Assembly (NCBI RefSeq): GCF_011305535.1
Contig: NZ_CP049905.1
Span: forward strand, 2,945,501 to 3,009,500
Direction: 5' to 3'
Length of the DNA: 64,000 bases
From: Diaphorobacter sp. HDW4B
GTDB taxonomy: Bacteria; Pseudomonadota; Gammaproteobacteria; Burkholderiales; Burkholderiaceae_C
In this document: in pieces, positions 1 to 64,000 of the stretch
How the letters are laid out: each line of letters starts with the position of its first letter
How positions within the stretch are numbered: the stretch's first letter is position 1
Notes under the pieces: model-generated
What the model was told of the DNA's origin: nothing
Databases searched by the model: none
Seen by the model: the letters and a program-made list of their open reading frames with translations, nothing else
Translations under genes and position numbers: made by a program

Positions 1-141
1 TTGGAGGAAAACCGCGCATCGTTGCAGGCGCTGATCCGTTATGCACATTCGCAGGGATTGGTCGGCAAGGAAGTGCAGGCGGACAGCATCTTCATCGATC
101 CGCGCACAGCAGCGGCGGGTGAAGCGGCGAATTGGAAGTGA
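1..141 (+). CDS. C-terminal end of a Pht5-like / periplasmic-binding-fold protein (partial)
   Basis: Frame 1 is open from the window edge to a TGA at 139-141, giving the last 46 residues of a protein whose start lies outside. The tail (NRASLQALIRYAHSQGL) resembles the C-terminal helix of 4,5-dihydroxyphthalate decarboxylase-like proteins and of NitT/TauT substrate-binding proteins. The next gene ends in a comparable helix (LRKVIDYAFDQQMI), so the two are probably tandem paralogues. The downstream gene begins 17 bp later, which points to co-transcription. The function cannot be fixed from this fragment. Confidence 0.55.
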   Translation: MEENRASLQALIRYAHSQGLVGKEVQADSIFIDPRTAAAGEAANWK

Positions 142-158
142 GCGAGGGAAGCACGGAA

Positions 159-1058
159 ATGCAGAACGAAAAAATCAAAGCGACGGCGATGTTCGGTACT
201 TATCCGAAAACCGCGCCACTCAAGGCCGGGCAGGTAAGGTCCGATCTGGTGCAGCTCGACATAGCGCCGGTCGATACCGCGCAGCAGGCGTTCAAGGACG
301 TGGTGCGTGCACACAAGTTCGATGTGGCCGAACTCGCGGTGGTCACATATTTGCTGGCTTACGACGCAGGCCATCGCTACCTGCTGCTGCCGTTCGTGAT
401 GAACGGCATGTTCCATCACAAGAGCATCTATTCGCGTGCCGATGATGTGTTCGGCCCCGATCAGCTCAAAGGCAAGCGCGTGGCGATGCGTTCGTATTCG
501 CAGACCACTCCTACCTGGGTGCGCGGAATTCTCCATGATGAATACGGCGTGAAGAGTTCCGATGCGCAGTGGTTCAGCCAGCAGGGCGCGCATGTGGCTG
601 AGTACCGTGATCCTGAATGGGTGCAGAGCATGGACAAGGATCTGAGCCTGGAAGAAGCGCTGCTCGCAGGCAAGGTGGACGCCATCATCGCGGGCGGTTC
701 CATCGAGAACAAGGACAAGCTGCGCAACCTCATCAGCGCACCAGCCGAGGCTGCGAAGGCTTGGAGCGAGCGTACGGGCGTGGTGCCGATCAACCATATC
801 GTTGCGGTGAAGGAGTCGTACGCCAAGGAACATCCGGCAGCCGTGGCGGAGGTGTATCGCATGTTGATCGAAAGCCGCAAGCTCGCGGGCGAGCAGCCAG
901 CCGCGACAATGCGGGACATGCAGCCGTTTGGGTTCGATGCGCTCGACGTGTCGCTGCGCAAAGTGATTGATTACGCGTTCGACCAGCAGATGATCAAGAA
1001 GCGCTACTCGCCCGACGAGCTGTACGGCGATGTGCGCGAGATATTGGAAAAGAATTAA
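159..1058 (+). CDS. 4,5-dihydroxyphthalate decarboxylase-like protein (periplasmic-binding fold)
   Basis: The 299-residue product has the layout of Pht5-type 4,5-dihydroxyphthalate decarboxylases, which share the fold of ABC substrate-binding proteins: an N-terminal KATAMFGTYPKTAPLK strand, a central LKGKRVAMRSYSQTT segment, and a second lobe with NHIVAVKESYAKEHP. No signal peptide is visible, which favours a cytoplasmic enzyme over an exported receptor. I start at ATG 159, preceded by a GAGGGA-like ribosome site; an in-frame TTG at 132 would overlap the upstream gene. It lies 12 bp before an extradiol dioxygenase gene. The likely role is decarboxylation of an aromatic or ring-cleaved dicarboxylate. 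The substrate is inferred only; a binding-protein role remains possible. Confidence 0.6.
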   Translation: MQNEKIKATAMFGTYPKTAPLKAGQVRSDLVQLDIAPVDTAQQAFKDVVRAHKFDVAELAVVTYLLAYDAGHRYLLLPFVMNGMFHHKSIYSRADDVFGPDQLKGKRVAMRSYSQTTPTWVRGILHDEYGVKSSDAQWFSQQGAHVAEYRDPEWVQSMDKDLSLEEALLAGKVDAIIAGGSIENKDKLRNLISAPAEAAKAWSERTGVVPINHIVAVKESYAKEHPAAVAEVYRMLIESRKLAGEQPAATMRDMQPFGFDALDVSLRKVIDYAFDQQMIKKRYSPDELYGDVREILEKN

Positions 1059-1070
1059 GGAGACAGACAG

Positions 1071-2009
1071 ATGCCCGGAATCGTTTCTTCGGTGGCCTAT
1101 GTGCGCCTGGGTGCGCCCGACCTCGATGTGCAGGAGAAATTCCTGCTCGACTTTGGTCTGGTGAAAGTGCAGCGCGACGAGCAGCGCCTGTACATGCGCG
1201 GAATCTCCAATGAGCCCTTCATCCACGTCACCGAGCGCGGCGAAAGCGGCGTGATCGCGGTGGGCTACAACGTGAACCCGAGCGTGTCGATGGAATCGCT
1301 GTCTCAGCGTTTTGATGCGCCTGTGGAGAACATCACCGAGCCCGGTGGTGGCCAGCGCATCGTGCTGCATGACCCGAACGGCATGCGTGTGGAATTGGTG
1401 CAAGGGCGCGAGCAAGTGCAGGAACTGCCGCGTCGCGATCCGCTGCGTGGCAAGGACGGCGTGAGCAAGGACCGTGGCCCGTCGCGTATCGAGAAGTTGG
1501 TGCATACCGCCTACATGACCACGCGTCTGGCGGAAACCATCGCGTGGTATCAGGAGAGCTTCGGCTTTCTGTCCACCGACGAGCTGTACATCGGCGAGCC
1601 CGGCAACACGCTGGGTCGCTTCGTGCGAACCGACTGCGGCGAAGACCCGGTGTACCACCATGTGCTGTTCATCATGCGCGGCGCCAAGGATGGCCTGCAC
1701 CACGCGTCGTTTGAAGTGGAGCGTGTGGACGAGATTTTCACCGGTGGTGACTACCTGCACGAACTGAAGTACGACCATGTGCGCGGCATTGGTCGCCACG
1801 CGCTGGGCAGCCAGATCTTCGATTACTGGATGTCGCCATTCAACGTGATGCACGAGCACTGGTCATCAACGGAAAAGATGAATGTGCACAGCAGCTTCAA
1901 CGAAATCAAGATTGGCTCGGGCATGGTGCATGACAGCGGCGAAGCGCCACCCGAGCGCTTCGTGAAGCAAGCCTCGCCGATTCTCTCGGCCAAGGTCGCT
2001 ACGGCGTGA
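1071..2009 (+). CDS. two-domain type I extradiol ring-cleavage dioxygenase (VOC superfamily)
   Basis: The 312-residue protein has two vicinal-oxygen-chelate domains (about 5-112 and 142-265), as in BphC-type enzymes that cleave catechols next to the hydroxyls. The second domain keeps an Fe(II) facial triad in the expected places: His145 (KLVHTAY), His210 or 211 (LHHASFEV) and Glu262 (MHEHW). His196/197 (VYHHVLF) sits where BphC has its acid-base His. The Fe ligand positions (145/210/262) nearly coincide with BphC (146/210/260). A ribosome site (AAGGAGACAGAC) precedes ATG 1071. It is embedded in a catabolic operon, so it probably performs the ring cleavage. The exact catechol or hydroxy-acid substrate cannot be read from the sequence. 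Confidence 0.8.
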   Translation: MPGIVSSVAYVRLGAPDLDVQEKFLLDFGLVKVQRDEQRLYMRGISNEPFIHVTERGESGVIAVGYNVNPSVSMESLSQRFDAPVENITEPGGGQRIVLHDPNGMRVELVQGREQVQELPRRDPLRGKDGVSKDRGPSRIEKLVHTAYMTTRLAETIAWYQESFGFLSTDELYIGEPGNTLGRFVRTDCGEDPVYHHVLFIMRGAKDGLHHASFEVERVDEIFTGGDYLHELKYDHVRGIGRHALGSQIFDYWMSPFNVMHEHWSSTEKMNVHSSFNEIKIGSGMVHDSGEAPPERFVKQASPILSAKVATA

Positions 2010-2028
2010 ACGACAGGAGACAAAAACA

Positions 2029-3072
2029 ATGATCATCGATTGCCACGGTCACTTCACGACCGTTCCTCCGGCCCTGCACGCATGGCGCAAGAAACAACTG
2101 GAAGGCACCGGCAAGCTGGGCGAGCCGCTTGTCATCTCGGATGACGAACTGCGCGCGGGCTTGGAAGGAAAGCAGATCCAGTTCCAGCGTGAGCGCGGTC
2201 TCGACCTGACTTTGTTCTCGCCGATCGCGGGTCAGATGGGGCATCACCTCGGCACACCAGAGCAGAGCGTGGAATGGTCGGAAGTGGCCAACAACCTGAT
2301 CCACCGCGTGGTGGAGCTGTACCCGCAGAACTTCGTGGGTGTGTGCCAGTTGCCGCAGTCTGCAACTGCTCCTGATTTCGGCGTCGCTGCCAGCGTGAAG
2401 GAGTTGGAACGCTGCGTGAATGCGCTGGGTTTTGTCGCCTGCAATCTGAATCCCGACCCGTCGGGTGGCTTCTGGCAAGTGCCGCCACTTACCGACAAGG
2501 TGTACTACCCGCTCTACGAAAAGATGGTGGAGCTGGATGTGCCCGCGATGGTGCATGTGAGCAGTTCATGCAATCCATGCCACCACCATGTGGGAGCGCA
2601 CTATCTGAACGGAGACACCTCGGCGTTCATGCAGTTGCTGCTCACGCCGCAATTGTTTGAAGACTTTCCCACGCTGCGTTTCGTGATTCCGCACGGCGGC
2701 GGCGCAGTGCCTTATCACTGGGGGCGTTATCGCGGTCTGGCGCAGGACATGGGTTTGAAGAAGCTGAACGAAGGCATTCTGAAGAACGTGTATTTCGACA
2801 CCTGCGTGTACCACCAGGCGGGCATCGACGTGCTCACCAAAGTGGTGCCGACACAGAACATCCTGTTCGGCTCGGAAATGATCGGCGCGGTCAAAGGCAT
2901 TGATCCCGAGACCGGTCACAACTATGACGACACGCGCCGCTACATCGACGGCACGCCGCATCTCACAGCAGAACAGCGCGAGGCCGTGTTCCAGCAGAAC
3001 GTGCTGCGCGTCTATCCGCGTCTGAAAGCACGACTGGCGGAAATCGCAGAAGCCGCGACTGTCGCGAACTAA
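2029..3072 (+). CDS. 4-oxalomesaconate hydratase-like amidohydrolase (LigJ family)
   Basis: The 347-residue TIM-barrel protein closely matches LigJ/PmdE-type 4-oxalomesaconate hydratases, the zinc enzymes of protocatechuate 4,5-cleavage. Visible signatures are the N-terminal IIDCHGHF metal motif (His6, His8), CNLNPDPSGG, VHVSSSCNPCHHH (His176), FVIPHGGGAVPYHWGR and LFGSEMIGAVKGIDPETG (Glu283). These agree with the recalled LigJ ligand set of two N-terminal His, a mid-barrel His and a late Glu. It follows the dioxygenase by 19 bp with a good ribosome site (CAGGAGACAAAAACA). It probably hydrates a ring-cleavage product here. A shifted substrate is possible because the canonical LigAB dioxygenase is absent. 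Confidence 0.85.
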   Translation: MIIDCHGHFTTVPPALHAWRKKQLEGTGKLGEPLVISDDELRAGLEGKQIQFQRERGLDLTLFSPIAGQMGHHLGTPEQSVEWSEVANNLIHRVVELYPQNFVGVCQLPQSATAPDFGVAASVKELERCVNALGFVACNLNPDPSGGFWQVPPLTDKVYYPLYEKMVELDVPAMVHVSSSCNPCHHHVGAHYLNGDTSAFMQLLLTPQLFEDFPTLRFVIPHGGGAVPYHWGRYRGLAQDMGLKKLNEGILKNVYFDTCVYHQAGIDVLTKVVPTQNILFGSEMIGAVKGIDPETGHNYDDTRRYIDGTPHLTAEQREAVFQQNVLRVYPRLKARLAEIAEAATVAN

Positions 3073-3100
3073 GCACTTAAACAATTCAGGAGAGTTTGAA

Positions 3101-3880
3101 ATGGACCTGGGAATCAAGGGCCGGAAGGCGTTCGTCTGTGCATCTTCGCAAGGGCTGGGTTTGGCCTGCGCCACATCGCTGGCACGCGAAGGTTGCGAGG
3201 TGTGGATCAACGGCCGCACGGCATCCAAACTGGAGGAAGCGGCCAAGCAGATCGAAGCGCAGACCGGCAACCGTCCGCATATTCTGGTGGCCGACATCAC
3301 CACCGAAGCGGGCCGTGCAGCCATTGTGGCGGCGTGTCCCGAAGCGGACATTCTCGTCAACAACAACGCGGGGCCAGAGCCTGGAAAGATCGCCGACTGG
3401 TCCGACGATGACTGGCGCGACGCGGTCGAGGGCAACATGCTTGCGCCCATCATGTTGATCAAGGCCTACGTGCCCGGCATGCGTGCGCGCAAGTTCGGTC
3501 GCATCATCAACGTCACCTCGGCGATGGTGAAATCGCCCAGCGCCACGATGGGCCTGTCGGCGGCGGTGCGTGCGGGTCTCACCGCGCTGTCCAAGTCGGT
3601 GCAGAAGGATTCGGTGATCGACAACGTCACCATCAACAACATGCTGCCTGAGCGTTTCGACACCGACCGTCAGCGCTTCATGGCCGATCGCATGTCGGCG
3701 CGCGAGAACATCACCGTGGAAGAAGCACGCAAGCGCATCGCCAACACCATCGCGGCCAAGCGCCTTGGTCGTCCCGAGGAGTTCGGTGATGCCTGCGCCT
3801 ACCTGTGCAGCGCGCAGGCGAGCTTCATTTCCGGCCAGAACCTGCAACTGGATGGCGGCTCTTACGCCGCTCTTATCTGA
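3101..3880 (+). CDS. SDR-family oxidoreductase with substituted catalytic Tyr/Lys
   Basis: The 259-residue Rossmann-fold protein has an N-terminal nucleotide motif (CASSQGLGL, residues 13-21), VADIT near 63-67 (acidic motif), an NNNAG motif at 87-91 and a C-terminal SGQNLQLDGG. Ser140 (VTSAMVK) is in the catalytic Ser position. The Tyr-x3-Lys pair that should follow is replaced by Ser153-Ala-Ala-Val-Arg157. Related SDRs with an LGLS...R signature are known to me, so this may be a subfamily trait. It follows the LigJ-like gene by 28 bp with GGAGAG before ATG 3101. A dehydrogenase role on a ring-cleavage intermediate is plausible but uncertain given the altered active site. Confidence 0.75.
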   Translation: MDLGIKGRKAFVCASSQGLGLACATSLAREGCEVWINGRTASKLEEAAKQIEAQTGNRPHILVADITTEAGRAAIVAACPEADILVNNNAGPEPGKIADWSDDDWRDAVEGNMLAPIMLIKAYVPGMRARKFGRIINVTSAMVKSPSATMGLSAAVRAGLTALSKSVQKDSVIDNVTINNMLPERFDTDRQRFMADRMSARENITVEEARKRIANTIAAKRLGRPEEFGDACAYLCSAQASFISGQNLQLDGGSYAALI

Positions 3881-3904
3881 ACACGAACGAAAGCGACATT
3901 TCTC

Positions 3905-4765
3905 ATGAAACTCATCAGCTTTGAACATGGAGGCCGTGCGAGTTACGGCGCGGTGGTTGGCGATTCGCAGGTTGTGGATCTGGGCAAGATCTTTGAAGGC
4001 CGCTGTGCCACGCTGCGCGATCTGCTGACAGCGGGTCTCGATCAAGTCGGTGATCTGGCGCAGTACACCGCAAGCCTGTCGCTCAAGGATGTGAAGCTGC
4101 TCAAGCCCATCACCAATCCGGAGCACATCTGGTGCCTGGCGGTGAACTATCTGGAGCACCACAAGGAAGTCGAATCCGCAGGCCGTGTGCAGGATCTGCC
4201 CAAGAAGCCCGCCATGTTCGCGCGCTTCAACGACAGCTTCGTGGCCGAAGGTGAAGAGCTGTGGCATCCCGGCGTGAGCGAGCAGTTTGACTACGAAGGC
4301 GAACTCGCCGTCGTGATCGGCAAGGCGGGTCACCGCATTGCTGCGGAAAAGGCGTTCGATCACATCGCTGGCTACACCATCCTGAACGATGGCAGCGTGC
4401 GCGACTGGCAATTCCACACGCGCCAGATCACGCCGGGCAAGAACTTCTATCGCAGCGGCTCCATTGGCCCGTGGATCGTGACGGCGGACGAGGTGGGAGA
4501 CCCTTACCAGTTGCGCATCGAGACGCGCCTGAATGGCGAGGTGCTGCAGTCCGATCTGTGCGACCTCATGCTGCACAAGATTGCGGCCTTCATCGAATAT
4601 GCATCGACGGTCGCGCCGCTGCAGCCGGGCGACATTCTGGCCACTGGAACGCCAAGCGGCGTAGGGTTTTCGCGGAAACCGCCCATCTGGATGAAGCCGG
4701 GTGACGTTTGCGAGATCACAATCGACAAGATCGGCAAACTCACCAACAAGGTGATCGCTTCCTAA
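3905..4765 (+). CDS. fumarylacetoacetate hydrolase-family protein
   Basis: The 286-residue protein has the FAH fold: an N-terminal cap (MKLISFEHGG), then the catalytic domain with FDYEGELAVVIGK (metal ligands Glu131 and Glu133), ILNDGSVRD (Asp162) and the C-terminal LATGTPSGVGF loop. Family members hydrolyse C-C bonds of beta-diketones, or decarboxylate, isomerise or hydrate meta-cleavage products. It lies 24 bp after the SDR gene, last of the same-strand run before the LysR gene. The position fits a step after extradiol cleavage. Whether it is a hydrolase, decarboxylase or hydratase cannot be decided from the sequence. Confidence 0.8.
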   Translation: MKLISFEHGGRASYGAVVGDSQVVDLGKIFEGRCATLRDLLTAGLDQVGDLAQYTASLSLKDVKLLKPITNPEHIWCLAVNYLEHHKEVESAGRVQDLPKKPAMFARFNDSFVAEGEELWHPGVSEQFDYEGELAVVIGKAGHRIAAEKAFDHIAGYTILNDGSVRDWQFHTRQITPGKNFYRSGSIGPWIVTADEVGDPYQLRIETRLNGEVLQSDLCDLMLHKIAAFIEYASTVAPLQPGDILATGTPSGVGFSRKPPIWMKPGDVCEITIDKIGKLTNKVIAS

Positions 4766-4822
4766 CTCACTCTCGCTTGGGAAAATCATGGGCCATGGAT
4801 TTTCACTGCGGTGGACGGGCCC

Positions 4823-6031
4823 ATGATGAACCACAATCTTCCGAACTTCTGGCAGCTCCGAGTCTTCGACTGCGTAGCGACGCTGGAGAACGTCACGCGT
4901 GCGGCGCAGGAGCTGTTGCGCACGCAGCCCGCGATCACCACCTGCATTCTGGCGCTGGAAAAGGCGCTGGGCGCGACGCTGTTCGAGCGGCACAAGACCG
5001 GCATCTACTTGACGGAGGTGGGCGTCGCCGCCCATATCCGCACCAAGAAGATTCTGGAATGGCTGGAAGAAAGCATGCAGCTGCTTCCGGGCGAGCGCAA
5101 GATTGCGCCGCTCGCGATTGCGGCGCGCATGACGCGTTCTCAAGTGCAGGCGCTGATTGCGATTCACGAGTGCCATTCGTTTCGCGGCGCGGCCGTCAAA
5201 CTGGGCGTGACGGATGCGTCGCTGCAGCGCTCGGCGCGCACGCTGGAGGCCAACCTGGGCTGCCTGCTGTATCGCAACACGGCGTCCGGCATTCGCACGA
5301 CGGAGCTGGCCGATGAGTTGGCCGCGCGGCTCAAGCATGCGGAAGCGCAGATCGCGGCGCTTGCCGATTCGATTCGCGGCTTCAACTATCCGCGCAACAA
5401 GAGCATCACCTTGGGTGTGATGCTGCTCGACCCGTCCATGCTGCTGGTCAACGCGATGAAGGAAACGCGCGAGCGTTATCCGGATGTGCGCATTTCGGTG
5501 ATCAGCGGAACCTACGAGCAGCTCGTGAACAAGCTGCTGCGCGAGGAGCTGGACTTCATCGTCGGCCTCATCAAGAAGCAAAGCGCGGGCTTGGGATTGG
5601 CGCAGCAGCCGCTCTACAACGAGTCGTACTGCATCGTCGCGCGGCGTGGGCATCCGCTGCTCAAGAAGCAGGAAATCACCGTCGAAGACCTGCAGCAGTA
5701 CCCGTGGATCATCCCGCCCGCAGGCTCGCCACGGCGGTTGGCGTATGAGCATCTTTTTGCCGAAACCACGCTGCCGCCTGCGCAGATAGAAACCTATTCG
5801 CTGTCCACCATGCGCATCACGTTGGCGGATTCGGACATGCTCACCGTGCTCAGTTGGGTGGAGGTGTTGAGCGAGCGGCACTTCGGTTTGCTGGCACCGC
5901 TGCCATTCGATTTCGAATGCGAGGAACCTGCTGTCGGCATCAGCAAGGTACAAGGAAAAGTGCTCAACGAATCGCAGCAGCATTTCATCGATGCGTTCGC
6001 CAGGAACGCGGCTTTTCTGCGCAAGAAATGA
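4823..6031 (+). CDS. LysR-family regulator with two N-terminal HTH domains
   Basis: The product is about 402 residues; normal LysR proteins have about 300. The extra length is a second DNA-binding unit. The first winged HTH (LRVFDCVATLENVTRAAQEL to LFERHKTGIYLTEVG) lies around residues 8-68. A second copy of the pattern (VQALIAIHECHSFRGAAVKL to LLYRNTASGIRTTELADEL) spans about 100-165. The LysR substrate-binding domain follows (SITLGVMLLDPSMLLV onward). I take ATG 4823; an in-frame GTG at 4811 is possible. It is oriented like, and follows, the catabolic genes, so it is the likely regulator of the cluster with a pathway intermediate as inducer (inferred). Confidence 0.85.
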   Translation: MMNHNLPNFWQLRVFDCVATLENVTRAAQELLRTQPAITTCILALEKALGATLFERHKTGIYLTEVGVAAHIRTKKILEWLEESMQLLPGERKIAPLAIAARMTRSQVQALIAIHECHSFRGAAVKLGVTDASLQRSARTLEANLGCLLYRNTASGIRTTELADELAARLKHAEAQIAALADSIRGFNYPRNKSITLGVMLLDPSMLLVNAMKETRERYPDVRISVISGTYEQLVNKLLREELDFIVGLIKKQSAGLGLAQQPLYNESYCIVARRGHPLLKKQEITVEDLQQYPWIIPPAGSPRRLAYEHLFAETTLPPAQIETYSLSTMRITLADSDMLTVLSWVEVLSERHFGLLAPLPFDFECEEPAVGISKVQGKVLNESQQHFIDAFARNAAFLRKK

Positions 6032-6168
6032 CGAAGTGATGCGGGCTTGGAGCGCGCAGAAAAGCGGTACAGCGATTATTTATGGCTGCCCTCCAAGTTC
6101 TTATCAACTGTTGATCCGGCGATGACTAGCATTGGCTCCGTCAACTTTTTATCGCGCAAGGCAAGAGT

Positions 6169-6972
6169 ATGAAAACAGTGGACGCACAAGTCCATCCGTG
6201 GTCGGCAGGAGAGTCGACAGGACACCATAGACGCGACCCCATCGATCAGTTTGTGCTGCTTCAGGAAATGGCGACGGCGCATGTGGATCGCGTCGTTCTC
6301 GTTCCGCCGCTGTGGGACCCGAACGGCAACGAATATGCGCTGCAGATGGCGGCGGAAATGCCCGAGAAATTTTCGGTCATGGGTCTGCTCGATCCGACCG
6401 CGGAAAACGCGGCGCAGTTGTTGAGCCAATGGCACGAACAACCACATATGCGTGGTGTGCGCTTTCTGCTGAACACGCCGGATCGTTTGCAGCCTTATCT
6501 GGATGGGCTGCTGGAGCCGCTGTGGTCGGCTGCGGAAGATGCGAACATTCCTGTGGCGCTCTTGGTGCCGGGGCATCTGGAGATTGCGCGCAAGGTCGCC
6601 ATCGAACACCCACGTCTTCGACTGATCGTGGATCACCTGGGCGTGCCGCGCGCATCCGTGGGGCCGATGGCGTTCAAGCATTGGCCGCAGTTGCTGGAGT
6701 TGGCGAGCATTCCGAACATCCATGTGAAAGCCGTGGGCGTGGGCGACTATGCGCTCGATCCCTATCCCTTCGCATCGCTAGAAGAGCCGCTCCAGCAGGT
6801 CTTCAACGCGTTCGGTGCCGAGCGCATGCTGTGGGGCAGTGACTTGAGCCGACTGCACCACTCCTACGCGCAATGCGTGAACCATTTCTGCGAGCACCTG
6901 TCATTCCTGAGTTCGCGGGATGTGGAACGTGTGATGGGGCAGAACATGCTGGACCTGCTGAACTGGCAGTGA
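6169..6972 (+). CDS. amidohydrolase 2-family metal-dependent hydrolase
   Basis: The 267-residue TIM-barrel protein has the N-terminal VDAQVHPW motif (the usual HxH reduced to QxH), RLIVDHLGVP near the middle and MLWGSDLSR near the C-terminus with the late Asp. This resembles lactonases such as 2-pyrone-4,6-dicarboxylate hydrolase (LigI) and fuconolactonase-type enzymes, several of which act without a tightly bound metal. A ribosome site (AAGGCAAGAG) precedes ATG 6169. It lies between the LysR gene and a Bug receptor. A lactone- or pyrone-opening step in the same pathway is a reasonable guess. The substrate is unknown. Confidence 0.7.
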   Translation: MKTVDAQVHPWSAGESTGHHRRDPIDQFVLLQEMATAHVDRVVLVPPLWDPNGNEYALQMAAEMPEKFSVMGLLDPTAENAAQLLSQWHEQPHMRGVRFLLNTPDRLQPYLDGLLEPLWSAAEDANIPVALLVPGHLEIARKVAIEHPRLRLIVDHLGVPRASVGPMAFKHWPQLLELASIPNIHVKAVGVGDYALDPYPFASLEEPLQQVFNAFGAERMLWGSDLSRLHHSYAQCVNHFCEHLSFLSSRDVERVMGQNMLDLLNWQ

Positions 6973-7005
6973 TCCCAAAAATACAAAACTTGAAGGAGAC
7001 AAACC

Positions 7006-8007
7006 ATGAATCAATTCACGATGAACCGCCGCCGCTTCGGTGGCCTGATCGGCGCGGCTGTGGCGTCCATGGGCACCACGAGTTGGGCGCTCGCGGCGGA
7101 CGACAAGATCGCGATGACGCGTGTCGTGATCGGCGTGCCAGCGGGCTCGCTGGTGGACAACGTGGCGCGGCAGGTGGCCGAAGTCATCAAGCCCGGATAT
7201 GCAATCAACAGCATGGTCGAGAACAAGACCGGCGCGGGCGGCATGATCGCGGTGAGTTATCTGAAGACGCTGGCAAAGGACGGCAGCAACATCTACGTCG
7301 GAGTGTCGTCGCCGATCACGGTGTATCCGGTCACATACAAGAAGCTGGCCTACGACCCGGACAAGGATCTGATCACCATCGGCAGCCTGGGATCGTTCGA
7401 TCTCGCGCTGGCCGTGGGGCCGTTGGTGCCGGCCAGCGTGAAGGATCTGAAGGGCTACTTCGAGTGGTGCAAACAGAACCGCGCGCAGGCCAATTTCGGC
7501 TCGCCGGGTGCGGGCTCGATGCCGCATTTCGTGGGCAGCATGACGGCGCGCATCGCGGGCGCCGAAGTCAACCATGTGCCGTATCGCGGCCCCGGTCCTG
7601 CGGTGTTGGATCTGCAGGGCGGTCTGGTGTCTGCCGTGGTGGTGCCGCTGGAAGATGTGGCGGAGTTTGCCGCCGCCGGAAAAATCCGCATTCTGGGCAC
7701 GACGGGCGAGGAGCGCAGCCGCTTTGTGCCGAATGTGCCGACGTTCCAGGAGCAGGGCTTTGGCGAATACGCGCGCAGCGTGTGGATTGCGGTGTTCGCT
7801 CCGGCGGGAACACCTGACGCGGTGGTCTCCAACCTGCGCAAGACCTTGAAGCAGTCGCTGGCCGACCCGGCGGTTCAGGCATCCATGGGTCGCCAATTGC
7901 AGAAGGCGCAATGGGGCGAGCCGGAGGTGCTGAACGCCAAGATCGTGCAGGAGCGTGCAAGCTGGAAGAAGGCCGTGCAGGCGCTGAATTTCACGCCCGA
8001 GTCCTGA
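7006..8007 (+). CDS. Bug-family tripartite tricarboxylate transporter substrate-binding protein, Tat-exported
   Basis: The 333-residue protein starts with a twin-arginine signal (NRRRFGGLIGAAVA) and a likely cleavage near ALA-ADD at residues 30-32. The body is the Bug/TctC fold: VIGVPAGSLVDNVARQV, VENKTGAGGMIA, the NFGSPGAGSMPHF loop, NHVPYRGPGPAVLDL and VWIAVFAPAGTPD near the end. Bug proteins are periplasmic receptors, here probably for an aromatic acid or a ring-cleavage acid fed to the upstream enzymes. No TctA/TctB membrane subunits are adjacent, which is usual for the many orphan Bug genes of Burkholderiales. AAGGAGACAAACC precedes ATG 7006. Confidence 0.9.
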   Translation: MNQFTMNRRRFGGLIGAAVASMGTTSWALAADDKIAMTRVVIGVPAGSLVDNVARQVAEVIKPGYAINSMVENKTGAGGMIAVSYLKTLAKDGSNIYVGVSSPITVYPVTYKKLAYDPDKDLITIGSLGSFDLALAVGPLVPASVKDLKGYFEWCKQNRAQANFGSPGAGSMPHFVGSMTARIAGAEVNHVPYRGPGPAVLDLQGGLVSAVVVPLEDVAEFAAAGKIRILGTTGEERSRFVPNVPTFQEQGFGEYARSVWIAVFAPAGTPDAVVSNLRKTLKQSLADPAVQASMGRQLQKAQWGEPEVLNAKIVQERASWKKAVQALNFTPES

Positions 8008-8025
8008 TCGGCCTGATCAGCCGAC

Positions 8026-9117
8026 TCAGGAAATCTTGGTCTCCAGATCCGAGTCGCTTTCTTCGTCCGGCACGTAGATGCGTGCCACGACGGGCTTGGT
8101 GAGGGTGGCGATGAAGCCGAAGCGTTCGTCGGGCGGCAGCAATTCCTGAATCGCCTCGAACAGTTTGACGGGGGCCATGCCCTTGCTCATCAGATTCTCG
8201 ACCTCGGGTTGGTCCGAGGTCCATTCGCTGCGCGAGAGGGCGCGCGCGGCGATGTCTTCGTCCATGAGGCGGCTGTGGATGAAGACCAGGTCGTGCTGCA
8301 CCTGGTCCCATTCCTTGGCGGAGATCGATCCGCTTTGCAGCAGGTGGGCCTTGAGCGCGTCGTCGAGTGCGTCGAGCAACGATGTGCGATGGTCTTCGTA
8401 GCCCATGCGCCATTGCGCTTCGCTGAGTTCGGGTTGTTTCTGCCCCAGTCGCGAGGCATTTTCCACGGCTCGGGTGCGGTATTCATCGAAGGTCGGCAAG
8501 GGGCGCGCGAGCTGGTAGTCGGTGCACTCGGCGTAGAAGCGCGTGTTGAGCGCCTTGATGTTCTTGGGCGTGATGTTGATGACCTGCGACTTCACGGGTT
8601 GATCGCGCATCCATTGCGTGACTTCCCGCGCGGAGGTGCCCAGCGGAAACTGCTTGTACTGGATATGCGGCGGGTAGTCCTCGGGGCGGTAGTACGGGTT
8701 CGTGCCCGCACCGAGCACGCTGCCGTCTTCGTAGAAGCGGATCACGTCAACACTGGTGAACATGTCGCGGCATTCCATGACGAGCGCGAGCGAGCCGTCC
8801 TTGTGATGCGCGCCGCTCCACAGTCGCGCATAGGGCATCTCGGGGATGGCGTAGCGGCCGGTCGAGCGGTACGACAGCGCCTTGAACTCGTTCATGTACT
8901 CCTTGACCAGCGGATCGCGGAACTCGATCTTTTCGAGCACCATGGTGATGCGCGGCTGAATCGGTGCAACGCCCGACGAACCCATGCTGGCGGCCGCGTT
9001 CACGATGTCGCCCAACTGGCGTTTGAAATAGTGCTTGAGGCCGTACTTGAGCAGCACGGCCAGCGCCAGAAAGCACAGCAGCACAGTGACGAGCACTGTC
9101 ATCATGGTGGACAGCAT
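8026..9117 (-). CDS. membrane-anchored protein of unknown function
   Basis: The 363-residue product has one N-terminal hydrophobic helix (about 5-25, TVLVTVLLCFLALAVLL) followed by a basic stretch (KHYFKRQ), then a soluble, charged domain with no domain I recognise. Tryptophan- and tyrosine-rich blocks (TNPYYRPEDYPPHIQYKQF, AQWRMGYEDHR) and an acidic C-terminus (DEESDSDLETK) are visible. Topology would be one membrane anchor with a large soluble domain. It is transcribed away from the rtcB-prfH module and shares its upstream region, which contains a direct repeat. Its 3' end faces the Bug gene with an 18 bp gap. No function is proposed. Confidence 0.75.
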   Translation of the reverse strand: MLSTMMTVLVTVLLCFLALAVLLKYGLKHYFKRQLGDIVNAAASMGSSGVAPIQPRITMVLEKIEFRDPLVKEYMNEFKALSYRSTGRYAIPEMPYARLWSGAHHKDGSLALVMECRDMFTSVDVIRFYEDGSVLGAGTNPYYRPEDYPPHIQYKQFPLGTSAREVTQWMRDQPVKSQVINITPKNIKALNTRFYAECTDYQLARPLPTFDEYRTRAVENASRLGQKQPELSEAQWRMGYEDHRTSLLDALDDALKAHLLQSGSISAKEWDQVQHDLVFIHSRLMDEDIAARALSRSEWTSDQPEVENLMSKGMAPVKLFEAIQELLPPDERFGFIATLTKPVVARIYVPDEESDSDLETKIS

Positions 9118-9139
9118 GCTTGGTGAAGGAATTGAAATT

Positions 9140-9196
9140 TATCGATATGTAGATGATGATAGTTTTTGTGTTATTTGTCACGTATCGATTTGTAGA
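9140..9196. repeat. pair of 14-bp direct repeats in a divergent intergenic region
   Basis: TATCGATATGTAGA at 9140-9153 recurs as TATCGATTTGTAGA at 9183-9196, 13 of 14 identical, with starts 43 bp apart (about four helical turns). The stretch is markedly AT-rich compared with its surroundings. It lies just upstream of the membrane-protein gene ending at 9117 and of the rtcB leader, so it could be a regulator-binding pair. No regulator is identified. Confidence 0.5.
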
Positions 9197-9269
9197 AGCC
9201 TTGGAAGCCCCCGTGGATTGACACTGCTGCGTGAACACAACGCATGTTCGCAACGCCGTACTGCATCGC

Positions 9270-9298
9270 TTGCTATCACTCATGTGCGTCGTTAGACT
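9270..9298 (+). promoter_or_regulatory. candidate sigma-70 promoter before the rtcB leader
   Basis: TTGCTA (9270-9275) and TAGACT (9293-9298) are separated by 17 bp and each match 4 of 6 consensus bases. They lie about 75 bp before the start of the short leader ORF. A TTGACA at 9218-9223 is a better -35 but has no convincing -10 at 16-18 bp. Low confidence without mapping of transcript ends. Confidence 0.3.
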
Positions 9299-9372
9299 TT
9301 GTCGCTTGTTTCGTGCGCAACGCACCCAACAGTTCTCTTTTTCCTCATCACTCAAACGCAAGGAGCAGCATC

Positions 9373-9444
9373 ATGAACAAGACTGCAGAACAACAAAAAG
9401 ACCGCATCGTTTGCCGCGTGAACGAGGTGGCCGCGCAGGCCTGA
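9373..9444 (+). CDS. short leader ORF (23 codons) upstream of rtcB-prfH
   Basis: An ATG at 9373 follows a strong ribosome site (AAGGAG, 7 nt spacing) and opens a 23-residue frame (MNKTAEQQKDRIVCRV...) ending at TGA 9442-9444. The peptide has no signal or membrane segment. The site is far stronger than that in front of rtcB, 233 bp downstream. It is followed by a pyrimidine-rich run and two stem-loops. A leader-peptide role, with its translation reporting ribosome state, is an inference. It may instead be a free-standing micro-protein or untranslated. Confidence 0.45.
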   Translation: MNKTAEQQKDRIVCRVNEVAAQA

Positions 9445-9676
9445 GTTTCTTTTCTCTTTCTTTGCTGTCGGGCGTTTTCAACCCAACTGGTTGAGGCGCT
9501 TGCGCATCCAGCCCACAGGGCGTTGATCCGTTCATCACGGGATCACGCCAAGGTCTGACAGACAGAGCCCATCCGGACTGCCCGCCGCTCGCGTTCATCG
9601 CGATGCAAGCACGCATGTTTTCGCGCAGCGTTTTTGCACGCTCGCGAAGGATTTCTCCTGTTCGGATTTCATTCTC
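9445..9676 (+). other. structured leader between the short ORF and rtcB
   Basis: A pyrimidine-rich tract (TTTCTTTTCTCTTTCTTT) follows the short ORF. It is succeeded by a hairpin TCAACC/GGTTGA with loop CAACT (9478-9494) and a second, longer stem-loop, GCGTTGATCCGT pairing with ACGGGATCACGC (9520-9548) with two bulges and a 5-nt loop. Neither has a terminator U-tract. No gene was found in these 232 bp. A role in regulating rtcB translation or transcript stability is possible. Confidence 0.45.
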
Positions 9677-10852
9677 ATGGGCAATACCCCCATTTCTTTT
9701 CAGCAAGGCGACGCGGCGCAGGTGCGCGTGTTTGCCAACGAGCGCGTGTGGCTTGAAGACGCCGCGCTCGAACAACTTCGCATCACTGCCCGGCTCGCGC
9801 ACATCCGCGCGGCAGTCGGCCTGCCGGATTTGCATCCCGGTCGCGGTTATCCCGTGGGTGCGGCGTTCTTTTCCGTGAATCACTTTTATCCCGCTCTGGT
9901 GGGTGGAGACATTGGCTGCGGCATGGGGCTGTGGCGCACCGACTTGCGCGCGCATTCGGCGTCGGCAAGCAAGTTTGAAAAGCAGCTTGGCAGCATCGAC
10001 GGGCCTCTGCCTGATTCGTTGATGGACGACGCGCTGAGGCAGCTCGACGGCATTGCCATCGACCACCTTCCGGCAACCCGCGAGATGCTCGCGCAAAGCT
10101 TGGGCACGATCGGCGGCGGCAACCATTTTGCGGAGTTGCAGGTGGTCGACGAGGTCTATGCCAAAGACGACGAACGCATCGACAAGAAGCGCGTGCATCT
10201 GCTGGTGCACAGCGGCTCGCGCGGGCTGGGTGGCGCGATTTTGCGCAAGCATGTGGAGCTGTTCGGGCACGCCGGTCTGGCGGCCGACTCCGGTGCGGCG
10301 CGCGAGTATCTTGCCGAGCATGATGCGGCGCTGGACTTCGCGTGCCTCAATCGCATCTGGATCGCACGGCGCATGCTGCAGGCGATTCGCGCGGAGGCGG
10401 AGTTGCTGCTCGATGTGAGCCACAACCATGTGCTGCCCGCAGTGCACGACGGCGAATCGGGCTTTCTGCACCGCAAGGGCGCGACGCCTGCGGACCAGGG
10501 GCTGGTGATGATTCCGGGCTCGCGTGGCGACTACAGCTATCTGGTCGAACCGGTGACGGATCGGCACGAGGCGCTGGATTCGCTCGCGCACGGCGCGGGT
10601 CGCAAATGGGCGCGCACCGATTGCATGGGCCGTCTTTCGCACAAGTTCAAGTCGGACGAGTTGCGCAAGACGAAGTTCGGCAGCACGGTGATCTGCAACG
10701 ACAAGGAACTGCTGTACGAAGAGGCTCCGCAGGCCTACAAGGATGTGGACTCGGTCGTCGCTGCGTTGGTGGATGCCGGGCTGGTGCGCTTGATCGCGCG
10801 CTTCAGGCCGCTGCTCACCTACAAGAAAGGAGCGCTGGTCCCATGCTGCTGA
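9677..10852 (+). CDS. rtcB: RNA-splicing ligase RtcB (PrfH-associated type)
   Basis: The 391-residue protein has every RtcB landmark: GGDIGCGMG (Mn ligands Asp78 and Cys81), GTIGGGNHF (His150), VHSGSRGLG (His178), SHNHV, RKGATPA, GSRGDYSYLV and LAHGAGRK with the guanylated His305. RtcB joins RNA 2',3'-cyclic phosphate or 3'-phosphate ends to 5'-OH ends using GTP and Mn2+. Its start at ATG 9677 has only a weak ribosome site. Its last 10 bp overlap the next gene, prfH, so the two are translationally coupled. Pairing with prfH marks it as the RtcB2 type thought to mend 16S rRNA cut in the decoding centre. No rtcR or rtcA is present. Confidence 0.93.
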   Translation: MGNTPISFQQGDAAQVRVFANERVWLEDAALEQLRITARLAHIRAAVGLPDLHPGRGYPVGAAFFSVNHFYPALVGGDIGCGMGLWRTDLRAHSASASKFEKQLGSIDGPLPDSLMDDALRQLDGIAIDHLPATREMLAQSLGTIGGGNHFAELQVVDEVYAKDDERIDKKRVHLLVHSGSRGLGGAILRKHVELFGHAGLAADSGAAREYLAEHDAALDFACLNRIWIARRMLQAIRAEAELLLDVSHNHVLPAVHDGESGFLHRKGATPADQGLVMIPGSRGDYSYLVEPVTDRHEALDSLAHGAGRKWARTDCMGRLSHKFKSDELRKTKFGSTVICNDKELLYEEAPQAYKDVDSVVAALVDAGLVRLIARFRPLLTYKKGALVPCC

Positions 10853-11457
10853 TGTTGGTACAGATCACGGCCGCGCAAGGGCCGGCCGAGTGCGAGCGCG
10901 CGGTGGACATCGCCCTGCGCGCCATGTTGCGCGATGCGGTAAAGCACGGCGTGGATTTGCAGATCGTGGAGGAAAACGCCACGACTTTTGGGTTCAAGTC
11001 GGTGCTGTTGCAGGCGCGTGGTGATGCGGCGAGTGGCTGGCTGCGGCAATGGGAGGGCAGTGTGCAGTGCGTGTTTGCCAGCCCGTTCCGTCCGGGCCAC
11101 AGGCGCAAAAACTGGTTTGTGGGCATCCGGCGCTGCGAGGTGCCCGAGCAGGGTGCGTCGCTGGACGAGCTTGATGAAAGTGACTTGCGCTTTCAGGCCT
11201 GTCGCGCTTCGGGCAAGGGCGGGCAGCATGTGAACACCACGGATTCCGCCGTGCATGCAACGCATCTGCCGAGCGGCATCTCCGTGAAGGTGATGACCGA
11301 GCGCAGCCAGCATGCCAACAAGCGGCTGGCCAAGGCGCTGATCGCCATGAAGCTGCAGCAACTGGCCGAGCAAAGCGCCGATGCGGCCAGGCACGACCGC
11401 AATCAGCAGCACTGGTCGCTGGAGCGGGGCAATCCGGTGCGGGTGCTGCGCGAGTAA
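10843..11457 (+). CDS. prfH: peptide chain release factor homologue PrfH
   Basis: The 204-residue protein is a short class-I release-factor relative. The catalytic GGQ loop is intact (ASGKGGQHVNTTDSAV, Gly126-Gly127-Gln128), followed by the usual SGISVKVMTERSQHANKRLA helix region. The N-terminal part (about 1-105, with ASPFRPGHRRKNWFVGI) replaces the RF1/RF2 codon-recognition domain. ATG 10843 lies inside the end of rtcB, a 10-bp overlap. Work on the E. coli rtcB2-prfH operon indicates that PrfH releases peptide from ribosomes with damaged 16S rRNA so that RtcB2 can religate it. The same job is inferred here. Confidence 0.93.
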   Translation: MLLMLVQITAAQGPAECERAVDIALRAMLRDAVKHGVDLQIVEENATTFGFKSVLLQARGDAASGWLRQWEGSVQCVFASPFRPGHRRKNWFVGIRRCEVPEQGASLDELDESDLRFQACRASGKGGQHVNTTDSAVHATHLPSGISVKVMTERSQHANKRLAKALIAMKLQQLAEQSADAARHDRNQQHWSLERGNPVRVLRE

Positions 11458-11467
11458 GCTGGGAAAA

Positions 11468-11586
11468 GTGGGGCATCGGAACGCGTCGTGGGGTGACTTT
11501 CGATGGCGTCCGATGCTCCCACCTAATAAGGTAATGTCGCTTTTGCCTGAAACGGGTGGAATATGTACCCTGCATGTAACCCGTTT
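11468..11586. other. two stem-loops between prfH and pyk
   Basis: The bases 11468-11484 (GTGGGGCATCGGAACGC) can pair with 11506-11522 (GCGTCCGATGCTCCCAC), giving a stem of about 16 pairs with a single bulge and a 21-nt loop. Farther on, AAACGGGT (11550-11557) pairs with ACCCGTTT (11579-11586) and is followed by a short T-rich run. These probably separate the rtcB-prfH transcript from pyk, though neither is a textbook terminator. Confidence 0.45.
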
Positions 11587-11630
11587 TGTGCAAAAATTGA
11601 AACTCGATTACACAAACCGACGAGAGACTG

Positions 11631-13073
11631 ATGGTCATGCATATCCGACGCGCTACCAAGATTGTTGCCACTCTGGGCCCCGCCTCCAGCGATCCGGCGC
11701 TGCTGGAAAAAATGATTGCCTCGGGCCTGAACGTGGTGCGACTGAACTTCAGCCACGGCAAGGCGCAGGACCACATCGACCGCGCCGAGATGGTGCGCGC
11801 CGCCGCTCTGCGCGCGGGCCGCGAGGTGGCGATCATGGCCGACCTGCAGGGCCCGAAGATCCGCGTCGGCAAGTTCGCCGATGGCAAGGTCATGCTGGAA
11901 GACGGCGCTGCGTTCGTGCTCGATGCCTCGCGCACCGAGCCGGGCGACATCAACGGCGTGGGTCTGGATTACAAGGAACTGCCGCGCGACGTGCGTCCCG
12001 GTGACATGCTGCTGCTCAACGATGGCCTGATCGTGCTGGAGGTAACGGCTGTGCGCGGCGACGCGGTGCACACGGTGGTGAAGATCGGCGGTGAGTTGTC
12101 GAACAACAAGGGCATCAACAAGCAAGGCGGCGGCCTGACCGCCCCCGCGCTGACCGCCAAGGACATGGACGACATCAAGACTGCGATGAGCTTTCAGGCC
12201 GATTACGTGGCGGTGAGCTTTCCCAAGAACGCGACCGACATGGAAATGGCGCGCCAGCTGTGCTACGTGGCAGCGGCGGGCACGGGCCATCGTCCGGGGT
12301 TGATCGCCAAGATCGAGCGCGCCGAAGCTGTGCCGCTGCTCGAAGAAATTCTGCGCGCTTCCGACGGCATCATGGTCGCGCGTGGCGACCTGGCGGTGGA
12401 AGTGGGCAATGCGGCTGTTCCGGCGCTGCAAAAGAAAATGATCAAGATGGCGCGCGACATGGACAAGTTCGTGATCACCGCCACGCAGATGATGGAGTCG
12501 ATGATCACCAACCCCGTGCCGACGCGCGCCGAAGTGAGCGACGTGGCGAACGCCGTGCTCGACGGCACCGACGCGGTGATGCTGAGCGCGGAAACTGCTG
12601 CTGGCCGCTATCCGCTGGAGACCGTGCGCGAGATGGCGACCATCTGCGCGGCGGCCGAGGCGGCGGAAGATCCGGATCGCGACGACGATTTCCACGGCCA
12701 GACGCTCGGCCGCATCGACCAGTCGATTGCCATGGGTGCGCTGTTCACGGCGCACCATCTGGGCGCGAAGGCGATTGTGGCGATGACGGATTCCGGCTCG
12801 ACCGCGCTGTGGATGAGCCGCCACCGCATTCATATTCCGATCTACGCGCTGACCCCGAAGGTGGCCACGCAGCGCAAGATGGCGATGTACCGCAACGTGC
12901 GTCCGCTGCTCATGGACACCAGCGCCGACCGCGACACTGCGCTCGATCAGGCGGAAACCCACCTGAAGCTGCGCAACATCGTTCAGCAGGGTGATCTGTA
13001 CGTGATCACCTGCGGCGAGCCTATGGGAGCGCCGGGTGGGACGAATATGCTGAAGATCTGCCGCGCGCAGTAA
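11631..13073 (+). CDS. pyk: pyruvate kinase
   Basis: The 480-residue enzyme converts phosphoenolpyruvate and ADP to pyruvate and ATP, the last step of glycolysis. Family signatures are present in order: RRATKIVATLGPASSD at the start, VVRLNFSHG, MADLQGPKIRVG, the B-domain, LIAKIERAEAV (active-site Lys and Glu), IMVARGDLAVE, ITATQMMESM, DGTDAVMLSAETAAG, and a C-terminal allosteric domain ending MLKICRAQ. Length matches bacterial class II pyruvate kinases. An alternative ATG lies 6 bp downstream at 11637. The gene's last 53 bp overlap the convergent PAP2 gene. Confidence 0.95.
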   Translation: MVMHIRRATKIVATLGPASSDPALLEKMIASGLNVVRLNFSHGKAQDHIDRAEMVRAAALRAGREVAIMADLQGPKIRVGKFADGKVMLEDGAAFVLDASRTEPGDINGVGLDYKELPRDVRPGDMLLLNDGLIVLEVTAVRGDAVHTVVKIGGELSNNKGINKQGGGLTAPALTAKDMDDIKTAMSFQADYVAVSFPKNATDMEMARQLCYVAAAGTGHRPGLIAKIERAEAVPLLEEILRASDGIMVARGDLAVEVGNAAVPALQKKMIKMARDMDKFVITATQMMESMITNPVPTRAEVSDVANAVLDGTDAVMLSAETAAGRYPLETVREMATICAAAEAAEDPDRDDDFHGQTLGRIDQSIAMGALFTAHHLGAKAIVAMTDSGSTALWMSRHRIHIPIYALTPKVATQRKMAMYRNVRPLLMDTSADRDTALDQAETHLKLRNIVQQGDLYVITCGEPMGAPGGTNMLKICRAQ

Positions 13074-13620
13074 CGCGGATCTGCTTGAGGAGTTGCCTGA
13101 TGGCCGCGGCGGTCAGGCTGGCTGCGCAGACGCCGACCAATGCGCCGCCGAGCACGTCGGAGGGCGTGTGCACGCCAAGGCACACGCGGCTCCAGCCAAT
13201 TCCGACGGCACACAACCAGGCTGCGGCGATCACTGGCCGACCCAGCGCCATGCGGCGGATGTGCGGCGCGAGCAGTAGTCCTTGCGCCAGTGCGAAGGCG
13301 ATCGTGGCATGCATGCTTGGAAAGCCGGCGCGAGCGGAGTGTTCGATCCACTGGACTCCCCAGCCCATCTGTGCCGGACGCAAGCTGGGCCAGTGCTGGC
13401 GAATGAGGTAGGCGATGAGCGCAGCCAGCGCGATGGAAGCGATCACTCCCAGCAGATCGCGCTGCACGGGCTTGCGCGCAAACATGAGCGCGCCAACGAC
13501 CGAGCCCGTCAGGCAAAGCGGAAGCCCCAACGAAAGCCATTTGGCCGCAGACAGCACTGCCACAGGCGTGACCGTGGTGGCGTTCAGGAAAAGAAAGAGT
13601 GCGTGGTCGAAAGGCAGCAT
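13021..13620 (-). CDS. PAP2-family membrane phosphatase
   Basis: The 199-residue protein has several hydrophobic helices and the three PAP2 phosphatase motifs: RQHWPSLRP (the usual leading Lys is Arg), PSMHATIAF (PSGH-type) and SRVCLGVHTPSDV with the catalytic His and Asp. Such enzymes dephosphorylate undecaprenyl diphosphate or phospholipid phosphates at the outer face of the inner membrane. Members of this size often act as lipid-carrier recycling phosphatases; that is family knowledge, not proof here. The last 53 bp overlap the end of pyk on the other strand. Confidence 0.8.
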   Translation of the reverse strand: MLPFDHALFLFLNATTVTPVAVLSAAKWLSLGLPLCLTGSVVGALMFARKPVQRDLLGVIASIALAALIAYLIRQHWPSLRPAQMGWGVQWIEHSARAGFPSMHATIAFALAQGLLLAPHIRRMALGRPVIAAAWLCAVGIGWSRVCLGVHTPSDVLGGALVGVCAASLTAAAIRQLLKQIRVTARGRSSAYSSHPALP

Positions 13621-13884
13621 GTCCGGGCGTGGCGACTATGGCCGTCTAGGGGAAACAGCGCTCAATCTATGCCTCGAACATGAAGGCAGTCTGAACGTTG
13701 GATGAAATCTTCAAGAAAAACCGCATTTGCGGTCAACTTGGCGCTTGGCGCTAAAATCAAGAGTTACCAACCGGTTACCAAGATCGCCAGAGACTGAGCG
13801 ACAGTGGCATTTCCCCAAATGCTCACAGGTGCTCCCAAGCGAACCGGTTCAAGTCGATCAACAAACTCTTCAACGGAATACCCC

Positions 13885-14949
13885 ATGCCTCTCGTCTCGA
13901 TGCGCGAATTGCTCGACCATGCTGCTGAAAACGGCTATGGCATCCCAGCTTTCAACGTGAACAACCTGGAACAGGTTCAGGCCGTGATGGCGGCTGCAGA
14001 CGAAGTGGGCGCGCCCGTCATCCTGCAGGCCAGCGCTGGCGCTCGCAAGTACGCGGGTGAATCGTTCATCAAGCACCTGATCCAGGCGGCCGTTGAAGCC
14101 TATCCCCACATTCCTCTGGTCATGCACCAGGACCACGGCACATCGCCCGCGATCTGCCAGGGCGCTCTGAATCTGGGTTTCGGCTCGGTGATGATGGACG
14201 GCTCGCTGCGTGACGACGGCAAGACTCCCGCTGACTTCGACTACAACGTGGACGTGACCCGCAAGGTCGTGGAAATGGCCCACAAGATCGGCGCGACCGT
14301 CGAAGGCGAACTGGGCTGCCTCGGTTCGCTCGAAACCGGTCTGGCTGGTGAAGAAGACGGCGTGGGCGCTGAAGGCGTGCTCGACCACTCCGCACTGCTG
14401 ACCGACCCCGAAGAGGCCGCTCAATTCGTGAAGGCCACCCAACTGGACGCGCTGGCGATTGCCATCGGCACCAGCCACGGCGCCTACAAGTTCTCGCGCA
14501 AGCCCACAGGCGACATCCTGTCGATCCAGCGCGTCAAGGAAATCCACGCCCGTCTGCCCAACACCCACCTGGTGATGCACGGCTCGTCGTCGGTTCCGCA
14601 AGACCTGCTGGCAATCATCAACCAGTTCGGCGGCAAGATGAAGGAAACCTACGGCGTGCCTGTCGAGGAAATCCAGGAAGCCATCAAGTTCGGCGTGCGC
14701 AAGATCAACATCGACACCGACATCCGTCTGGCCATGACCGGCGCGGTCCGCAAGTTTCAGGCCGAGAATCCAGACAAGTTCGACATGCGTGAATGGATGA
14801 AGCCCGCACGCGAAGCCGCCAAGCAGATCTGCAAGCAGCGCTACGTGGAATTCGGTTGCTCTGGTCAAGCTTCCTCGATCAAGGGCGTCCCGCTGACCGA
14901 AATGGCGGCAAAATACGCTGCTGGTTCACTCAAGCAAGTAGTGAACTGA
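13885..14949 (+). CDS. fba: fructose-bisphosphate aldolase, class II
   Basis: The 354-residue zinc aldolase carries the class II (CbbA/FbaA-like) signatures: [21 protein letters not shown] (Zn ligand His), [48 protein letters not shown] and [12 protein letters not shown]. It interconverts fructose-1,6-bisphosphate with DHAP and glyceraldehyde-3-phosphate. I start at ATG 13885 (PLVSMRELL), the usual start of the family, though the frame stays open 81 bp farther up. A strong terminator follows. It sits near pyk, as in many Burkholderiales. Confidence 0.95.
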
Positions 14950-14977
14950 TCATTTTCTGCTCCAGTGGAAAGTGCCG

Positions 14978-15019
14978 AAACCCGGCGTCCTTGAAAAAGG
15001 CGCCGGGTTTTGCTTTTTT
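14978..15019 (+). terminator. rho-independent terminator of fba
   Basis: AAACCCGGCG (14978-14987) and CGCCGGGTTT (15001-15010) form a perfect 10-bp stem with a 13-nt loop, followed by TGCTTTTTT. It lies 29 bp after the fba stop. Confidence 0.92.
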
Positions 15020-15349
15020 GACGCCTGAATCGACATGAGTAGCTGGGGTTAACCCTTGAATTTCTGGTTTTTGGCAAGGTTTTTGTAAGCTTTTTGCCTA
15101 CTTTGGCAGCAGTAGCTGAAGAGTCGAGCAGAATGCACGGCAGTTTCAGCCGCTGTCGCCTCGCCGGACTACCCGTCCGGTTGGAGGATGCGCGCAGCCG
15201 CCATCGTTTGGACAATTGCCAGCTTGATCCTGGCACGAAGGGGAGACCCGGAGCATGTTTGCGTTGCCCTTGCCGTGTGGCGGTGGGCGCGCCCGGACGT
15301 CGCAAGGGGGCTCTCCAGGGAAGAAGAATTCAAAACTCCAGGAGAAACC
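15020..15349 (+). other. non-coding region upstream of the pnt operon
   Basis: No gene is supported in these 330 bp. Its first half is T-rich (GGTTTTTGGCAAGGTTTTTG), a plausible promoter zone for pntAA. A perfect hairpin CCGGAC/GTCCGG with a TACCC loop lies at about 15167-15183, followed directly by TTGGAGG. Short open frames here have no conserved look, and pntAA has its own strong ribosome site, so I read this as leader. Confidence 0.5.
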
Positions 15350-16465
15350 ATGTTGATAGGTGTGCCAGCCGAAACGGTGGCGAGGGAAACCCGGGTCGCA
15401 GTGACCCCGGAGACGGTCAAGAAGCTCAAGGCGCAGGGTCACCAGATCCGTGTGCAGAGCGGCGCAGGCGTGGCCGCCAGCGTGACCGACGAGGCCTACG
15501 CGGCAGTGGGGGCCGACATCGTGGATCTGCAATCCGCATGGAGCGCTGATCTGATTCTCAAGGTGCGTGCGCCGAGCGAAGCAGAAATGCCGCTTGTCCG
15601 ACCCGGCACGACGGTGGTGGGCATGCTCAACCCGTTCGATGCCGCAGGTCTTGCGCGCATGGCGGGCGGCAACGTCACCGCCTACGCGCTTGAAGCCGCG
15701 CCGCGCACCACGCGTGCGCAAAGCATGGACGTGCTCTCGTCGCAGGCCAACGTGGCGGGCTACAAGGCCGTCATCATGGCGGTGGATCGTTACCAGCGTT
15801 TTTTCCCCATGCTCATGACGGCTGCGGGCACCGTGAAGGCGGCGCGCGTGGTGATTCTGGGCGTGGGCGTGGCGGGTCTGCAGGCGATTGCGACGGCCAA
15901 GCGCCTCGGCGCGGTGATCGAGGCGAGTGACGTTCGCCCGAGCGTCAAGGAGCAGGTCGAGTCGCTGGGCGGCAAATTCATCGATGTGCCTTTCGAGACA
16001 CAGGAAGAGAAAGAAGCGGCGGAAGGCGTCGGCGGCTATGCGCGCCCCATGCCCGAGAGCTGGCTGGCGCGCCAGCGGGCCGAAGTGGCCAAGCGCGTGG
16101 CGCAGGCGGACGTGGTGATCACCACCGCGCTCATTCCCGGACGCGCCGCCCCTGTGCTGGTGACCGAGGAAATGGTCAAATCCATGAAAGCCGGTTCGGT
16201 CATCATCGATCTGGCGGCGGCTCAGGGCGGCAATTGCCCTCTGACCGAGGCGGATCAGACCGTCGTGAAGCATGGAGTGACCCTTGTGGGAGAGACCAAT
16301 TTGCCTGCGCTCGTCGCGGCGGACGCGTCGGCACTGTACGCTCGCAACGTTCTGGACTTTCTCAAACTCATCATCGACAAGGAAGGCAAGCTGCACATCA
16401 ACCGGGAGGACGACATCGTGGTCGCCTGTCTGGTGGCCCACGAAGGGGCCGTCACACGCAAGTGA
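15350..16465 (+). CDS. pntAA: NAD(P) transhydrogenase subunit alpha part 1 (NAD-binding)
   Basis: The 371-residue protein is the soluble NAD(H)-binding domain I of proton-translocating transhydrogenase. Visible marks: MLIGVPAETVARETRVAVTP at the N-terminus, the RAQSMDVLSSQANVAGYKAV signature, the Rossmann motif VILGVGVAGLQAIATAKRLG, DVRPSVKEQVES, and IIDLAAAQGGNCPLT. It transfers hydride from NADH to NADP+ together with PntB, driven by the proton gradient. ATG 15350 follows CAGGAGAAACC. As in Rhodospirillum and many Burkholderiales, the alpha subunit is split into two genes; here they are 872 bp apart with another gene between. Confidence 0.94.
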   Translation: MLIGVPAETVARETRVAVTPETVKKLKAQGHQIRVQSGAGVAASVTDEAYAAVGADIVDLQSAWSADLILKVRAPSEAEMPLVRPGTTVVGMLNPFDAAGLARMAGGNVTAYALEAAPRTTRAQSMDVLSSQANVAGYKAVIMAVDRYQRFFPMLMTAAGTVKAARVVILGVGVAGLQAIATAKRLGAVIEASDVRPSVKEQVESLGGKFIDVPFETQEEKEAAEGVGGYARPMPESWLARQRAEVAKRVAQADVVITTALIPGRAAPVLVTEEMVKSMKAGSVIIDLAAAQGGNCPLTEADQTVVKHGVTLVGETNLPALVAADASALYARNVLDFLKLIIDKEGKLHINREDDIVVACLVAHEGAVTRK

Positions 16466-16512
16466 GGCTGATGCTTGCCACCTGTTCGGGATAGCAAGGA
16501 TTTGGTTTTTTC

Positions 16513-17244
16513 ATGTTGAAGATTTCTGTGCGCACACGCTCTGCGCTGGCTGTGGCTGCCGTTGCGGCATCCGCGATGTTTCTGTCTGCCTGCGCGCCGC
16601 TGGAGCCCAATCTGGTGAAGGTCGGTCGCGCCGAGCTGCAGTTGCCCCCCGGCGACTGGGAACATATCGACCAGGGCACGAACGCACTCTTCAACGTGAT
16701 GCCGGATGACGTCTCTCACGATCTGCCCATGCGTTCTCAGGCCGTTGGCCTGCGCGGCCCTCAGGGCGAAACGCTGGCCGTGATCGTGGTGCAGACGAAC
16801 GCCACCAACAACCCTCGCGACACCACTTTGTGGTCCCACACCTGCCCCGAACAACGCGGCGTGCAGGTCGAGGATTACGCAAAGGGCAGTCCCGTGCGCA
16901 TTGACTGTCTGCGCTTCAAGCGACGCGCGGACAACGAAGAGTTCCTGACGAAAAATCGTCCAGCGCTGGAAAAGTGGGCCAAGCAAAACAAAGCTGAACC
17001 ACTTGCGCCTTATTCGCACGTGTCCTACCGGTACGCGACTGCGGAAGGCGGCTACCTGCTGGTGGAAGCACTTGTCGACATGCGTCTGCTGCGGCCAAAA
17101 ACCGTGGGCACAGACCAGTTCCTCTCTGCGGGAAAGCCCGCGCAGGAATGGCTCGACCAATTCGTGCAAGCCGCCAAGAACAGTGTTGCCATGCTGGATG
17201 GCCGATTCGTCGTACCGCCATTTCCTGTACCGCTGCCTCAATGA
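16513..17244 (+). CDS. lipoprotein of unknown function inside the pnt operon
   Basis: The 243-residue product has a lipoprotein signal (basic start, hydrophobic run, lipobox FLSAC with Cys near residue 27) and a mature part with no domain I know. Two further cysteines (HTCPEQ and DCLRFK) could form a periplasmic disulfide. It begins 47 bp after pntAA and ends 93 bp before pntAB, on the same strand, so it is probably co-transcribed. A link to transhydrogenase function cannot be read from the sequence; it may be an insertion into the operon. Confidence 0.75.
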   Translation: MLKISVRTRSALAVAAVAASAMFLSACAPLEPNLVKVGRAELQLPPGDWEHIDQGTNALFNVMPDDVSHDLPMRSQAVGLRGPQGETLAVIVVQTNATNNPRDTTLWSHTCPEQRGVQVEDYAKGSPVRIDCLRFKRRADNEEFLTKNRPALEKWAKQNKAEPLAPYSHVSYRYATAEGGYLLVEALVDMRLLRPKTVGTDQFLSAGKPAQEWLDQFVQAAKNSVAMLDGRFVVPPFPVPLPQ

Positions 17245-17337
17245 CCGGATGCAGGGTTCGCGCCACAAGAAACAGAGGGCGCGCGGACCCGCAGATGGTG
17301 TGAGGAGCACCTGACATAAGAATCAAGGAGAACGCTC

Positions 17338-17667
17338 ATGGATGCCGTTTCCCCCACCCTGATCAATCTGATCATTTTCGTGCTGGCCATCTATGTGGGC
17401 TACCACGTCGTCTGGACCGTCACGCCCGCGCTGCACACGCCGCTCATGGCGGTGACCAACGCGATCTCGGCGATCGTGATCGTGGGCGCGATGCTCGCGG
17501 CCGCGCTCACCGAGACCACCCTCGGCAAGACCATGGGCGTGCTCGCCGTGGCGCTGGCTGCGGTGAACGTGTTCGGCGGGTTTCTGGTGACCCGCCGGAT
17601 GCTCGAGATGTTCAAGAAGAAGGAGCGCAAGGCCGCTCCGGCTTCCGATGCGAAGAAGGAGGCCTGA
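17338..17667 (+). CDS. pntAB: NAD(P) transhydrogenase subunit alpha part 2 (membrane)
   Basis: The 109-residue protein has three or four hydrophobic helices and the typical PntAB pattern: LIIFVLAIYVGYHVVWTVTP, LHTPLMAVTNAISAIVIVGA, and VNVFGGFLVTRRMLEMFKKK before a lysine-rich tail. It forms part of the proton channel (domain II) with PntB. ATG 17338 follows an AAGGAGAACGCTC ribosome site. Its stop is 1 bp before the pntB start, so the two are translationally coupled. Confidence 0.94.
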   Translation: MDAVSPTLINLIIFVLAIYVGYHVVWTVTPALHTPLMAVTNAISAIVIVGAMLAAALTETTLGKTMGVLAVALAAVNVFGGFLVTRRMLEMFKKKERKAAPASDAKKEA

Positions 17668-17668
17668 C

Positions 17669-19093
17669 ATGAGCATGAACCTCGTCACGCTGCTGTACCT
17701 CATCGCGAGCATCTGCTTCATCCAGGCCCTGAAGGGTCTTTCCCATCCCACCACGTCCATTCGCGGCAATGTCTTCGGCATGGTCGGCATGGCGATCGCC
17801 GTGGTCACCACCGCTGCGCTGATCTACCAGCTTGCCGGTCAGAACGCGCAGGGGCTGGTCTACGTGCTCGGCGGGCTGGTTGTCGGCGGCGGCATCGGTG
17901 CCTTCATGGCCAACCGCGTCGAGATGACCAAGATGCCCGAGCTGGTCGCCTTCATGCACAGCATGATCGGCCTCGCGGCCGTGTTCATCGCGATTGCGGC
18001 GGCGGTCGAGCCCTGGGCCTTCGGCATCACCGGCCACAACTCGCCGATTCCGCACGGCAACCGTCTGGAACTGGCGCTGGGCGCAGCCATCGGTGCCATC
18101 ACCTTCAGCGGCTCGGTCATCGCCTTCGGCAAGCTCTCGGGCAAGTACAAGTTCCGCCTGTTCCAGGGCGCTCCTGTGCAATTCAAGGGCCAGCACATCC
18201 TGAATCTGGTGCTCGCACTGGCGATGGTGTTCTTCATCGTCGGCTACACCATCAGCGAAGCGCGCATCGACATGTGGTTGCTGATCGGGCTGGCCTTCGT
18301 GCTCGGCGTGCTGATCATCATCCCGATCGGCGGCGCGGACATGCCGGTGGTGGTGTCCATGCTCAACAGCTACTCCGGCTGGGCGGCTGCGGGCATCGGC
18401 TTCTCGCTGAACAACAGCATGCTGATCATCGCCGGCTCGCTGGTCGGCAGCTCGGGCGCGATCCTCAGCTACATCATGTGCAAGGCCATGAACCGCTCGT
18501 TCTTCAACGTGATTCTGGGCGGCTTCGGTGGCGATGCGACAGCCGCTGCCACGGGCGATGCCGTGCAGCGCTCGGTCAAGAGCGGCAGCGCCGACGACGC
18601 AGCCTTCGTGCTGAGCCAGGCGGAGTCCGTGGTGATCGTTCCCGGCTACGGCTTGGCCGTCGCCCGTGCCCAGCACGCGGTCAAGGAACTGGCCGCCAAG
18701 CTGACCGAAAAGGGCATCAATGTGAAGTACGCGATCCACCCGGTCGCCGGTCGCATGCCCGGCCACATGAACGTGCTGCTGGCCGAGGCCGAAGTGCCTT
18801 ACGACCAGGTGTTCGAGATGGAGGACATCAACGGCGAGTTCGGGCAGGCCGATGTGGCGATCATCCTGGGCGCGAATGACGTGGTGAATCCTGCTGCGCA
18901 CACAAAGGGCAGTCCCATCTACGGCATGCCGATTCTGGAAGCCTACAAGGCCAAGACGGTGATCGTGAACAAGCGGTCGATGGCTGCGGGTTACGCGGGG
19001 CTGGACAACGAGTTGTTCTACATGGACAAGACGATGATGGTGTTTGGCGATGCCAAGAAGGTGGTTGAAGACATCGGCAAGGCGATTGAGTAA
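17669..19093 (+). CDS. pntB: NAD(P) transhydrogenase subunit beta
   Basis: The 474-residue protein combines about nine membrane helices (residues 1-270) with a C-terminal NADP(H)-binding domain III. Landmarks: SHPTTSIRGNVFGM, PIGGADMPVVVSMLNSYSGW, GSSGAILSYIMCKAMNRS, VIVPGYGLAVARAQHAV (nucleotide loop), HPVAGRMPGHMNVLLAEA and GANDVVNPAA. It couples proton re-entry to NADPH formation. I start at ATG 17669, 1 bp after the pntAB stop, with AAGAAGGAGG upstream. A strong terminator follows the gene. Confidence 0.95.
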   Translation: MSMNLVTLLYLIASICFIQALKGLSHPTTSIRGNVFGMVGMAIAVVTTAALIYQLAGQNAQGLVYVLGGLVVGGGIGAFMANRVEMTKMPELVAFMHSMIGLAAVFIAIAAAVEPWAFGITGHNSPIPHGNRLELALGAAIGAITFSGSVIAFGKLSGKYKFRLFQGAPVQFKGQHILNLVLALAMVFFIVGYTISEARIDMWLLIGLAFVLGVLIIIPIGGADMPVVVSMLNSYSGWAAAGIGFSLNNSMLIIAGSLVGSSGAILSYIMCKAMNRSFFNVILGGFGGDATAAATGDAVQRSVKSGSADDAAFVLSQAESVVIVPGYGLAVARAQHAVKELAAKLTEKGINVKYAIHPVAGRMPGHMNVLLAEAEVPYDQVFEMEDINGEFGQADVAIILGANDVVNPAAHTKGSPIYGMPILEAYKAKTVIVNKRSMAAGYAGLDNELFYMDKTMMVFGDAKKVVEDIGKAIE

Positions 19094-19114
19094 CGGTTGC
19101 TCTTGCCTTTGAAG

Positions 19115-19154
19115 GCCGTGCGGTGCTTGTTTTTGAGCGCTGCGCGGCTTTTTT
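19115..19154 (+). terminator. rho-independent terminator of the pnt operon
   Basis: GCCGTGCGGTGCT (19115-19127) pairs with AGCGCTGCGCGGC (19136-19148), 13 pairs including three G-U wobbles, followed by TTTTTT. It starts 22 bp after the pntB stop. Confidence 0.88.
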
Positions 19155-19176
19155 GTTTTGTTGTTTGTTTGAGGGT

Positions 19177-19360
19177 GGAGGCCGGGACTGCCCCCGGCTG
19201 GGCAGTAACTTTTTGCTTGCGCGCAAAAAGTCACCAAAAACGCGCTTGGAAGTCATCCGGCAGAACTCGACTGCGCGCCGTAGGCGCTCCGCTCGAACAA
19301 CCGCCGGAAGTCAGTTTGGAAGAGGTGGGGTTCGGCACTTCGCGTTGCTCGTGCCTGCTT
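19177..19360 (+). repeat. dispersed intergenic repeat, copy 1
   Basis: This ~184-bp element begins GGAGGCCGGG, has a core with a perfect hairpin ACTTTTTGC/GCAAAAAGT, continues with AAAGTCACCAAAAACGCGCTT, GCGCCGTAGGCGCTCCG and ACAACCGCC, and ends near CACTTCGCGTTGCTCGTGC. The same order of blocks recurs at 22087-22230 and, inverted, at 22370-22552. No protein is supported. It lies between the pnt terminator and fadD. Confidence 0.8.
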
Positions 19361-19546
19361 GGGCTGTGCTCGCTGGATGGGAATTGGTCGCATTGGTGTT
19401 GCGGGCATGACAAAAACGAACGATCGTGCAGAAATTTGTGTTTCTCTAGGGTATTCCAGACTCCGAAATCGTTCGGCGCACCCGACAATGCCCGGGATTT
19501 ACAAATTTTCTTTGCATCAGACTTCGAAAAATCAGGAGACCCCAGC
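19361..19546 (+). promoter_or_regulatory. fadD upstream region with a degenerate palindrome
   Basis: The stretch after the repeat holds no gene. At 19417-19430, CGAACGATCGTGCA resembles the perfect palindrome CGAACG-GT-CGTTCG seen before the GDSL gene at 27763-27776, with an intact left arm and a degenerate right arm. TetR-type repressors of fatty-acid genes bind sites of this general form. A good ribosome site (TCAGGAGACC) precedes the fadD start. Confidence 0.4.
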
Positions 19547-21226
19547 ATGACAGATCGTCCCTGGCTCAGCGCTTATCCGCCGGGCGTGCCATCCGATATC
19601 GACCCGACGCAGTACGAATCGCTGGTCGAGCTCATGGAGCAGGCATTCAGAGACTACGCCGACCGCTCGGCGTACAGCTTCATGGGCAAGGAGATCTCCT
19701 ATGCGCAGACGGACGAGGAGAGCCGCCAGTTGGCTGCCTATCTGCAGTCGCTGGGGTTGGTGAAGGGCGATCGCGTCGCGATCATGATGCCGAATGTGCC
19801 GCAGTATCCCGTCGCGGTGGCGGCCATTCTGCGTGCGGGGTTCGTGGTGGTGAACGTCAACCCGCTGTACACGCCGCGCGAGTTGGAGCATCAGCTCAAG
19901 GACTCGGGCTCGAAGGCAATCATCATTGTGGAGAACTTTGCGGCCACGCTGCAGGCCTGCATGGCGAGCACGCCGGTCAAGCATGTGGTGCTGGCCACCA
20001 TGGGCGACCGCATGGGGTTCCTCAAGGGCATGATCATCAATTACGTTGTGCGCAACGTGAAGAAGCTGGTGCCGCAGTTCTCGCTGCCGGGTGCCGTGCG
20101 CTTCAACGATGCGCTGGCGCGCGGTGCGAAGGCGTCGTTCAGCAAGCCGGAGATCCATCCGGAAGACATCGCGCTGCTGCAGTACACCGGCGGCACGACG
20201 GGGGTGTCGAAGGGCGCGGTGCTGCTGCACCGGAACATCATCGCCAACGTGCTGCAGTCCGAAGCCTGGAACGCGCCCGTGATGAGCAAGGTGCCGCAGG
20301 GCGAGCAGCCGACCAACATCTGCGCGCTGCCGCTCTATCACATCTTCGCTTTCACGGTGAACATGATGCTGTCCATGCGCACGGGCGGTAAAAGCATTCT
20401 GATTCCCAATCCGCGCGATCTGCCGGGTGTGCTCAAGGAGCTGTCCAAGCAGACCTTCCACAGCTTCCCGGCGGTGAACACGCTGTTCAATGGACTGGCC
20501 AATCATCCCGACTTCAACACCGTCAACTGGAAGAACCTCAAGTGTTCGGTCGGCGGTGGCATGGCGGTGCAGGGGGCGGTCGCCAAGCTGTGGCTGGAGA
20601 AGACCGGCTGCCCGATCGTCGAGGGCTACGGCCTGTCCGAAACCAGCCCGTCGGCGAGCTGCAACCCGGTCACGTCCAAGGAATTCTCGGGCACCATCGG
20701 CGTGCCGATTCCGAGCACCTACATGAAGCTGGTCGATGACGAAGGCCGCGACGTGATTCTTCTGGGCACGCCCGGCGAGATCGCCATCAAGGGCCCGCAG
20801 GTCATGGCCGGTTACTGGCAGCGCCCGGACGAAACCGCCAAGGTCATGACTGAGGACGGCTACTTCAAGACCGGCGACATCGGCATCATCGATGATCGCG
20901 GCTACTTCAAGATTGTCGATCGCAAGAAGGACATGGTGCTGGTCAGCGGCTTCAACGTCTACCCGAACGAGGTTGAGGAAGTGATCGCGATGATGCCCGG
21001 CGTGCTCGAATGCGCGGTCGTCGGCGTGCCCGACGAAAAGACTGGCGAAGCGGTGAAACTGGTGATCGTGAAGAAGGACCAGAGCCTGACGGAAGCGCAG
21101 GTCAAGGAGTTCTGCCAGAACAACCTCACCGGCTACAAGCGCCCCAGAGTCATCGAGTTCCGCGAATCCCTGCCCAAGACCCCGGTCGGCAAGATTCTGC
21201 GTCGCGAGCTGCGGGACAAGAAGTAG
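19547..21226 (+). CDS. fadD: long-chain fatty acid-CoA ligase
   Basis: The 559-residue adenylate-forming enzyme activates fatty acids with ATP and CoA for beta-oxidation. Seen in order: VKGDRVAIMMPN, the P-loop YTGGTTGVSKGA (213-224), ALPLYHIFAFT, VEGYGLSETSPS, GEIAIKGPQVMAGYW, YFKTGDIGIIDDRGYFKIVDRKKDMVLVSG split over the hinge, and the C-terminal PKTPVGKILRRELR with the catalytic Lys. This fits FadD rather than acetyl- or aryl-CoA ligases. I start at ATG 19547 with AGGAG upstream; the frame is open farther up but that part is repeat sequence. The possible TetR-type operator upstream suggests repression relieved by acyl-CoA. Confidence 0.9.
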   Translation: MTDRPWLSAYPPGVPSDIDPTQYESLVELMEQAFRDYADRSAYSFMGKEISYAQTDEESRQLAAYLQSLGLVKGDRVAIMMPNVPQYPVAVAAILRAGFVVVNVNPLYTPRELEHQLKDSGSKAIIIVENFAATLQACMASTPVKHVVLATMGDRMGFLKGMIINYVVRNVKKLVPQFSLPGAVRFNDALARGAKASFSKPEIHPEDIALLQYTGGTTGVSKGAVLLHRNIIANVLQSEAWNAPVMSKVPQGEQPTNICALPLYHIFAFTVNMMLSMRTGGKSILIPNPRDLPGVLKELSKQTFHSFPAVNTLFNGLANHPDFNTVNWKNLKCSVGGGMAVQGAVAKLWLEKTGCPIVEGYGLSETSPSASCNPVTSKEFSGTIGVPIPSTYMKLVDDEGRDVILLGTPGEIAIKGPQVMAGYWQRPDETAKVMTEDGYFKTGDIGIIDDRGYFKIVDRKKDMVLVSGFNVYPNEVEEVIAMMPGVLECAVVGVPDEKTGEAVKLVIVKKDQSLTEAQVKEFCQNNLTGYKRPRVIEFRESLPKTPVGKILRRELRDKK

Positions 21227-21288
21227 TAGGCAGGCCCATAGGCCCGACCGCTGATAATCTCCGGCTTTGTTTGCCGGAGAACCCAGCC

Positions 21289-22056
21289 TTGTCAACGACC
21301 ATCGCCATCTTGAGCGCCTTGCCACAAGAGCAAGGCAGCCTCGTCCACGCACTGCAGAACCCCGAAAAGATCATCCACGCCGGACGCACGTTCTGGCGTG
21401 GCACGCTGCATGGGCATCAGGTGGTGATTGCGCTGTCGGGCATCGGCAAAGTGGCCGCCGCCACCACCGCCACCGTGCTGGCTGAGAAGTTCGGCGCAAC
21501 TCGCATCGTGTTCACAGGCGTGGCCGGTGGCATTGGCGCGAACGTGAAGGTGGGCGACGTGGTCGTCGCACGCGACTATCTGCAGCACGACATGGATGCG
21601 TCACCGATCGTCGAGCGCTGGCTCGTGCCCGGTTATCCACAGATCCGCATGGCCTGCGATGCCGCTTTGACGGAGCAATTGCTCGCCGCCACACGCGAAA
21701 CCGTCGAGCGCGACAGCCACCAGATCGACTGGGCCTCGCTCGGCATGGAGGCACAGCACCGTCCGCAGGTGCATGCGGGGCTCATCGTGAGTGGGGATCG
21801 GTTTGTGAGCACGGCTCAGGAGTCGGATTCACTGCGTTTGGCTTTGGAGTCGGCGGGGCATGCTGTGTTGGCTGTGGAGATGGAGGGGGCTGCCGTCGCC
21901 CAGGTCTGCGCGGATTTCGGTATTGCGTTTGCTGCTGTGCGGACGATTTCTGATCGGGCGGATGATGGGGCGCATCTGGACTTTTTGCAGTTTGTGGAGA
22001 CTGTGGCTAGTCGGTATGCGGATCATGTGGTTAATGCGTTTTTGAAGTCTGTTTGA
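21289..22056 (+). CDS. mtnN: 5'-methylthioadenosine/S-adenosylhomocysteine nucleosidase
   Basis: The 255-residue enzyme removes adenine from MTA and SAH in the methionine salvage and activated-methyl cycles. Marks of the family: TIAILSALPQEQG (catalytic Glu), VIALSGIGKVAAATT, VFTGVAGGIGANVKVGDVV, DRFVSTAQE, VEMEGAAVAQV and RTISDRADD (catalytic Asp). The natural start looks like TTG 21289, eight to nine bases after CCGGAGA; no ATG fits the N-terminus and the frame farther up overlaps fadD. Late codons become G/T-rich compared with neighbours (around 21780-22056), but the reading frame and motifs are intact. Confidence 0.88.
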   Translation: MSTTIAILSALPQEQGSLVHALQNPEKIIHAGRTFWRGTLHGHQVVIALSGIGKVAAATTATVLAEKFGATRIVFTGVAGGIGANVKVGDVVVARDYLQHDMDASPIVERWLVPGYPQIRMACDAALTEQLLAATRETVERDSHQIDWASLGMEAQHRPQVHAGLIVSGDRFVSTAQESDSLRLALESAGHAVLAVEMEGAAVAQVCADFGIAFAAVRTISDRADDGAHLDFLQFVETVASRYADHVVNAFLKSV

Positions 22057-22086
22057 TTTTTTTGCCTCTGCTGGGTGGTTGCTTAC

Positions 22087-22230
22087 GGAGGCCGGGAGTT
22101 CGCCCCGGCGGGCGAGTAACTTTTTGCTTGCGCCAAAAAGTCACCAAAAAGCGCTTTGAATTCGGGGTCACACGATAGAACTCACTTTGCGCCGTAGGCG
22201 CTCCGTTCGGGCAACTATCGTGAGTCAGAT
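22087..22230 (+). repeat. dispersed intergenic repeat, copy 2
   Basis: It begins GGAGGCCGGG and runs through GGGCGAGTAACTTTTTG, a hairpin ACTTTTTG/CAAAAAGT, AAAGTCACCAAAAAGCGC, GAACTCACTTTGCG and CGTAGGCGCTCCG to GTGAGTCAG. It shares block order with copy 1 but stops about 40 bp earlier. It faces the inverted copy 3, so the two form a large imperfect inverted repeat. Confidence 0.8.
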
Positions 22231-22369
22231 CAAAAGCTGGGGAGGGCGCTGCTGCACTCTGCGGTGCAGCAGCGGAAGCGCGAGTATCGCGACGGAAAAA
22301 ATCGACGTTTTAGCGCGAGAGTTCAATTCGTCGCGCGGCTTGCGCATAGGCATCTCGCGATGTCGCGAG
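22231..22369. other. spacer between inverted repeat copies, hairpin-rich
   Basis: No gene is supported. A perfect 10-bp hairpin GCTGCTGCAC/GTGCAGCAGC with a 6-nt loop lies at about 22249-22274, and a CTCGCGA/TCGCGAG palindrome at about 22353-22368. The composition is GC-rich with many CG-containing palindromes. Confidence 0.5.
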
Positions 22370-22552
22370 AAGCAGCACGAGCAACGCGAAGTGCCGTGAC
22401 GTACCTCTTATGAAAACGCTGACTCGCGGCGGTTGTCCGAACGGCGCGACGAAGTCGCAAAGTGAGTTCTGCCGCGGGTATTGAAAAGCGATTTTTGGTG
22501 ACTTTTTGGCGCAGCAAAAAGTTACTCGCCCGCCGGGGCGAACACCCGGCAA
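22370..22552 (-). repeat. dispersed intergenic repeat, copy 3 (inverted)
   Basis: Read on the minus strand it repeats the blocks of copy 1: GCCGGGTG, GGGCGAGTAACTTTTTG, hairpin ACTTTTTG/CAAAAAGT, AAAGTCACCAAAAATCGC, GGCAGAACTCACTTTGCG, GGACAACCGCCG, AGTCAGC, and the end block GGCACTTCGCGTTGCTCGTG. It is a full-length copy like copy 1 and lies just downstream of corA. Confidence 0.8.
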
Positions 22553-22598
22553 GCCACCCGCAGCGGCAAACTCCAGCCAGCAAGCCCAAGCAAAAAAC

Positions 22599-23585
22599 CT
22601 ACTTGAGCCATCCGCGCTTGCGGAAGTAAAGCATAGGAATCACAGCACTGCAGACCATCAACCCAAGCCCAAAGCCGTAGCCATACTGCCACTCCAACTC
22701 AGGCATGAACTTGAAGTTCATCCCGTACACGCTGGCGATCAGGGTGGGGGGCAGCAGGGCGACGCTGGCGACCGAGAAGATCTTGATGATCTTGTTCTGG
22801 TTGATGTTGATGAAACCGACCGTGGCGTCCATCAGGAAGTTGATCTTGTCGAACAGGAAGGCCGTGTGGCTGTCCAGCGATTCGATGTCGCGCAGGATCT
22901 GGCGGGCGTCTTCGAACTGTTCGGCGTTGAGCATCTTGGAGCGCATCATGAAGCTCACCGCGCGGCGGGTGTCGAGCATGTTGCGGCGGATGCGGCCGTT
23001 CAGATCTTCCTGGCGGGCGATGGCGGCCAGGACTTCGCTGGCTTTGGCGTCGGTCACGTCGCCAGCCAGCACCTGGGTGCTGACGAGTTTCAGTTCGTCG
23101 TAGATGCCTTCGAGCGTGTCGGCGGAGTATTCGGCGTCGGCGTCGAACAGTTTGAGCAGCACTTCCTTGGCGTCTTCGATCAGGCCCGGTGCGCGGCGGG
23201 CGCGCAGGCGCACGAGGCGGAAGACGGGCACGTCGTCGTCGTGGATCGAGAACAGCACGCCCTTGCTCTTGAGCGAGTCGTTGACCAGGTTCAGGATGAA
23301 GGCGACGCGCACGGCGCGCGGGTCGTCGTCGATGTCGACCAGAAAGTCGCTGCGGATGTGGAGTTCGCCGTTGTCTTCTTCGTAGAAGCGGGCGGATTCT
23401 TCAAGGTCGTCGTCGGTCGCGTCTTCGGGAATCGACAGGCCGTAGTGCTGTTTGACCCAGCGCTTTTCTTCAACGGTGGGCGATTCCAGATCCACCCAGA
23501 TGGGCTGAAAGCGCTTGAGTTCTTCCAGCGATTCGATTTCTTCCTGGACCAGACGGCCGTTGGCGAGCGTGAAGATGTTGAGCAT
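22599..23585 (-). CDS. corA: magnesium/cobalt transporter CorA
   Basis: The 328-residue protein has a long soluble N-terminal region and two C-terminal membrane helices. The first helix ends in the signature YGMNFKFMPEL, and the sequence closes with the short basic tail YFRKRGWLK. The pore helix region (FLMDATVGFININQNKIIKIFSV) is typical. CorA forms a pentameric Mg2+ channel in the inner membrane. The start MLNIFTLANGRL agrees with Burkholderiales CorA proteins. It is the only gene on its transcript as far as can be seen, ending beside a repeat copy. Confidence 0.93.
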   Translation of the reverse strand: MLNIFTLANGRLVQEEIESLEELKRFQPIWVDLESPTVEEKRWVKQHYGLSIPEDATDDDLEESARFYEEDNGELHIRSDFLVDIDDDPRAVRVAFILNLVNDSLKSKGVLFSIHDDDVPVFRLVRLRARRAPGLIEDAKEVLLKLFDADAEYSADTLEGIYDELKLVSTQVLAGDVTDAKASEVLAAIARQEDLNGRIRRNMLDTRRAVSFMMRSKMLNAEQFEDARQILRDIESLDSHTAFLFDKINFLMDATVGFININQNKIIKIFSVASVALLPPTLIASVYGMNFKFMPELEWQYGYGFGLGLMVCSAVIPMLYFRKRGWLK

Positions 23586-23770
23586 GGCTCGGCGTTCCCG
23601 AAATTTGGTTGTGCAAGGGCGAGGGGCTGATGGCAGGTAGGTCTGACGCTTTCAACCCTCGGCACGCCGGGAGTTGAAAGCTACCAACTAGGGTAGGTTT
23701 CCACGGAGCAGTCTCCAAAAAAGAACAACAGATGAGCGAATGGCGGATTATGGCATTCGCTCGGTGCCAA

Positions 23771-24559
23771 TCAGGCGTCGGCGGCTTTGCGGACCACGGC
23801 CAGCGCGCGGCACAAATCGGCCCAGGCGGAGGCCTTGGCGTCGGGGGCGCGCAGCAGGTAGGCGGGGTCGTAGCTGACGATGGCGGGCGTGCCATTGACC
23901 AGTTGATGCTGTGCGGCGCGCAGGCGACCCAGCGGCTCGCGATTGCCCAGCGTGGCGCGGGCTGCGCCGAGGCCGAGAATCAGCACCATCGCGGGTTGCA
24001 GCTCGGCCAGGGTCTGCGCGAGTGCGGCGTTGATGGCTTCGGTGTTGATGTCCTGACCGGGCGCGGAGCGTTCCAGCACGCAGGCAAAGGTGCGCGGGTG
24101 CAGGTGCAAGCGCATGGCGCGCAGCATGTTGTCGAGCAGCTTGCCGGAGTCGCCGCCGAAGGGCTCGTCGGGAGTGGCGGTCTCGAAGACCACCAGCCAG
24201 CCGGAGCCGAGTTCCTTGGGTGTCTTTGCCGCGTCGGCTTGAGGGTACAGCGGCTGCGGTGCACGCAGGCTCGCGGTGGCGGCCGATGCGGATTCGTCCA
24301 CTTGGGCGACTGGTGCCGTGACCGGAGCGGCAGGGCGCTGAACGGGTGGGCGTGGTTGCTGCCTTGCTTGCGGTGCGCTGTCGCGCTCGATGACGGGTGC
24401 GTCCATCACGGCGGTGTCGCCAGCAGTGACGCGCGCAACCACAGGGATAGGGCGGGCTTGGGCGACGGGGGCCGCCACAGGCTTGGGCGCAGGTTGCCAG
24501 AGCGTGATGCCCATCTCCTGCAGCATGGCACGTTGGCGTGCGTCCAGTTGGAGGCTCAT
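23771..24559 (-). CDS. uracil-DNA glycosylase-superfamily protein with Ala/Pro-rich linker
   Basis: The 262-residue product has a short N-terminal piece (LDARQRAMLQEMGITLW), an Ala/Pro-rich linker (about 22-105), and a C-terminal domain resembling the UDG fold: FGGDSGKLLDNMLRAM, AMVLILGLGAARATLG and VSYDPAYLLRAP. The Cys ligands of family-4 iron-sulfur UDGs are not evident (one Cys in the whole domain core), so activity is uncertain. Its start overlaps the rimI stop by 4 bp, hence translational coupling in a tsaB-rimI-UDG operon, an arrangement common in Burkholderiales. Confidence 0.7.
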   Translation of the reverse strand: MSLQLDARQRAMLQEMGITLWQPAPKPVAAPVAQARPIPVVARVTAGDTAVMDAPVIERDSAPQARQQPRPPVQRPAAPVTAPVAQVDESASAATASLRAPQPLYPQADAAKTPKELGSGWLVVFETATPDEPFGGDSGKLLDNMLRAMRLHLHPRTFACVLERSAPGQDINTEAINAALAQTLAELQPAMVLILGLGAARATLGNREPLGRLRAAQHQLVNGTPAIVSYDPAYLLRAPDAKASAWADLCRALAVVRKAADA

Positions 24560-25038
24560 AGTTGGATGCTCATGACGACGGCGTCTTCGCGTTCGCCCAT
24601 TTCGGCAGGGTAGTAGCGCTTGCGCTCGCCCACGCGGCGGAAGCCGAATTTTTCATAGATTTCGCGGGCGCGGGTGTTGCTCACCCGCACTTCCAGCCAC
24701 AGCCATTGCGCATTCTGCGAACGCGACCAGAGCACCAGCGCCTGGAGCAGCAGATGCGCCAATCCCTGGCGCTGAAAAGCCGGGGCGACGGTGATGTTCA
24801 GCAGATGCACTTCGTCCACGCCTTGCATGGCCACAAAATAGCCGAGCAGTTCATCGCCGCGCAGCAGCACCTGGATCTGGTAGCCCGAGGACATGGCGTC
24901 GATGAAGTTGCCGCGCGACCAAGGGTGGGAATACGCGCTTTGCTCCACCTCCAGCAGCGCCTCCAGCCGCGACAGGGTCAACAGCTCGAAGTGCGGATCG
25001 TCCGCGTCCTGCAGTGGTGAATGGAGATGGGCGCTCAT
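24556..25038 (-). CDS. rimI: ribosomal protein S18-alanine N-acetyltransferase
   Basis: The 160-residue GNAT acetyltransferase has the acetyl-CoA loop VAPAFQRQGLAHLLL (QRxGxA) and the late RIMI pattern WLEVRVSNTRAREIYEKFGFRRVGERKRYY. RimI acetylates the N-terminal Ala of ribosomal protein S18. I start at the ATG at 25038 (SAHLHSPL), though the frame allows 12 more residues. It is downstream of tsaB on the same strand and overlaps the UDG-like gene by 4 bp. The tsaB-rimI pairing is widespread. Confidence 0.9.
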   Translation of the reverse strand: MSAHLHSPLQDADDPHFELLTLSRLEALLEVEQSAYSHPWSRGNFIDAMSSGYQIQVLLRGDELLGYFVAMQGVDEVHLLNITVAPAFQRQGLAHLLLQALVLWSRSQNAQWLWLEVRVSNTRAREIYEKFGFRRVGERKRYYPAEMGEREDAVVMSIQL

Positions 25039-25145
25039 GTGTTGGAGTGAGAGTGTAGGCCGAACGGAATGCATGGAATCTTCCGATGTTTGCGCGTTGC
25101 CGGGCAGTCAGGAATGTACCAACAGCCAGCCGCCTGACCAAGCAC

Positions 25146-25868
25146 TCATGGGTTCGTCGCCGCCTGCGCCAGCCGCCGCTTGGCCTCTTCGCGCTCGGCC
25201 GTGGTCTGGGCCACCTTGTCGCGGATATAGAGCGGCAGGGCTTCGCTTGCAGGCACGGCCAGGCCTTGGGCGAGCAGCGCGGGCGTGAGCCGCAGCATGG
25301 CGCTGGCCATGGGCAGGGCATGCACATGCGGTGATTGCGGTGCCAAGCGCTCGCCATAGGCGGCCTGGGCATTCCCGGCCACGGTGAAATCGGCTTCGAC
25401 CACCAGATCCTGCGGCGCAAGCAGGTTGAAATCATCGAGGTGGCTCCAGCGGCCAGCCGCTGCATCCCATGTGTAAGCAGCAGCATAGACTTCGTCCATG
25501 CGCGCATCGAGCACCGCGTGAACCTGCGTCACTCCATGCTGCACGCGAGCGGTTTCGGCCACGGCGAGAAGCGAATCCACGGGCAGGACCGGCACGCCCT
25601 TGCCCTTGCGCGCACCAAAGGCCAAGCCTTGCGAGACCGAGCAGGCGGTGCGCAGGCCGGTGAACGAGCCAGGGCCGCGCCCGAAGACGATCAGGTCCAG
25701 ATCGTCGAACGAAAAACCGGCACTCGCCATCAACTCGCGGATCAGCGGAATCAGCGCGGCGGACGACTGGGCACCGCCGGGCGCGCTGCGCTCCAGAACA
25801 GCTCCATCGCCTTTTTGAACGGCAACGGAAAGCGTATCGGTGCTGGTGTCTAGCGCGAGGAGATTCAT
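25146..25868 (-). CDS. tsaB: tRNA threonylcarbamoyladenosine biosynthesis protein TsaB
   Basis: The 240-residue protein belongs to the ASKHA fold: it starts NLLALDTSTDTLSVAV, has LDLIVFGRGPGSFTGLRTAC as its core signature, and VLDARMDEVYAAAY. TsaB works with TsaD and TsaE to put the threonylcarbamoyl group on A37 of ANN-decoding tRNAs. The ATG at 25868 is chosen because the conserved N-terminus starts there. The partner tsaC lies at 30864-31859 in this window but in a different transcript. Confidence 0.92.
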   Translation of the reverse strand: MNLLALDTSTDTLSVAVQKGDGAVLERSAPGGAQSSAALIPLIRELMASAGFSFDDLDLIVFGRGPGSFTGLRTACSVSQGLAFGARKGKGVPVLPVDSLLAVAETARVQHGVTQVHAVLDARMDEVYAAAYTWDAAAGRWSHLDDFNLLAPQDLVVEADFTVAGNAQAAYGERLAPQSPHVHALPMASAMLRLTPALLAQGLAVPASEALPLYIRDKVAQTTAEREEAKRRLAQAATNP

Positions 25869-26003
25869 TGTGCGGGGGAGGGAGCGGAGAAAGGGCGCTT
25901 CACAGAACGAAAGGGCCATCCGCAATTATCGTCCGGTGGCAATATCCGTGGGGGTTTGCCAGCATTGTTGGCCGAAAAGCCCGATAAATCATAGACTTGA
26001 AGG

Positions 26004-27554
26004 ATGTCCTTGAAATTCCCTGCCGTCTCCGTTCTTGCCTGCGCCCTGTTGACGGGATGGCTTGTTCCCGTTTCGGCCCAGACCACTGCCAGCCCCGCCT
26101 CCTCGGCCACGTCATCCGTCACTCCACAACAACAGTCCTTGCCGCCCGCCGTCGAGGCGGCCCTGCAGCGCGCCAAGGTGCCGCGCGAGGCGCTGTCGGC
26201 CATGGTCGTCGAGCTGGATTCGCCTGCCAAGGGCACAACCAAGCTGGCCTATCGCGCCGACGAGCCCGCCAATCCGGCCTCGGTGATGAAGCTGGTCACG
26301 ACCTATGCGGCGCTTGACCTGCTCGGCCCGGCCTTCCAGTGGGAAACGCCGGTCTACATGGACGCTCAGCCGCAGGACGGCGCGCTGCGCGGCAATGTCT
26401 ACATTCAAGGCAACGGCGATCCGCAACTGGTGCTGGAGCGCCTGTGGCTCACCATGCGCCGCCTGCGCAGCATGGGCGTGACGGTGATCGTGGGCGACAT
26501 CGTGCTCGATCGCTCGGCCTTCGACATCGCCACGCGCGATGCGTCCAAGTTCGATGGCGAGCCCTGGCGTCCCTACAACGTCGCGCCGGATGCGTTGCTC
26601 ATCAACTTCAAGGCCATGAACATGCGCTTTGTGCCCGACGCCGCAGCGGGCGTGGCGCGCATCAGCTACGAGCCGCCGATGGGCAGCATGCAACTGCCGG
26701 CGTCCGTTCCGCTGGCACCTGCGGCGACGGCGTGCGGAGACTGGCAAGCGGCGCTCAAGGCCGAGTTGAGCGAGCCGGGACGCGTCAGCTTTCTGGGGAA
26801 TTTCCCGCCCTCCTGCGGCGAGCGCGAATGGGCGATTGCGCCCGCCGATCCGGACGGCTATGCCGCACGTGCCATCGAAGGCATGTGGCGCGAGCTGGGT
26901 GGCAAGGTCACAGGATCGGTGCGCGACGGCAAGGTGCCAGCGGGACTCAAGCCGGTGTTCGTGAACAAGTCGCTGTCGCTGGCCGAGGTGATTCGGGACA
27001 TCAACAAATACAGCAACAACGTGATGACGCAGCAACTGTTCCTCACGCTGGGGCTGCAGGCCACGGGGCGCGGCTCGTGGGATTCCGGCAAGCAGGCCAT
27101 CGGCAACTGGTGGCGCAGCCGCTGGCCGCAACTCACATCGCCGGTCTGGGAAAACGGCGCGGGCCTGAGTCGCGAAGAGCGCGTCACGGCGCGTGCGCTT
27201 TCGGGCATGTTGCAGACGGCCTGGGCTTCACCACAGATGCCGGAGCTGCTGTCGTCGCTGCCCATCGTCGGCGTGGATGGCACGCTGCGCCGCGTGAACA
27301 CCGCAAGCGCCAAGGGCATGGCGCACCTGAAAACCGGCACCTTGCGCGACGTCACGGCGCTCGCGGGGGTGGTCAATTCCAACAGCGGCAAGCGCTATGT
27401 GCTGGTGGGCATGATCAACCACCCGCTGGCACCGAACGCCCGCCCCGCGCTGCATGCCTTGATCGACTGGGCCGCGCAGGATGCGCCAGCCTTTTCCTCG
27501 ACCGTCGCGGCCCATTCCGGGGCTGCTGGCGCAAAGGCAACGCTGCGTCGCTGA
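26004..27554 (+). CDS. dacB: D-alanyl-D-alanine carboxypeptidase/endopeptidase (PBP4)
   Basis: The 516-residue penicillin-binding protein has a Sec signal (hydrophobic 5-22, cleavage after SAQ or nearby) and the three serine-peptidase motifs: SVMK at 93-96 (PASVMKL), SNN (INKYSNNVM) and KTG (HLKTGTLRD). The large insertion between SxxK and SxN is typical of class C PBP4. It trims or cleaves peptidoglycan cross-links in the periplasm. A terminator follows 43 bp after the stop. Confidence 0.93.
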   Translation: MSLKFPAVSVLACALLTGWLVPVSAQTTASPASSATSSVTPQQQSLPPAVEAALQRAKVPREALSAMVVELDSPAKGTTKLAYRADEPANPASVMKLVTTYAALDLLGPAFQWETPVYMDAQPQDGALRGNVYIQGNGDPQLVLERLWLTMRRLRSMGVTVIVGDIVLDRSAFDIATRDASKFDGEPWRPYNVAPDALLINFKAMNMRFVPDAAAGVARISYEPPMGSMQLPASVPLAPAATACGDWQAALKAELSEPGRVSFLGNFPPSCGEREWAIAPADPDGYAARAIEGMWRELGGKVTGSVRDGKVPAGLKPVFVNKSLSLAEVIRDINKYSNNVMTQQLFLTLGLQATGRGSWDSGKQAIGNWWRSRWPQLTSPVWENGAGLSREERVTARALSGMLQTAWASPQMPELLSSLPIVGVDGTLRRVNTASAKGMAHLKTGTLRDVTALAGVVNSNSGKRYVLVGMINHPLAPNARPALHALIDWAAQDAPAFSSTVAAHSGAAGAKATLRR

Positions 27555-27597
27555 ACGTAACGCCAAATCAGGCGAAACCCTCGTGACCCACCTCAAC

Positions 27598-27632
27598 CAA
27601 TGCCCTCCAATGCGGAGGGCATTGCTTTTTTT
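27598..27632 (+). terminator. rho-independent terminator of dacB
   Basis: CAATGCCCTCC (27598-27608) and GGAGGGCATTG (27614-27624) form a perfect 11-bp stem with a 5-nt loop followed by CTTTTTTT. Confidence 0.95.
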
Positions 27633-27752
27633 CGCCTATCGTTTTCCCGGCATTTGACGTACATCTGTCTCCAAATGTTGATCGAATACGTTGTTTCGGC
27701 GGGAATTCAGTGTTTACCCACATATGAGCATTTGCTGATCATCACTATCATT

Positions 27753-27781
27753 TTGAAAAAAACGAACGGTCGTTCGATTCA
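27753..27781 (+). promoter_or_regulatory. palindromic operator CGAACG-GT-CGTTCG overlapping a candidate promoter
   Basis: The palindrome occupies 27763-27776, 22 bp before the GDSL gene. TTGAAA (27753-27758) and GATTCA (27776-27781), 17 bp apart, could be -35 and -10 boxes, so the palindrome would sit inside the promoter spacer, a repressor position. The form is that of TetR-family sites. A related, weaker site lies before fadD at 19417-19430. Confidence 0.5.
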
Positions 27782-27798
27782 ATGAAGGAGCACTGTAA

Positions 27799-28953
27799 AT
27801 GAAAGCACGCATGCGTTTGCATTGGGTTGCCGCGGCAGCTGCCGCTGTGGCATTGGTCGCCTGTGGCGGTGGGGGCGGAAGCACCACACCGGCCGAGAAG
27901 GTCACAAAGGTTCGGGTGATGGGCGACAGCCTGTCGGACACCGGCACATTCGGCATCAAGGCCACTGTGCAGAATGCCGGCAATCCCAAGGACCCCAAGG
28001 GCGCTTCCTGGATGTGGGTCGAGCATGTGGCCAATCGCTATGGCGTCGAACTGTGCTCGCACTACCGTGCAACCAGCGAGACTGCCTATTCGACTGTTGC
28101 CAACTGCAGCAACTACGCAGTGGCCGGTGGTCGCATCAACAACTACACCAACCCGCAGGATCCGCACTCCATCACCAAGCAGATCACAGATGCAGGCGCC
28201 ACGGCCTATGCATCGGATGAGCTGGTGCTGATCGATGGCGGCGGCAACGATGCGGCTGACCTGTTCGGTGCCTATCTGGCGGCCTCGACCGATGGCGGCA
28301 AGAGCTTCTTCGCACTGCTGGGCACGATGCTCGACGCGGCGACCGTGCAGGCGCTGGCGGCGCAAGGTGCGGCTGGCATGCCCAAGGCAGGCGCTGCCTA
28401 CATGCAGGCGCTGGCGGTCTATTTCTCCAAGAACATCAAGACCAACACCTTCGACAAGGGCGCAACCCGCGTGGCCGTGCTGAACATGCCCGGCGTGACG
28501 CTGACGCCAAAGTTCCAGATGGTGCTCAAGAAGGTCACCGCGACGCAAGGCGCTGCGGCAGCCGCTCAGCTGAACACGCTGTTCGACACCTGGGTGCAGA
28601 CCTTCAACACGCAGCTGAAGACCAGCCTCGGCACCGATTCGCGTCTGGCACTGGTGGACTTCTATGACTCGTTCAAGGACCAGGCCGCCAATCCGGCGCA
28701 GTACTCCTACCAGAACGTGACCGACCCCGTCTGCTCGCCTACGGGTCAGGATGCATCCGGTCTGCCGACCTACACCTTCTCCACCTGCACGGCAGCATCG
28801 TTGTCTGCGAAGACACCACCCACAGGTGCAACCGGTGGTGCGGACTGGTGGCGCAGCTACGGTTTTGCCGATGCCTTCCACCCCACGCCATACGGCCAAC
28901 AACTGATGAGCCAGCTGGCCTCGCGCTCGCTGTCGCAAGCCGGTTGGTATTGA
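27799..28953 (+). CDS. SGNH/GDSL-family esterase/lipase, lipoprotein
   Basis: The 384-residue protein has a lipoprotein signal (lipobox ALVAC, Cys near residue 23, then a Gly run) and a GDSL hydrolase domain. Block I is VMGDSLSDTG with the catalytic Ser, block III is IDGGGNDAAD, and block V is FADAFHPTPYGQQLM with the catalytic Asp and His. It probably hydrolyses esters or lipids outside the inner membrane. AAGGAGCACTG precedes ATG 27799 and a palindromic operator lies 22 bp upstream. The OmpW-type gene follows after 33 bp, probably in the same transcript. Confidence 0.88.
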   Translation: MKARMRLHWVAAAAAAVALVACGGGGGSTTPAEKVTKVRVMGDSLSDTGTFGIKATVQNAGNPKDPKGASWMWVEHVANRYGVELCSHYRATSETAYSTVANCSNYAVAGGRINNYTNPQDPHSITKQITDAGATAYASDELVLIDGGGNDAADLFGAYLAASTDGGKSFFALLGTMLDAATVQALAAQGAAGMPKAGAAYMQALAVYFSKNIKTNTFDKGATRVAVLNMPGVTLTPKFQMVLKKVTATQGAAAAAQLNTLFDTWVQTFNTQLKTSLGTDSRLALVDFYDSFKDQAANPAQYSYQNVTDPVCSPTGQDASGLPTYTFSTCTAASLSAKTPPTGATGGADWWRSYGFADAFHPTPYGQQLMSQLASRSLSQAGWY

Positions 28954-28986
28954 TCTGACCAGATATCGAACTCAGGAGGCAAATTC

Positions 28987-29658
28987 ATGAAAACCTTCCT
29001 CAAGGCCAGTGCTGCCGTGATGGTATTGGCAGCATGTGCAGCGGCGCAGGCGCAAGTCGCGGGCACGTTCAGCGCGCGTGCCGGTGTCACGCGCATCATG
29101 CCGGACGTGACGAGCGGCAACCTTTCCGCGCCGAGCTTTCCGGGCACCACGATCTCGGTGGGCGACGCGACCCAGGTGTCGGGTGGCGTGAACTACATGC
29201 TGACGGACAACATCTCTCTGGACTTGCCGCTGGCTCTGCCGTTCAAGCACAAGTTCTATGGTGATGGTGCGATCGCTGGCACGGGTCAGCTCGGTCAGGT
29301 CAAGGTGCTGCCAGCGACGCTGTTCGTGCAGTACCGTTTCCTCGAAGCGAACTCGGCCTTCCGTCCGTACGTCGGTCTGGGGGTGACCTACGCCAAGTTC
29401 TTCAAGAACCGCACGACCGCCACGCTGACCGGCCTGACCGGCGGCTCGCCGAACAACCCGACCACGGCCAAGATGGACAACAAGTTCGCTCTGACGCCGC
29501 AGATCGGCTTTGTCTACAACATCAACGAGCGCTGGTTCGTGAACGCTTCGTACTACAAGTCGTTCCTGAAGACCAAGGCGCACTTGTCCACAGGTCAGAG
29601 CATCTCGGTGAAGCTCAATCCCGACGTCGTGTCCTTCGACATCGGTTACAAGTTCTGA
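28987..29658 (+). CDS. OmpW-family outer membrane protein
   Basis: The 223-residue protein has a Sec signal (KTFLKASAAVMVLAACAAAQAQ with cleavage after the AQA) and an eight-strand beta-barrel pattern ending in FDIGYKF, the terminal Phe expected for outer membrane insertion. OmpW marks are the VLPATLFVQYRF strand and FRPYVGLGVTYAKFF. OmpW proteins form narrow hydrophobic channels for small nonpolar molecules. The location behind a secreted esterase suggests uptake of released hydrophobic products (inferred). Confidence 0.88.
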   Translation: MKTFLKASAAVMVLAACAAAQAQVAGTFSARAGVTRIMPDVTSGNLSAPSFPGTTISVGDATQVSGGVNYMLTDNISLDLPLALPFKHKFYGDGAIAGTGQLGQVKVLPATLFVQYRFLEANSAFRPYVGLGVTYAKFFKNRTTATLTGLTGGSPNNPTTAKMDNKFALTPQIGFVYNINERWFVNASYYKSFLKTKAHLSTGQSISVKLNPDVVSFDIGYKF

Positions 29659-29685
29659 ACGAAAACCTCCAAGGTGTTCAGCGGT

Positions 29686-29708
29686 CGACCCCTCGGGGTC
29701 GGCTTTTT
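29686..29708 (+). terminator. rho-independent terminator after the OmpW gene
   Basis: A GC-rich stem of the form CGACCCC...GGGGTCG with a very short loop is followed by GCTTTTTT, 28 bp after the stop. Confidence 0.8.
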
Positions 29709-29750
29709 TGTTTCTGCGCGCAGCAGCAATAGTGACGCCGGAAATGAAAA

Positions 29751-29785
29751 CGGGCGGCAACCGGTTTTGCACCGATTGCCGCCCG
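29751..29785 (-). terminator. rho-independent terminator of the minus-strand GDSL-like gene
   Basis: GGGCGGCAACCGGT (29752-29765) and ACCGATTGCCGCCC (29771-29784) form a stem of 14 positions with one mismatch; on the minus strand it is followed by GTTTTC. It lies 32 bp after the stop of the minus-strand gene. Confidence 0.75.
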
Positions 29786-29816
29786 TGGTCGCAATGACTG
29801 CGGGTGGAACGTCAGA

Positions 29817-30773
29817 TCACCACTGATTGATGATGATGTCGCGCGCGTAGTCGCCCAGACGGCGGTTGGCCTCGGGGCTCAGGTAGATCTTGTCGGCGAA
29901 CACGTAGCGGTTGTAGTTCACGTCGTTCACGGTGCTGGTGGTGCACAGTGCGGAGTTGATCTCGTTGGTGCCGATGCCAATGCCTGCGCCGGTGTCCACC
30001 GAGTTGCAGACAGGCTTGTCGCTGTTGGTGAAGCCGAAGCTGCCTGGGCTGCCTTCGAACAGGTTCACCTCGTAGGCCACGTCGATGTACATGACCTGCT
30101 TGCCGGTGAGGTTGTCGGTCAGGTCGATCTTGAGCTTGTTGTTCAGCGCGATGCTGAGCGAGCTGAGCAGAGCTTCCTTGTTGATGGCCTTGGCCCATGG
30201 CGAGCGGCTCAGGTCATAGGTGCCCGTCACGACGATGTGCTTGGCGCCAGCGCTGTTCAGGCGACGCACCTGCACAGCCAGATCGGCACCGGCTTGCACC
30301 ACGTTGGCTTTCAACTGCTCTTCGGTGATCGTGCCGTTGAGGAAGGCGTTGGTGTTGGCGATCACATCGCTCACGCCAGCGCTCACCACGAAAATGTCGT
30401 CGTTGGTGATCTTGTTGCTGGCGAGGAAGGTGTCGACCTGCTTGACGACGGTCGGCGTGTTGGCGTTGCCAACCACATCGGGCGTCGCGGAGATGCGGGC
30501 GTTGCCGTAGGCGTAGTTGGTGCCGCCCTTGGACGAGGCAGTGGTCTTCACGTCGTAGCGCGATGCGAACTGGGCGGTCCAGTTGTTGATGCTGCCATCA
30601 TTCACGGAATACGAGGTGCCGAGCTGACCCTGATCTGCGAGGCCGTCGCCAAAAATCACGAAGCGGTCGGGGCTGATTGCCGATTCCACACTGCTGGAGC
30701 CGCAAGCGGTGAGCAGGGCTGCCGAGGCGCAGGCCGCTGCCACAAGTGTGCGACGCATCCAATTTGCTGCCAT
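29817..30773 (-). CDS. GDSL-like lipoprotein lacking catalytic Ser (likely pseudoenzyme)
   Basis: The 318-residue protein has a lipoprotein signal (WMRRTLVAAACASAALLTAC, Cys near residue 24) and an SGNH-hydrolase frame, but block I reads FVIFGDGLADQG: the nucleophile Ser is Gly. The final block, FADKIYLSPEANRRLG, lacks the His of the usual DxxHP. VVSAGVSDVIANTN stands where GxND is expected, with Ser for Asn. The fold therefore seems kept while catalysis is lost. I start at ATG 30773, preceded by TTGGAG; four residues more are possible from a TTG. It is convergent with the active GDSL/OmpW pair, and a terminator lies between. Confidence 0.8.
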   Translation of the reverse strand: MAANWMRRTLVAAACASAALLTACGSSSVESAISPDRFVIFGDGLADQGQLGTSYSVNDGSINNWTAQFASRYDVKTTASSKGGTNYAYGNARISATPDVVGNANTPTVVKQVDTFLASNKITNDDIFVVSAGVSDVIANTNAFLNGTITEEQLKANVVQAGADLAVQVRRLNSAGAKHIVVTGTYDLSRSPWAKAINKEALLSSLSIALNNKLKIDLTDNLTGKQVMYIDVAYEVNLFEGSPGSFGFTNSDKPVCNSVDTGAGIGIGTNEINSALCTTSTVNDVNYNRYVFADKIYLSPEANRRLGDYARDIIINQW

Positions 30774-30863
30774 AAAAATCTCCAAAACGATGGCGTGAGT
30801 GTAACTAGTGCATGTAAACCATGGGCGAGCATCCGCTACAAACTGTAGGGGGTGCTCTGGATG

Positions 30864-31859
30864 TCATGCGGCCGCTGCGCGTTGCAGTCGGTCGCGGACA
30901 CCTTCCCAATCTTCGGATTCTGGTGGCAACTCCACCCAGATGAGTTTGACCTCGGCGGTATCGAAGTCACGCAGCGCGGCAAACAGCTCCTTGCTTGCTT
31001 CATGTGCATCGTCGGGCATGCGGCGCAGCACCAGTCCCCTGGCGGGTGTGAGCATGCGCGTGCGAGAGTACACCGCGATGTTCGCGGTATCCTTGCCCAT
31101 GATTTCGAGCGCGGTCTGGATCTGCTTGGCGCTCATCAGTCGCACGGTGGCGCTGGGCGCGTAGTGCGCGAGCAGCGTGCCCGAAGCGCGCGGCGTGTGC
31201 TCCGGCATCTCTTCCTTGGACAGCGGGCGAATGCCGCAGGCGCGCTCGATGTCGTCGCGCGTGATTGCGCCGGGGCGCAGCAGCACGGGCGTGCCGCGTG
31301 TGCAGTCCACGATGGTCGATTCGATGCCGACCTCGCACGCGCCGCCATCGAGCACCAGCAGATCGTCGCCGAACTCCGAGGCCACATGCGCTGCGGTCGT
31401 CGGGCTCACGCGGCCGAACTTGTTGGCGCTGGGCGCGGCCACGCCCCACACGGGCTTGTCGAGCGTCTGGCAGGCCAGCAGCAGGTTATGCGCGACGGGG
31501 TGCGAAGGGCAACGCAGGCCCACGCTGTCCTGTCCGCCGGTCGAGGCCTTGGCGGCTTGCGGCAGGCGCGGCAGGATCACGGTGAGCGGACCGGGCCAGA
31601 AGGCGTCGATCAGCTTCTGGGCGAAGACCGGCACTTCCTTGGCGTAGCGCCGAATGCTGTCGGCGTCGGCCACATGCACGATCAACGGATGGTTGGTCGG
31701 TCGGCCCTTGGCGGCAAAAATCTGCGCCACGGCGGCGTCATCGTCGGCATCGGCTGCCAGACCATAGACCGTCTCCGTCGGCATGCCCAGCAGATCACCG
31801 CGTGCGAGCGCCTCGGCGGCCTTTTGCACCGCGTCGGGCTGACTTCCGTCCAGAATCAT
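30864..31859 (-). CDS. tsaC: L-threonylcarbamoyladenylate synthase
   Basis: The 331-residue protein is the long (Sua5-like) form: an N-terminal YrdC domain with GDLLGMPTETVYGLAADA, KGRPTNHPLIVHV, WPGPLTVILP and GVAAPSANKFGRVSPTTAAHV, a linker, and a C-terminal Sua5 domain containing GTLLAHYAPSATVRL. It makes threonylcarbamoyl-AMP from Thr, bicarbonate and ATP, the first step of tRNA t6A37. The start is placed at 31859 (MILDGSQPD). The gene follows purK by 16 bp on the same strand, so it shares the purE-purK transcript. Confidence 0.92.
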   Translation of the reverse strand: MILDGSQPDAVQKAAEALARGDLLGMPTETVYGLAADADDDAAVAQIFAAKGRPTNHPLIVHVADADSIRRYAKEVPVFAQKLIDAFWPGPLTVILPRLPQAAKASTGGQDSVGLRCPSHPVAHNLLLACQTLDKPVWGVAAPSANKFGRVSPTTAAHVASEFGDDLLVLDGGACEVGIESTIVDCTRGTPVLLRPGAITRDDIERACGIRPLSKEEMPEHTPRASGTLLAHYAPSATVRLMSAKQIQTALEIMGKDTANIAVYSRTRMLTPARGLVLRRMPDDAHEASKELFAALRDFDTAEVKLIWVELPPESEDWEGVRDRLQRAAAA

Positions 31860-31875
31860 GACGTGCTGCCCGCTT

Positions 31876-33051
31876 TCAGAACGGCTCGATGCCAAGGATG
31901 GCAGCGGCTTTGAGCGCAATCTCACGCACGGCCTCGGGTGTGGCACCGGTGATGTTCAGGTGACCCATCTTGCGCGCGCGCTTGGCGTCGTGCTTGCCGT
32001 AGAGGTGCAGCGTCGCACCCGGCAGAGCCAGCACCTGATCCCAGGCGGGCGTCTTGGCTTCGGTGGAATCCTTGAACCACAGATCGCCCAGCAGATTCAG
32101 CATGATCGACGGGCTGTGCTGACGCGGTTGCGTGAGCGGCAGATTGGTCATGCAGCGCACCTGCAGCTCGAACTGCGACACATCGCAGGCGTTCTGGCTG
32201 TAATGGCCGCTGTTGTGCGGACGCGGGGCGATTTCGTTGACGACCAGCATGCCGTCGGTCAGCACGAAGAATTCCACGCACAGCACGCCGACGTAGTCGA
32301 GACCGATGGCAACCGACTTGGCGGCGGCGATGGCCTTTTCCACGGTCGTCGCGGGCAGGTTGCCTGCGTAGACTTCGGTGACGGCCAGAATGCCTTCGCG
32401 GTGCAGATTGCGCTGCACCGGCAGGTTGACGATGCTGCCATCGCGACCACGGGCGACGATGACGGAGCATTCGTGCGCCAGCGGCAGCATTTTTTCGAGC
32501 ACGCAGGCCACGCGGCCCAGTTGCTCCCAGGCGGTGTTGAGCTCTTCGCGCGTCTTCACGCGGACCTGGCCCTTGCCGTCGTAGCCCATGCGGGCGGTTT
32601 TCAGAATGCCGGGCAGCAGCGCGTCGTTGACGGCGGCCAGTTGCGCGGGCGTTTCGATCACGGCATAGGGCGCGCAGGGCACGCCGCATTTCACGAAATG
32701 CGCCTTTTCCGCAGCGCGGTCCTGCGCGATCGCAACGGACGATCCGGCGGGCGACACGGGCAGCGACTCGGCCAGCTTGTTCAGCGAACCGGCGGGCACG
32801 TTCTCGAATTCGGTGGTGACGGCTGCGCAGAGCTTGGCGAGTTCAGCCAAACCTTGTGGATCTTCGTAACCCGTGCGGATGTGGTGGTGGCTGACCAGAC
32901 CGGCGGGGCTGGTCGCGTCCTTGTCCAGCACGGCGGTGAAGTAGCCCATGGCCTGCGCGGTCTGCGCGAACATGCGGCCAAGTTGGCCGCCGCCCAGCAC
33001 ACCGAGGGTGGCGCCGGGCAGGATCACTGCGGAATCATTCTGGGTGCTCAT
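31876..33051 (-). CDS. purK: 5-(carboxyamino)imidazole ribonucleotide synthase
   Basis: The 391-residue ATP-grasp enzyme converts AIR, bicarbonate and ATP to N5-CAIR in purine synthesis. It has LGVLGGGQLGRMFAQTA at the start, LKTARMGYDGKGQVRV (ATP-binding loop), VLEKMLPLAHECSVIVARG, GVLCVEFFVLTDGMLVVNEIAPRPHNSGHY split as metal and substrate sites, and the QFELQVR motif. Its start overlaps the purE stop by 4 bp, as usual. Confidence 0.95.
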   Translation of the reverse strand: MSTQNDSAVILPGATLGVLGGGQLGRMFAQTAQAMGYFTAVLDKDATSPAGLVSHHHIRTGYEDPQGLAELAKLCAAVTTEFENVPAGSLNKLAESLPVSPAGSSVAIAQDRAAEKAHFVKCGVPCAPYAVIETPAQLAAVNDALLPGILKTARMGYDGKGQVRVKTREELNTAWEQLGRVACVLEKMLPLAHECSVIVARGRDGSIVNLPVQRNLHREGILAVTEVYAGNLPATTVEKAIAAAKSVAIGLDYVGVLCVEFFVLTDGMLVVNEIAPRPHNSGHYSQNACDVSQFELQVRCMTNLPLTQPRQHSPSIMLNLLGDLWFKDSTEAKTPAWDQVLALPGATLHLYGKHDAKRARKMGHLNITGATPEAVREIALKAAAILGIEPF

Positions 33052-33545
33052 GCGGACACCGGAGGCAGGGTCATGGCGCGCGCGGCGTTGGTCTGCTCGA
33101 CGCGGAAGGCTTCGAGCTTCTTGCGCAGGGCCGGATCTTCGTTGGCCAGCAGGGCCACGGCGAACAGCGCCGCGTTGGCCGCACCGGCAGTGCCGATGGC
33201 GAAGGTGGCAACCGGCACGCCCTTGGGCATCTGCACGATGGAGTGCAGCGAATCCACGCCTTGCAGGTGGCGGCTGGCGACGGGCACGCCGAGCACCGGC
33301 ACGGTGGTCTTGGCGGCGATCATGCCCGGCAGGTGGGCAGCGCCGCCCGCCCCCGCGATGATGGCCTTGAGGCCACGGTCGGCAGCGGCTTCCGCGTAGC
33401 GGAACATGTCGTCGGGCATGCGATGGGCCGAAACCACTTGCGCCTCATGGGCGATGCCGAATTGTTCGAGGATGGCAACTGCGTGCTGCATGGTCTCCCA
33501 GTCGCTGCTGGAGCCCATCACCACGCCGATTTGGATGGAGTTCAT
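33048..33545 (-). CDS. purE: N5-carboxyaminoimidazole ribonucleotide mutase
   Basis: The 165-residue class I PurE moves the carboxylate from N5-CAIR to CAIR. The signature stretches are IGVVMGSSSDWETM, VVSAHRMPDDMFRYAEAA and IIAGAGGAAHLPGMIAAKT, with the closing SLHSIVQMPKGVPVATFAIG. It is the first gene of the purE-purK-tsaC run, with the divergent cnoX gene starting 270 bp away. Confidence 0.95.
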   Translation of the reverse strand: MNSIQIGVVMGSSSDWETMQHAVAILEQFGIAHEAQVVSAHRMPDDMFRYAEAAADRGLKAIIAGAGGAAHLPGMIAAKTTVPVLGVPVASRHLQGVDSLHSIVQMPKGVPVATFAIGTAGAANAALFAVALLANEDPALRKKLEAFRVEQTNAARAMTLPPVSA

Positions 33546-33814
33546 TTTGGTAGGTGCGAGGGGCGGCCCGGTGGCTGCCCCGCTGGGGTGGAACCCACGA
33601 TTTTACTTTTTGTGGACGGGTCGCGTGAAATGAGCTGGGGAATAGCGCGGTCAAGCGCAAAGTCCGGCGGCTGGCCGGTGTTCTCTTTGTCTCGTGAATA
33701 TGCTGGAGAATGGCGGTTTGCCGAGGGGCGGGAGCCCAAGCGTCGGATCGCTTGTGAATTCTCCCGATAACCCCATCTGTACCGCTTCCACCATCCACGT
33801 CACCGGGTTTTGCC

Positions 33815-34711
33815 ATGATTGATGTCACCGTAGAGAATTTTGAAGCCGAAGTCATCGCCGCGTCGATGCAAACCCCCGTTCTGGTGGATTTCTGGGCGCC
33901 GTGGTGCGGCCCGTGCAAGACGCTGGGCCCGATTCTGGAGAAGGTCGAGGTCGAATACGCAGGTCGTTTCAAGCTCGTGAAGATCGATTCCGACCAGCAG
34001 CAGGAACTGGCTGGCGCCTTCGGTATCCGCAGCATTCCCACCTGCATTTTGATGAAGAACGGCCAGCCGGTGGACGGCTTCATGGGCGCGCAAAGCGAAG
34101 GTCAGGTCAAGCAGTTCCTCGACAAGCACCTGCCGCCAGCCGACGAAGTCGCCGCTGAAGAAGACGTGGCTGCTGCCGACGATGCGCTGGCCGAGGAAGA
34201 TGCCGAATCCGCGCTCGAACGCTATCAGCACGCGGTGGTGACCGATCCAGCGAACGACGATGCGCGCTACGACTACGTCAAGCTGCTGCTGCAACTGGGC
34301 CGCGAAGACGACGCCAAGGTGGCGTTCGCTCCGGTGATCGCCAAGGCAGCCACCTCGCGCAAACTCAGCGCACTCAAGGCCTGGATGGATGCGCTGGACT
34401 TCTCCGCGCAAAGCGGCCCGATCGCCGAATTCGACGCGAAGATCGCCGCCAACAAGCGCGACTTCGATACCCGCTTCGGCCGCGCCCGCAAGCTGGTCGC
34501 CGAACAAAAGTGGACCGACGCCATGGACGAGTTGCTCGACATCCTCATGCGCGACAAGACCTGGAACGAAGACGCCGCGCGCAAGCTGTACATCGCGATC
34601 CTCGAGCTGATCGAGCCGCCCAAGGTCAAGGTCGCCGATGGCCAGATTCCTCCCGAAGACCCGACCGTGGCGACCTATCGCCGCCGTCTCTCCAGCGTCG
34701 TGCTCAGCTGA
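33815..34711 (+). CDS. cnoX: thioredoxin-TPR chaperedoxin (YbbN/CnoX family)
   Basis: The 298-residue protein joins an N-terminal thioredoxin domain (about 1-108) with a C-terminal TPR-like helical region. The redox motif is complete, WCGPC at residues 30-34, unlike E. coli YbbN (SxxC). The linker DEVAAEEDVAAADDALAEED is acidic. Family members hold unfolded, oxidation-damaged proteins and pass them to GroEL or DnaK. The start ATG 33815 is the conserved MIDVTVENFEAEV. A small-lipoprotein gene follows 16 bp downstream. Confidence 0.88.
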   Translation: MIDVTVENFEAEVIAASMQTPVLVDFWAPWCGPCKTLGPILEKVEVEYAGRFKLVKIDSDQQQELAGAFGIRSIPTCILMKNGQPVDGFMGAQSEGQVKQFLDKHLPPADEVAAEEDVAAADDALAEEDAESALERYQHAVVTDPANDDARYDYVKLLLQLGREDDAKVAFAPVIAKAATSRKLSALKAWMDALDFSAQSGPIAEFDAKIAANKRDFDTRFGRARKLVAEQKWTDAMDELLDILMRDKTWNEDAARKLYIAILELIEPPKVKVADGQIPPEDPTVATYRRRLSSVVLS

Positions 34712-34727
34712 GCGCGCAGGGCGAGTC

Positions 34728-35612
34728 GTGAACAACGGGCGCTGCGCATCGTCGGCAGGAGTCGCTCGCCGCAGCATTCTGTGGGGCGGACTGGCGCTGC
34801 TCGGCGGGTGCGCGAATGTGCCCAGGCCCGACGCCCGCATCACCGGGCGGGCGTTCTCGAAGACGCGCATCTACATTCCGCCGGACGCTGTCTTTGAGGC
34901 CGCGCTGATGGACGTGACCAACGAGAACGAGCCGCCCGTGGCGCTGGCCCGTCAGCGCATCGAGCCCGCAGGGCAGGCTCCGTTCGATCTGAACATTCCC
35001 TTCGAGACGAGCGACCTCAAGCGCAACGGCAAGTACGTGGTGCAGGCGCAGGTGTCGCTCTACAACCAGTTGCTGTTCTACTCGCCGGGCTCGCATCCGG
35101 TGATGGCGGACCCGGCGTTTCACCGCACCGACGTTATCCTCGAACCCTATCCGCGAACCTATGCCACGGTGCGTGCGGGCATTGCCTTCACGCAGACGCA
35201 CTGGCGACTGGTGAGCGTGGGCGAGGAGCCGACGAGCACCGTCTCCGAGCCTGAAAAGGGCGCTGCGCCGCCGTTCATTCTGTTCCACCCTTCACGCAGT
35301 GGTCTGCCCGAGGGCATGGCGCAGGGCGAGTTTTCGGGCTCGGGCGGCTGCAATCGATTTCTGGGCAGCTACGAGATTCAGGGCGCGCGCTTGCGGCTCA
35401 AGCTCAACACCACCTCGATCCGGCTGTGCCTGGAAGGCGGCAAGGACGAGGCGGTCTTTCTGAGCGCGCTGATGCAGGCCAGCGGCTTCATGCAGCGTGG
35501 CAAAGAACTGGTGCTGCGCGATCAGGACGGCAAACCGTTTCTGCGTTTTCGTGCGGACGAGGCGGGCGAGGCGGCCTTCGAGCCCTACGAGCCGGAGAAT
35601 TCTCCGCAGTGA
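34728..35612 (+). CDS. lipoprotein with YbaY-like and META/HslJ domains
   Basis: The 294-residue product starts at GTG 34728 with AGGGCGAG upstream. It has a Tat- or Sec-like signal (VARRSILWGGLALLGGC) with a lipobox at LLGGC. Residues about 30-140 resemble the YbaY/lipoprotein beta-barrel domain (ITGRAFSKTRIYIPPDAVFEAAL, PFDLNIPF); about 185-285 resemble META/HslJ (GEFSGSGGCNRFLGSYEI, FLSALMQASGF, LVLRDQDGKPFLRF). HslJ-type domains are tied to heat and antibiotic stress in the envelope. It is probably in one operon with cnoX. Function is a guess from domains. Confidence 0.75.
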   Translation: MNNGRCASSAGVARRSILWGGLALLGGCANVPRPDARITGRAFSKTRIYIPPDAVFEAALMDVTNENEPPVALARQRIEPAGQAPFDLNIPFETSDLKRNGKYVVQAQVSLYNQLLFYSPGSHPVMADPAFHRTDVILEPYPRTYATVRAGIAFTQTHWRLVSVGEEPTSTVSEPEKGAAPPFILFHPSRSGLPEGMAQGEFSGSGGCNRFLGSYEIQGARLRLKLNTTSIRLCLEGGKDEAVFLSALMQASGFMQRGKELVLRDQDGKPFLRFRADEAGEAAFEPYEPENSPQ

Positions 35613-35633
35613 TGAAACCCGCTGGTGCGGAAT

Positions 35634-35674
35634 GCAAAAAGCCGCCGGACCAGAAACCCAGGAGGCTTTTTTGC
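35634..35674. terminator. bidirectional terminator between the META lipoprotein gene and purC
   Basis: GCAAAAAGCCGCC (35634-35646) pairs with GGAGGCTTTTTTGC (35661-35674), with a mismatch, around a 14-nt loop. T-runs are present on both strands, so it can serve the plus-strand gene and the convergent purC. Confidence 0.82.
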
Positions 35675-35695
35675 GAGTGACGCGGCCGAGCCGAA

Positions 35696-36616
35696 TCAGG
35701 CGGTCAGGCGTTCCAGCGCTTCGCGGTACTTGGCGGCGGTCTTCTCGACCACGTCGCGCGGCAGGCGAGGTGCGGGAGCGGTCTTGTCCCATGCCTTGCC
35801 GTTGATGCGCACGGCTTCGAGCCAGTCGCGCACGAACTGCTTGTCATAGCTCGGCGGGTTCGCGCCGGTCTTGAGGGCTTCTTCGTAGCCTTCGACGGGC
35901 CAGTAGCGCGAGCTGTCGGGGGTCAGCACTTCGTCCATCAGCACCAGCTCGCCTTCGGGCGTCAGGCCGAATTCGAACTTGGTGTCAGCAATGATCATGC
36001 CCTTGGTCAGCGCGATGGCGGCGGCCTTTTCGTACAGCTCGATGCTCACGTCACGGATGCGCTTGGCGAGCTCTTCGCCGACGATTTCCACGGTCTGCTC
36101 GAAGGTGATGTTCTCGTCGTGCTCACCGGCTGCAGCCTTGGCGGCAGGGGTGTAGATCGACTGGGGCAGCTTGGCCGCGTTGGTCAGGCCTTCGGGCAGC
36201 GGAACGCCGCAGACCGAACGCGATTCCTGGTATTCCTTCCAGCCGCTGCCGGCCAGATAGCCACGCACCACGGCCTCGACCGGAATCGGCTTCAGGCGCT
36301 TGACCAGCATCGAGCGACCGACGACCTGAGGCACTTCGGCGGGCGTGACCACGCTTTCGGGCGCTTCGCCGGTCAGGTGGTTGGGGACGATGCCTTGCAG
36401 CTTGTCGAACCAAAACAGGGCCATCTGGGTCAGCAGCTCGCCCTTGCCGGGGATGGGCTCGCCCATGATCACGTCGAACGCGGACAGACGATCGGAGGCC
36501 ACCATCAGGATGCGGTCGTCACCCACTGCATAGTTGTCGCGCACCTTGCCGCGAGCCAGCAGCGGCAGCGAGGTCAGGGCGGAGGTATGCAGAGCGGAAG
36601 AGCTTGGCTGAGTCAT
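35696..36616 (-). CDS. purC: phosphoribosylaminoimidazole-succinocarboxamide synthase (SAICAR synthase)
   Basis: The 306-residue enzyme ligates Asp to CAIR with ATP. It has the signatures [67 protein letters not shown]-type text ([12 protein letters not shown]), [14 protein letters not shown] and [11 protein letters not shown]. It is the eukaryote-like, longer type found in many proteobacteria. It is near purE-purK on the same strand but separated from them by the plus-strand cnoX pair. A possible leader terminator lies just upstream. Confidence 0.95.
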
Positions 36617-36636
36617 TGCGGTTATCGGACAAACAC

Positions 36637-36708
36637 AAAAAAGAAATCCCGCCGGAGCAGATCATTGATCGAAGGCACGCGGGGCCAACGAATCAGGTTG
36701 AGGCGGGA
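36637..36708 (-). promoter_or_regulatory. candidate attenuator hairpin in the purC leader
   Basis: On the minus strand TCCCGCC (from 36708-36702) can pair with GGCGGGA (36653-36647), followed by TTTCTTTTTT down to 36637. It is 20 bp upstream of the purC start. The loop is long (48 nt) with small internal hairpins, one being GATC-AAT-GATC. The position suits conditional termination, but simple coincidence is not excluded. Confidence 0.35.
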
Positions 36709-37006
36709 CGTGAGAGGTGATTTTACGCCTGCGCCGCTTTCAACAGCGACCAAATGGCGGATGGCGGCAGACTCGCGAGAGGGTGATCCCGTACGGGGCT
36801 TCCCGAATAACTTCGCATTGTGACTGTTTTTTTTCAGCTTGGCATCTGTAACAGCTAACCCCGGCGCAGCGGCAGGTCAGGCGTTGATTTTCCCCATCGC
36901 CGCGAGCATAGTGAAACCCAGATTGAGTGCATTCAAGTTCGGCCGTCCGCCCCCTGATTGACAGGGAGCGGGCATTGTTCAAACCCTGCGTCACAGGAGA
37001 CGTTTT
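36709..37006. other. non-coding region between purC and hpf
   Basis: No gene is supported in these 298 bp (390 bp in all between purC and hpf). TTGACA occurs at about 36957-36962, 45 bp before hpf, but without a clear -10 box. A T8 run is at about 36826-36833. CACAGGAGACG, a good ribosome site, precedes hpf. Confidence 0.5.
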
Positions 37007-37363
37007 ATGAACTTGACGATTAGCGGACATCACCTGGATGTGACCCCCGCGTTGCGCAGCTACGTGACTTCCAAGCTGGAACGCATCACGCGTCACTTCG
37101 ATCAGGTAGTCGATGTCAAAGTGCTGCTCACTGTCGAAAAACAGAAAGAAAAAGACAAACGGCAGCGAGCGGAATGCAACGTACGTGTGAAAGGCAGCGA
37201 TCTATTTGCAGAAAGTGCCCATTTCGACCTGTATGCGGCGGTCGATGAGCTGATCGACAAGCTCGACCGCAAGGTGATGAAGTACAAACAGCGTCTTCAG
37301 GACCACCAGCCAGCCCTTCGCCGGGCGACGGCTCAATCGGCAGTTGCCGCAGCGGCGGCATAA
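37007..37363 (+). CDS. hpf: ribosome hibernation promoting factor, short form
   Basis: The 118-residue protein has the HPF/YfiA fold pattern: [67 protein letters not shown]. It dims translation in stationary phase by binding the 30S subunit and promoting 100S dimers. Short form means no C-terminal dimerisation domain, so a partner such as RMF would normally be needed in gamma-proteobacteria. The hpf-ptsN-hprK order is the Burkholderiales arrangement; rpoN, often just upstream, is absent here. Confidence 0.93.
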
Positions 37364-37458
37364 ACGACCCGAATCCGACGTATTCGGCGCGACTGATACA
37401 TAATGCAAGCCTTTCATCTGTCGCGCCTGCAATCCACAGTTTTGAGGGTTGGATACGC

Positions 37459-37482
37459 AACCGCCTTCCAAGGCGGTTTTTT
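37459..37482 (+). terminator. rho-independent terminator between hpf and ptsN
   Basis: ACCGCC (about 37460-37465) and GGCGGT (37472-37477) enclose the loop TTCCAA, extendable to AACCGCCTT/AAGGCGGTT, followed by TTTTTT. This would end or thin the hpf transcript 96 bp after its stop. Confidence 0.88.
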
Positions 37483-37536
37483 GTTGCTTATAGTAAGCCC
37501 TTTAAGGGTTTACGCTGGACGCGCATAATTGCCACC

Positions 37537-38004
37537 ATGAATCGCCTTGCATCCATACTGCCTCCAGCCCAAGTGCTGGTTGGTGTTGACGCCACCAGCA
37601 AGAAACGCGCTTTTGAAGAGGCGGGTCTGCTGTTTGAGAGTCAGCACGGTTTGTCCCGTGCACTGATCACCGACAGTCTCTTTGCACGCGAGCGCCTTGG
37701 CTCCACTGGCTTGGGGCACGGCGTAGCCATTCCGCATGGCCGCATCAAGGGCCTGAAGTCGCCCATGGCTGCGGTGTTTCAACTGGCGCACCCCATCGGC
37801 TTCGATGCGCCTGATGAGCAACCCGTGTCCCTGCTGATCTTCCTGCTCGTGCCCGAAGCGGCCACGCAGAAGCATCTGGAAATCCTCTCCGAAATCGCCG
37901 AGCTGCTCAGCGACAGCGCCTTGCGCGAGCGCATCAAGTCCTGCACGGACGCGGCCCAATTGCATGGCATGATTGCTGACTGGCGCTCCGCTCAGGCAGC
38001 CTGA
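37537..38004 (+). CDS. ptsN: PTS IIA-like nitrogen regulatory protein
   Basis: The 155-residue protein is an EIIA-Ntr: MNRLASILPPAQVLVGVDATSKKRAFEEA start, GVAIPHGRIKGLKSP with the phosphorylated His, and LLIFLLVPEAATQKHLEILSEIAELL. It receives phosphate from NPr/EI-Ntr and adjusts K+ uptake, sensor kinases and carbon/nitrogen balance. HPr kinase follows 83 bp downstream on the same strand. Confidence 0.94.
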   Translation: MNRLASILPPAQVLVGVDATSKKRAFEEAGLLFESQHGLSRALITDSLFARERLGSTGLGHGVAIPHGRIKGLKSPMAAVFQLAHPIGFDAPDEQPVSLLIFLLVPEAATQKHLEILSEIAELLSDSALRERIKSCTDAAQLHGMIADWRSAQAA

Positions 38005-38087
38005 TCCAGTTCCCCGACCGCAGCCGGTCGGCGGATTCCGGCGGTCTGACAGGCGCATGATTCCCTTTCTTTCTGGTCAGGAATTCT

Positions 38088-39044
38088 GTGAAGCCCAATC
38101 TCGTCAGCGCCGATGTTCTTTTTGAAGAGTTTCGCAGCTCCCTGAAGCTGGTCTGGGTGGCAGGCCTTGGCGCCTCCGCACGTCGCTTCGACGAAGAGGC
38201 CGTGCGAGCCGCCCGCTCGGGCGCCGATCTGGTGGGTTATCTCAACTACATCCACCCGTTTCGTGCCCAGGTGCTGGGCGAGCGCGAAATCAGATACCTG
38301 ACCAACGGCACCGAGGACGACTGCAAGCGCCGCGTCGCCCGCATTCTCACGCTGGAGCCGCCGGTGCTGATCATGGCCGACGACCAGACCGCGCCGGATG
38401 CCCTGATCTCCCTGTGCGAACGCGCGCAAATTCCGCTGTTCGCCACCCACGAGTCATCCGCCTTCGTGATCGACGTGGTGCGCGCCTACCTGTCCAAACA
38501 CTTCGCGACCCGCACGACGCTGCACGGCGTGTTCATGGACATTCTGGGGCTGGGCGTGCTGATCACCGGCGAATCGGGTCTGGGCAAGAGCGAACTCGGC
38601 CTTGAACTGATCTCGCGCGGCAACGGTCTCGTGGCCGACGACGCGGTCGACCTCTACCGCATCAACCAGACCACCATCGAAGGCAAGTGCCCCGATCTGC
38701 TGCAGAACCTGCTCGAAGTGCGTGGCATCGGCCTGCTCGACATCCGCGCCATCTTTGGCGAGGCGGCCGTGCGCCGCAAGATGCGCCTGAAGCTCATCGT
38801 GCACCTCGTGCGCAAGGAAACGCTGGAGCGCGACTACGAACGCATGCCCTACCAGCCACTCACGCAGGACGTGCTGGGCGTGCCGGTGCTGAAGGTGGTG
38901 ATCCAGGTGGTGGCCGGTCGAAACATCGCCGTGCTGGTCGAAGCCGCCGTGCGCAACACGATCTTGCAACTGCGCGGCATCGACACCTATCAGGAATTCG
39001 TCGAGCGCCACCGCCGCGCCATGGCGAGTGGCATCCAGCCCTGA
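38088..39044 (+). CDS. hprK: HPr kinase/phosphorylase
   Basis: The 318-residue protein has an N-terminal HprK domain and a C-terminal kinase domain with Walker [16 protein letters not shown] and the HprK signature [16 protein letters not shown]. It phosphorylates HPr on Ser and reverses this. Proteobacterial HprK is linked to PtsN signalling rather than catabolite control. The start is GTG 38088, after GGTCAGGAATTCT; no upstream ATG in frame fits. It ends just before a strong bidirectional terminator. Confidence 0.95.
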
Positions 39045-39083
39045 TCGACGCCGGTTTCGACTCCGGCGTCAGAGTCGGAAATG

Positions 39084-39120
39084 AAAAAAGCGAAGCACCC
39101 GCAAGGGTCTTCGCTTTTTT
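39084..39120. terminator. bidirectional terminator between hprK and fur
   Basis: AAAAAAGCGAAG (39084-39095) and CTTCGCTTTTTT (39109-39120) are perfect inverted repeats with an inner ACCC/GGGT pairing around GCAA. It serves hprK on plus and fur on minus. Confidence 0.95.
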
Positions 39121-39138
39121 GTTGGGAGCGGAACTGCT

Positions 39139-39567
39139 TCAGCGTCCGGTGCCGCGCTTGGCGCAATCGGCACATTGACCGTACAGCGACATCGAGTGAT
39201 CCTGGATCATCCAGCCCTTCTGTTTGGCGATCAGGTTCTGGCGCTTTTCGATTTCGGCATCGTAGAACTCCTCGACCTTGCCGCAACCCGTGCACACAAA
39301 GTGGTCATGGTGTTGGCCTTCGTTGAGTTCGTACACGGCCTTGCCGCTTTCGAAGTTGCTGCGCAGCAGAATGCCGGCTTGCTCGAACTGCGTGAGAACG
39401 CGGTAAACGGTTGCAAGGCCGATGTCGGAACGTTCTTCCAGCAGTACGCGGAAAACGTCTTCAGCCGTCATGTGGCGCTGCTGACCTTTCTGGAAGATGT
39501 CCAGAATCTTCAGTCGGGGAAGCGTCGCTTTGAGGCCGGTGCTTTTCAGTTCGTCGATATTCGTCAT
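39139..39567 (-). CDS. fur: ferric uptake regulator Fur
   Basis: The 142-residue protein has the winged-helix part ([46 protein letters not shown]) and the metal part ([18 protein letters not shown] and the closing CADC pair). Fur with Fe(II) represses iron-uptake genes. The fur gene is divergent from bamE with a 77-bp spacer, the usual order in betaproteobacteria. Confidence 0.96.
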
Positions 39568-39644
39568 GACAAGGTCTTTCGTTTGCCTAAGGCGCGTTAA
39601 GGCCCGGGGGATTCCAGCCGCTACAATGGACCGATCATATCCCT

Positions 39645-40214
39645 ATGGCTTTAACCATGTTTGCTCCCGCCCGTTACGGCGTCCGTTGTGGCGCGATCAT
39701 TTTGCTGAGTGTCGGGCTGGTTGCCTGCGGAAGCATCGACAGCTCAAGCCGTCGCATTGCGAGTGCCATCACACCATACAAGATTGATGTTGTGCAAGGA
39801 AATTTCATTTCCAAGGAGCAGGTCGACGCGCTCAAGCCGGGCATGGGCCGTCAGCAGGTCAAGGAAATTCTGGGCACGCCGCTGGTCATGCCGATTTTCC
39901 ACAGCGACCGCTGGGAATACATCTTCACGCTCAAACGCCCCAACATCGAGCAGCAGACGCGCAAGCTGACCGTGTTCTTCAAGGACGATGTGCTCGATCG
40001 CTTCGAGGGTGACGAGATGCCGACCGAGGCCGAATTCGTGTCCTCGCTCGCATCCAAGGCGTCCAAGAACAAGGTGCCGAACCTGGAAGCGACGCCAGAC
40101 CAGCTCAAGCGTTTCCCGGCCAAGCCCGATGCGCCCACCGCTTCCGATGCAGGCAACGCCGCGACATCGGCACCGCTGCCAGCGAGCTATCCGCCGCTGG
40201 AAGCACAGAAGTAA
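39645..40214 (+). CDS. bamE: outer membrane assembly lipoprotein BamE
   Basis: The 189-residue lipoprotein has a lipobox at LVAC (Cys near residue 28) and the SmpA/OmlA domain with YKIDVVQGNFISKEQVDALKPGM-type text split as IDVVQGNFIS, VKEILGTPLVMPIFHSDRWEY and LTVFFKDDVLDRFEGDEMP. BamE supports the beta-barrel assembly complex. ATG 39645 is listed; ATG 39657 would be equally good. TACAAT at 39622-39627 may be a -10 box. The Pro/Ala-rich C-terminal tail is longer than E. coli BamE, as in other Burkholderiales. Confidence 0.93.
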   Translation: MALTMFAPARYGVRCGAIILLSVGLVACGSIDSSSRRIASAITPYKIDVVQGNFISKEQVDALKPGMGRQQVKEILGTPLVMPIFHSDRWEYIFTLKRPNIEQQTRKLTVFFKDDVLDRFEGDEMPTEAEFVSSLASKASKNKVPNLEATPDQLKRFPAKPDAPTASDAGNAATSAPLPASYPPLEAQK

Positions 40215-40322
40215 TTCACGACAACCACAACAAGAATCTCCCGGTGGTTTGTTTGCGGCTCGTGCATGCAGCGCGAGTCGGTGGACTGCCAACGGGGCTG
40301 AATGAACAGATAGACCGAAGAG

Positions 40323-41156
40323 ATGACCGCTCCTTCTTCCACTTCATCCACTCCCCGCCGCGTTGCCGTGGCTGGTGCGTCCGGCCGCATGGGCCGCATG
40401 CTGATCGAAGCCATTCGTCAGAGCAGCGACTGCGTGCTCGCTGGCGCGCTGGATGTGCCGAGCAGCCCGGCTGTCGGCATCGACGCGACGGCTTTTCTGG
40501 GCCACGCGAGCGGCGTGCAGATCACCGCTGATGTGCGTGCGGGTCTGAAGAACGCGGATGTGCTGATCGACTTCACCCGTCCCGAAGGCACGCTCAACCA
40601 TCTGGCGATTTGCGAAGAGCTAGGTGTGCAACTGGTGATTGGCACGACGGGTTTCAGCGATGAAGAGAAGGCACGCATTGCCGAAGGTGGCAAGAAGATT
40701 TCCATCGTGTTCGCGCCCAACATGAGCGTGGGGGTGAACGTCACGCTCAAGCTGCTCGAACTGGCGGCCAAGGCGATGAACGAGGGCTACGACATCGAAA
40801 TCCTCGAAGCGCACCACAAGCACAAGGTGGACGCGCCTTCGGGCACGGCGCTCAAGATGGGCGAAGTGATCGCCGAAGCGCAGGGCACCAAGCTGGCCGA
40901 CCGCGCGGTCTACGAACGCTACGGTTACACCGGTGCGCGCAAGGACGGCACGATCGGCTTTGCCACCATTCGCGCGGGCGACATCGTGGGTGACCACACG
41001 GTGATGTTCGCCTCGGAAGGCGAGCGCATCGAGATCTCGCACAAGTCGTCGAGCCGCGCCGGTTATGTGCGCGGCAGTCTGCGCGCCGTGGGCTACCTTG
41101 CGGACAAGAAGAGTGGCATGTTCGACATGTTCGACGTGCTGAATCTCAAGGACTGA
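40323..41156 (+). CDS. dapB: 4-hydroxy-tetrahydrodipicolinate reductase
   Basis: The 277-residue enzyme reduces HTPA with NAD(P)H in lysine and diaminopimelate synthesis. It shows [46 protein letters not shown], the catalytic [23 protein letters not shown] and [21 protein letters not shown]. Length is normal. The fur-bamE-dapB order is typical of the family, and exbB follows 20 bp downstream, so exbB-exbD may share the transcript. Confidence 0.96.
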
Positions 41157-41176
41157 CACCCAACCCGGCGCGCAAC

Positions 41177-41857
41177 ATGAACGGACTCACATGGTTGCGA
41201 CAAGGCGATGCCGTCACGCAGATCACGGCGGCGTTGCTGCTGCTGATGTCGGTGGCAAGCTGGGTCATCATTTTCTGGAAGGCGTGGCTCATGCGCCGCG
41301 CCCACGTGGACGTGCCGCGCAGCACGTCCGCTGTCTGGCAGGCCCCCACGCTAGCCGCCGCCAGTGAACAACTCCAGCAATGGGACCGCGAGAATCTTGT
41401 GCGTCCCATGGTGGATGCGGCGCTTGCGGCATCGAATCATTCCGCCGACACGCTGGCAGGTCAGGGCAGTCGCGCCCAACAGCTCACGCGCGTGCTGCGC
41501 AATGCCTTGCACCAGTCGATTGCGCGTCTCAAGTTCGGTCAGGTGCTGCTGGCGACGGTGGGCTCGACCGCTCCGTTCGTCGGTCTGCTGGGCACGGTCT
41601 GGGGCATTTATCACGCGCTCACCGGCATGGCGAGCGCGGGGCAGCTCACCATCGAACGCGTCGCCGGTCCGGTGGGCGAGGCGCTGATCATGACAGCCGC
41701 CGGTCTGGCTGTGGCGATTCCCGCTGTGCTGGCCTACAACGTCTACGGACGCATTCTGGGCAACGTCGAAGCCGACCTCGAAGGCTTTGCGCACGACCTG
41801 CGCGAGTTGCTGGCTGGCGACTCTGCGGACACACGAACTAGCCCGATGGGCGAGTGA
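41177..41857 (+). CDS. exbB: MotA/TolQ/ExbB proton channel family protein
   Basis: The 226-residue protein has an N-terminal helix (ITAALLLLMSVASWVIIFWKAW), a cytoplasmic loop and two C-terminal helices (LLATVGSTAPFVGLLGTVWGIYHAL, LIMTAAGLAVAIPAVLAYNVY) with the conserved Pro/Gly channel residues. It works with ExbD to power TonB from the proton gradient; the equally possible reading is TolQ. No tonB or tolA is next to it, and ExbD follows 15 bp later. Confidence 0.88.
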   Translation: MNGLTWLRQGDAVTQITAALLLLMSVASWVIIFWKAWLMRRAHVDVPRSTSAVWQAPTLAAASEQLQQWDRENLVRPMVDAALAASNHSADTLAGQGSRAQQLTRVLRNALHQSIARLKFGQVLLATVGSTAPFVGLLGTVWGIYHALTGMASAGQLTIERVAGPVGEALIMTAAGLAVAIPAVLAYNVYGRILGNVEADLEGFAHDLRELLAGDSADTRTSPMGE

Positions 41858-41872
41858 GCCGGAGCACGCACG

Positions 41873-42337
41873 ATGGCATTCGGTCGGCTTGAGCGCTCGC
41901 AGGAATCCAAGCCGATGAGCGACATCAACGTCACGCCGCTGGTGGATGTGATGCTGGTGCTGGTGGTGATCTTCATCCTCACCGCGCCGCTGCTGGCCAG
42001 CGCGATTCGCCTTGACCTGCCGCGCACCGATGGCGCGCAGCCCGGCGCGGCGGTTGAAAAGCCGGTGACCGTCGCCATCGACGCGGCCGGAAAAATCTAC
42101 CTGAACGACGACGCGCTGGAGCCGCAAGCGCTCGGCGACCGTTTGCGGCAGATCGCGTCGCAGCGCGTCGATTCCGAAGTGCAATTGCGTGCCGACACCA
42201 CCGTGCCCTACGGCCGCGTGGTCGAGCTCATGGGCGAACTGAACAAGGCCGGGCTGCACCGCATCGCGTTCGTGACCGAGCCCGTCACCAAGCCGGTTAC
42301 CAAGTCTGCCGCCAAGCCTGTGGTCGAAAAACCATAG
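41873..42337 (+). CDS. exbD: ExbD/TolR family biopolymer transport protein
   Basis: The 154-residue protein has one N-terminal membrane helix with the proton-carrying Asp (INVTPLVDVMLVLVVIFIL), then a periplasmic domain (VTVAIDAAGKIYLND, VQLRADTTVPYGRVVELMGELNKAGL). The Pro/Lys-rich C-terminal tail (KPVTKSAAKPVVEKP) is unusual in length. It pairs with the preceding ExbB. Confidence 0.88.
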   Translation: MAFGRLERSQESKPMSDINVTPLVDVMLVLVVIFILTAPLLASAIRLDLPRTDGAQPGAAVEKPVTVAIDAAGKIYLNDDALEPQALGDRLRQIASQRVDSEVQLRADTTVPYGRVVELMGELNKAGLHRIAFVTEPVTKPVTKSAAKPVVEKP

Positions 42338-42535
42338 CCTGCCAGCCTTCGCGCACCATTCGCGTATCGTTCGTTGATACTCAGCGTGTCGTTTCGTGAC
42401 ACCGCCAAGCGCAGGCACCGCGTGCCTTGCGCCCAGCCACTACATTCGTTCCGTGTCCTTTTGCAGGGAAAGATTGCATGCTTGCACAACAGTCTTGGAG
42501 CCGCGGCGGCTCCAGCCAAAACGGGGAGAGTTGCC

Positions 42536-43537
42536 ATGGATGAAGCCTTGTACCGGGTCGCGGCGCAATCGCCGCACGATGCGCAAACCTTGGCGCAACT
42601 GCACCGCGTGGCGACCTCGCCCGGCGAGCCGCGTTCGCTCGCGCGCCATCTGCATTGGGGGCTGCTCCTGGTGGCGGCCCTGCTGCTGGCCAGCGGGCTG
42701 ATCTTCTGGATCGCCGCCAACTGGCAGGATCAGACGCGCATGTTCAAGCTCATGCTGATCGAGGGTGCTTTGCTCGCGAGCATCGTGGCGTCGCTGGTCT
42801 GGCGGCGCGGGCGCATTGCCGCGCTGCTATGCGCCACGCTTGCGCTCGGCGGGCTGCTTGCGTTCATTGGGCAGACCTACCAGACGGGCGCGGATGCGTG
42901 GCAGCTGTTCGCCACCTGGGCGGCGCTGGCGCTGCTGTGGACGCTGCTGGCGCGCAGCGATGTGCTCTGGCTGGTGTGGGTGGGCATCGTGGCGACAGCC
43001 ATTGGCATGTGGTATGGGCACATGGATCTGTGGGACTTGCTGTTCCGTGGGCGCGCGATGGTCACGCAGCAGGCGGTCTACATGCTGCTGTGGCTGGCGC
43101 TTGCACTGGTTCCGTGGCTGGTGTCGCTGGTGCCGTGGACGCGCCATCGCAACGGCATGGCGTGGTGGTCGCACCGTGTGGCGCTCGCCATGGCGCTAGG
43201 GGCGTGGACGACGGTGGGTGTGATCGATCTGTTCGTGCGCGAGAGCAGCGGCCTGGCCTATCCGCTGAGTGGCTTGCTGATCGGCGCGGCGATGTTCGTG
43301 TCGTATCAGGGGCGGCTGCAGGATTTCGCTAGCCTGTGCCTTGCCACGCTCGCGGCGAATGTCTGGGTGCTGTCGCTGGTGGCGCGCGCGCTGTTCGATT
43401 CGGGTGATTCCGTGGGTTCGCTGTTCCTGTTCACGATCGCCACACTGGCCTGTCTTGGCGGCACCGTCACGGGTCTGCTCGCCGTGCAGCGCCAACTGCG
43501 TGCGCAATCCAGCGCAGCCAAGGGAGATGCGCAATGA
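42536..43537 (+). CDS. DUF2157 membrane protein
   Basis: The 333-residue protein starts with a soluble head (MDEALYRVAAQSPHDAQTLAQL) and continues with eight or nine hydrophobic helices; FIGQTYQTGADAWQLFATWA is the signature I associate with DUF2157 proteins. The start at 42536 follows ACGGGGAGAG. Its stop overlaps the next gene in an ATGA, so they are translationally coupled and presumably work together in the inner membrane. No biochemical role is known to me. Confidence 0.8.
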   Translation: MDEALYRVAAQSPHDAQTLAQLHRVATSPGEPRSLARHLHWGLLLVAALLLASGLIFWIAANWQDQTRMFKLMLIEGALLASIVASLVWRRGRIAALLCATLALGGLLAFIGQTYQTGADAWQLFATWAALALLWTLLARSDVLWLVWVGIVATAIGMWYGHMDLWDLLFRGRAMVTQQAVYMLLWLALALVPWLVSLVPWTRHRNGMAWWSHRVALAMALGAWTTVGVIDLFVRESSGLAYPLSGLLIGAAMFVSYQGRLQDFASLCLATLAANVWVLSLVARALFDSGDSVGSLFLFTIATLACLGGTVTGLLAVQRQLRAQSSAAKGDAQ

Positions 43538-45345
43538 ACTTCTTCTCATCCCAACCTTCTTGGTGGCCGCGCGCGCAGCAACTCGGCTTGGTGCAGGGCG
43601 ATGCGCCCTCGGCCAGCGCTGACGAAGAGCCGAGCATCTTCGTGATCGTGCTGGCGCTGATTGGCGCGTTTGTCTGCGCAATCACGGCGGGCGCGTTTCT
43701 GGTGGCGCTGGTCGATTCGAACTTCTGGTTTCGCAACCCGGCCTCCTATGTCTTCAGCCTGATCGGCCTCGTCGTTTCGGGCTTGCTGATGCGGCGCAAT
43801 CGCGGCGTGTTCGTGACCTGTCTCGCACTGGTGCTTTGGGGGCTGTTCTGCGGCCTGTTCATGATCCGGCTGTCGCACGATCTGCGCGGCGAGGATCGGG
43901 AAGTTCTGATCTTCTCCGGGCTGATCGCGCTGCTGCAGCTGGTGGGCGCGTCGATTGCGCATGCGCAGTGGATCAAGCGCATCATGGGCTTGGTGTTCGC
44001 GGTGGCGCTCTATGTGTGCCTGAGCCAGCTCGTCGACGATGTGGCGCTGCTTCAACTGACACATGGGGTGGGTGTGGTGCTGGCCGCTGCCTGGCTGGTG
44101 TGGCTGCGCAAGGAGCCCGAACTGCTGCAGAACGTGGCGCGCAGACCGGTGCTGGCGGGCTGGTCCGCATTTGCCGACAGTGCTGCCGTGGGCCTGCTCT
44201 TCATGTCGGTCTGGGGCTTTGCTGGCGGCGGCTGGGGCTACGGGATCATGTACTCGTTCTTCGGAGTGCGACGTTCGAGCGACATGGATCCGGACAACGT
44301 GCGTCTTCTCATCGGCATCGGTCGCACCTGGACATCGCTGCTGGTGCTGGTGGCCACAGGCCTGTTGTTCGTGCATTGGAAAAAGGCCGACATGGCCACA
44401 CGCCAGACGCTGCGCACCGTGCTCGGCGTGGGCGTGCTGCTGGCGGTGGCGGCGTGGTTCAGTCCGTCGCTGGGCGTGATCGCATTGATCGCTGCTGGCG
44501 CGCTGATCGGCGCGCGCTGGCGCATTGCGGTGCTGTGCGGTCTGGCGGCGTTGTGGGCGCTGTCGATGTTCTATTACAGCCTCGACTGGACGCTCGCGCA
44601 GAAGGGGCTGGGCTTGGCGGTCATGGGCGCGGTGCTGCTCGCGGGGCTGTATCTGCAGCGTGCTCTTGCGGGTCGTCAAGCGGCGGATGGTGGCGATCAA
44701 GGCATGCACATCGCCGCCTGGTCGCGCGTTCGTCTGGTGTGCCTGATTGCGGGTGCGCTGCTGATCTTCGGTCTGGTGAACTGGGATGTGCGCGGCAAGG
44801 AGCAGGTGATCGCCAACGGCCAGCCGGTGCTTGTGAAACTGGTTCCTGTGGACCCGCGCTCGCTGATGCAGGGCGACTACATGGCGCTGCGTTTCGATCT
44901 GCCGCCCCAAGTGCAGCAAGGGCTCAAAGAGACGCTGTTGCCCGTGGCCCGCGTGCGCGCATCGCTCGGGGTCAAGGGCGAGGCCAAAGTGCTGGGGCTG
45001 CTGGCCGATGGCGAGAAGGTGGGGGCGGGCGAGATCATTCTGCCGCTCAAGCAACTCAAAGGACAGTGGGTGCTGGTGACCGATGCCTATTTCTTCCCCG
45101 AAGGGACCGGCGTGGTGTTCGAGCGCGCGAAGTTCGGCGATTTCCGCGTGCTGCCCGATGGTCGCGCGCTGCTGGTCGGATTGGCCGACAAGGACGGAAA
45201 GCCGATTCCCGTGCCGCGTGCGCTGCCGAAAAAGGCCTCGCCTTGGATCGGCACCAACGAAGACGGCGAACCCATCGACGCAGCGTCGGAGGAGGCTGCA
45301 GCCGCTGCTGCTGACGCCGCAGCACCGGCCGCCAGCAGGCCGTGA
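43534..45345 (+). CDS. DUF4401 membrane protein with C-terminal GDYXXLXY domain
   Basis: The 603-residue protein has about twelve hydrophobic helices (roughly 35-400), then a soluble C-terminal domain with LMQGDYMALRFDL, the GDYXXLXY motif, and a terminal Ala-rich tail. In many bacteria DUF2157, DUF4401 and GDYXXLXY proteins are adjacent separate genes; here the latter two are one chain. The coupled upstream gene is DUF2157. The function is unknown; the soluble domain presumably faces the periplasm. Confidence 0.8.
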   Translation: MNFFSSQPSWWPRAQQLGLVQGDAPSASADEEPSIFVIVLALIGAFVCAITAGAFLVALVDSNFWFRNPASYVFSLIGLVVSGLLMRRNRGVFVTCLALVLWGLFCGLFMIRLSHDLRGEDREVLIFSGLIALLQLVGASIAHAQWIKRIMGLVFAVALYVCLSQLVDDVALLQLTHGVGVVLAAAWLVWLRKEPELLQNVARRPVLAGWSAFADSAAVGLLFMSVWGFAGGGWGYGIMYSFFGVRRSSDMDPDNVRLLIGIGRTWTSLLVLVATGLLFVHWKKADMATRQTLRTVLGVGVLLAVAAWFSPSLGVIALIAAGALIGARWRIAVLCGLAALWALSMFYYSLDWTLAQKGLGLAVMGAVLLAGLYLQRALAGRQAADGGDQGMHIAAWSRVRLVCLIAGALLIFGLVNWDVRGKEQVIANGQPVLVKLVPVDPRSLMQGDYMALRFDLPPQVQQGLKETLLPVARVRASLGVKGEAKVLGLLADGEKVGAGEIILPLKQLKGQWVLVTDAYFFPEGTGVVFERAKFGDFRVLPDGRALLVGLADKDGKPIPVPRALPKKASPWIGTNEDGEPIDAASEEAAAAAADAAAPAASRP

Positions 45346-45366
45346 GGCTGCTCGTGGCCTGGTGAA

Positions 45367-46647
45367 TTACAGCGATAGCACTCCCACCTCGTTCTGTCGC
45401 AGGCCCACCTTCACGTCGTTGCCCGACGGGTTCTGGAACGCGTGCAGGCCGAACTCCGGCAGGATGGCCATCAGGTGGTCGAAGATGTCGCCCTGGATCA
45501 TCTCGTACTCCTGCAGCGCAGTGGTCGAGGTGAAGGCGTAGATCTCCAGTGGCGTGCCGTTGGTGGTGCTCTCCATCATGCGGGCCATCATCAGCATGTC
45601 CTGGCGCAGGCGCGGATGGGCTTTCAGATAAGCGTTCACGTAGGCGCGGAAGGTGCCCAGATTGGTGAGCTTGCGCAGGTTCACCACTTCGTGTGCCATG
45701 TCGGGGGCCTTCTGGGCGAAGTCGTCGTTGAAGTGGTCGATCTCGCGCGTCTTGCTGTCCAGATAGGGCTTGAGCAGCGCGATGTGCGAAAGCTCCTGCA
45801 CTTCCGAATCCGAGAGAAAGCGCACGGTGGCGTTGTCGATCAGGATGCTGCGCTTGATGCGGCGACCGCCCGACTCGGACATGCCGCGCCAGTTCTTGAA
45901 GCTCTCGCTCATCAGCCGCCAGGTGGGAATGGTGGTGATGGTGTTGTCCCAGTTGCGGATCTTCACCGTGTTCAGCGCCATGTCCACGACCATGCCGTCC
46001 GCGCCGACCTGGTCCATCTGCAGCCAGTCGCCCACATGCAGCATGTCGTTGCCCGCAAGCTGCACACCGGCGGTGAACGACAGAATCGTGTCCTTGAACA
46101 CCAGCATCAGCACCGCCGACATCGCGCCCAGGCCGGACAGCAGGATCAGCGGCGAGCGGTCGATCAGCGCGCCGATCATGATGATGCCCATGACGATCAT
46201 GGTGAGCAGTTGGCCGAGCTGCACATAGCTTTTGATCGAGCGCGTCTGGCTGGCCTGCAGAATCGCCTCGCGGTTGTGCTCCTCGATGGAGTCGAGCACG
46301 GCCATCACCACGCGCCCCACGGCCAGCACGGTGCAGGCCACGGCCACGTTGTGGATGATGTTGGTGAGCGTCTTGCCCAGGTGCGGCACGGCGAAGACGC
46401 CCACCTGAAACACCAGCGACGGCACGACCTGCGACAGCCGCCGGAGCACGCGCTCGCGCAGCGAGGTCAGCAACCAGCCCGCAGGCAGGTTCTGCGCCAG
46501 ACGCGGCACGATCTTCAACAAAATGGTGCGGGCGATGAAGCGCAGCACATAGGCCAGCACTGAAAGCCCGCACAGGCCGATGGCGGTCTGCATCCAGGGG
46601 TCGAGATGTTGAATGGCGACGTAGAGTTCTTGGAGGTAGGTTTTCAC
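45367..46647 (-). CDS. ybdG: mechanosensitive ion channel, YbdG/MscM type
   Basis: The 426-residue protein closely follows E. coli YbdG: several N-terminal helices, then [25 protein letters not shown] (pore helix), [83 protein letters not shown] and [14 protein letters not shown]. It opens under membrane tension during hypo-osmotic shock. The start is uncertain: GTG 46647 (KTYLQELYV) is the best by length; a later ATG at 46590 is possible. It is transcribed away from leuS. Confidence 0.88.
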
Positions 46648-47052
46648 GAGAGGACAATGCGGCGGCCCGCGCGAGGGGCGCAGGACGGGCGGCAAATGGG
46701 TGATCGGGTTGTCGGCAAGAGGGCGGGCAGCAAGAGCAAACTGGCCGCTGCGAGGCCCGCAAAGCGCCCGCAAGTCGTCAAACTTGAGAGCATCAGCGTC
46801 ATGCCGGATGGGCATGAATGCCGAAATAGACGGTTATTTTCTCACGGGGTGCAAACCCCATGCTTACAGGGCGGCTTACCCAGGCGCGCACAGCCCCTCC
46901 GAATCGGGGATCGGGACAAACGCCTACAATCTTCGACCATTCGGCTCGCATTGACCCCGGTTGCCTGCAGGAGCGCTTCAAGTTCGCTTCCTGAAGGCTG
47001 GTTTGATCGCGTTGGGTGTGGCGGCCGCATTCATTCCAATTTTCGAGTTCCC
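46648..47052. other. non-coding region between ybdG and leuS
   Basis: No gene is supported in 405 bp. A GGGG-TGCAAA-CCCC hairpin lies at about 46844-46857. TACAAT at 46925-46930 could be a -10 box for leuS, but no good -35 is seen 16-18 bp upstream. No T-box or other riboswitch pattern was recognised. Confidence 0.45.
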
Positions 47053-49725
47053 ATGCAAGACAAGTACAACCACTCCGAAGTGGAGCGCGCAGCGCAAAGC
47101 CACTGGACCGCCAACGATGCCTATCGCGTGACCGAAGACGCGGGCAAGCAGAAGTTCTACGCCTGCTCCATGCTGCCGTACCCCAGCGGCAAGCTGCACA
47201 TGGGCCACGTGCGCAACTACACCATCAACGACATGCTCACGCGCCAGTTGCGCATGAAGGGCTTCAACGTCTTGATGCCGATGGGCTGGGACGCCTTCGG
47301 TCTGCCCGCTGAAAACGCCGCCTTGAAGAACAAGGTGCCGCCTGCCAAGTGGACCTACGAAAACATCGCCTACATGAAGGGCCAGATGCAGGCCATGGGT
47401 CTGGCCATCGACTGGAGCCGCGAAGTCGCCACCTGCGATCCGGACTACTACAAGTGGAACCAGTGGCTGTTCCTCAAGATGCTGGAAACCGGCGTCGCCT
47501 ACCGCAAGACCCAGGTCGTGAACTGGGACCCGGTGGACCAGACCGTGCTCGCCAACGAACAGGTGATCGACGGCCGTGGCTGGCGTACCGGCGCGCTGGT
47601 GGAAAAGCGCGAGATTCCCGGCTACTACCTCGCCATCACCCAATACGCGCAAGAGCTGCTCGACCACGTGCAGATCGGCAACCCCAAGGCCACGCTGACC
47701 GGCTGGCCCGACAAGGTGCGCCTGATGCAGGAAAACTGGATCGGCAAGTCCGCAGGCGTGCGCTTTGCGTTCACGCACGACATCAAGGGTACTGACGGCC
47801 AGCTCATTCAAGACGGCAAGATGTACGTCTTCACCACGCGCGCCGACACCATCATGGGCGTGACCTTCTGCGCCGTGGCACCTGAGCATCCGCTCGCCAC
47901 GCACGCCGCGGCCACCAACCCCCAACTCGCAGCCTTCATCGAAGAATGCAAGAAGGGCGGCACGACCGAGGCCGAACTTGCCGTCAAGGAAAAAGAAGGT
48001 CTGCCCACGGGCCTGACCGTCACGCACCCCATCACCGGCAAGCAGGTCGATGTGTGGGTGGGCAATTACGTGCTCATGAGCTACGGCGACGGTGCCGTGA
48101 TGGGCGTGCCCGCGCATGACGAGCGCGACTTCGCGTTTGCGCTCAAGTACCAACTGCCGATCCAGCAAGTGGTGGCCGTCGAAGGCGAAACCTACGACGC
48201 CACACAATGGCACGACTGGTATGGCGACAAGGAACGCGGCGTCACCATCCACTCTGGCGAGTTCAACGGCCTGAGCCACAAGGACGCGGTCGCTGCAGTT
48301 GCCAAGCTGCTCGAATCCAAGGGCCTTGGCGAACTCAAGACCACATGGCGTCTGCGCGACTGGGGTATCAGCCGCCAGCGCTACTGGGGCACGCCGATCC
48401 CGATCATCCACTGCGAAGACTGCGGCGCACAGCCAGTGCCTGAAAAAGACTTGCCCGTGGTGCTGCCGCAAGACCTCGTGCCCGATGGCTCCGGCAACCC
48501 GCTCGTCAAGAGCGAAGCCTTCCACGCTGGCGTGGTCTGCCCCTGCTGCGGCAAGCCCGCTCGCCGCGAGACCGACACGATGGACACCTTCGTGGACAGC
48601 TCGTGGTACTTCATGCGCTATTGCGACGCGAAGAACCGCGAGAAGATGGTGGCCGACGGCGCTGAATACTGGATGCCGATGGACCAGTACATCGGCGGTA
48701 TCGAACACGCGATTCTTCACCTGCTGTACGCCCGTTTCTGGACCAAGGTGATGCGCGACATGGGCCTCGTGAAGATCGACGAGCCCTTCACCAAGCTGCT
48801 CACGCAGGGCATGGTGCTGCGCGGCGCGTTCTCGCAGAAGGCCGAGAGCGGCGCAAAGGTCTACTACTGGGAAAAGGACGTCGACGTCATCAAGAATGAG
48901 AACGACGTGGTGATCGGTGGCACGCTGAAGGCCGACGGCTCGAAGCTCGACTACGAGATGACCACCATGTCCAAGTCGAAGAACAACGGTGTTGATCCGC
49001 AGGACCTGATCGAGAAGTACGGCGCGGACACCGCACGTCTGTACACCATGTTCACCGCGCCACCGGAACTCACGCTGGAGTGGAACGAGTTCGCCGTCGA
49101 AGGCAGCTACCGTTTCCTGCGCCGCGTGTACAACTTCGGTGCCAAGTTGTCGGCTCCCGAGTTTGACGCTGCACGCGCCAAGGCCACAGGCAAGAACGGC
49201 GTGGCGGGTGTCACGTTCAGCAAGGAAGCCAAGGCGCTGCGTCTGGAAATTCACACCGTGCTCAAGCAGGTGGATTACGACTACCAGCGCATGCAGTACA
49301 ACACTGTGGTCTCCGGCGCGATGAAGATGATCAACGCGCTCGAAGACTTCAAGGCGCTTGATTCCGAAGGCGGCCGCGAAGCCGCAGTCGAATGCTTCGG
49401 CATTCTGGTGCGCGCGCTGTACCCCGCAACGCCTCACCTCGGCCACGCGCTGTGGAGCGAGCTGGGTTATGCCAAGGCACAGGGCGATCTGCTCGACACG
49501 TCATGGCCCCAAGTCGATCCGCAAGCACTGGTGCAGGACGAGATCGAACTCATGCTGCAAGTGAACGGCAAGCTGCGCGGCTCCATCGTCGTGGCGGCTG
49601 GTGCCGACAAGGCTACGATCGAAGCGGCAGCGCTTGCGAACGAGGAATACCAGAAGTTCGCCGAAGGCAAGGCCCCGAAGAAGATCATCGTGGTGCCGGG
49701 TCGTCTGGTCAACGTGGTCGTTTGA
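47053..49725 (+). CDS. leuS: leucyl-tRNA synthetase
   Basis: The 890-residue class I synthetase charges tRNA-Leu. Visible: HIGH region as [35 protein letters not shown], the CP1 editing domain ([39 protein letters not shown]), [14 protein letters not shown] and [24 protein letters not shown] split around the zinc site, [17 protein letters not shown], and the KMSKS loop as [13 protein letters not shown], where the first Lys is Thr. I start at ATG 47053 ([12 protein letters not shown]). The stop is followed after 44 bp by lptE, in the common leuS-lptE-holA order. Confidence 0.96.
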
Positions 49726-49769
49726 TGCTGGATCACTCAGCGCGCTCAACAGGAAAGAAGCCAGGCCAC

Positions 49770-50285
49770 ATGATGCAAAAACGTACCGTTCTCACCATGC
49801 TCGCTGCCATGCCGATTCTCTCGGCATGTGGCTTTCGCCTGCGCGGCGCGCCTGATTTCCAGTTCAAGTCGATCTTCGTGAAGGCACCGCCCAGCTCGCA
49901 GCTCGCCCGCGAACTGGTGCGCAACCTCAAGGGCGCTGGCGGCAACGTCACGGTGATCACCGACGTGGCCGACATCGCGCAGGCCGAAGTGGTCTGCAAC
50001 ATCCTCTCCGAAAACCGCGACCGCATCGTCGTCGGTCTGAACGCCTCCGGTCAGGTCCGCGAGTTGCAACTGCGCCTGCGCATGCACTTCTCGCTGACCG
50101 GCCCGAACGGCGAGGAATACGTGCCGAACACCGAGTTGCTGCAACAGCGCGACGTGAGCTACAACGAATCCATCGCGCTGTCGAAAGAGGGCGAAGAGGC
50201 CATGCTGTTCAAGAACATGCAGACCGATCTGGTCCAGCAGCTCATGCGCCGCCTCGCCAAGGTCAAGCTCATTCCGGTAAGTTGA
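49770..50285 (+). CDS. lptE: LPS-assembly lipoprotein LptE
   Basis: The 171-residue lipoprotein has the lipobox ILSAC (Cys near 20) followed by GFRLRGAPDFQFKSIFV, the LptE start. It plugs the LptD beta-barrel that places LPS in the outer membrane. Two ATGs at 49770 and 49773 are usable after AGGAAAGAAG. The leuS-lptE-holA order confirms the identity. Confidence 0.93.
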   Translation: MMQKRTVLTMLAAMPILSACGFRLRGAPDFQFKSIFVKAPPSSQLARELVRNLKGAGGNVTVITDVADIAQAEVVCNILSENRDRIVVGLNASGQVRELQLRLRMHFSLTGPNGEEYVPNTELLQQRDVSYNESIALSKEGEEAMLFKNMQTDLVQQLMRRLAKVKLIPVS

Positions 50286-50302
50286 CCGATCTTCTGTCTT
50301 CA

Positions 50303-50320
50303 CGAAGCCTTACGGCTTCG
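50303..50320 (+). other. hairpin between lptE and holA
   Basis: CGAAGCC-TTAC-GGCTTCG is a perfect 7-bp stem with a tetraloop, 18 bp after the lptE stop, without a T-run. It might stabilise the lptE 3' end. The rest of the 217-bp spacer shows nothing else. Confidence 0.35.
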
Positions 50321-50502
50321 ATGGGCTACCCTTGGAGAGACGCCAATATGGCCCTTGATACTTTGTTGCGCGTCCTTGCCGTACCCAAGTACTGTCTGAG
50401 TCCGCGCGTCGCGTCTCAAGGGCCATCTTGGCGTTGTGGGGGTTGATCGTGTCGTGGTTTGCTCCGCTGCGTGAGCTGTCTTTTCTTTCTCGGGACTGAT
50501 GT

Positions 50503-51555
50503 ATGCAAGTCGCTTTGAACCAGCTGTCTGCACACCTGCAAAAAGGCGTCAAACCGCTCTACGTGCTGCATGGCGACGAGCCACTGCTGCAGCAGGAAGC
50601 CATGGATGCCATCCGCGCCGTGGCGCGTGAATCGGGCTACACCGAACGCAACAGCTTCACTGCGCAGGGCGCGCATTTCGACTGGAGCGGCGTGCTCGCG
50701 GCGGGTGGCTCGCTCTCGCTGTTTGCCGACAAGCAGGTCATCGAAATCCGCATCCCCAGCGGCAAGCCCGGCAAGGACGGCGGCGCGGCCCTGCAGCAGA
50801 TCGCGCAGGACGCCGCAGGCAGCGACAGCACCCTCACCGTCGTGATGCTGCCGCGCCTGGACAAGGCCACCAAGACCGGCGCATGGTTCAGTGCGCTGGA
50901 CTCCGCAGGCATCAGCATCCAGATCGACCCCGTCGAACGCGGCGCACTGCCGCAGTGGATTGCACAGCGCCTCGCCAACCAAGGTCAGCGCGTCGTGCCC
51001 GGCGAAGAAGGCCAGCGCACGCTCACCTTCTTTGCCGACCGCGTGGAAGGCAACCTGCTCGCCGCACACCAGGAAATCCAGAAACTCGCGCTGCTTTATC
51101 CGCAAGGCGAACTCACCTGGTCGCAGGTCGAGCAAGCCGTGCTCAACGTCGCACGCTACGACGTCTTCAAACTCTCCGAAGCCGTGCTCAGCGGCAACGT
51201 CGCCCGCATGCAGCGCATGATGGACGGCCTGCAAGCCGAAGGTGAAGCTGAAGTGCTGGTGCACTGGGCACTGGCCGAAGACATCCGCTCCTTGAAGCGT
51301 GTGAAAGACGCCATGAACGCAGGCAAACCCCTGCCCATGGCCCTGCGCGAAAACCGCGTCTGGGGACCGAAGGAACGCCTGTTCGAACGCGTGCTGCCCA
51401 GCGTCGGCGACGCCGCCCTGTCACGGCTGCTGCAATCCGCCCACATCGTGGACGGCATCGTCAAAGGTTTGAAGCAACCCGACTGGCCGCAGGATGGCTG
51501 GCTGGCGCTGCAGCGGTTGGCGTTGCAGTTGTGCAAGACGTGTGGGGCGCGTTAG
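50503..51555 (+). CDS. holA: DNA polymerase III subunit delta
   Basis: The 350-residue clamp-loader subunit has the HolA pattern: LQKGVKPLYVLHGDEPLLQQEAMDAIRA at the N-terminus (split by a degenerate Walker A), the LPRLDKATKTGAWFSAL strand, ADRVEGNLLAAHQEIQKLALLYP and ALAEDIRSLKRVKDAMNAG near the end. It opens the beta clamp. Start ATG 50503 is typical (MQVALNQLSAHLQ). It is the last gene of the leuS-lptE-holA set. Confidence 0.94.
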   Translation: MQVALNQLSAHLQKGVKPLYVLHGDEPLLQQEAMDAIRAVARESGYTERNSFTAQGAHFDWSGVLAAGGSLSLFADKQVIEIRIPSGKPGKDGGAALQQIAQDAAGSDSTLTVVMLPRLDKATKTGAWFSALDSAGISIQIDPVERGALPQWIAQRLANQGQRVVPGEEGQRTLTFFADRVEGNLLAAHQEIQKLALLYPQGELTWSQVEQAVLNVARYDVFKLSEAVLSGNVARMQRMMDGLQAEGEAEVLVHWALAEDIRSLKRVKDAMNAGKPLPMALRENRVWGPKERLFERVLPSVGDAALSRLLQSAHIVDGIVKGLKQPDWPQDGWLALQRLALQLCKTCGAR

Positions 51556-51565
51556 CCATTTGGAC

Positions 51566-51853
51566 TCACACGAGTTGCAGACATGAAGCGGGCACGCCAA
51601 ACGAGTGCCCACTGCAATGCGCTGTATCGCCGCAGTCTTGGGCGCTGCCAAACCCGATCCAGACATAGCCATGGCTGTCGATTTGCTCGACGATGGCCTG
51701 CTTTCCGATGAACGTGAACATTTCCCTTTGCTCGTCTATCGGGAGGTCGTGGATCAACCAGTCAGGCAGACTCAAGAGTTGAACCGTGCTGCCGACTTGA
51801 ATGTAGTTGAGCAAAGGGGTTCCTTCAGTTGACGAACTCTCGTGCTCTATCAC
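51566..51853 (-). CDS. small conserved-looking hypothetical protein
   Basis: The frame codes for about 95 residues from GTG 51853, with GGAG just upstream; a TTG at 51880 is an alternative. The core (VQLLSLPDWLIHDLPIDEQ, FIGKQAIVEQIDSHGYVWIGFG) looks like a small single-domain protein and resembles short hypothetical proteins seen near other orphan or immunity-type genes in Gram-negatives; this is recall, not a search result. GC content is lower than in neighbours. It follows the next minus-strand gene by 65 bp. Function unknown. Confidence 0.6.
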   Translation of the reverse strand: MIEHESSSTEGTPLLNYIQVGSTVQLLSLPDWLIHDLPIDEQREMFTFIGKQAIVEQIDSHGYVWIGFGSAQDCGDTAHCSGHSFGVPASCLQLV

Positions 51854-51918
51854 ATCACTCCAAACAGCACCAATCGTCAATCAATGTGAAGCTCGGAAGC
51901 AGTTGGGGAGTATTGGAT

Positions 51919-52362
51919 TCACTCCGAAAATCTCATATGCCTGCCTCCGAGAAAGCGAAAGCAGGCTCTTGGTATCGCTCTTAGATTGATATCGGCGACG
52001 CCGTGAATTGAGCGTGCCTCCATTTCATTGCTTTCAGTCCAGCAGTCAACGCAGTCCAGTTGCTCGCCCTGCGCAAGGAGGGTACTGAAAATGTCATGAA
52101 TTTCGAGGGTTGCATCAATGGCCTCTTGATCCTCCGGCCACCAGTCCTGCGGTTCGGAGAATCCCAGATCCTCATTGTCTGGATCCAGATGCCGAAATCC
52201 GCAGCTACATCCGTGAATGGAGCCAAGGAACCAATGGTTTGGATGCCGCAGCAGTGACGCAGCCGATTGGTTTGGAGGAGCTTTTGAGAACGCAACCAAC
52301 GGTGTGTTGAATTGCGTTAGATCGGATGATGTCGTCGTGCTTATGAGGATGTTGTAGCACAT
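51919..52362 (-). CDS. cysteine-rich conserved-looking hypothetical protein
   Basis: The 147-residue frame starts at ATG 52362 and has a distinctive core: CYNILISTTTSSDL at the N-terminus, WFLGSIHGCSCGFRHL (CxC pair), DWWPEDQEAIDATLEIHDI and LDCVDCW (CxxC). The paired cysteines suggest metal binding or redox activity. The base composition is nearer 50 % GC than the surroundings. It is upstream of the small 95-residue gene on the same strand, so the two may be co-expressed. No function is proposed. Confidence 0.6.
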   Translation of the reverse strand: MCYNILISTTTSSDLTQFNTPLVAFSKAPPNQSAASLLRHPNHWFLGSIHGCSCGFRHLDPDNEDLGFSEPQDWWPEDQEAIDATLEIHDIFSTLLAQGEQLDCVDCWTESNEMEARSIHGVADINLRAIPRACFRFLGGRHMRFSE

Positions 52363-52517
52363 GGTACTCGTGGGCCCCTCCGACTCTTGAATGGTTGTGT
52401 GAATCGCTGAAGTGTCTCACTGCTTCGCAGGTACATCAAGAGTCACTAATGGCTTCATTCCCGTGGCTGTCTCCGCCCATATGAGTCGCCCTTGTGCTCA
52501 AGGGGCACCTGTGCCGC

Positions 52518-53669
52518 CTACTTCCCCAACTCCCGCGCCACCAGCTCCTTCATGATCTCATTGGCTCCGCCATAAATCTTCTGCACACGCGCGTCGGCGT
52601 ACATGCGCGCGATCGGGTATTCCATCACGTAGCCGTAGCCGCCAAACAGTTGCAGGCATTCGTCGATCACCTTGCATTGCTGTTCCGTGCACCACCACTT
52701 GGCCATGTAGGCGGCGCCGTCGTCGAGTTGGCCGTTGAGCAGGCGCTGCACGCAGTCGTTCACGAAGCTGCGGGCGATGTGGGCGGTGGTGGCGCATTCG
52801 GCCAGTTTGAAGCGGGTGTTCTGCAACTCGTAGAGTGTTTGGCCGAAGGCCTTGCGCTGCTTGGTGTACTTCACCGTCAGTTCCACGGCGCGCTCGATGG
52901 CGGCCACGGCGGGCACGGCGATCAGCATGCGTTCGTAGGGCAGTTGGCTCATGAGTTGCTTGAAGCCGCGGCCTTCGGTGCCGCCGAGCAGGTTGTCTGC
53001 GGAAACGCGCACGTCTTCAAACGCGAGTTCTGCGGTGTCGGAGGCGTGTTGGCCGAGCTTTTCCAAACGCTTGCCCACGCTGAATCCCTTGAGGTTCTCG
53101 GTCTCCAGCACGATCAGCGAGATGCCTCGGCTACCCGCTTCGCCGGTGCGCAGGGCCACCACCAGCAGGTTGGCTGTGAAGCCGTTGGTGATGAAGGTCT
53201 TGGCACCGTTGATGACGTAGTCGCCACCATCGAGGGTGGCTTTGGTGCGGATGGCTTGCAGGTCGGAGCCGCAGCCGGGCTCGCTCATGGCGATGCCTGC
53301 GAGCATTTCGCCGCTCACGAGCTTGGGCAGCCAGCGCTGCTTTTGTTCGGGTGTGCCGTAGTCGAGGATGTAGTGCGTGGCGATGCTGTGCACAGCAGTG
53401 ATGGCGGGAATCTCGGCCTTGGTGAACTCGTCCTGCACGACGAGTTGGTAGGCCATGTTCACGCCCGCGCCGCCGAATTCTTCGGGGATTTCCGGCAGCA
53501 GAAAACCCATCTCGCCAAACTTGGCCCATTCCTCGCGGGGGATGTAGCCTTGCTCGCGCCATGCGGGCAGGTGCGGCGTGAGTTCGCCCGCGATGTAGCG
53601 GCGCACTTGCTCGCGAAAGGCTTCGATGTCGTCATCCATCCAGGGTTGGCGCAGCAGTGAGGGCAGCAT
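52518..53669 (-). CDS. acyl-CoA dehydrogenase
   Basis: The 383-residue flavoenzyme oxidises an acyl-CoA to the 2,3-enoyl-CoA. Marks: GFLLPEIPEEFGGAGVNMAY, AMSEPGCGSDLQAIRTKA, YVINGAKTFITNGFTA, FGQTLYELQNTRFKLAE, LQLFGGYGYVMEYPIARMYADARVQKIYGG in parts. The catalytic base is probably the Glu in PYERMLIA (as in isovaleryl- and long-chain enzymes), because the C-terminal motif is YGGANEI rather than YEGT. It is the last gene of the six-gene minus-strand operon. Confidence 0.88.
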   Translation of the reverse strand: MLPSLLRQPWMDDDIEAFREQVRRYIAGELTPHLPAWREQGYIPREEWAKFGEMGFLLPEIPEEFGGAGVNMAYQLVVQDEFTKAEIPAITAVHSIATHYILDYGTPEQKQRWLPKLVSGEMLAGIAMSEPGCGSDLQAIRTKATLDGGDYVINGAKTFITNGFTANLLVVALRTGEAGSRGISLIVLETENLKGFSVGKRLEKLGQHASDTAELAFEDVRVSADNLLGGTEGRGFKQLMSQLPYERMLIAVPAVAAIERAVELTVKYTKQRKAFGQTLYELQNTRFKLAECATTAHIARSFVNDCVQRLLNGQLDDGAAYMAKWWCTEQQCKVIDECLQLFGGYGYVMEYPIARMYADARVQKIYGGANEIMKELVARELGK

Positions 53670-53717
53670 CGCAGGTCTCCTTTGATCGTTCGTTCTTGAT
53701 TGGCTTGGATAGGTGGC

Positions 53718-54548
53718 TTACACGCCGGTCAGGCCGCCGGAGCACAGCAGCGTCTGGCCGCTCACGTAGTCCGACTCGGGAATGCACAGCAGATACACGG
53801 CGTTGGCGGCTTCTTCCGGCGTGCCTGCGCGGCCCAGCGGAATGGTGCGCTCCATGGCTTCGAGCAGATCGGGGTTGACGCCCACCTTGATCTCGCGGCC
53901 ATCAATGTTGGCGGTCGATGATCCCGCTGCTCCCGCCGTGAGACGTGTGGAAATCAAACCAAACGCCACGCAGTTCACGGTGACGTTCATGCGCCCCCAT
54001 TCCTTGGCAAGGGTCTGCGTCATGCCGACGATGCCTGCCTTGGCGGTGGAATAGTTGGTCTGCCCCGCGTTGCCGAAGAGACCCGCGACGGACGAGATGT
54101 TGACCACCTTGCGCACGTTGCGTACGCCCGCTTCCAACTCGGTTTTGGAGAGGTTGCGGATGGCCGGTTGCGCGGCACGCAGGATGCGGAATGGTGCCGT
54201 GAGATGGCAGTCGAGAATGGCGTACCACTGCTCGTCGGTCATCTTCTGGATCACGCTGTCCCACGTGTAGCCCGCGTTGTTGATGATGATGTCGATGCTG
54301 TTGAACGCCTGCATCGCCGTGCCGATGAAGCGCTCGGCAAAATCGGGTGCGGTGACGCTGCCCGCGCAGGCCACCGCCTCGCCGCCCGCGTCGCGGATGG
54401 CTTGCACGGTTTCGAGCGCCGGGGCTTCATCCAGATCGTTGATGACCAGCTTGGCACCTTCGCTTGCGAGCTTGAGTGCAATGGCGCGACCAATGCCACG
54501 GCCCGAACCGGTGACCAGAGCCACCTTGCCTTCCAATTTGCGATTCAT
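53718..54548 (-). CDS. SDR-family 3-hydroxyacyl-CoA dehydrogenase-like protein
   Basis: The 276-residue short-chain dehydrogenase has TGSGRGIG (13-20), DLD near 38-40, NNAG (90-93), Ser153 and Tyr166-x3-Lys170 (TNYSTAKAG), all intact. FabG-like text near the C-terminus (YVSGQTLLCSGGLTG) is clear. In this operon it most likely oxidises the 3-hydroxyacyl-CoA made by the MaoC pair. The start at 54548 follows AAGGTGACAG. An upstream extension of the frame is not supported. Confidence 0.85.
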   Translation of the reverse strand: MNRKLEGKVALVTGSGRGIGRAIALKLASEGAKLVINDLDEAPALETVQAIRDAGGEAVACAGSVTAPDFAERFIGTAMQAFNSIDIIINNAGYTWDSVIQKMTDEQWYAILDCHLTAPFRILRAAQPAIRNLSKTELEAGVRNVRKVVNISSVAGLFGNAGQTNYSTAKAGIVGMTQTLAKEWGRMNVTVNCVAFGLISTRLTAGAAGSSTANIDGREIKVGVNPDLLEAMERTIPLGRAGTPEEAANAVYLLCIPESDYVSGQTLLCSGGLTGV

Positions 54549-54595
54549 GTCTGTCACCTTGTTGTGTGCGTATGTCTGTTGTCTGAATTCGGAAT

Positions 54596-55018
54596 TCAGG
54601 GCAGCGCGATGAGGGCTTCGCCCGTGATCTTGCTTTGCCCGAATTGATTGACGCTGTGCAGCGCAATGCGCACGCAGCGTTCGTTGTTCACAGTGAGTTT
54701 TTCCAGTACCTCGCCACGGCACTGAATGGCGTTGCCCAGATGCGTGATGCCCTGAAAGCGCGCATCGAACTTGCGCAACTGCGCTTGTGGTGCCCAGCTG
54801 ATGAGCAGCCTTGCCAGCCAGGCCATTCCCAGCATGCCGTGCGCAAACACGTCAGGCATGCCGGCCTTGCGGGCGTAGTCGGTGTCGATGTGGATGGGGT
54901 GGTGGTCACCCGAGGCACCGGCGAACAGCGCGAGCATGTGGCGGTTGACGGCAGGGATGTCGAGCGCAGGCAGCTTGTCGCCAATCTGCAGCGCGTCGTA
55001 GTGGGGGAGCGTTTTCAT
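54596..55018 (-). CDS. MaoC-type enoyl-CoA hydratase subunit (C-terminal type)
   Basis: The 140-residue hot-dog protein has the hydratase signature SGDHHPIHIDTDYARKAGMPDVFAHG with the catalytic Asp and His of R-specific enoyl-CoA hydratases. It is preceded on the same strand by a second MaoC-like gene (20-bp gap). The pair probably forms a heterodimer, as in actinobacterial and proteobacterial steroid side-chain enzymes. The start is placed at 55018. Confidence 0.82.
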   Translation of the reverse strand: MKTLPHYDALQIGDKLPALDIPAVNRHMLALFAGASGDHHPIHIDTDYARKAGMPDVFAHGMLGMAWLARLLISWAPQAQLRKFDARFQGITHLGNAIQCRGEVLEKLTVNNERCVRIALHSVNQFGQSKITGEALIALP

Positions 55019-55037
55019 GGTGGAGGCAGCTTTCGCG

Positions 55038-55481
55038 TCAGGCGTTGCGAACCACGGTGAGCGAGCGCAGATTGGCCACATGCTCGCCGCGCTGGTTGGT
55101 CACGCGGGTGTGGATGTCGATGAATTCGAGCGCACCATTCTTCTTGTCGTGGATGTCGTGCACCCGTGAGTGCGCGGTGACGGTGTCGCCCGCCACGATG
55201 GGCGCGAAATACTCGAAGCCCTGCTCCGCGTGCAGCACCTTGGCGTGCGGCACTTGCATGGTGTCGAGGCGTCCGAACATGGCGCCGGAATCCAGCTCCA
55301 CCGCGAACAGAAAAGTGGGCGGCACGGGCAGGTCGGCATAACCTGCGGCGCGGGCTGCATCCACATCGCTGTAGAGCGGATTGGTCTCGCCGGTGGCCTT
55401 GGCGAAGAAGCGCAGACGTCCGCGCTCGATGGTCAACTCCGAGCTGCCGAAGTCATGCCCGATCCATTTTCTGTCGATCAT
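55038..55481 (-). CDS. MaoC-N-type (FAS1-like) dehydratase subunit
   Basis: The 147-residue hot-dog protein begins IDRKWIGHDFGSSELTIERG and has FFAKATGETNPLYSDVDAARAAGYADL. In the usual catalytic stretch the His is Tyr (NPLY), so it is the structural N-type half that needs the catalytic C-type partner encoded next. It sits between the thiolase and the catalytic MaoC gene. Confidence 0.82.
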   Translation of the reverse strand: MIDRKWIGHDFGSSELTIERGRLRFFAKATGETNPLYSDVDAARAAGYADLPVPPTFLFAVELDSGAMFGRLDTMQVPHAKVLHAEQGFEYFAPIVAGDTVTAHSRVHDIHDKKNGALEFIDIHTRVTNQRGEHVANLRSLTVVRNA

Positions 55482-55494
55482 GTCCGGGCCTTTC

Positions 55495-56679
55495 TCAGAC
55501 TTTTTCGTACAGCGTGACCACGCATGCACCGCCAAGTCCCAGGTTGTGCTGCAGCGCCAGGCGCGCACCATCGACCTGACGTGCGGCGGCGCGGCCACGC
55601 AGTTGTTCCACCAGTTCGGTGCATTGCGCAAGACCCGTCGCGCCCAGCGGATGGCCCTTGGAGAGCAGGCCTCCGGACGGATTGGTGACGACCTTGCCGC
55701 CGTAGGTGTTGTCGCCATCCTCCACAAATTTTTCCGCGCCGCCTTCGGGGCACAGGCCGAGACCTTCGTAGGTGATCAGCTCGTTGTGCGCAAAGCAGTC
55801 ATGCAGCTCGACCACGTCGATGTCGGACGGCGCGACGCCTGCGGTTTCATAGACTTGCTGCGCGGCGCTGCGTGTCATGCTGAAGCCCACCACTTCGCGC
55901 ATGTCGCGTGATTCAAAGGCCACGGGCGTATCGGTGGTCATCGATTGCGCACGGATCCGGATGCTGGTGTCGAGGCCGTGGCGCTTGGCAAACGCTTCCG
56001 ACACCAGCACGGCAGCGGCTGCACCGCAGGTGGGTGCGCAGGCCATCAACTTGGTCATCACGCCGGGCCAGATCATGGTGGCGGCCATTACGTCTTCTTC
56101 GGTGACCACGGTGCGGAACAGCGCGAGCGGGTTGTTGGATGCATGGCGGCTGGCCTTGGCGCGGATCTTGGCGAAGGTCTCCAGCTTGGTGCCGTATTGC
56201 TGCATGTGCGCCAGGCCCGCACCGCCAAAGTAGCGCAGCGCAAAGGGCACGCCGGGCGCGTTGACCAGCTCGTCGGTGGCGGCGTCGAAATGCTCGAAGG
56301 GGCTGGGGCGATCGCTGAAGATCGAGCCCAACGCACCGGGCGTCATCTGCTCGAAGCCGAAGGCCAGTGCGCAATCGACCGCACCGCTTTCCACGGCCTG
56401 ACGCGCAAGATAGAGCGCGGTGGAACCGGTGGAGCAGTTGTTGTTGACGTTGACGACGGGAATGCCCGTCATGCCCACTTCATACAGCGCGCGCTGGCCA
56501 GCGGTGGAGTCGCCGTACACATAGCCCGCGTAGGCTTGCTGCACCTTGGCGTAGTCCACGCCGGAGTCCTTGAGCGCAGCCTGGATGGCGCGCGAGGCCA
56601 TCACGGGATAGGCTTCGCTGGCGCCGGGCTTGGCGAAAGGAATCATGCCGACGCCGGCAACGATGACGGATTGGCTCAT
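55495..56679 (-). CDS. thiolase of the SCP2/lipid-transfer type
   Basis: The 394-residue protein has the catalytic Cys82 in VNNNCSTGSTAL, the HDCFAHNELI segment and GGLLSKGHPLGATG with the catalytic His. These marks fit SCP-x/SCP2-type thiolases used for branched or steroid side-chain acyl-CoAs rather than FadA. It cleaves a 3-ketoacyl-CoA in the last step of the cycle. It is the second gene of the operon after the ligase. Confidence 0.87.
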   Translation of the reverse strand: MSQSVIVAGVGMIPFAKPGASEAYPVMASRAIQAALKDSGVDYAKVQQAYAGYVYGDSTAGQRALYEVGMTGIPVVNVNNNCSTGSTALYLARQAVESGAVDCALAFGFEQMTPGALGSIFSDRPSPFEHFDAATDELVNAPGVPFALRYFGGAGLAHMQQYGTKLETFAKIRAKASRHASNNPLALFRTVVTEEDVMAATMIWPGVMTKLMACAPTCGAAAAVLVSEAFAKRHGLDTSIRIRAQSMTTDTPVAFESRDMREVVGFSMTRSAAQQVYETAGVAPSDIDVVELHDCFAHNELITYEGLGLCPEGGAEKFVEDGDNTYGGKVVTNPSGGLLSKGHPLGATGLAQCTELVEQLRGRAAARQVDGARLALQHNLGLGGACVVTLYEKV

Positions 56680-56754
56680 GGTGTGTCTCCGTGGAAGATG
56701 AATGGGGTGTTGGGTGTGAATGGATGCAGGTCGGCGGATCGCTCGTACAGTCGC

Positions 56755-58314
56755 TCAGCCGATCTTGCGATCGCGCTCGCTCCAGAAGGGCTTGCGCAGT
56801 TCGGTCTTGAGCACCTTGCCTGCGCCCGAAAGCGGCAAGGCCTCGCGGATCTCTACGCTGCGTGGGCACTTGTAGCCAGCGATCAGGGTCTTGCAATGTG
56901 CGATCAGTGCTTCGGCAGTGAGTGCGCTGCCCGGCTTGGCCACGACAGCCGCGTGGACCGCTTCGCCCCATTGCTCGCTCGGAATGCCGATCACCGCGCA
57001 GGCCGCCACGTCGGGGTGCTTGGCGATGGCGTTCTCCACTTCGGTGGAATACACGTTTTCGCCGCCGGTGATGATCATGTCCTTCATGCGGTCGACGATG
57101 AAGATGAAGCCTTCTTCGTCCATGCGCCCGCCGTCGCCGGTGTGCATCCAGCCGTTGCGGATGGCCTGCGCTGTCTGGTCGGGCTTGTTCCAGTAGCCCA
57201 GCATCACGTTGGGGCCGCGCATGATGACTTCGCCGATGGTGCCGCGCGGCACTTCGTTGCCTTCGCTGTCGACGATCTTCACTTCCGTGCCTGCGGTGGC
57301 GCGCCCGGCCGAGCGCAGCAGTCCGCGCTCGCGAGCGGCGGGCAGATGGAATTCCGCCTTGAGCGTGGTGGCGATGGGGGCCAGCTCCGTCATGCCATAG
57401 GCCTGAACGAAACCGACGCCGGGCAGTGCCTTCATGGCGCGTTCGAGCACGGCTTCGGAGATCGGCGATGCGCCGTAGATGATGGTTTCGAGGGAACTGA
57501 GGTCGCGCTGCTTTTGCATGGTCGGGTGATCGACCAGCATCTGGATCATCGTCGGCACCAGCAGCACATGGGTGATGCGATCACGCTCGATGGTGTCGAG
57601 CACGGCCTCGGGCACAAAGCTCGCCAGCATGCTGTGCGTGTTGCAGTGCAACCAGTTCGGCATGGCCACGCCCACGTCGGCCAGATGGAACATGGGCGCG
57701 ACGTGCAGGTAAGCGCCGTTCTCGCGGCCAAGACCGTGCGAGAGCACGCCCAGGCCCGAGCTCACCAGATTGGTGTGGCTGAGCATCACGCCCTTGGGAA
57801 AGCCCGTGGTGCCGCCGGTGTAGAAGATGCCGGCCAAGTCTTCGTCACGGCGCAGCACATCGGCAATCGGTTGGGTCTGTGCGAGCAGGGTTTCGTAGCC
57901 GAGCATGCCTTCGGGGGTGTCGCCATTGCCGCAGTAGATCACTTCGCGCAGCGTGGTGGCGTCCTTGCGCAGCGTCTTGGCCATCTCGGTGAAGGTGTCG
58001 TCCACGATCAGGAATTTGGAGCCGGAATCGTTCAGCGCGTACAGAATTTCCGCCGCCGACCAGCGCGTGTTGCAGGGGTTGAGCACGCCGCCGCCCCAGG
58101 GCACAGCCATCAGGTATTCCAGATAGCAGTCGGAGTTCAGTGCCAGAATGGCGACGCGGTCGCCTTCTTGCATGCCGAGCTTTTGCAATGCGCCTGCGAG
58201 GCGCGCCACGCGATCCCCGAATTCGACAAAGGTTCTTTGTCGACCGGCGAATCGGGAGGCCATATGATTCGGCTTTTGCTGAATGGCTCGGTGCAGCGCC
58301 TGTGTCAGATACAT
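56755..58314 (-). CDS. AMP-dependent acyl-CoA synthetase
   Basis: The 519-residue adenylate-forming enzyme carries MYLTQALHRAIQQKPNH at the start, the P-loop YTGGTTGFPKGVMLSHTN, VQAYGMTELAPI, GEVIMRGPNVMLGYW, WMHTGDGGRMDEEGFIFIVDR and the C-terminal PLSGAGKVLKTELR with the catalytic Lys. It activates the acid that enters the beta-oxidation operon. It is the first gene of the minus-strand run; CAGCAGGAGACAAAC precedes the start at 58314. A divergent AraC gene begins 148 bp away and is the likely regulator. Confidence 0.87.
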   Translation of the reverse strand: MYLTQALHRAIQQKPNHMASRFAGRQRTFVEFGDRVARLAGALQKLGMQEGDRVAILALNSDCYLEYLMAVPWGGGVLNPCNTRWSAAEILYALNDSGSKFLIVDDTFTEMAKTLRKDATTLREVIYCGNGDTPEGMLGYETLLAQTQPIADVLRRDEDLAGIFYTGGTTGFPKGVMLSHTNLVSSGLGVLSHGLGRENGAYLHVAPMFHLADVGVAMPNWLHCNTHSMLASFVPEAVLDTIERDRITHVLLVPTMIQMLVDHPTMQKQRDLSSLETIIYGASPISEAVLERAMKALPGVGFVQAYGMTELAPIATTLKAEFHLPAARERGLLRSAGRATAGTEVKIVDSEGNEVPRGTIGEVIMRGPNVMLGYWNKPDQTAQAIRNGWMHTGDGGRMDEEGFIFIVDRMKDMIITGGENVYSTEVENAIAKHPDVAACAVIGIPSEQWGEAVHAAVVAKPGSALTAEALIAHCKTLIAGYKCPRSVEIREALPLSGAGKVLKTELRKPFWSERDRKIG

Positions 58315-58462
58315 GTTTGTCTCCTGCTGTGTCGGCGTGCATGCCGATCGAGTGGTGGGCGGGTGATGGCATCGTATGAAGCACGGCGTGCGCGGACAAT
58401 TGCGCAACGCATCGTTTTGATGACAAAAGACCTCGACCTGTTTTCCACTTTCGCCGCTGCCC

Positions 58463-59476
58463 ATGAATTCATCCGCGCACGAAAAAGACCCTGTCACCGT
58501 GTCCGTCGTCTTTGTGCGGGGCATGGTGGGCGGGCTGCTCGCGCGTGGCGAATCCGTCGATGGCGTGCTGCAGGAGGTGGGCATCGACCGGCAACTGCTC
58601 GACGAGAGCGGCGCGCGTGTGACGGGGGCGCAGTACACGCAGCTTTTTCGGCGACTGATCGAGCTGCATGGCGACGAGAGTCTGGGCTATCTGTCGCGTC
58701 CGCTCAAGAACGGCAGCTACGCGCTGACCCTGCGCTCCGCCGTGGGTGCGCCGAATCTGCACGAGGCCATGAAGCGCATGGCCAGAACCTTCGGCATCGT
58801 GCAGGACGATCTGGTGCTGGAAGTGCGGCGCGACGGTGCTCAGGCGGGGCTGTGTCTGCGGTTTGCGAACCCTTCACTGCCGCCCGCCATATTCTTTCAC
58901 GAGCTGATGCTGCGGGTGTTCTGGCGCACGCTGGCGTGGTTCGTCGGCACGGGTTTTCGCACGGTGCGGTTCGACTTTGCGTTTCCAACACCGATGCACG
59001 CGGGCCACTACAGCGGGGTGTTCCCGGCGCAGTGCGAGTTCGATCGTCCCGTCACCGGGTTCTGGTTCGACGCCAAGTGGCTGACCCATCGCGTGAGCTG
59101 GGATGACGCCGCATTGCGCGCCTACCTGGCGGATGCCGAGTCCCATGTCATCCTGCCCAGCCGCCGCCGAGGAACCGACAGCGAGCGCGTGCGCGACCTG
59201 CTGCGCCGCACGCGGCCGCAATGGCCGGATCTCAAGGATGCCGCCGTCGCATTGCACATGTCGCCGCCCACGCTGCAGCGACGGCTCGCGCTGGAAGGCG
59301 TTTCGTATCAGGCGCTCAAGGACGAGCTGCGCACGGACATCGCCATCGCGCAACTGAACAGCGGCAAGGTGACGCTCGATCAGCTCGCGCAGGAGCTGGG
59401 CTTCACCGATCGCACCGCGTTTCAGCGCGCCTTCAAGACATGGACCGGCAGTGCGCCGGGGGCTTACCGCAGGTAG
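58463..59476 (+). CDS. AraC-family transcriptional regulator
   Basis: The 337-residue protein has an N-terminal AraC-binding-type domain (about 10-205) and a C-terminal double HTH: LKDAAVALHMSPPTLQRRLALEG and LDQLAQELGFTDRTAFQRAFKTWTGSAPGAYR. It resembles OruR/ArgR-like regulators that sense an effector in the first domain. It is divergent from the acyl-CoA operon with a 148-bp intergenic region, so it probably controls that operon in response to the acid or its CoA ester (inferred). Confidence 0.88.
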   Translation: MNSSAHEKDPVTVSVVFVRGMVGGLLARGESVDGVLQEVGIDRQLLDESGARVTGAQYTQLFRRLIELHGDESLGYLSRPLKNGSYALTLRSAVGAPNLHEAMKRMARTFGIVQDDLVLEVRRDGAQAGLCLRFANPSLPPAIFFHELMLRVFWRTLAWFVGTGFRTVRFDFAFPTPMHAGHYSGVFPAQCEFDRPVTGFWFDAKWLTHRVSWDDAALRAYLADAESHVILPSRRRGTDSERVRDLLRRTRPQWPDLKDAAVALHMSPPTLQRRLALEGVSYQALKDELRTDIAIAQLNSGKVTLDQLAQELGFTDRTAFQRAFKTWTGSAPGAYRR

Positions 59477-59501
59477 GTCCGTGGACGGGAGAGCGGCGGG
59501 T

Positions 59502-59939
59502 TCACTGCTCCGCAATCACATCCACAAACACCAACGGCTCCGTCCCTGTCGCCGTCAGCCCATGCGATTCGCCCTTGCGCACGATGGTCACGTCGCCTGC
59601 TTTCACCGGCACTTCCTTGCCGTCCTTGTCCTTGAAGATGCCGGTGCCTGAAATGATGATGTAGGTGTCTTCGTTGTTGATGTGCTTGTGATAACCGATG
59701 GAGTCGCCGGGCTTCAAGGTGAGCCAGCTGATTTCCTTGATGGCTTCGTCCTTCTTGGGCATGTCGCGGGTGAAGGCGTATTCGCCCATCAGCGTGCCTT
59801 TGCCTCCGCCAGCGTCCTGCTTGTTGGCCTTGATGAGGCTTTCCTTGGGGTAGACCTCGGCGTGCGCGATGCCTGAAACGGATGCGGTGGCGGCGAGCAG
59901 GGTCAGGGCGGCGAGGGCGGTTCTGGAGATGGACAACAT
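59502..59939 (-). CDS. periplasmic cupin-domain protein
   Basis: The 145-residue protein has a Sec signal (about 1-28, cleavage after AHA) and a single cupin domain: SIGYHKHINNEDTYIIISGTGIF and VKAGDVTIVRKGESHGL, with the metal-binding His residues (HKH, and a late His). The role is unknown; small periplasmic cupins may bind metals or small sugars. It ends 25 bp past the AraC gene on the other strand. Confidence 0.75.
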   Translation of the reverse strand: MLSISRTALAALTLLAATASVSGIAHAEVYPKESLIKANKQDAGGGKGTLMGEYAFTRDMPKKDEAIKEISWLTLKPGDSIGYHKHINNEDTYIIISGTGIFKDKDGKEVPVKAGDVTIVRKGESHGLTATGTEPLVFVDVIAEQ

Positions 59940-60002
59940 GGTGTGCTGAAGCCTTTCGGTGGATAATGGACAGTGTTTTTTCCCATCGCCGTTATCGCCA
60001 GA

Positions 60003-62399
60003 TCAGGGCACGATGTCCACGGTGATTTCCCGCGATTCGGATTGGCCCTGATCGCTTACCGCGCGCAGCGTGTGGCGCTCGCTGGCCTTGGCCATGGGGG
60101 GCATCCAGGTGATGCCTTCGCCGGGGGCGGATTGGCCGATCAGCGCGTCGCCCGCAAACCAGTAGATGGTGCGCACGCTGGATGCGGTCTCGGCGCGCAG
60201 CACCAGCGGCTCGGGCTTGCTGGTGCGCATGACGTGGCGCACGCCGCGCAGCGGGGCGGTGATGTGGGGAGCGGCGTTGTCGCCATCCGCATCGTTGTTG
60301 TTCTTGCTGGTGCTGTTGTTGTCGCAGCCATCGTCGGGCACGGCGGCGCGTGGCAGGCCGGATTGGCGGAACAGGCGGCGCATGTCGCTGCTCCATTGCT
60401 CCACGACCTGCTGGCGCGCGCCGGGTTGCGGGCCGCAGACGACCTTGCCCGACGCATCGTCCACCCACACGGCGCGGTGCAATTGGCTGGTCTGGATGGG
60501 CGACTTGCCCGCGATGAACCAGGTGTTGGTGCGCACGGGGCACAGCGCATCGGGCAGGCCGCCGGTGGCGGCGCAGACTTCGATCTGGCGCAGGTTGGCG
60601 GGTTGGCGTCTGGGCACTTCGCTGGTGTCCAAGCGCTGTGCGCGCAGCGCGTCCACCATGCGCATGAACAAGGGGGCGGCGGCATCCACGCCGATGAGCG
60701 CGGGGTTGCTGCTGCCGTCGAAATTGCCCATCCACACGACGAGCACGTAGCGCCCGAAAACGCCAGCGGTCCACGCATCGCGAAATCCCCATGACGTGCC
60801 CGTCTTCCACGCGACGGCGGGGCGCGCGGGCTGTGCGGTGTCCGGGCGCGGCGTGTGGCGCAGCATGTCGAGCGTGATGAAGGCGGCCTCTTCGCTGATC
60901 AGCCGAAGCGGCTCTGCGGTGCTGGGCTGGTCGCCGTTTTTTTCCTTGGCGCGTTGCGTGTAGCGAATCGGCTGCGCAATGCCGCCGTTGGCCAGCGTGC
61001 CGTAAAGGCCTGCCAGTTCTTCGGGTGTGACCTCGCCGCCGCCCAGCACCAGCGCGAGTCCGTAGTGCGATTCGCTCTGCATTTTCTGCACGCCCGCCAG
61101 GCGCAGAAACTGGTAGAGATTGGGCTTGCCGAGCTGGGATGCGACGGAGACTGCGGGGATGTTGCGGCTGCGGATCAGCGCCTCCTGCGCGGACAGGGGG
61201 CCTGCAAAACGGTGGTCGAAATTCTCGGGTTGATACGGGCCGAAAGCGGTGGGCGCGTCCTTGAGCACGGTCTTGGGATGCAGCAGTCCCTGATCGAGCG
61301 CGAGTGCGTAGATGAAGGGCTTGAGCGTCGAGCCCGGCGAGCGCCGCGCCTGCGTGCCGTTGACCTGTCCTTCGATCTTCGCGTTGTGCCAGTCGGCCGA
61401 GCCGATGAGTGCGCGCACTTCCATGGTGGATGCATCGAGCAGCAGCGCGCTGGCGTTGATCAGGCCGACGTCGCTGCGCGTGCGCAGGTATTGGCCGAGC
61501 ACGCGCTCCATCGTGGTCTGCATGCGCAGGTCGATGGTGCTGCGGATCTCCTGCGTGCTGCGATCCTGCGCGAGCAGCATGTCGGTCAGATGCGGCGCGA
61601 GAAACGGCAGATGGCCGCGCGATTGCGCATCGAGTTCCATCTCGGCATCGGGCGCGAGCATGCGTGCCTGATGGTCGCGTTCCTTCCACAAAGCCAGCAG
61701 GCGTTGACGTGCCGATTGCAGCTCGGCATTGCGGCCACGCTCCGCAATGCGCTTGACCGGGTTCTGCGGAATCACCGCCAGCGTGAGCGCTTCGGGCAAA
61801 GTCAGCGCGACCGCGTTCTTGCGAAAGTAGATGAGGCTGGCGGCCTGCACACCTTCGATGTTGCCGCCGTAGGGCGCAGTGTTGAGATAGGCCTCCAGCA
61901 CCTCGCGCTTGGTATAGCGCGCCTGCAGCCACAGCGCCGCAAAAATCTGCGCAACCTTGCCGCCATAACTGCGGCTGTCGATGCCGTAGACACGCCGCGC
62001 AAGCTGCATGGTGAGCGTCGAGCCGCCCTGTCTGCGACCACCGCTGGCGATGCTCCAGGCGCTGCGCACCAGCGCCACCGGATTCACGCCGGGGTGGCGG
62101 AAAAAGCTGCGGTCTTCATACAGCAGCACGGCCTCGACCAGCGTGGGCGAGATGTCCTTGAGCGGCACCCAGACGCGGTATTGCTCATCGGGCGCGAGCG
62201 TGAGCCGGAGCAGCTCGCCGCCGCGTGCGTAGACGGCACGCGATGAGCCTATGCGCTCGCTGAGTGGTGCATGCGGCAGGGCGCGGAGAACGATGACGCA
62301 CAGCGTCAGCAGCGCGGCCAGCATCGCCAGGGCGATGCCTACCTTTCTCCATCGCCCTTTGAGCAATGGAGTGCGTGTGCTGCGCGCTGTGCGGCTCAT
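60003..62399 (-). CDS. pbpC: penicillin-binding protein 1C
   Basis: The 798-residue protein has a membrane anchor (about 18-38), a GT51 transglycosylase domain (YEDRSFFRHPGVN, GGSTLTMQLARRVYG), a transpeptidase domain with SPGSTLKPF, SRNIPAV and KTGTSWGFRDAW, and a C-terminal PBP1C-type domain. An Asn/Asp-rich linker (CDNNSTSKNNNDADGDN) precedes this last domain. I start at ATG 62399, which overlaps the stop of the upstream gene by 1 bp (TGATG). The pairing with an alpha-2-macroglobulin gene is widespread. Confidence 0.92.
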   Translation of the reverse strand: MSRTARSTRTPLLKGRWRKVGIALAMLAALLTLCVIVLRALPHAPLSERIGSSRAVYARGGELLRLTLAPDEQYRVWVPLKDISPTLVEAVLLYEDRSFFRHPGVNPVALVRSAWSIASGGRRQGGSTLTMQLARRVYGIDSRSYGGKVAQIFAALWLQARYTKREVLEAYLNTAPYGGNIEGVQAASLIYFRKNAVALTLPEALTLAVIPQNPVKRIAERGRNAELQSARQRLLALWKERDHQARMLAPDAEMELDAQSRGHLPFLAPHLTDMLLAQDRSTQEIRSTIDLRMQTTMERVLGQYLRTRSDVGLINASALLLDASTMEVRALIGSADWHNAKIEGQVNGTQARRSPGSTLKPFIYALALDQGLLHPKTVLKDAPTAFGPYQPENFDHRFAGPLSAQEALIRSRNIPAVSVASQLGKPNLYQFLRLAGVQKMQSESHYGLALVLGGGEVTPEELAGLYGTLANGGIAQPIRYTQRAKEKNGDQPSTAEPLRLISEEAAFITLDMLRHTPRPDTAQPARPAVAWKTGTSWGFRDAWTAGVFGRYVLVVWMGNFDGSSNPALIGVDAAAPLFMRMVDALRAQRLDTSEVPRRQPANLRQIEVCAATGGLPDALCPVRTNTWFIAGKSPIQTSQLHRAVWVDDASGKVVCGPQPGARQQVVEQWSSDMRRLFRQSGLPRAAVPDDGCDNNSTSKNNNDADGDNAAPHITAPLRGVRHVMRTSKPEPLVLRAETASSVRTIYWFAGDALIGQSAPGEGITWMPPMAKASERHTLRAVSDQGQSESREITVDIVP

Positions 62400-64000
62400 C
62401 ACTTCGGCACCACCTGCAGACGCGCACTTGCCGAGCGCGAGAACACGCGGCGGTCGTACATGTCTTCGCCGTAGGCGGGCGGCACGACGAAGTCGCCCAC
62501 GTTGGTGGCGCGGGCCTTGTAGGTCAGCTCCACCATGTCCTTGCCCACGCCGCCGTAGAACACGACGCGGTCTTCGCGGATGTCGGCGTATTCGATGTTC
62601 CACGAGCCCTTGATGCCAAGGCGCTGCTTCCAGATCGGCTCCTGCGATTCCTCGTTGCCGCCTTCTTCGCCATTGCTGTCGTTGCTGCTCACCGGCTGCA
62701 GCACGGGTTCGAGACCGCCGGGCAGCATGTCGACCAGCGCGAGGTTGCCCAGCTTGTCGCGCTCGGTGCTGCGCACGCGAACGCGCACGCTCACCTCGTC
62801 GCCGATCTTCACTTGCGTCACGGGCTTGCCGCTGGCGTCGATGACCTCATGGAAAATTTCCATGCCCTTGTTCAACGCCTTGTCGGGCACGTTGCGCTCG
62901 AAGCCCTGTTCGGCCCAGCTGTAGAACAGGTTGAAATCGCTGTCGTTGGCGAGCTTCAACTTGGTCGTGCCGACCGGCACCTGCGCACGCGCCACCGGGT
63001 TGATGCTGCCCAGCGCGAGCGCTGCCGCCTGACTTTGCGCGTTGATGGCTTGCACGTTCACGCGGCCTTCGGTGTTCTGGTTCACGGCGCTGAAATACGC
63101 ATCCACCGCCAGCATCATCGTGGCGGATGACAGGCTGTTGTACCAGCCGTCCTGCACCATGCCGGCCACGCCATTCCACACCGTGGGCGGCAGCGTTTTC
63201 AGCCGATCGGGGAAGTGCCGCGCGGCCACGTAGAGCAGCATGCTGTCGTGCACCAGCGGGTCGTAATACGCGCCCCAGGTCGTGCGGCGCTGCTTCTTCG
63301 CGGTGCGGTTCAGCAGGTCTTTCCATACCGGCTCCAGCAGCTCGGCGGCCACCTTGTCCTGCTTGACCAATTGGTAGCTCGCGGCCAGATAGGCGGCACC
63401 CAGATCGGTGTTCAAACCCCTGGCTTGACCGTTGCGCCACGCCTCGCGCAGATTGGCGAGCGCTGCAGGCGCAACGATGCCCTGACGCGTGAGCAGATAC
63501 AGCGCCTGTGTATGGATGCGCCAGTGGTCCGCGCCGCCATCCGCGTTGCCAAGCTGGCCTTGCAGATAGGCATTGGCCTGCTTGAGCAGGTCTTGCGGAA
63601 CGGGCAGTTTGTGCTCCTTGGCTTCGAGCAGCAACTGCACTGCGTACAGCGTGGCGAAGGTGTCGGGCGTCGGATCGCCCGGCCATGCCGAGAAACCGCC
63701 TTCGCCGGTCTGGCGCGCGCGCAGCTGCACGATGTAGCGCTCCAGCACCTTGCGCGCATCGGGCAGCGGGCCTTGCTCTGCAGTTCGGCCGCGCGCCATT
63801 TCCTTGAGCAGTTCGGGTCGCGTGGACAGCAGCACGGCTGGATAGGTCTGGCTCGTGATCTGCTCGGTGCAGCCGTAGGGATAGGCTTCGAGATACTGCA
63901 TCAGCCCGGTCGCGAACGACCATGGAGCGGACGACACGGCCACGTCGCTGCGGCGGAAGTTGGGATGGAAATCGCCCTGGCTTTTGATCTCGCCCGAGCG
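62399..64000 (-). CDS. alpha-2-macroglobulin-family protein, 5' end outside the window
   Basis: The frame is open to the right edge, so only about 533 C-terminal residues are seen. They include the thioester motif YGCTEQITS (CxEQ) near the edge, followed by repeated helical segments of the thioester domain and a C-terminal macroglobulin-like end (RVFSRSASARLQVVPK). Bacterial alpha-2-macroglobulins (YfhM type) trap proteases in the periplasm and are normally next to pbpC to help repair the cell wall. The stop overlaps pbpC by 1 bp. Confidence 0.9.
   Translation of the reverse strand, partial: RSGEIKSQGDFHPNFRRSDVAVSSAPWSFATGLMQYLEAYPYGCTEQITSQTYPAVLLSTRPELLKEMARGRTAEQGPLPDARKVLERYIVQLRARQTGEGGFSAWPGDPTPDTFATLYAVQLLLEAKEHKLPVPQDLLKQANAYLQGQLGNADGGADHWRIHTQALYLLTRQGIVAPAALANLREAWRNGQARGLNTDLGAAYLAASYQLVKQDKVAAELLEPVWKDLLNRTAKKQRRTTWGAYYDPLVHDSMLLYVAARHFPDRLKTLPPTVWNGVAGMVQDGWYNSLSSATMMLAVDAYFSAVNQNTEGRVNVQAINAQSQAAALALGSINPVARAQVPVGTTKLKLANDSDFNLFYSWAEQGFERNVPDKALNKGMEIFHEVIDASGKPVTQVKIGDEVSVRVRVRSTERDKLGNLALVDMLPGGLEPVLQPVSSNDSNGEEGGNEESQEPIWKQRLGIKGSWNIEYADIREDRVVFYGGVGKDMVELTYKARATNVGDFVVPPAYGEDMYDRRVFSRSASARLQVVPK

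Follow-up and report, generated by a model that had tools for sequence, protein, structure and literature searches.

A described counterpart of the locus considered here is the rtcB2-prfH operon of Escherichia coli ATCC 25922, which, according to the available portion of its report, protects from colicin E3 and has the same two genes in the same order as the 64-kb stretch of Diaphorobacter sp. HDW4B DNA analysed here (the window); the terms 'leader', 'upstream' and 'untranslated' are all absent from that text (PMC9223846). In Pseudomonas aeruginosa, the available excerpts describe a leader peptide of 13 aa that controls PA5471 (ArmZ), and an ability of ArmZ to derepress MexXY (PMC3516279). The arrangement PA5471.1-armZ-PA5470 (prfH) resembles that of the window by description, with an RtcB-family gene beside prfH and a leader ORF ∼250 bp upstream, but differs in its 13-codon peptide, in the transcription attenuation proposed for it, and in the derepression of MexXY by ArmZ. 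The accessible parts of two further reports describe the P. aeruginosa leader as an element of transcriptional attenuation (PMC12057347) and state that ArmZ is raised by removal of leader and spacer or by an amber codon at position 3, and is not raised in the wild type by the leader changes Q3K or F4L (PMC13041342). Also by description, and as far as the available text goes, the toiL-topAI-yjhQ system of E. coli has an upstream ORF that senses several classes of ribosome-targeting drugs via accessibility of the ribosome-binding site (RBS), as is proposed below for the window, although it controls a toxin-antitoxin pair and not ribosome repair (PMC12121999). No report of leaders ahead of rtcB2-prfH outside Pseudomonas was found in the open-access literature searched.

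The rtcB2-prfH operon of the window

The original prediction of an rtcB-prfH module is borne out for both genes: the RtcB motifs GGDIGCGMG and LAHGAGRK are present in frame 9677-10852, the PrfH GGQ is intact (SGKGGQHVN) in frame 10843-11457, and the genes overlap by 10 bp. The start of the module given there, position 9373, does not belong to rtcB: the ATG at this place opens a separate ORF of 23 codons (9373-9444), which the prediction had missed. RtcB scores 505 bits against NCBIfam PRK09588.1 (cut-off 407) and 491 bits against TIGR03073 (cut-off 271.8), and PrfH scores 236 bits against TIGR03072 (cut-off 166.65), all far beyond chance; among solved PrfH structures, 7sa4 is the closest in sequence (E = 3.3e-49). 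Assignment to an RtcB2-PrfH pair and not to the RtcB1 system, as predicted, rests on the subfamily models TIGR03073 and PRK09588, which the RtcB of the window passes and the other RtcB of the genome, at 140 and 173 bits respectively, does not. That second RtcB lies beside RtcA, RlaP, and RtcR. The claim that rtcR and rtcA are missing is correct for the window, since the only RtcR match of the genome (C1:2589458) and its only RTC_insert (RtcA-insert) match (C1:2583728) are grouped with the second RtcB ∼370 kb away, together with RlaP and an Rsr/Ro60-like protein. The window operon, having no linked rtcR or rtcA, is not placed in the Rtc (RtcR-RtcBA) system. It is an operon of an already known kind, and by analogy with E. 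coli it may protect against toxins.

Features of the rtcB2-prfH locus in the window, in order of position.
Feature	Position	Strand	Remarks
Sigma70-like promoter, TTGCTA-17 nt-TAGACT	9270..9298	+	Ahead of leader ORF; predicted from sequence
Shine-Dalgarno (SD) AAGGAG of leader ORF	9360..9365	+	Anti-SD duplex energy -7.7 kcal/mol
Leader ORF, MNKTAEQQKDRIVCRVNEVAAQA	9373..9444	+	23 codons, stop TGA; read from sequence
Segment 2, GTGAACGAGGTGGCCGCGCAGGCCTGAG	9418..9445	+	End of leader ORF; predicted partner of segment 3
Pyrimidine-rich tract after leader stop	9445..9474	+	23/30 pyrimidines; putative Rho loading site
Segment 3, ATCCGGACTGCCCGCCGCTCGCGTTCATC	9571..9599	+	Alternative partner of leader end
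rtcB2, RNA ligase RtcB family (PRK09588/TIGR03073)	9677..10852	+	391 aa
prfH, peptide chain release factor H	10843..11457	+	204 aa; GGQ intact

Leader ORFs upstream of rtcB2

The ATG of the leader ORF precedes that of rtcB by 304 nt and is in a different frame. Its length of 23 codons and its stop are the same in loci L051, L150, L042/L052, L040/L060, and L053, and in L040/L060, where RtcB2 is 62% identical to that of the window, length, stop, and SD are still kept. The spacer from leader to rtcB2 is long in this clade (207-247 nt), and the 30-nt tract corresponding to 9445-9474 contains 24 pyrimidines in L150, 25 in L042, 27 in L040, and 21 in L053, making it a possible Rho loading site. Upstream of the leader, TTGC and TAGACT recur at 17-nt spacing in L150, L042, L053, and L040, and 39 of 46 loci have a TTGNNN-16..18-TANNNT pattern in the 160 nt before the leader, where shuffles would give 4.3; a stricter consensus promoter scan did not list the window site. 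An Rfam search of the 64-kb window returned no matches, and between 9100 and 9700 the top match, at 20.7 bits, falls short of its gathering score of 80. A tRNA-like Y RNA beside rtcB, considered as a candidate, is unsupported, there being no Rfam element in the leader.

SD-led short ORFs precede rtcB2 at 57 of 65 distinct beta- and gammaproteobacterial loci, E. coli included, where distinct means differing in the last 120 nt, and these ORFs encode 49 distinct peptides. No leader was detected at the remaining 8, which include four loci of one family (L134, L135, L142, and L143) and L126, titled Comamonas. In a 40-locus beta/gamma subset the leader ORF occurs in 37 against ∼1 expected from shuffles; this subset was listed by hand, leaving out the four leaderless members of that family and filing L126 under 'other', all of which are in the 65-locus count. 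Before control genes an SD-led leader ORF was found in 15 of 252 cases. Outside the beta/gamma group leaders were found at 7 of 36 loci (L126 counted among the 36) against 2.2 expected. Loci L133 and L165 have no assignable start, and L038 has no match. In the E. coli type strain (L137), RtcB2 shares 52% identity with the window protein, and the leader has 15 codons (MTNPLSMTLCRPFQD), compared with 23 in the window, with 64 nt from leader stop to rtcB2.

The leader peptides differ between loci, and the motif TTTGCAG is translated as LCR in some clades and as FA followed by V, G, or D in others; this change of reading frame suggests that the RNA rather than the peptide is conserved. When the element was searched for with a strict pattern, it was found at 17 of 168 loci, some of them overlapping, and in none of 369 genomes of the class, six of which carry rtcB2, so that the strict pattern is insensitive. 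A looser pattern gave 23 matches, spread over 22 of 298 genomes of the family, and at most 6 of these matches resemble rtcB2 leaders.

Modelled RNA structure of the leader region

In the model, a ribosome that has reached the leader stop leaves the rtcB2 RBS more costly to open than one at codon 2 does in 43 of 46 hand-chosen loci and in 11 of 13 left-out loci then added (54/59). The opening difference exceeds the shuffled-leader mean in 45 of the 46 and 10 of the 13 (55/59), with p ≤ 0.05 in 7 of the added 13 and in 35 of all 59, the P values not being independent because the loci are related. Five loci (L045, L166, L112, L093, and L110) differ in the wrong direction. For the window the difference is +4.1 kcal/mol (p ∼0.02); it is smaller in relatives, at 2.97 in L041 (p 0.05) and 0.19, 1.23, and 1.80 in L150, L042, and L040 (shuffle p 0.12, 0.27, and 0.12).

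When the leader of the window is free, segment 2 is predicted to pair with 9571-9599 with probabilities of ∼0.95. A partner at the corresponding place is found in L041, L150, L040, and L053 and is absent in L042. In the genus alignment 6 of the 7 rows retain GGACTGCCCGCC, which is part of segment 3; row g683 there is without its first 28 bases, and row pcu52 is short. The energy of the leader-end:spacer duplex in the window is no better than in shuffles (z +0.74), and the covariation term in the genus is unfavourable (+2.6). Judged from sequence, the RNA-level case inside the window's own genus is thus weak.

The clearer signal comes from 15 compact leaders of other clades, in which a CTGCC segment equivalent to segment 3 is predicted to pair either with the leader or with the start region of rtcB2; the two helices share columns 136-138 and are hence mutually exclusive. 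RNAalifold returned the leader:downstream helix alone, with two-sided changes at 3 of 6 pairs and a covariation term of -0.5. By pair counts this helix forms in 93.3% of cells and the RBS helix in 78.6%, slid versions reaching at most 45.9%, although the version slid by +3 scores slightly higher in covariation (0.139 vs 0.134). In one pair-count analysis some measures did not exceed shuffles (two-sided changes at 6 pairs against 4.6, 90/500; 10 pair types against 11.4, 468/500), and its second helix was 52.9% paired. From these alignments the support for the RBS helix appears weaker than that for the leader:downstream helix.

Flanking positions pair in 59 of 78 cases against a permuted mean of 45.7, a value reached by 0 of 2000 permutations; this test covers 26 of 46 loci (20 are without anchors), of which L161, L162, and L164 look mis-anchored, lowering the score. 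A first leader:spacer test gave a mean z of -2.47 over 23 loci, with L043 and L066 mis-anchored. Under another anchor rule, which leaves 6 of 46 loci without an anchor and mis-anchors L162 and L164, 24 of 40 loci reach p ≤ 0.05 and the window has z +0.70. Over 23 loci a hairpin between SD and leader has a mean z of -1.87 and stands out in most enterics, in the Vibrio, and at the locus on the Klebsiella plasmid; being absent in the window (z -0.02) and not clear in L063 (p 0.155), it was rejected as a universal part of the element.

A candidate switch and its alternatives

In ermC-type attenuators a leader peptide is followed by alternating helices, and a ribosome stalled on the leader frees the RBS of the downstream gene, the stall being specific to drug and peptide. 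The rtcB2 leader as proposed here likewise combines a leader peptide with alternating helices but, unlike the ermC type, has an unconserved peptide whose frame over the RNA motif shifts between clades. We hold with moderate confidence, from sequence comparison, that the rtcB2-prfH rescue and repair operon is gated by translational attenuation through the leader peptide, which would sense ribosomes failing in early elongation; the best reading makes it a relative of the PA5471.1-armZ leader. The leader ORF and RNA switch of the window would probably turn on the repair genes when ribosomes stick. Transcription would start from a roughly constitutive promoter before the leader. Healthy ribosomes would reach the leader stop and mask the leader segment, so that the downstream segment would fold onto the rtcB2 start and keep the operon off. 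Ribosomes that initiate and then stall in the first codons, owing perhaps to a drug, to cleavage of the decoding centre by a toxin, or to uncharged or damaged tRNA, would instead keep the leader segment unmasked, so that it could pair with the downstream segment and open the rtcB2 site. By analogy with E. coli, PrfH, coupled through the gene overlap, would then rid the damaged ribosome of its peptide, and the 16S rRNA would be religated by RtcB2. Because PRK09588 includes the leader-controlled PA5471/ArmZ, which derepresses MexXY, general ribosome stress beyond toxin cleavage is a plausible inducer.

The same family membership could mean that the main role of RtcB2 is not ligation but anti-repression of an efflux pump, comparable to the action of ArmZ on MexZ; with its RtcB motifs intact and prfH retained in the operon, we consider this very improbable. 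Transcription attenuation by an intrinsic terminator or by Rho in the spacer, as for PA5471.1, would do without a hidden rtcB2 RBS. It is the published model for P. aeruginosa in the available parts of PMC12057347 and PMC13041342, it would suit the long spacer and the pyrimidine tract directly after the leader stop in the window clade, and the accessible text of PMC12121999 has RBS occlusion and Rho acting jointly in toiL-topAI. However, the interval from leader to rtcB2 shows hardly any enrichment of terminator-like sites, which occur there at 11 of 46 loci where shuffles give 7.1; the sole such site between 9120 and 9720 of the window (9677-9693) lies inside rtcB2, and the RBS helix has support in compact leaders, leaving this alternative unlikely but deserving of some weight.

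A plain operon controlled at the promoter only, with the short ORF of the window incidental or a relic, would accord with the faint RNA-level signal in the genus and with the operons in which no leader was detected, a minority in the beta/gamma group and most of those elsewhere. Such an operon would hardly account for the retention of leader length, stop, and SD as far as L040/L060, nor for leader recurrence and covariation in other clades, and we regard it as improbable.

Returning to the translational attenuator, it is conceivable, at slightly less than even confidence, that one bistable RNA switch is common to most beta- and gammaproteobacterial RtcB2-PrfH operons, that of E. coli among them, and serves as a generic sensor of ribosome damage whose peptide is free to change and which is on when ribosomes initiate without elongating. 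If true, a shared leader switch would offer a testable answer to how cut or stalled ribosomes are sensed for RtcB2-PrfH synthesis, directly so in the E. coli type strain, whose leader is unannotated in its record, and it would widen the P. aeruginosa ArmZ leader into a general rule.

The rtcB2-prfH operon and its leader ORF

Judged by sequence, the window operon is of the RtcB2-PrfH kind and distinct from the Rtc system, since both products score above every cut-off of the corresponding NCBIfam models (RtcB in PRK09588/TIGR03073, PrfH in TIGR03072) and a second RtcB, reaching 140 bits on TIGR03073 against a cut-off of 271.8, is grouped with RtcA, RlaP, RtcR, and an Rsr/Ro60-like protein ∼370 kb away. 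The latter protein lies far below the cut-off of the NCBI Rsr model (77 vs 900 bits) and above the Pfam cut-offs for vWA_Ro60 and TROVE. The RtcB motifs, PrfH GGQ, and 10-bp gene overlap of the original prediction are all present; its start at 9373 is instead the ATG of a separate ORF in another frame than rtcB. The length of this leader, 23 codons plus stop, is conserved in the related loci L051, L150, L042/L052, L040/L060, and L053. The solved PrfH nearest by sequence is 7sa4. A pyruvate kinase gene lies downstream of the operon, and the 363-aa product of the divergent neighbour (8026–9117, minus strand) matches nothing in Pfam or NCBIfam.

Features of the operon and of the second RNA repair locus (window coordinates, except in the last row, where L050 and G000 coordinates are from the window's own genome)
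Feature	Position	Strand	Details
Promoter-like TTGCTA-17-TAGACT	9270-9298	+	sequence
SD of leader ORF, AAGGAG	9360-9365	+	sequence
Leader ORF	9373-9444	+	23 codons, ATG at 9373, out of frame with rtcB
RtcB (rtcB2)	9677-10852	+	391 aa, motifs GGDIGCGMG and LAHGAGRK
PrfH (prfH)	10843-11457	+	204 aa, GGQ present
Second RNA repair locus (RtcB1, RlaP, RtcA, RtcR, Rsr/Ro60-like)	L050:3501-9276 and G000:C1:2589458-2590003		

Within the family, PrfH exceeds the cut-off in 17/299 genomes, and RtcB2 is found at E ≤ 1e-90 in 17/399 genomes of the order, 6/369 of the class, and 5/6 of the genus; the sixth genus genome (G231) has a PrfH above cut-off and an RtcB2 (L040) 62% identical to that of the window. 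In named records, the RtcB2 most similar to that of the window comes from Diaphorobacter caeni (93%); next come two metagenome bins, one labelled Comamonas (82%) and one Comamonadaceae (81%). The D. aerolatus RtcB2 is 62% identical.

According to the cited reports, the rtcB2-prfH operon was described in 2006 (PMC1586002), and RtcB2-PrfH protects E. coli ATCC 25922 against colicin E3, PrfH acting first on cleaved ribosomes and RtcB2 then religating (PMC9223846). P. aeruginosa PA5471 (ArmZ) and PA5470 (PrfH) form the same kind of operon, in which ribosome-targeting drugs induce ArmZ via the 13-aa PA5471.1, and ArmZ is raised by deleting leader and spacer or by an amber at codon 3 (PMC3516279, PMC12057347, PMC13041342). 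At topAI, a uORF (toiL) with RBS occlusion senses several drug classes (PMC12121999). Both the operon and the principle of leader control are known; no report of leaders before rtcB2-prfH outside Pseudomonas was found in the open-access literature searched.

Recurrence of leaders upstream of rtcB2

A leader was defined as an ATG ORF of 8–30 codons within 400 nt before rtcB2 having an SD energy (anti-SD duplex) ≤ −7.0 kcal/mol. In hand-made lists it occurs in 16/18 beta, 21/22 gamma, and 7/36 other loci, against dinucleotide-shuffle expectations of 0.3, 0.7, and 2.2. A recount that took in the beta/gamma loci whose start was assigned, some of them omitted from those lists, gives a leader in 57 of 65 loci with distinct upstream sequence, encoding 49 distinct peptides. 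The eight lacking one by this rule are L035 and L045 (ORF at a similar place, weaker SD of −6.6 and −5.6), L110 (ORF with SD −10.3, slightly past the 400-nt limit), L126, L134, L135, L142, and L143. The last four belong to one family of the class and, together with L126, are class rtcB2 loci with no leader ORF detected. As controls, leader-like ORFs precede 15/252 other long ORFs of beta/gamma loci, or 3/28 where no ORF ≥ 100 aa lies in the preceding 150 nt. In a second set of 20 genus and order loci, of which L147, L148, and L149 duplicate earlier sequences, a start was assignable in 19 and a leader present in all 19.

A promoter-like match (TTGNNN-16..18-TANNNT) precedes the leader in 39/46 loci, against 4.3 in shuffles; by hand count 31 of the 39 begin TTGC, not TTGA. 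In the E. coli type strain (L137) the leader is MTNPLSMTLCRPFQD (SD energy −12.7), its ATG 112 nt before that of rtcB2, and the record carries no leader annotation in the stretch before rtcB2. The leader region is conserved (≥80% of a 154-nt query) in 5339/5426 E. coli genomes, and a query that spans a relative's locus from leader through spacer to rtcB2 is covered to ≥80% in only 1411/5426; the K-12 MG1655 annotation has both genes only as incomplete pieces. The Klebsiella pneumoniae IncC plasmid NZ_CP086440.1 (L140), typed conjugative, carries rtcB2-prfH adjoining sul1 with leader ORF MQNTSTSFAGLVR. Similar short ORFs, MLQSTSREESDTLITLP and MLQSTSRERSDMLITLP, lie upstream of rtcB2 in Melainabacteria/Obscuribacterales bins (L080, L082) and are perhaps an independent leader.

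Predicted alternative RNA pairings

TTTGCAG or a variant occurs in many leaders, and its reading frame varies between clades (LCR in enterics; FA then V, G or D in Delftia, Vibrio, the Klebsiella IncC plasmid, and L131), which suggests that selection maintains the RNA rather than the peptide. Leader GCAGnnn is complementary to nnnCTGC upstream of rtcB2, and the n positions covary: in the 26/46 loci having both anchors, 59 of the 78 flanking positions are paired, compared with an average of 45.7 under permutation (0/2000 permutations reach 59). RNAalifold on 15 compact leaders returns solely the leader:downstream helix, paired in 93.3% of cells, with two-sided changes in 3/6 pairs; a second helix alongside is poorly conserved (52.9%). 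Combined, the two are 75.6% paired (shuffled 71.8, 13/500 reach; slid at most 47.5%) with a covariation score of 0.216 (2/500), while pairs with two-sided changes and pair-type counts are no better than shuffles (90/500 and 468/500). The helix between the downstream segment and the rtcB2 RBS is 78.6% paired (shuffled 75.1, 2/500; slid at most 45.9%); its covariation score is 0.134 (4/500), but a +3 slide scores 0.139. These comparisons lend good support to the leader:downstream helix and moderate support to the RBS helix, and the two are mutually exclusive because both use columns 136–138.

Opening of the rtcB2 site (−18 to +6) was modelled for two states, one ribosome positioned at the leader stop and one stalled at codon 2. 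The cost is higher for the stop state in 43/46 loci (first run, 22/23 loci), and the difference is larger than the average from 40 shuffles of the leader in 45/46, with p ≤ 0.05 in 28/46 (Wilcoxon 2e-13, over loci that are not independent). Thirteen additional loci give 11/13, 10/13, and 7/13, respectively.

A proposed leader switch in the window

The modelled cost in the window is 12.5 kcal/mol with the ribosome at the leader stop and 8.5 at codon 2 (p about 0.02); differences are smaller in most of its close relatives. The leader end (9418–9445) is predicted to pair with 9571–9599, and four relatives have a partner in the equivalent position, but L042 does not. Against shuffles this duplex shows no advantage (z +0.74); in the genus the covariation term is unfavourable (+2.6), and the window lacks an SD:leader hairpin. 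A switch mechanism here would accordingly lean on leader conservation and analogy with other clades. The spacer is long and carries a pyrimidine tract, so Rho or transcription attenuation may act in this leader region. Compared with known leader control, the proposed switch is broader and built differently; support for it is good in many relatives and moderate in the window.
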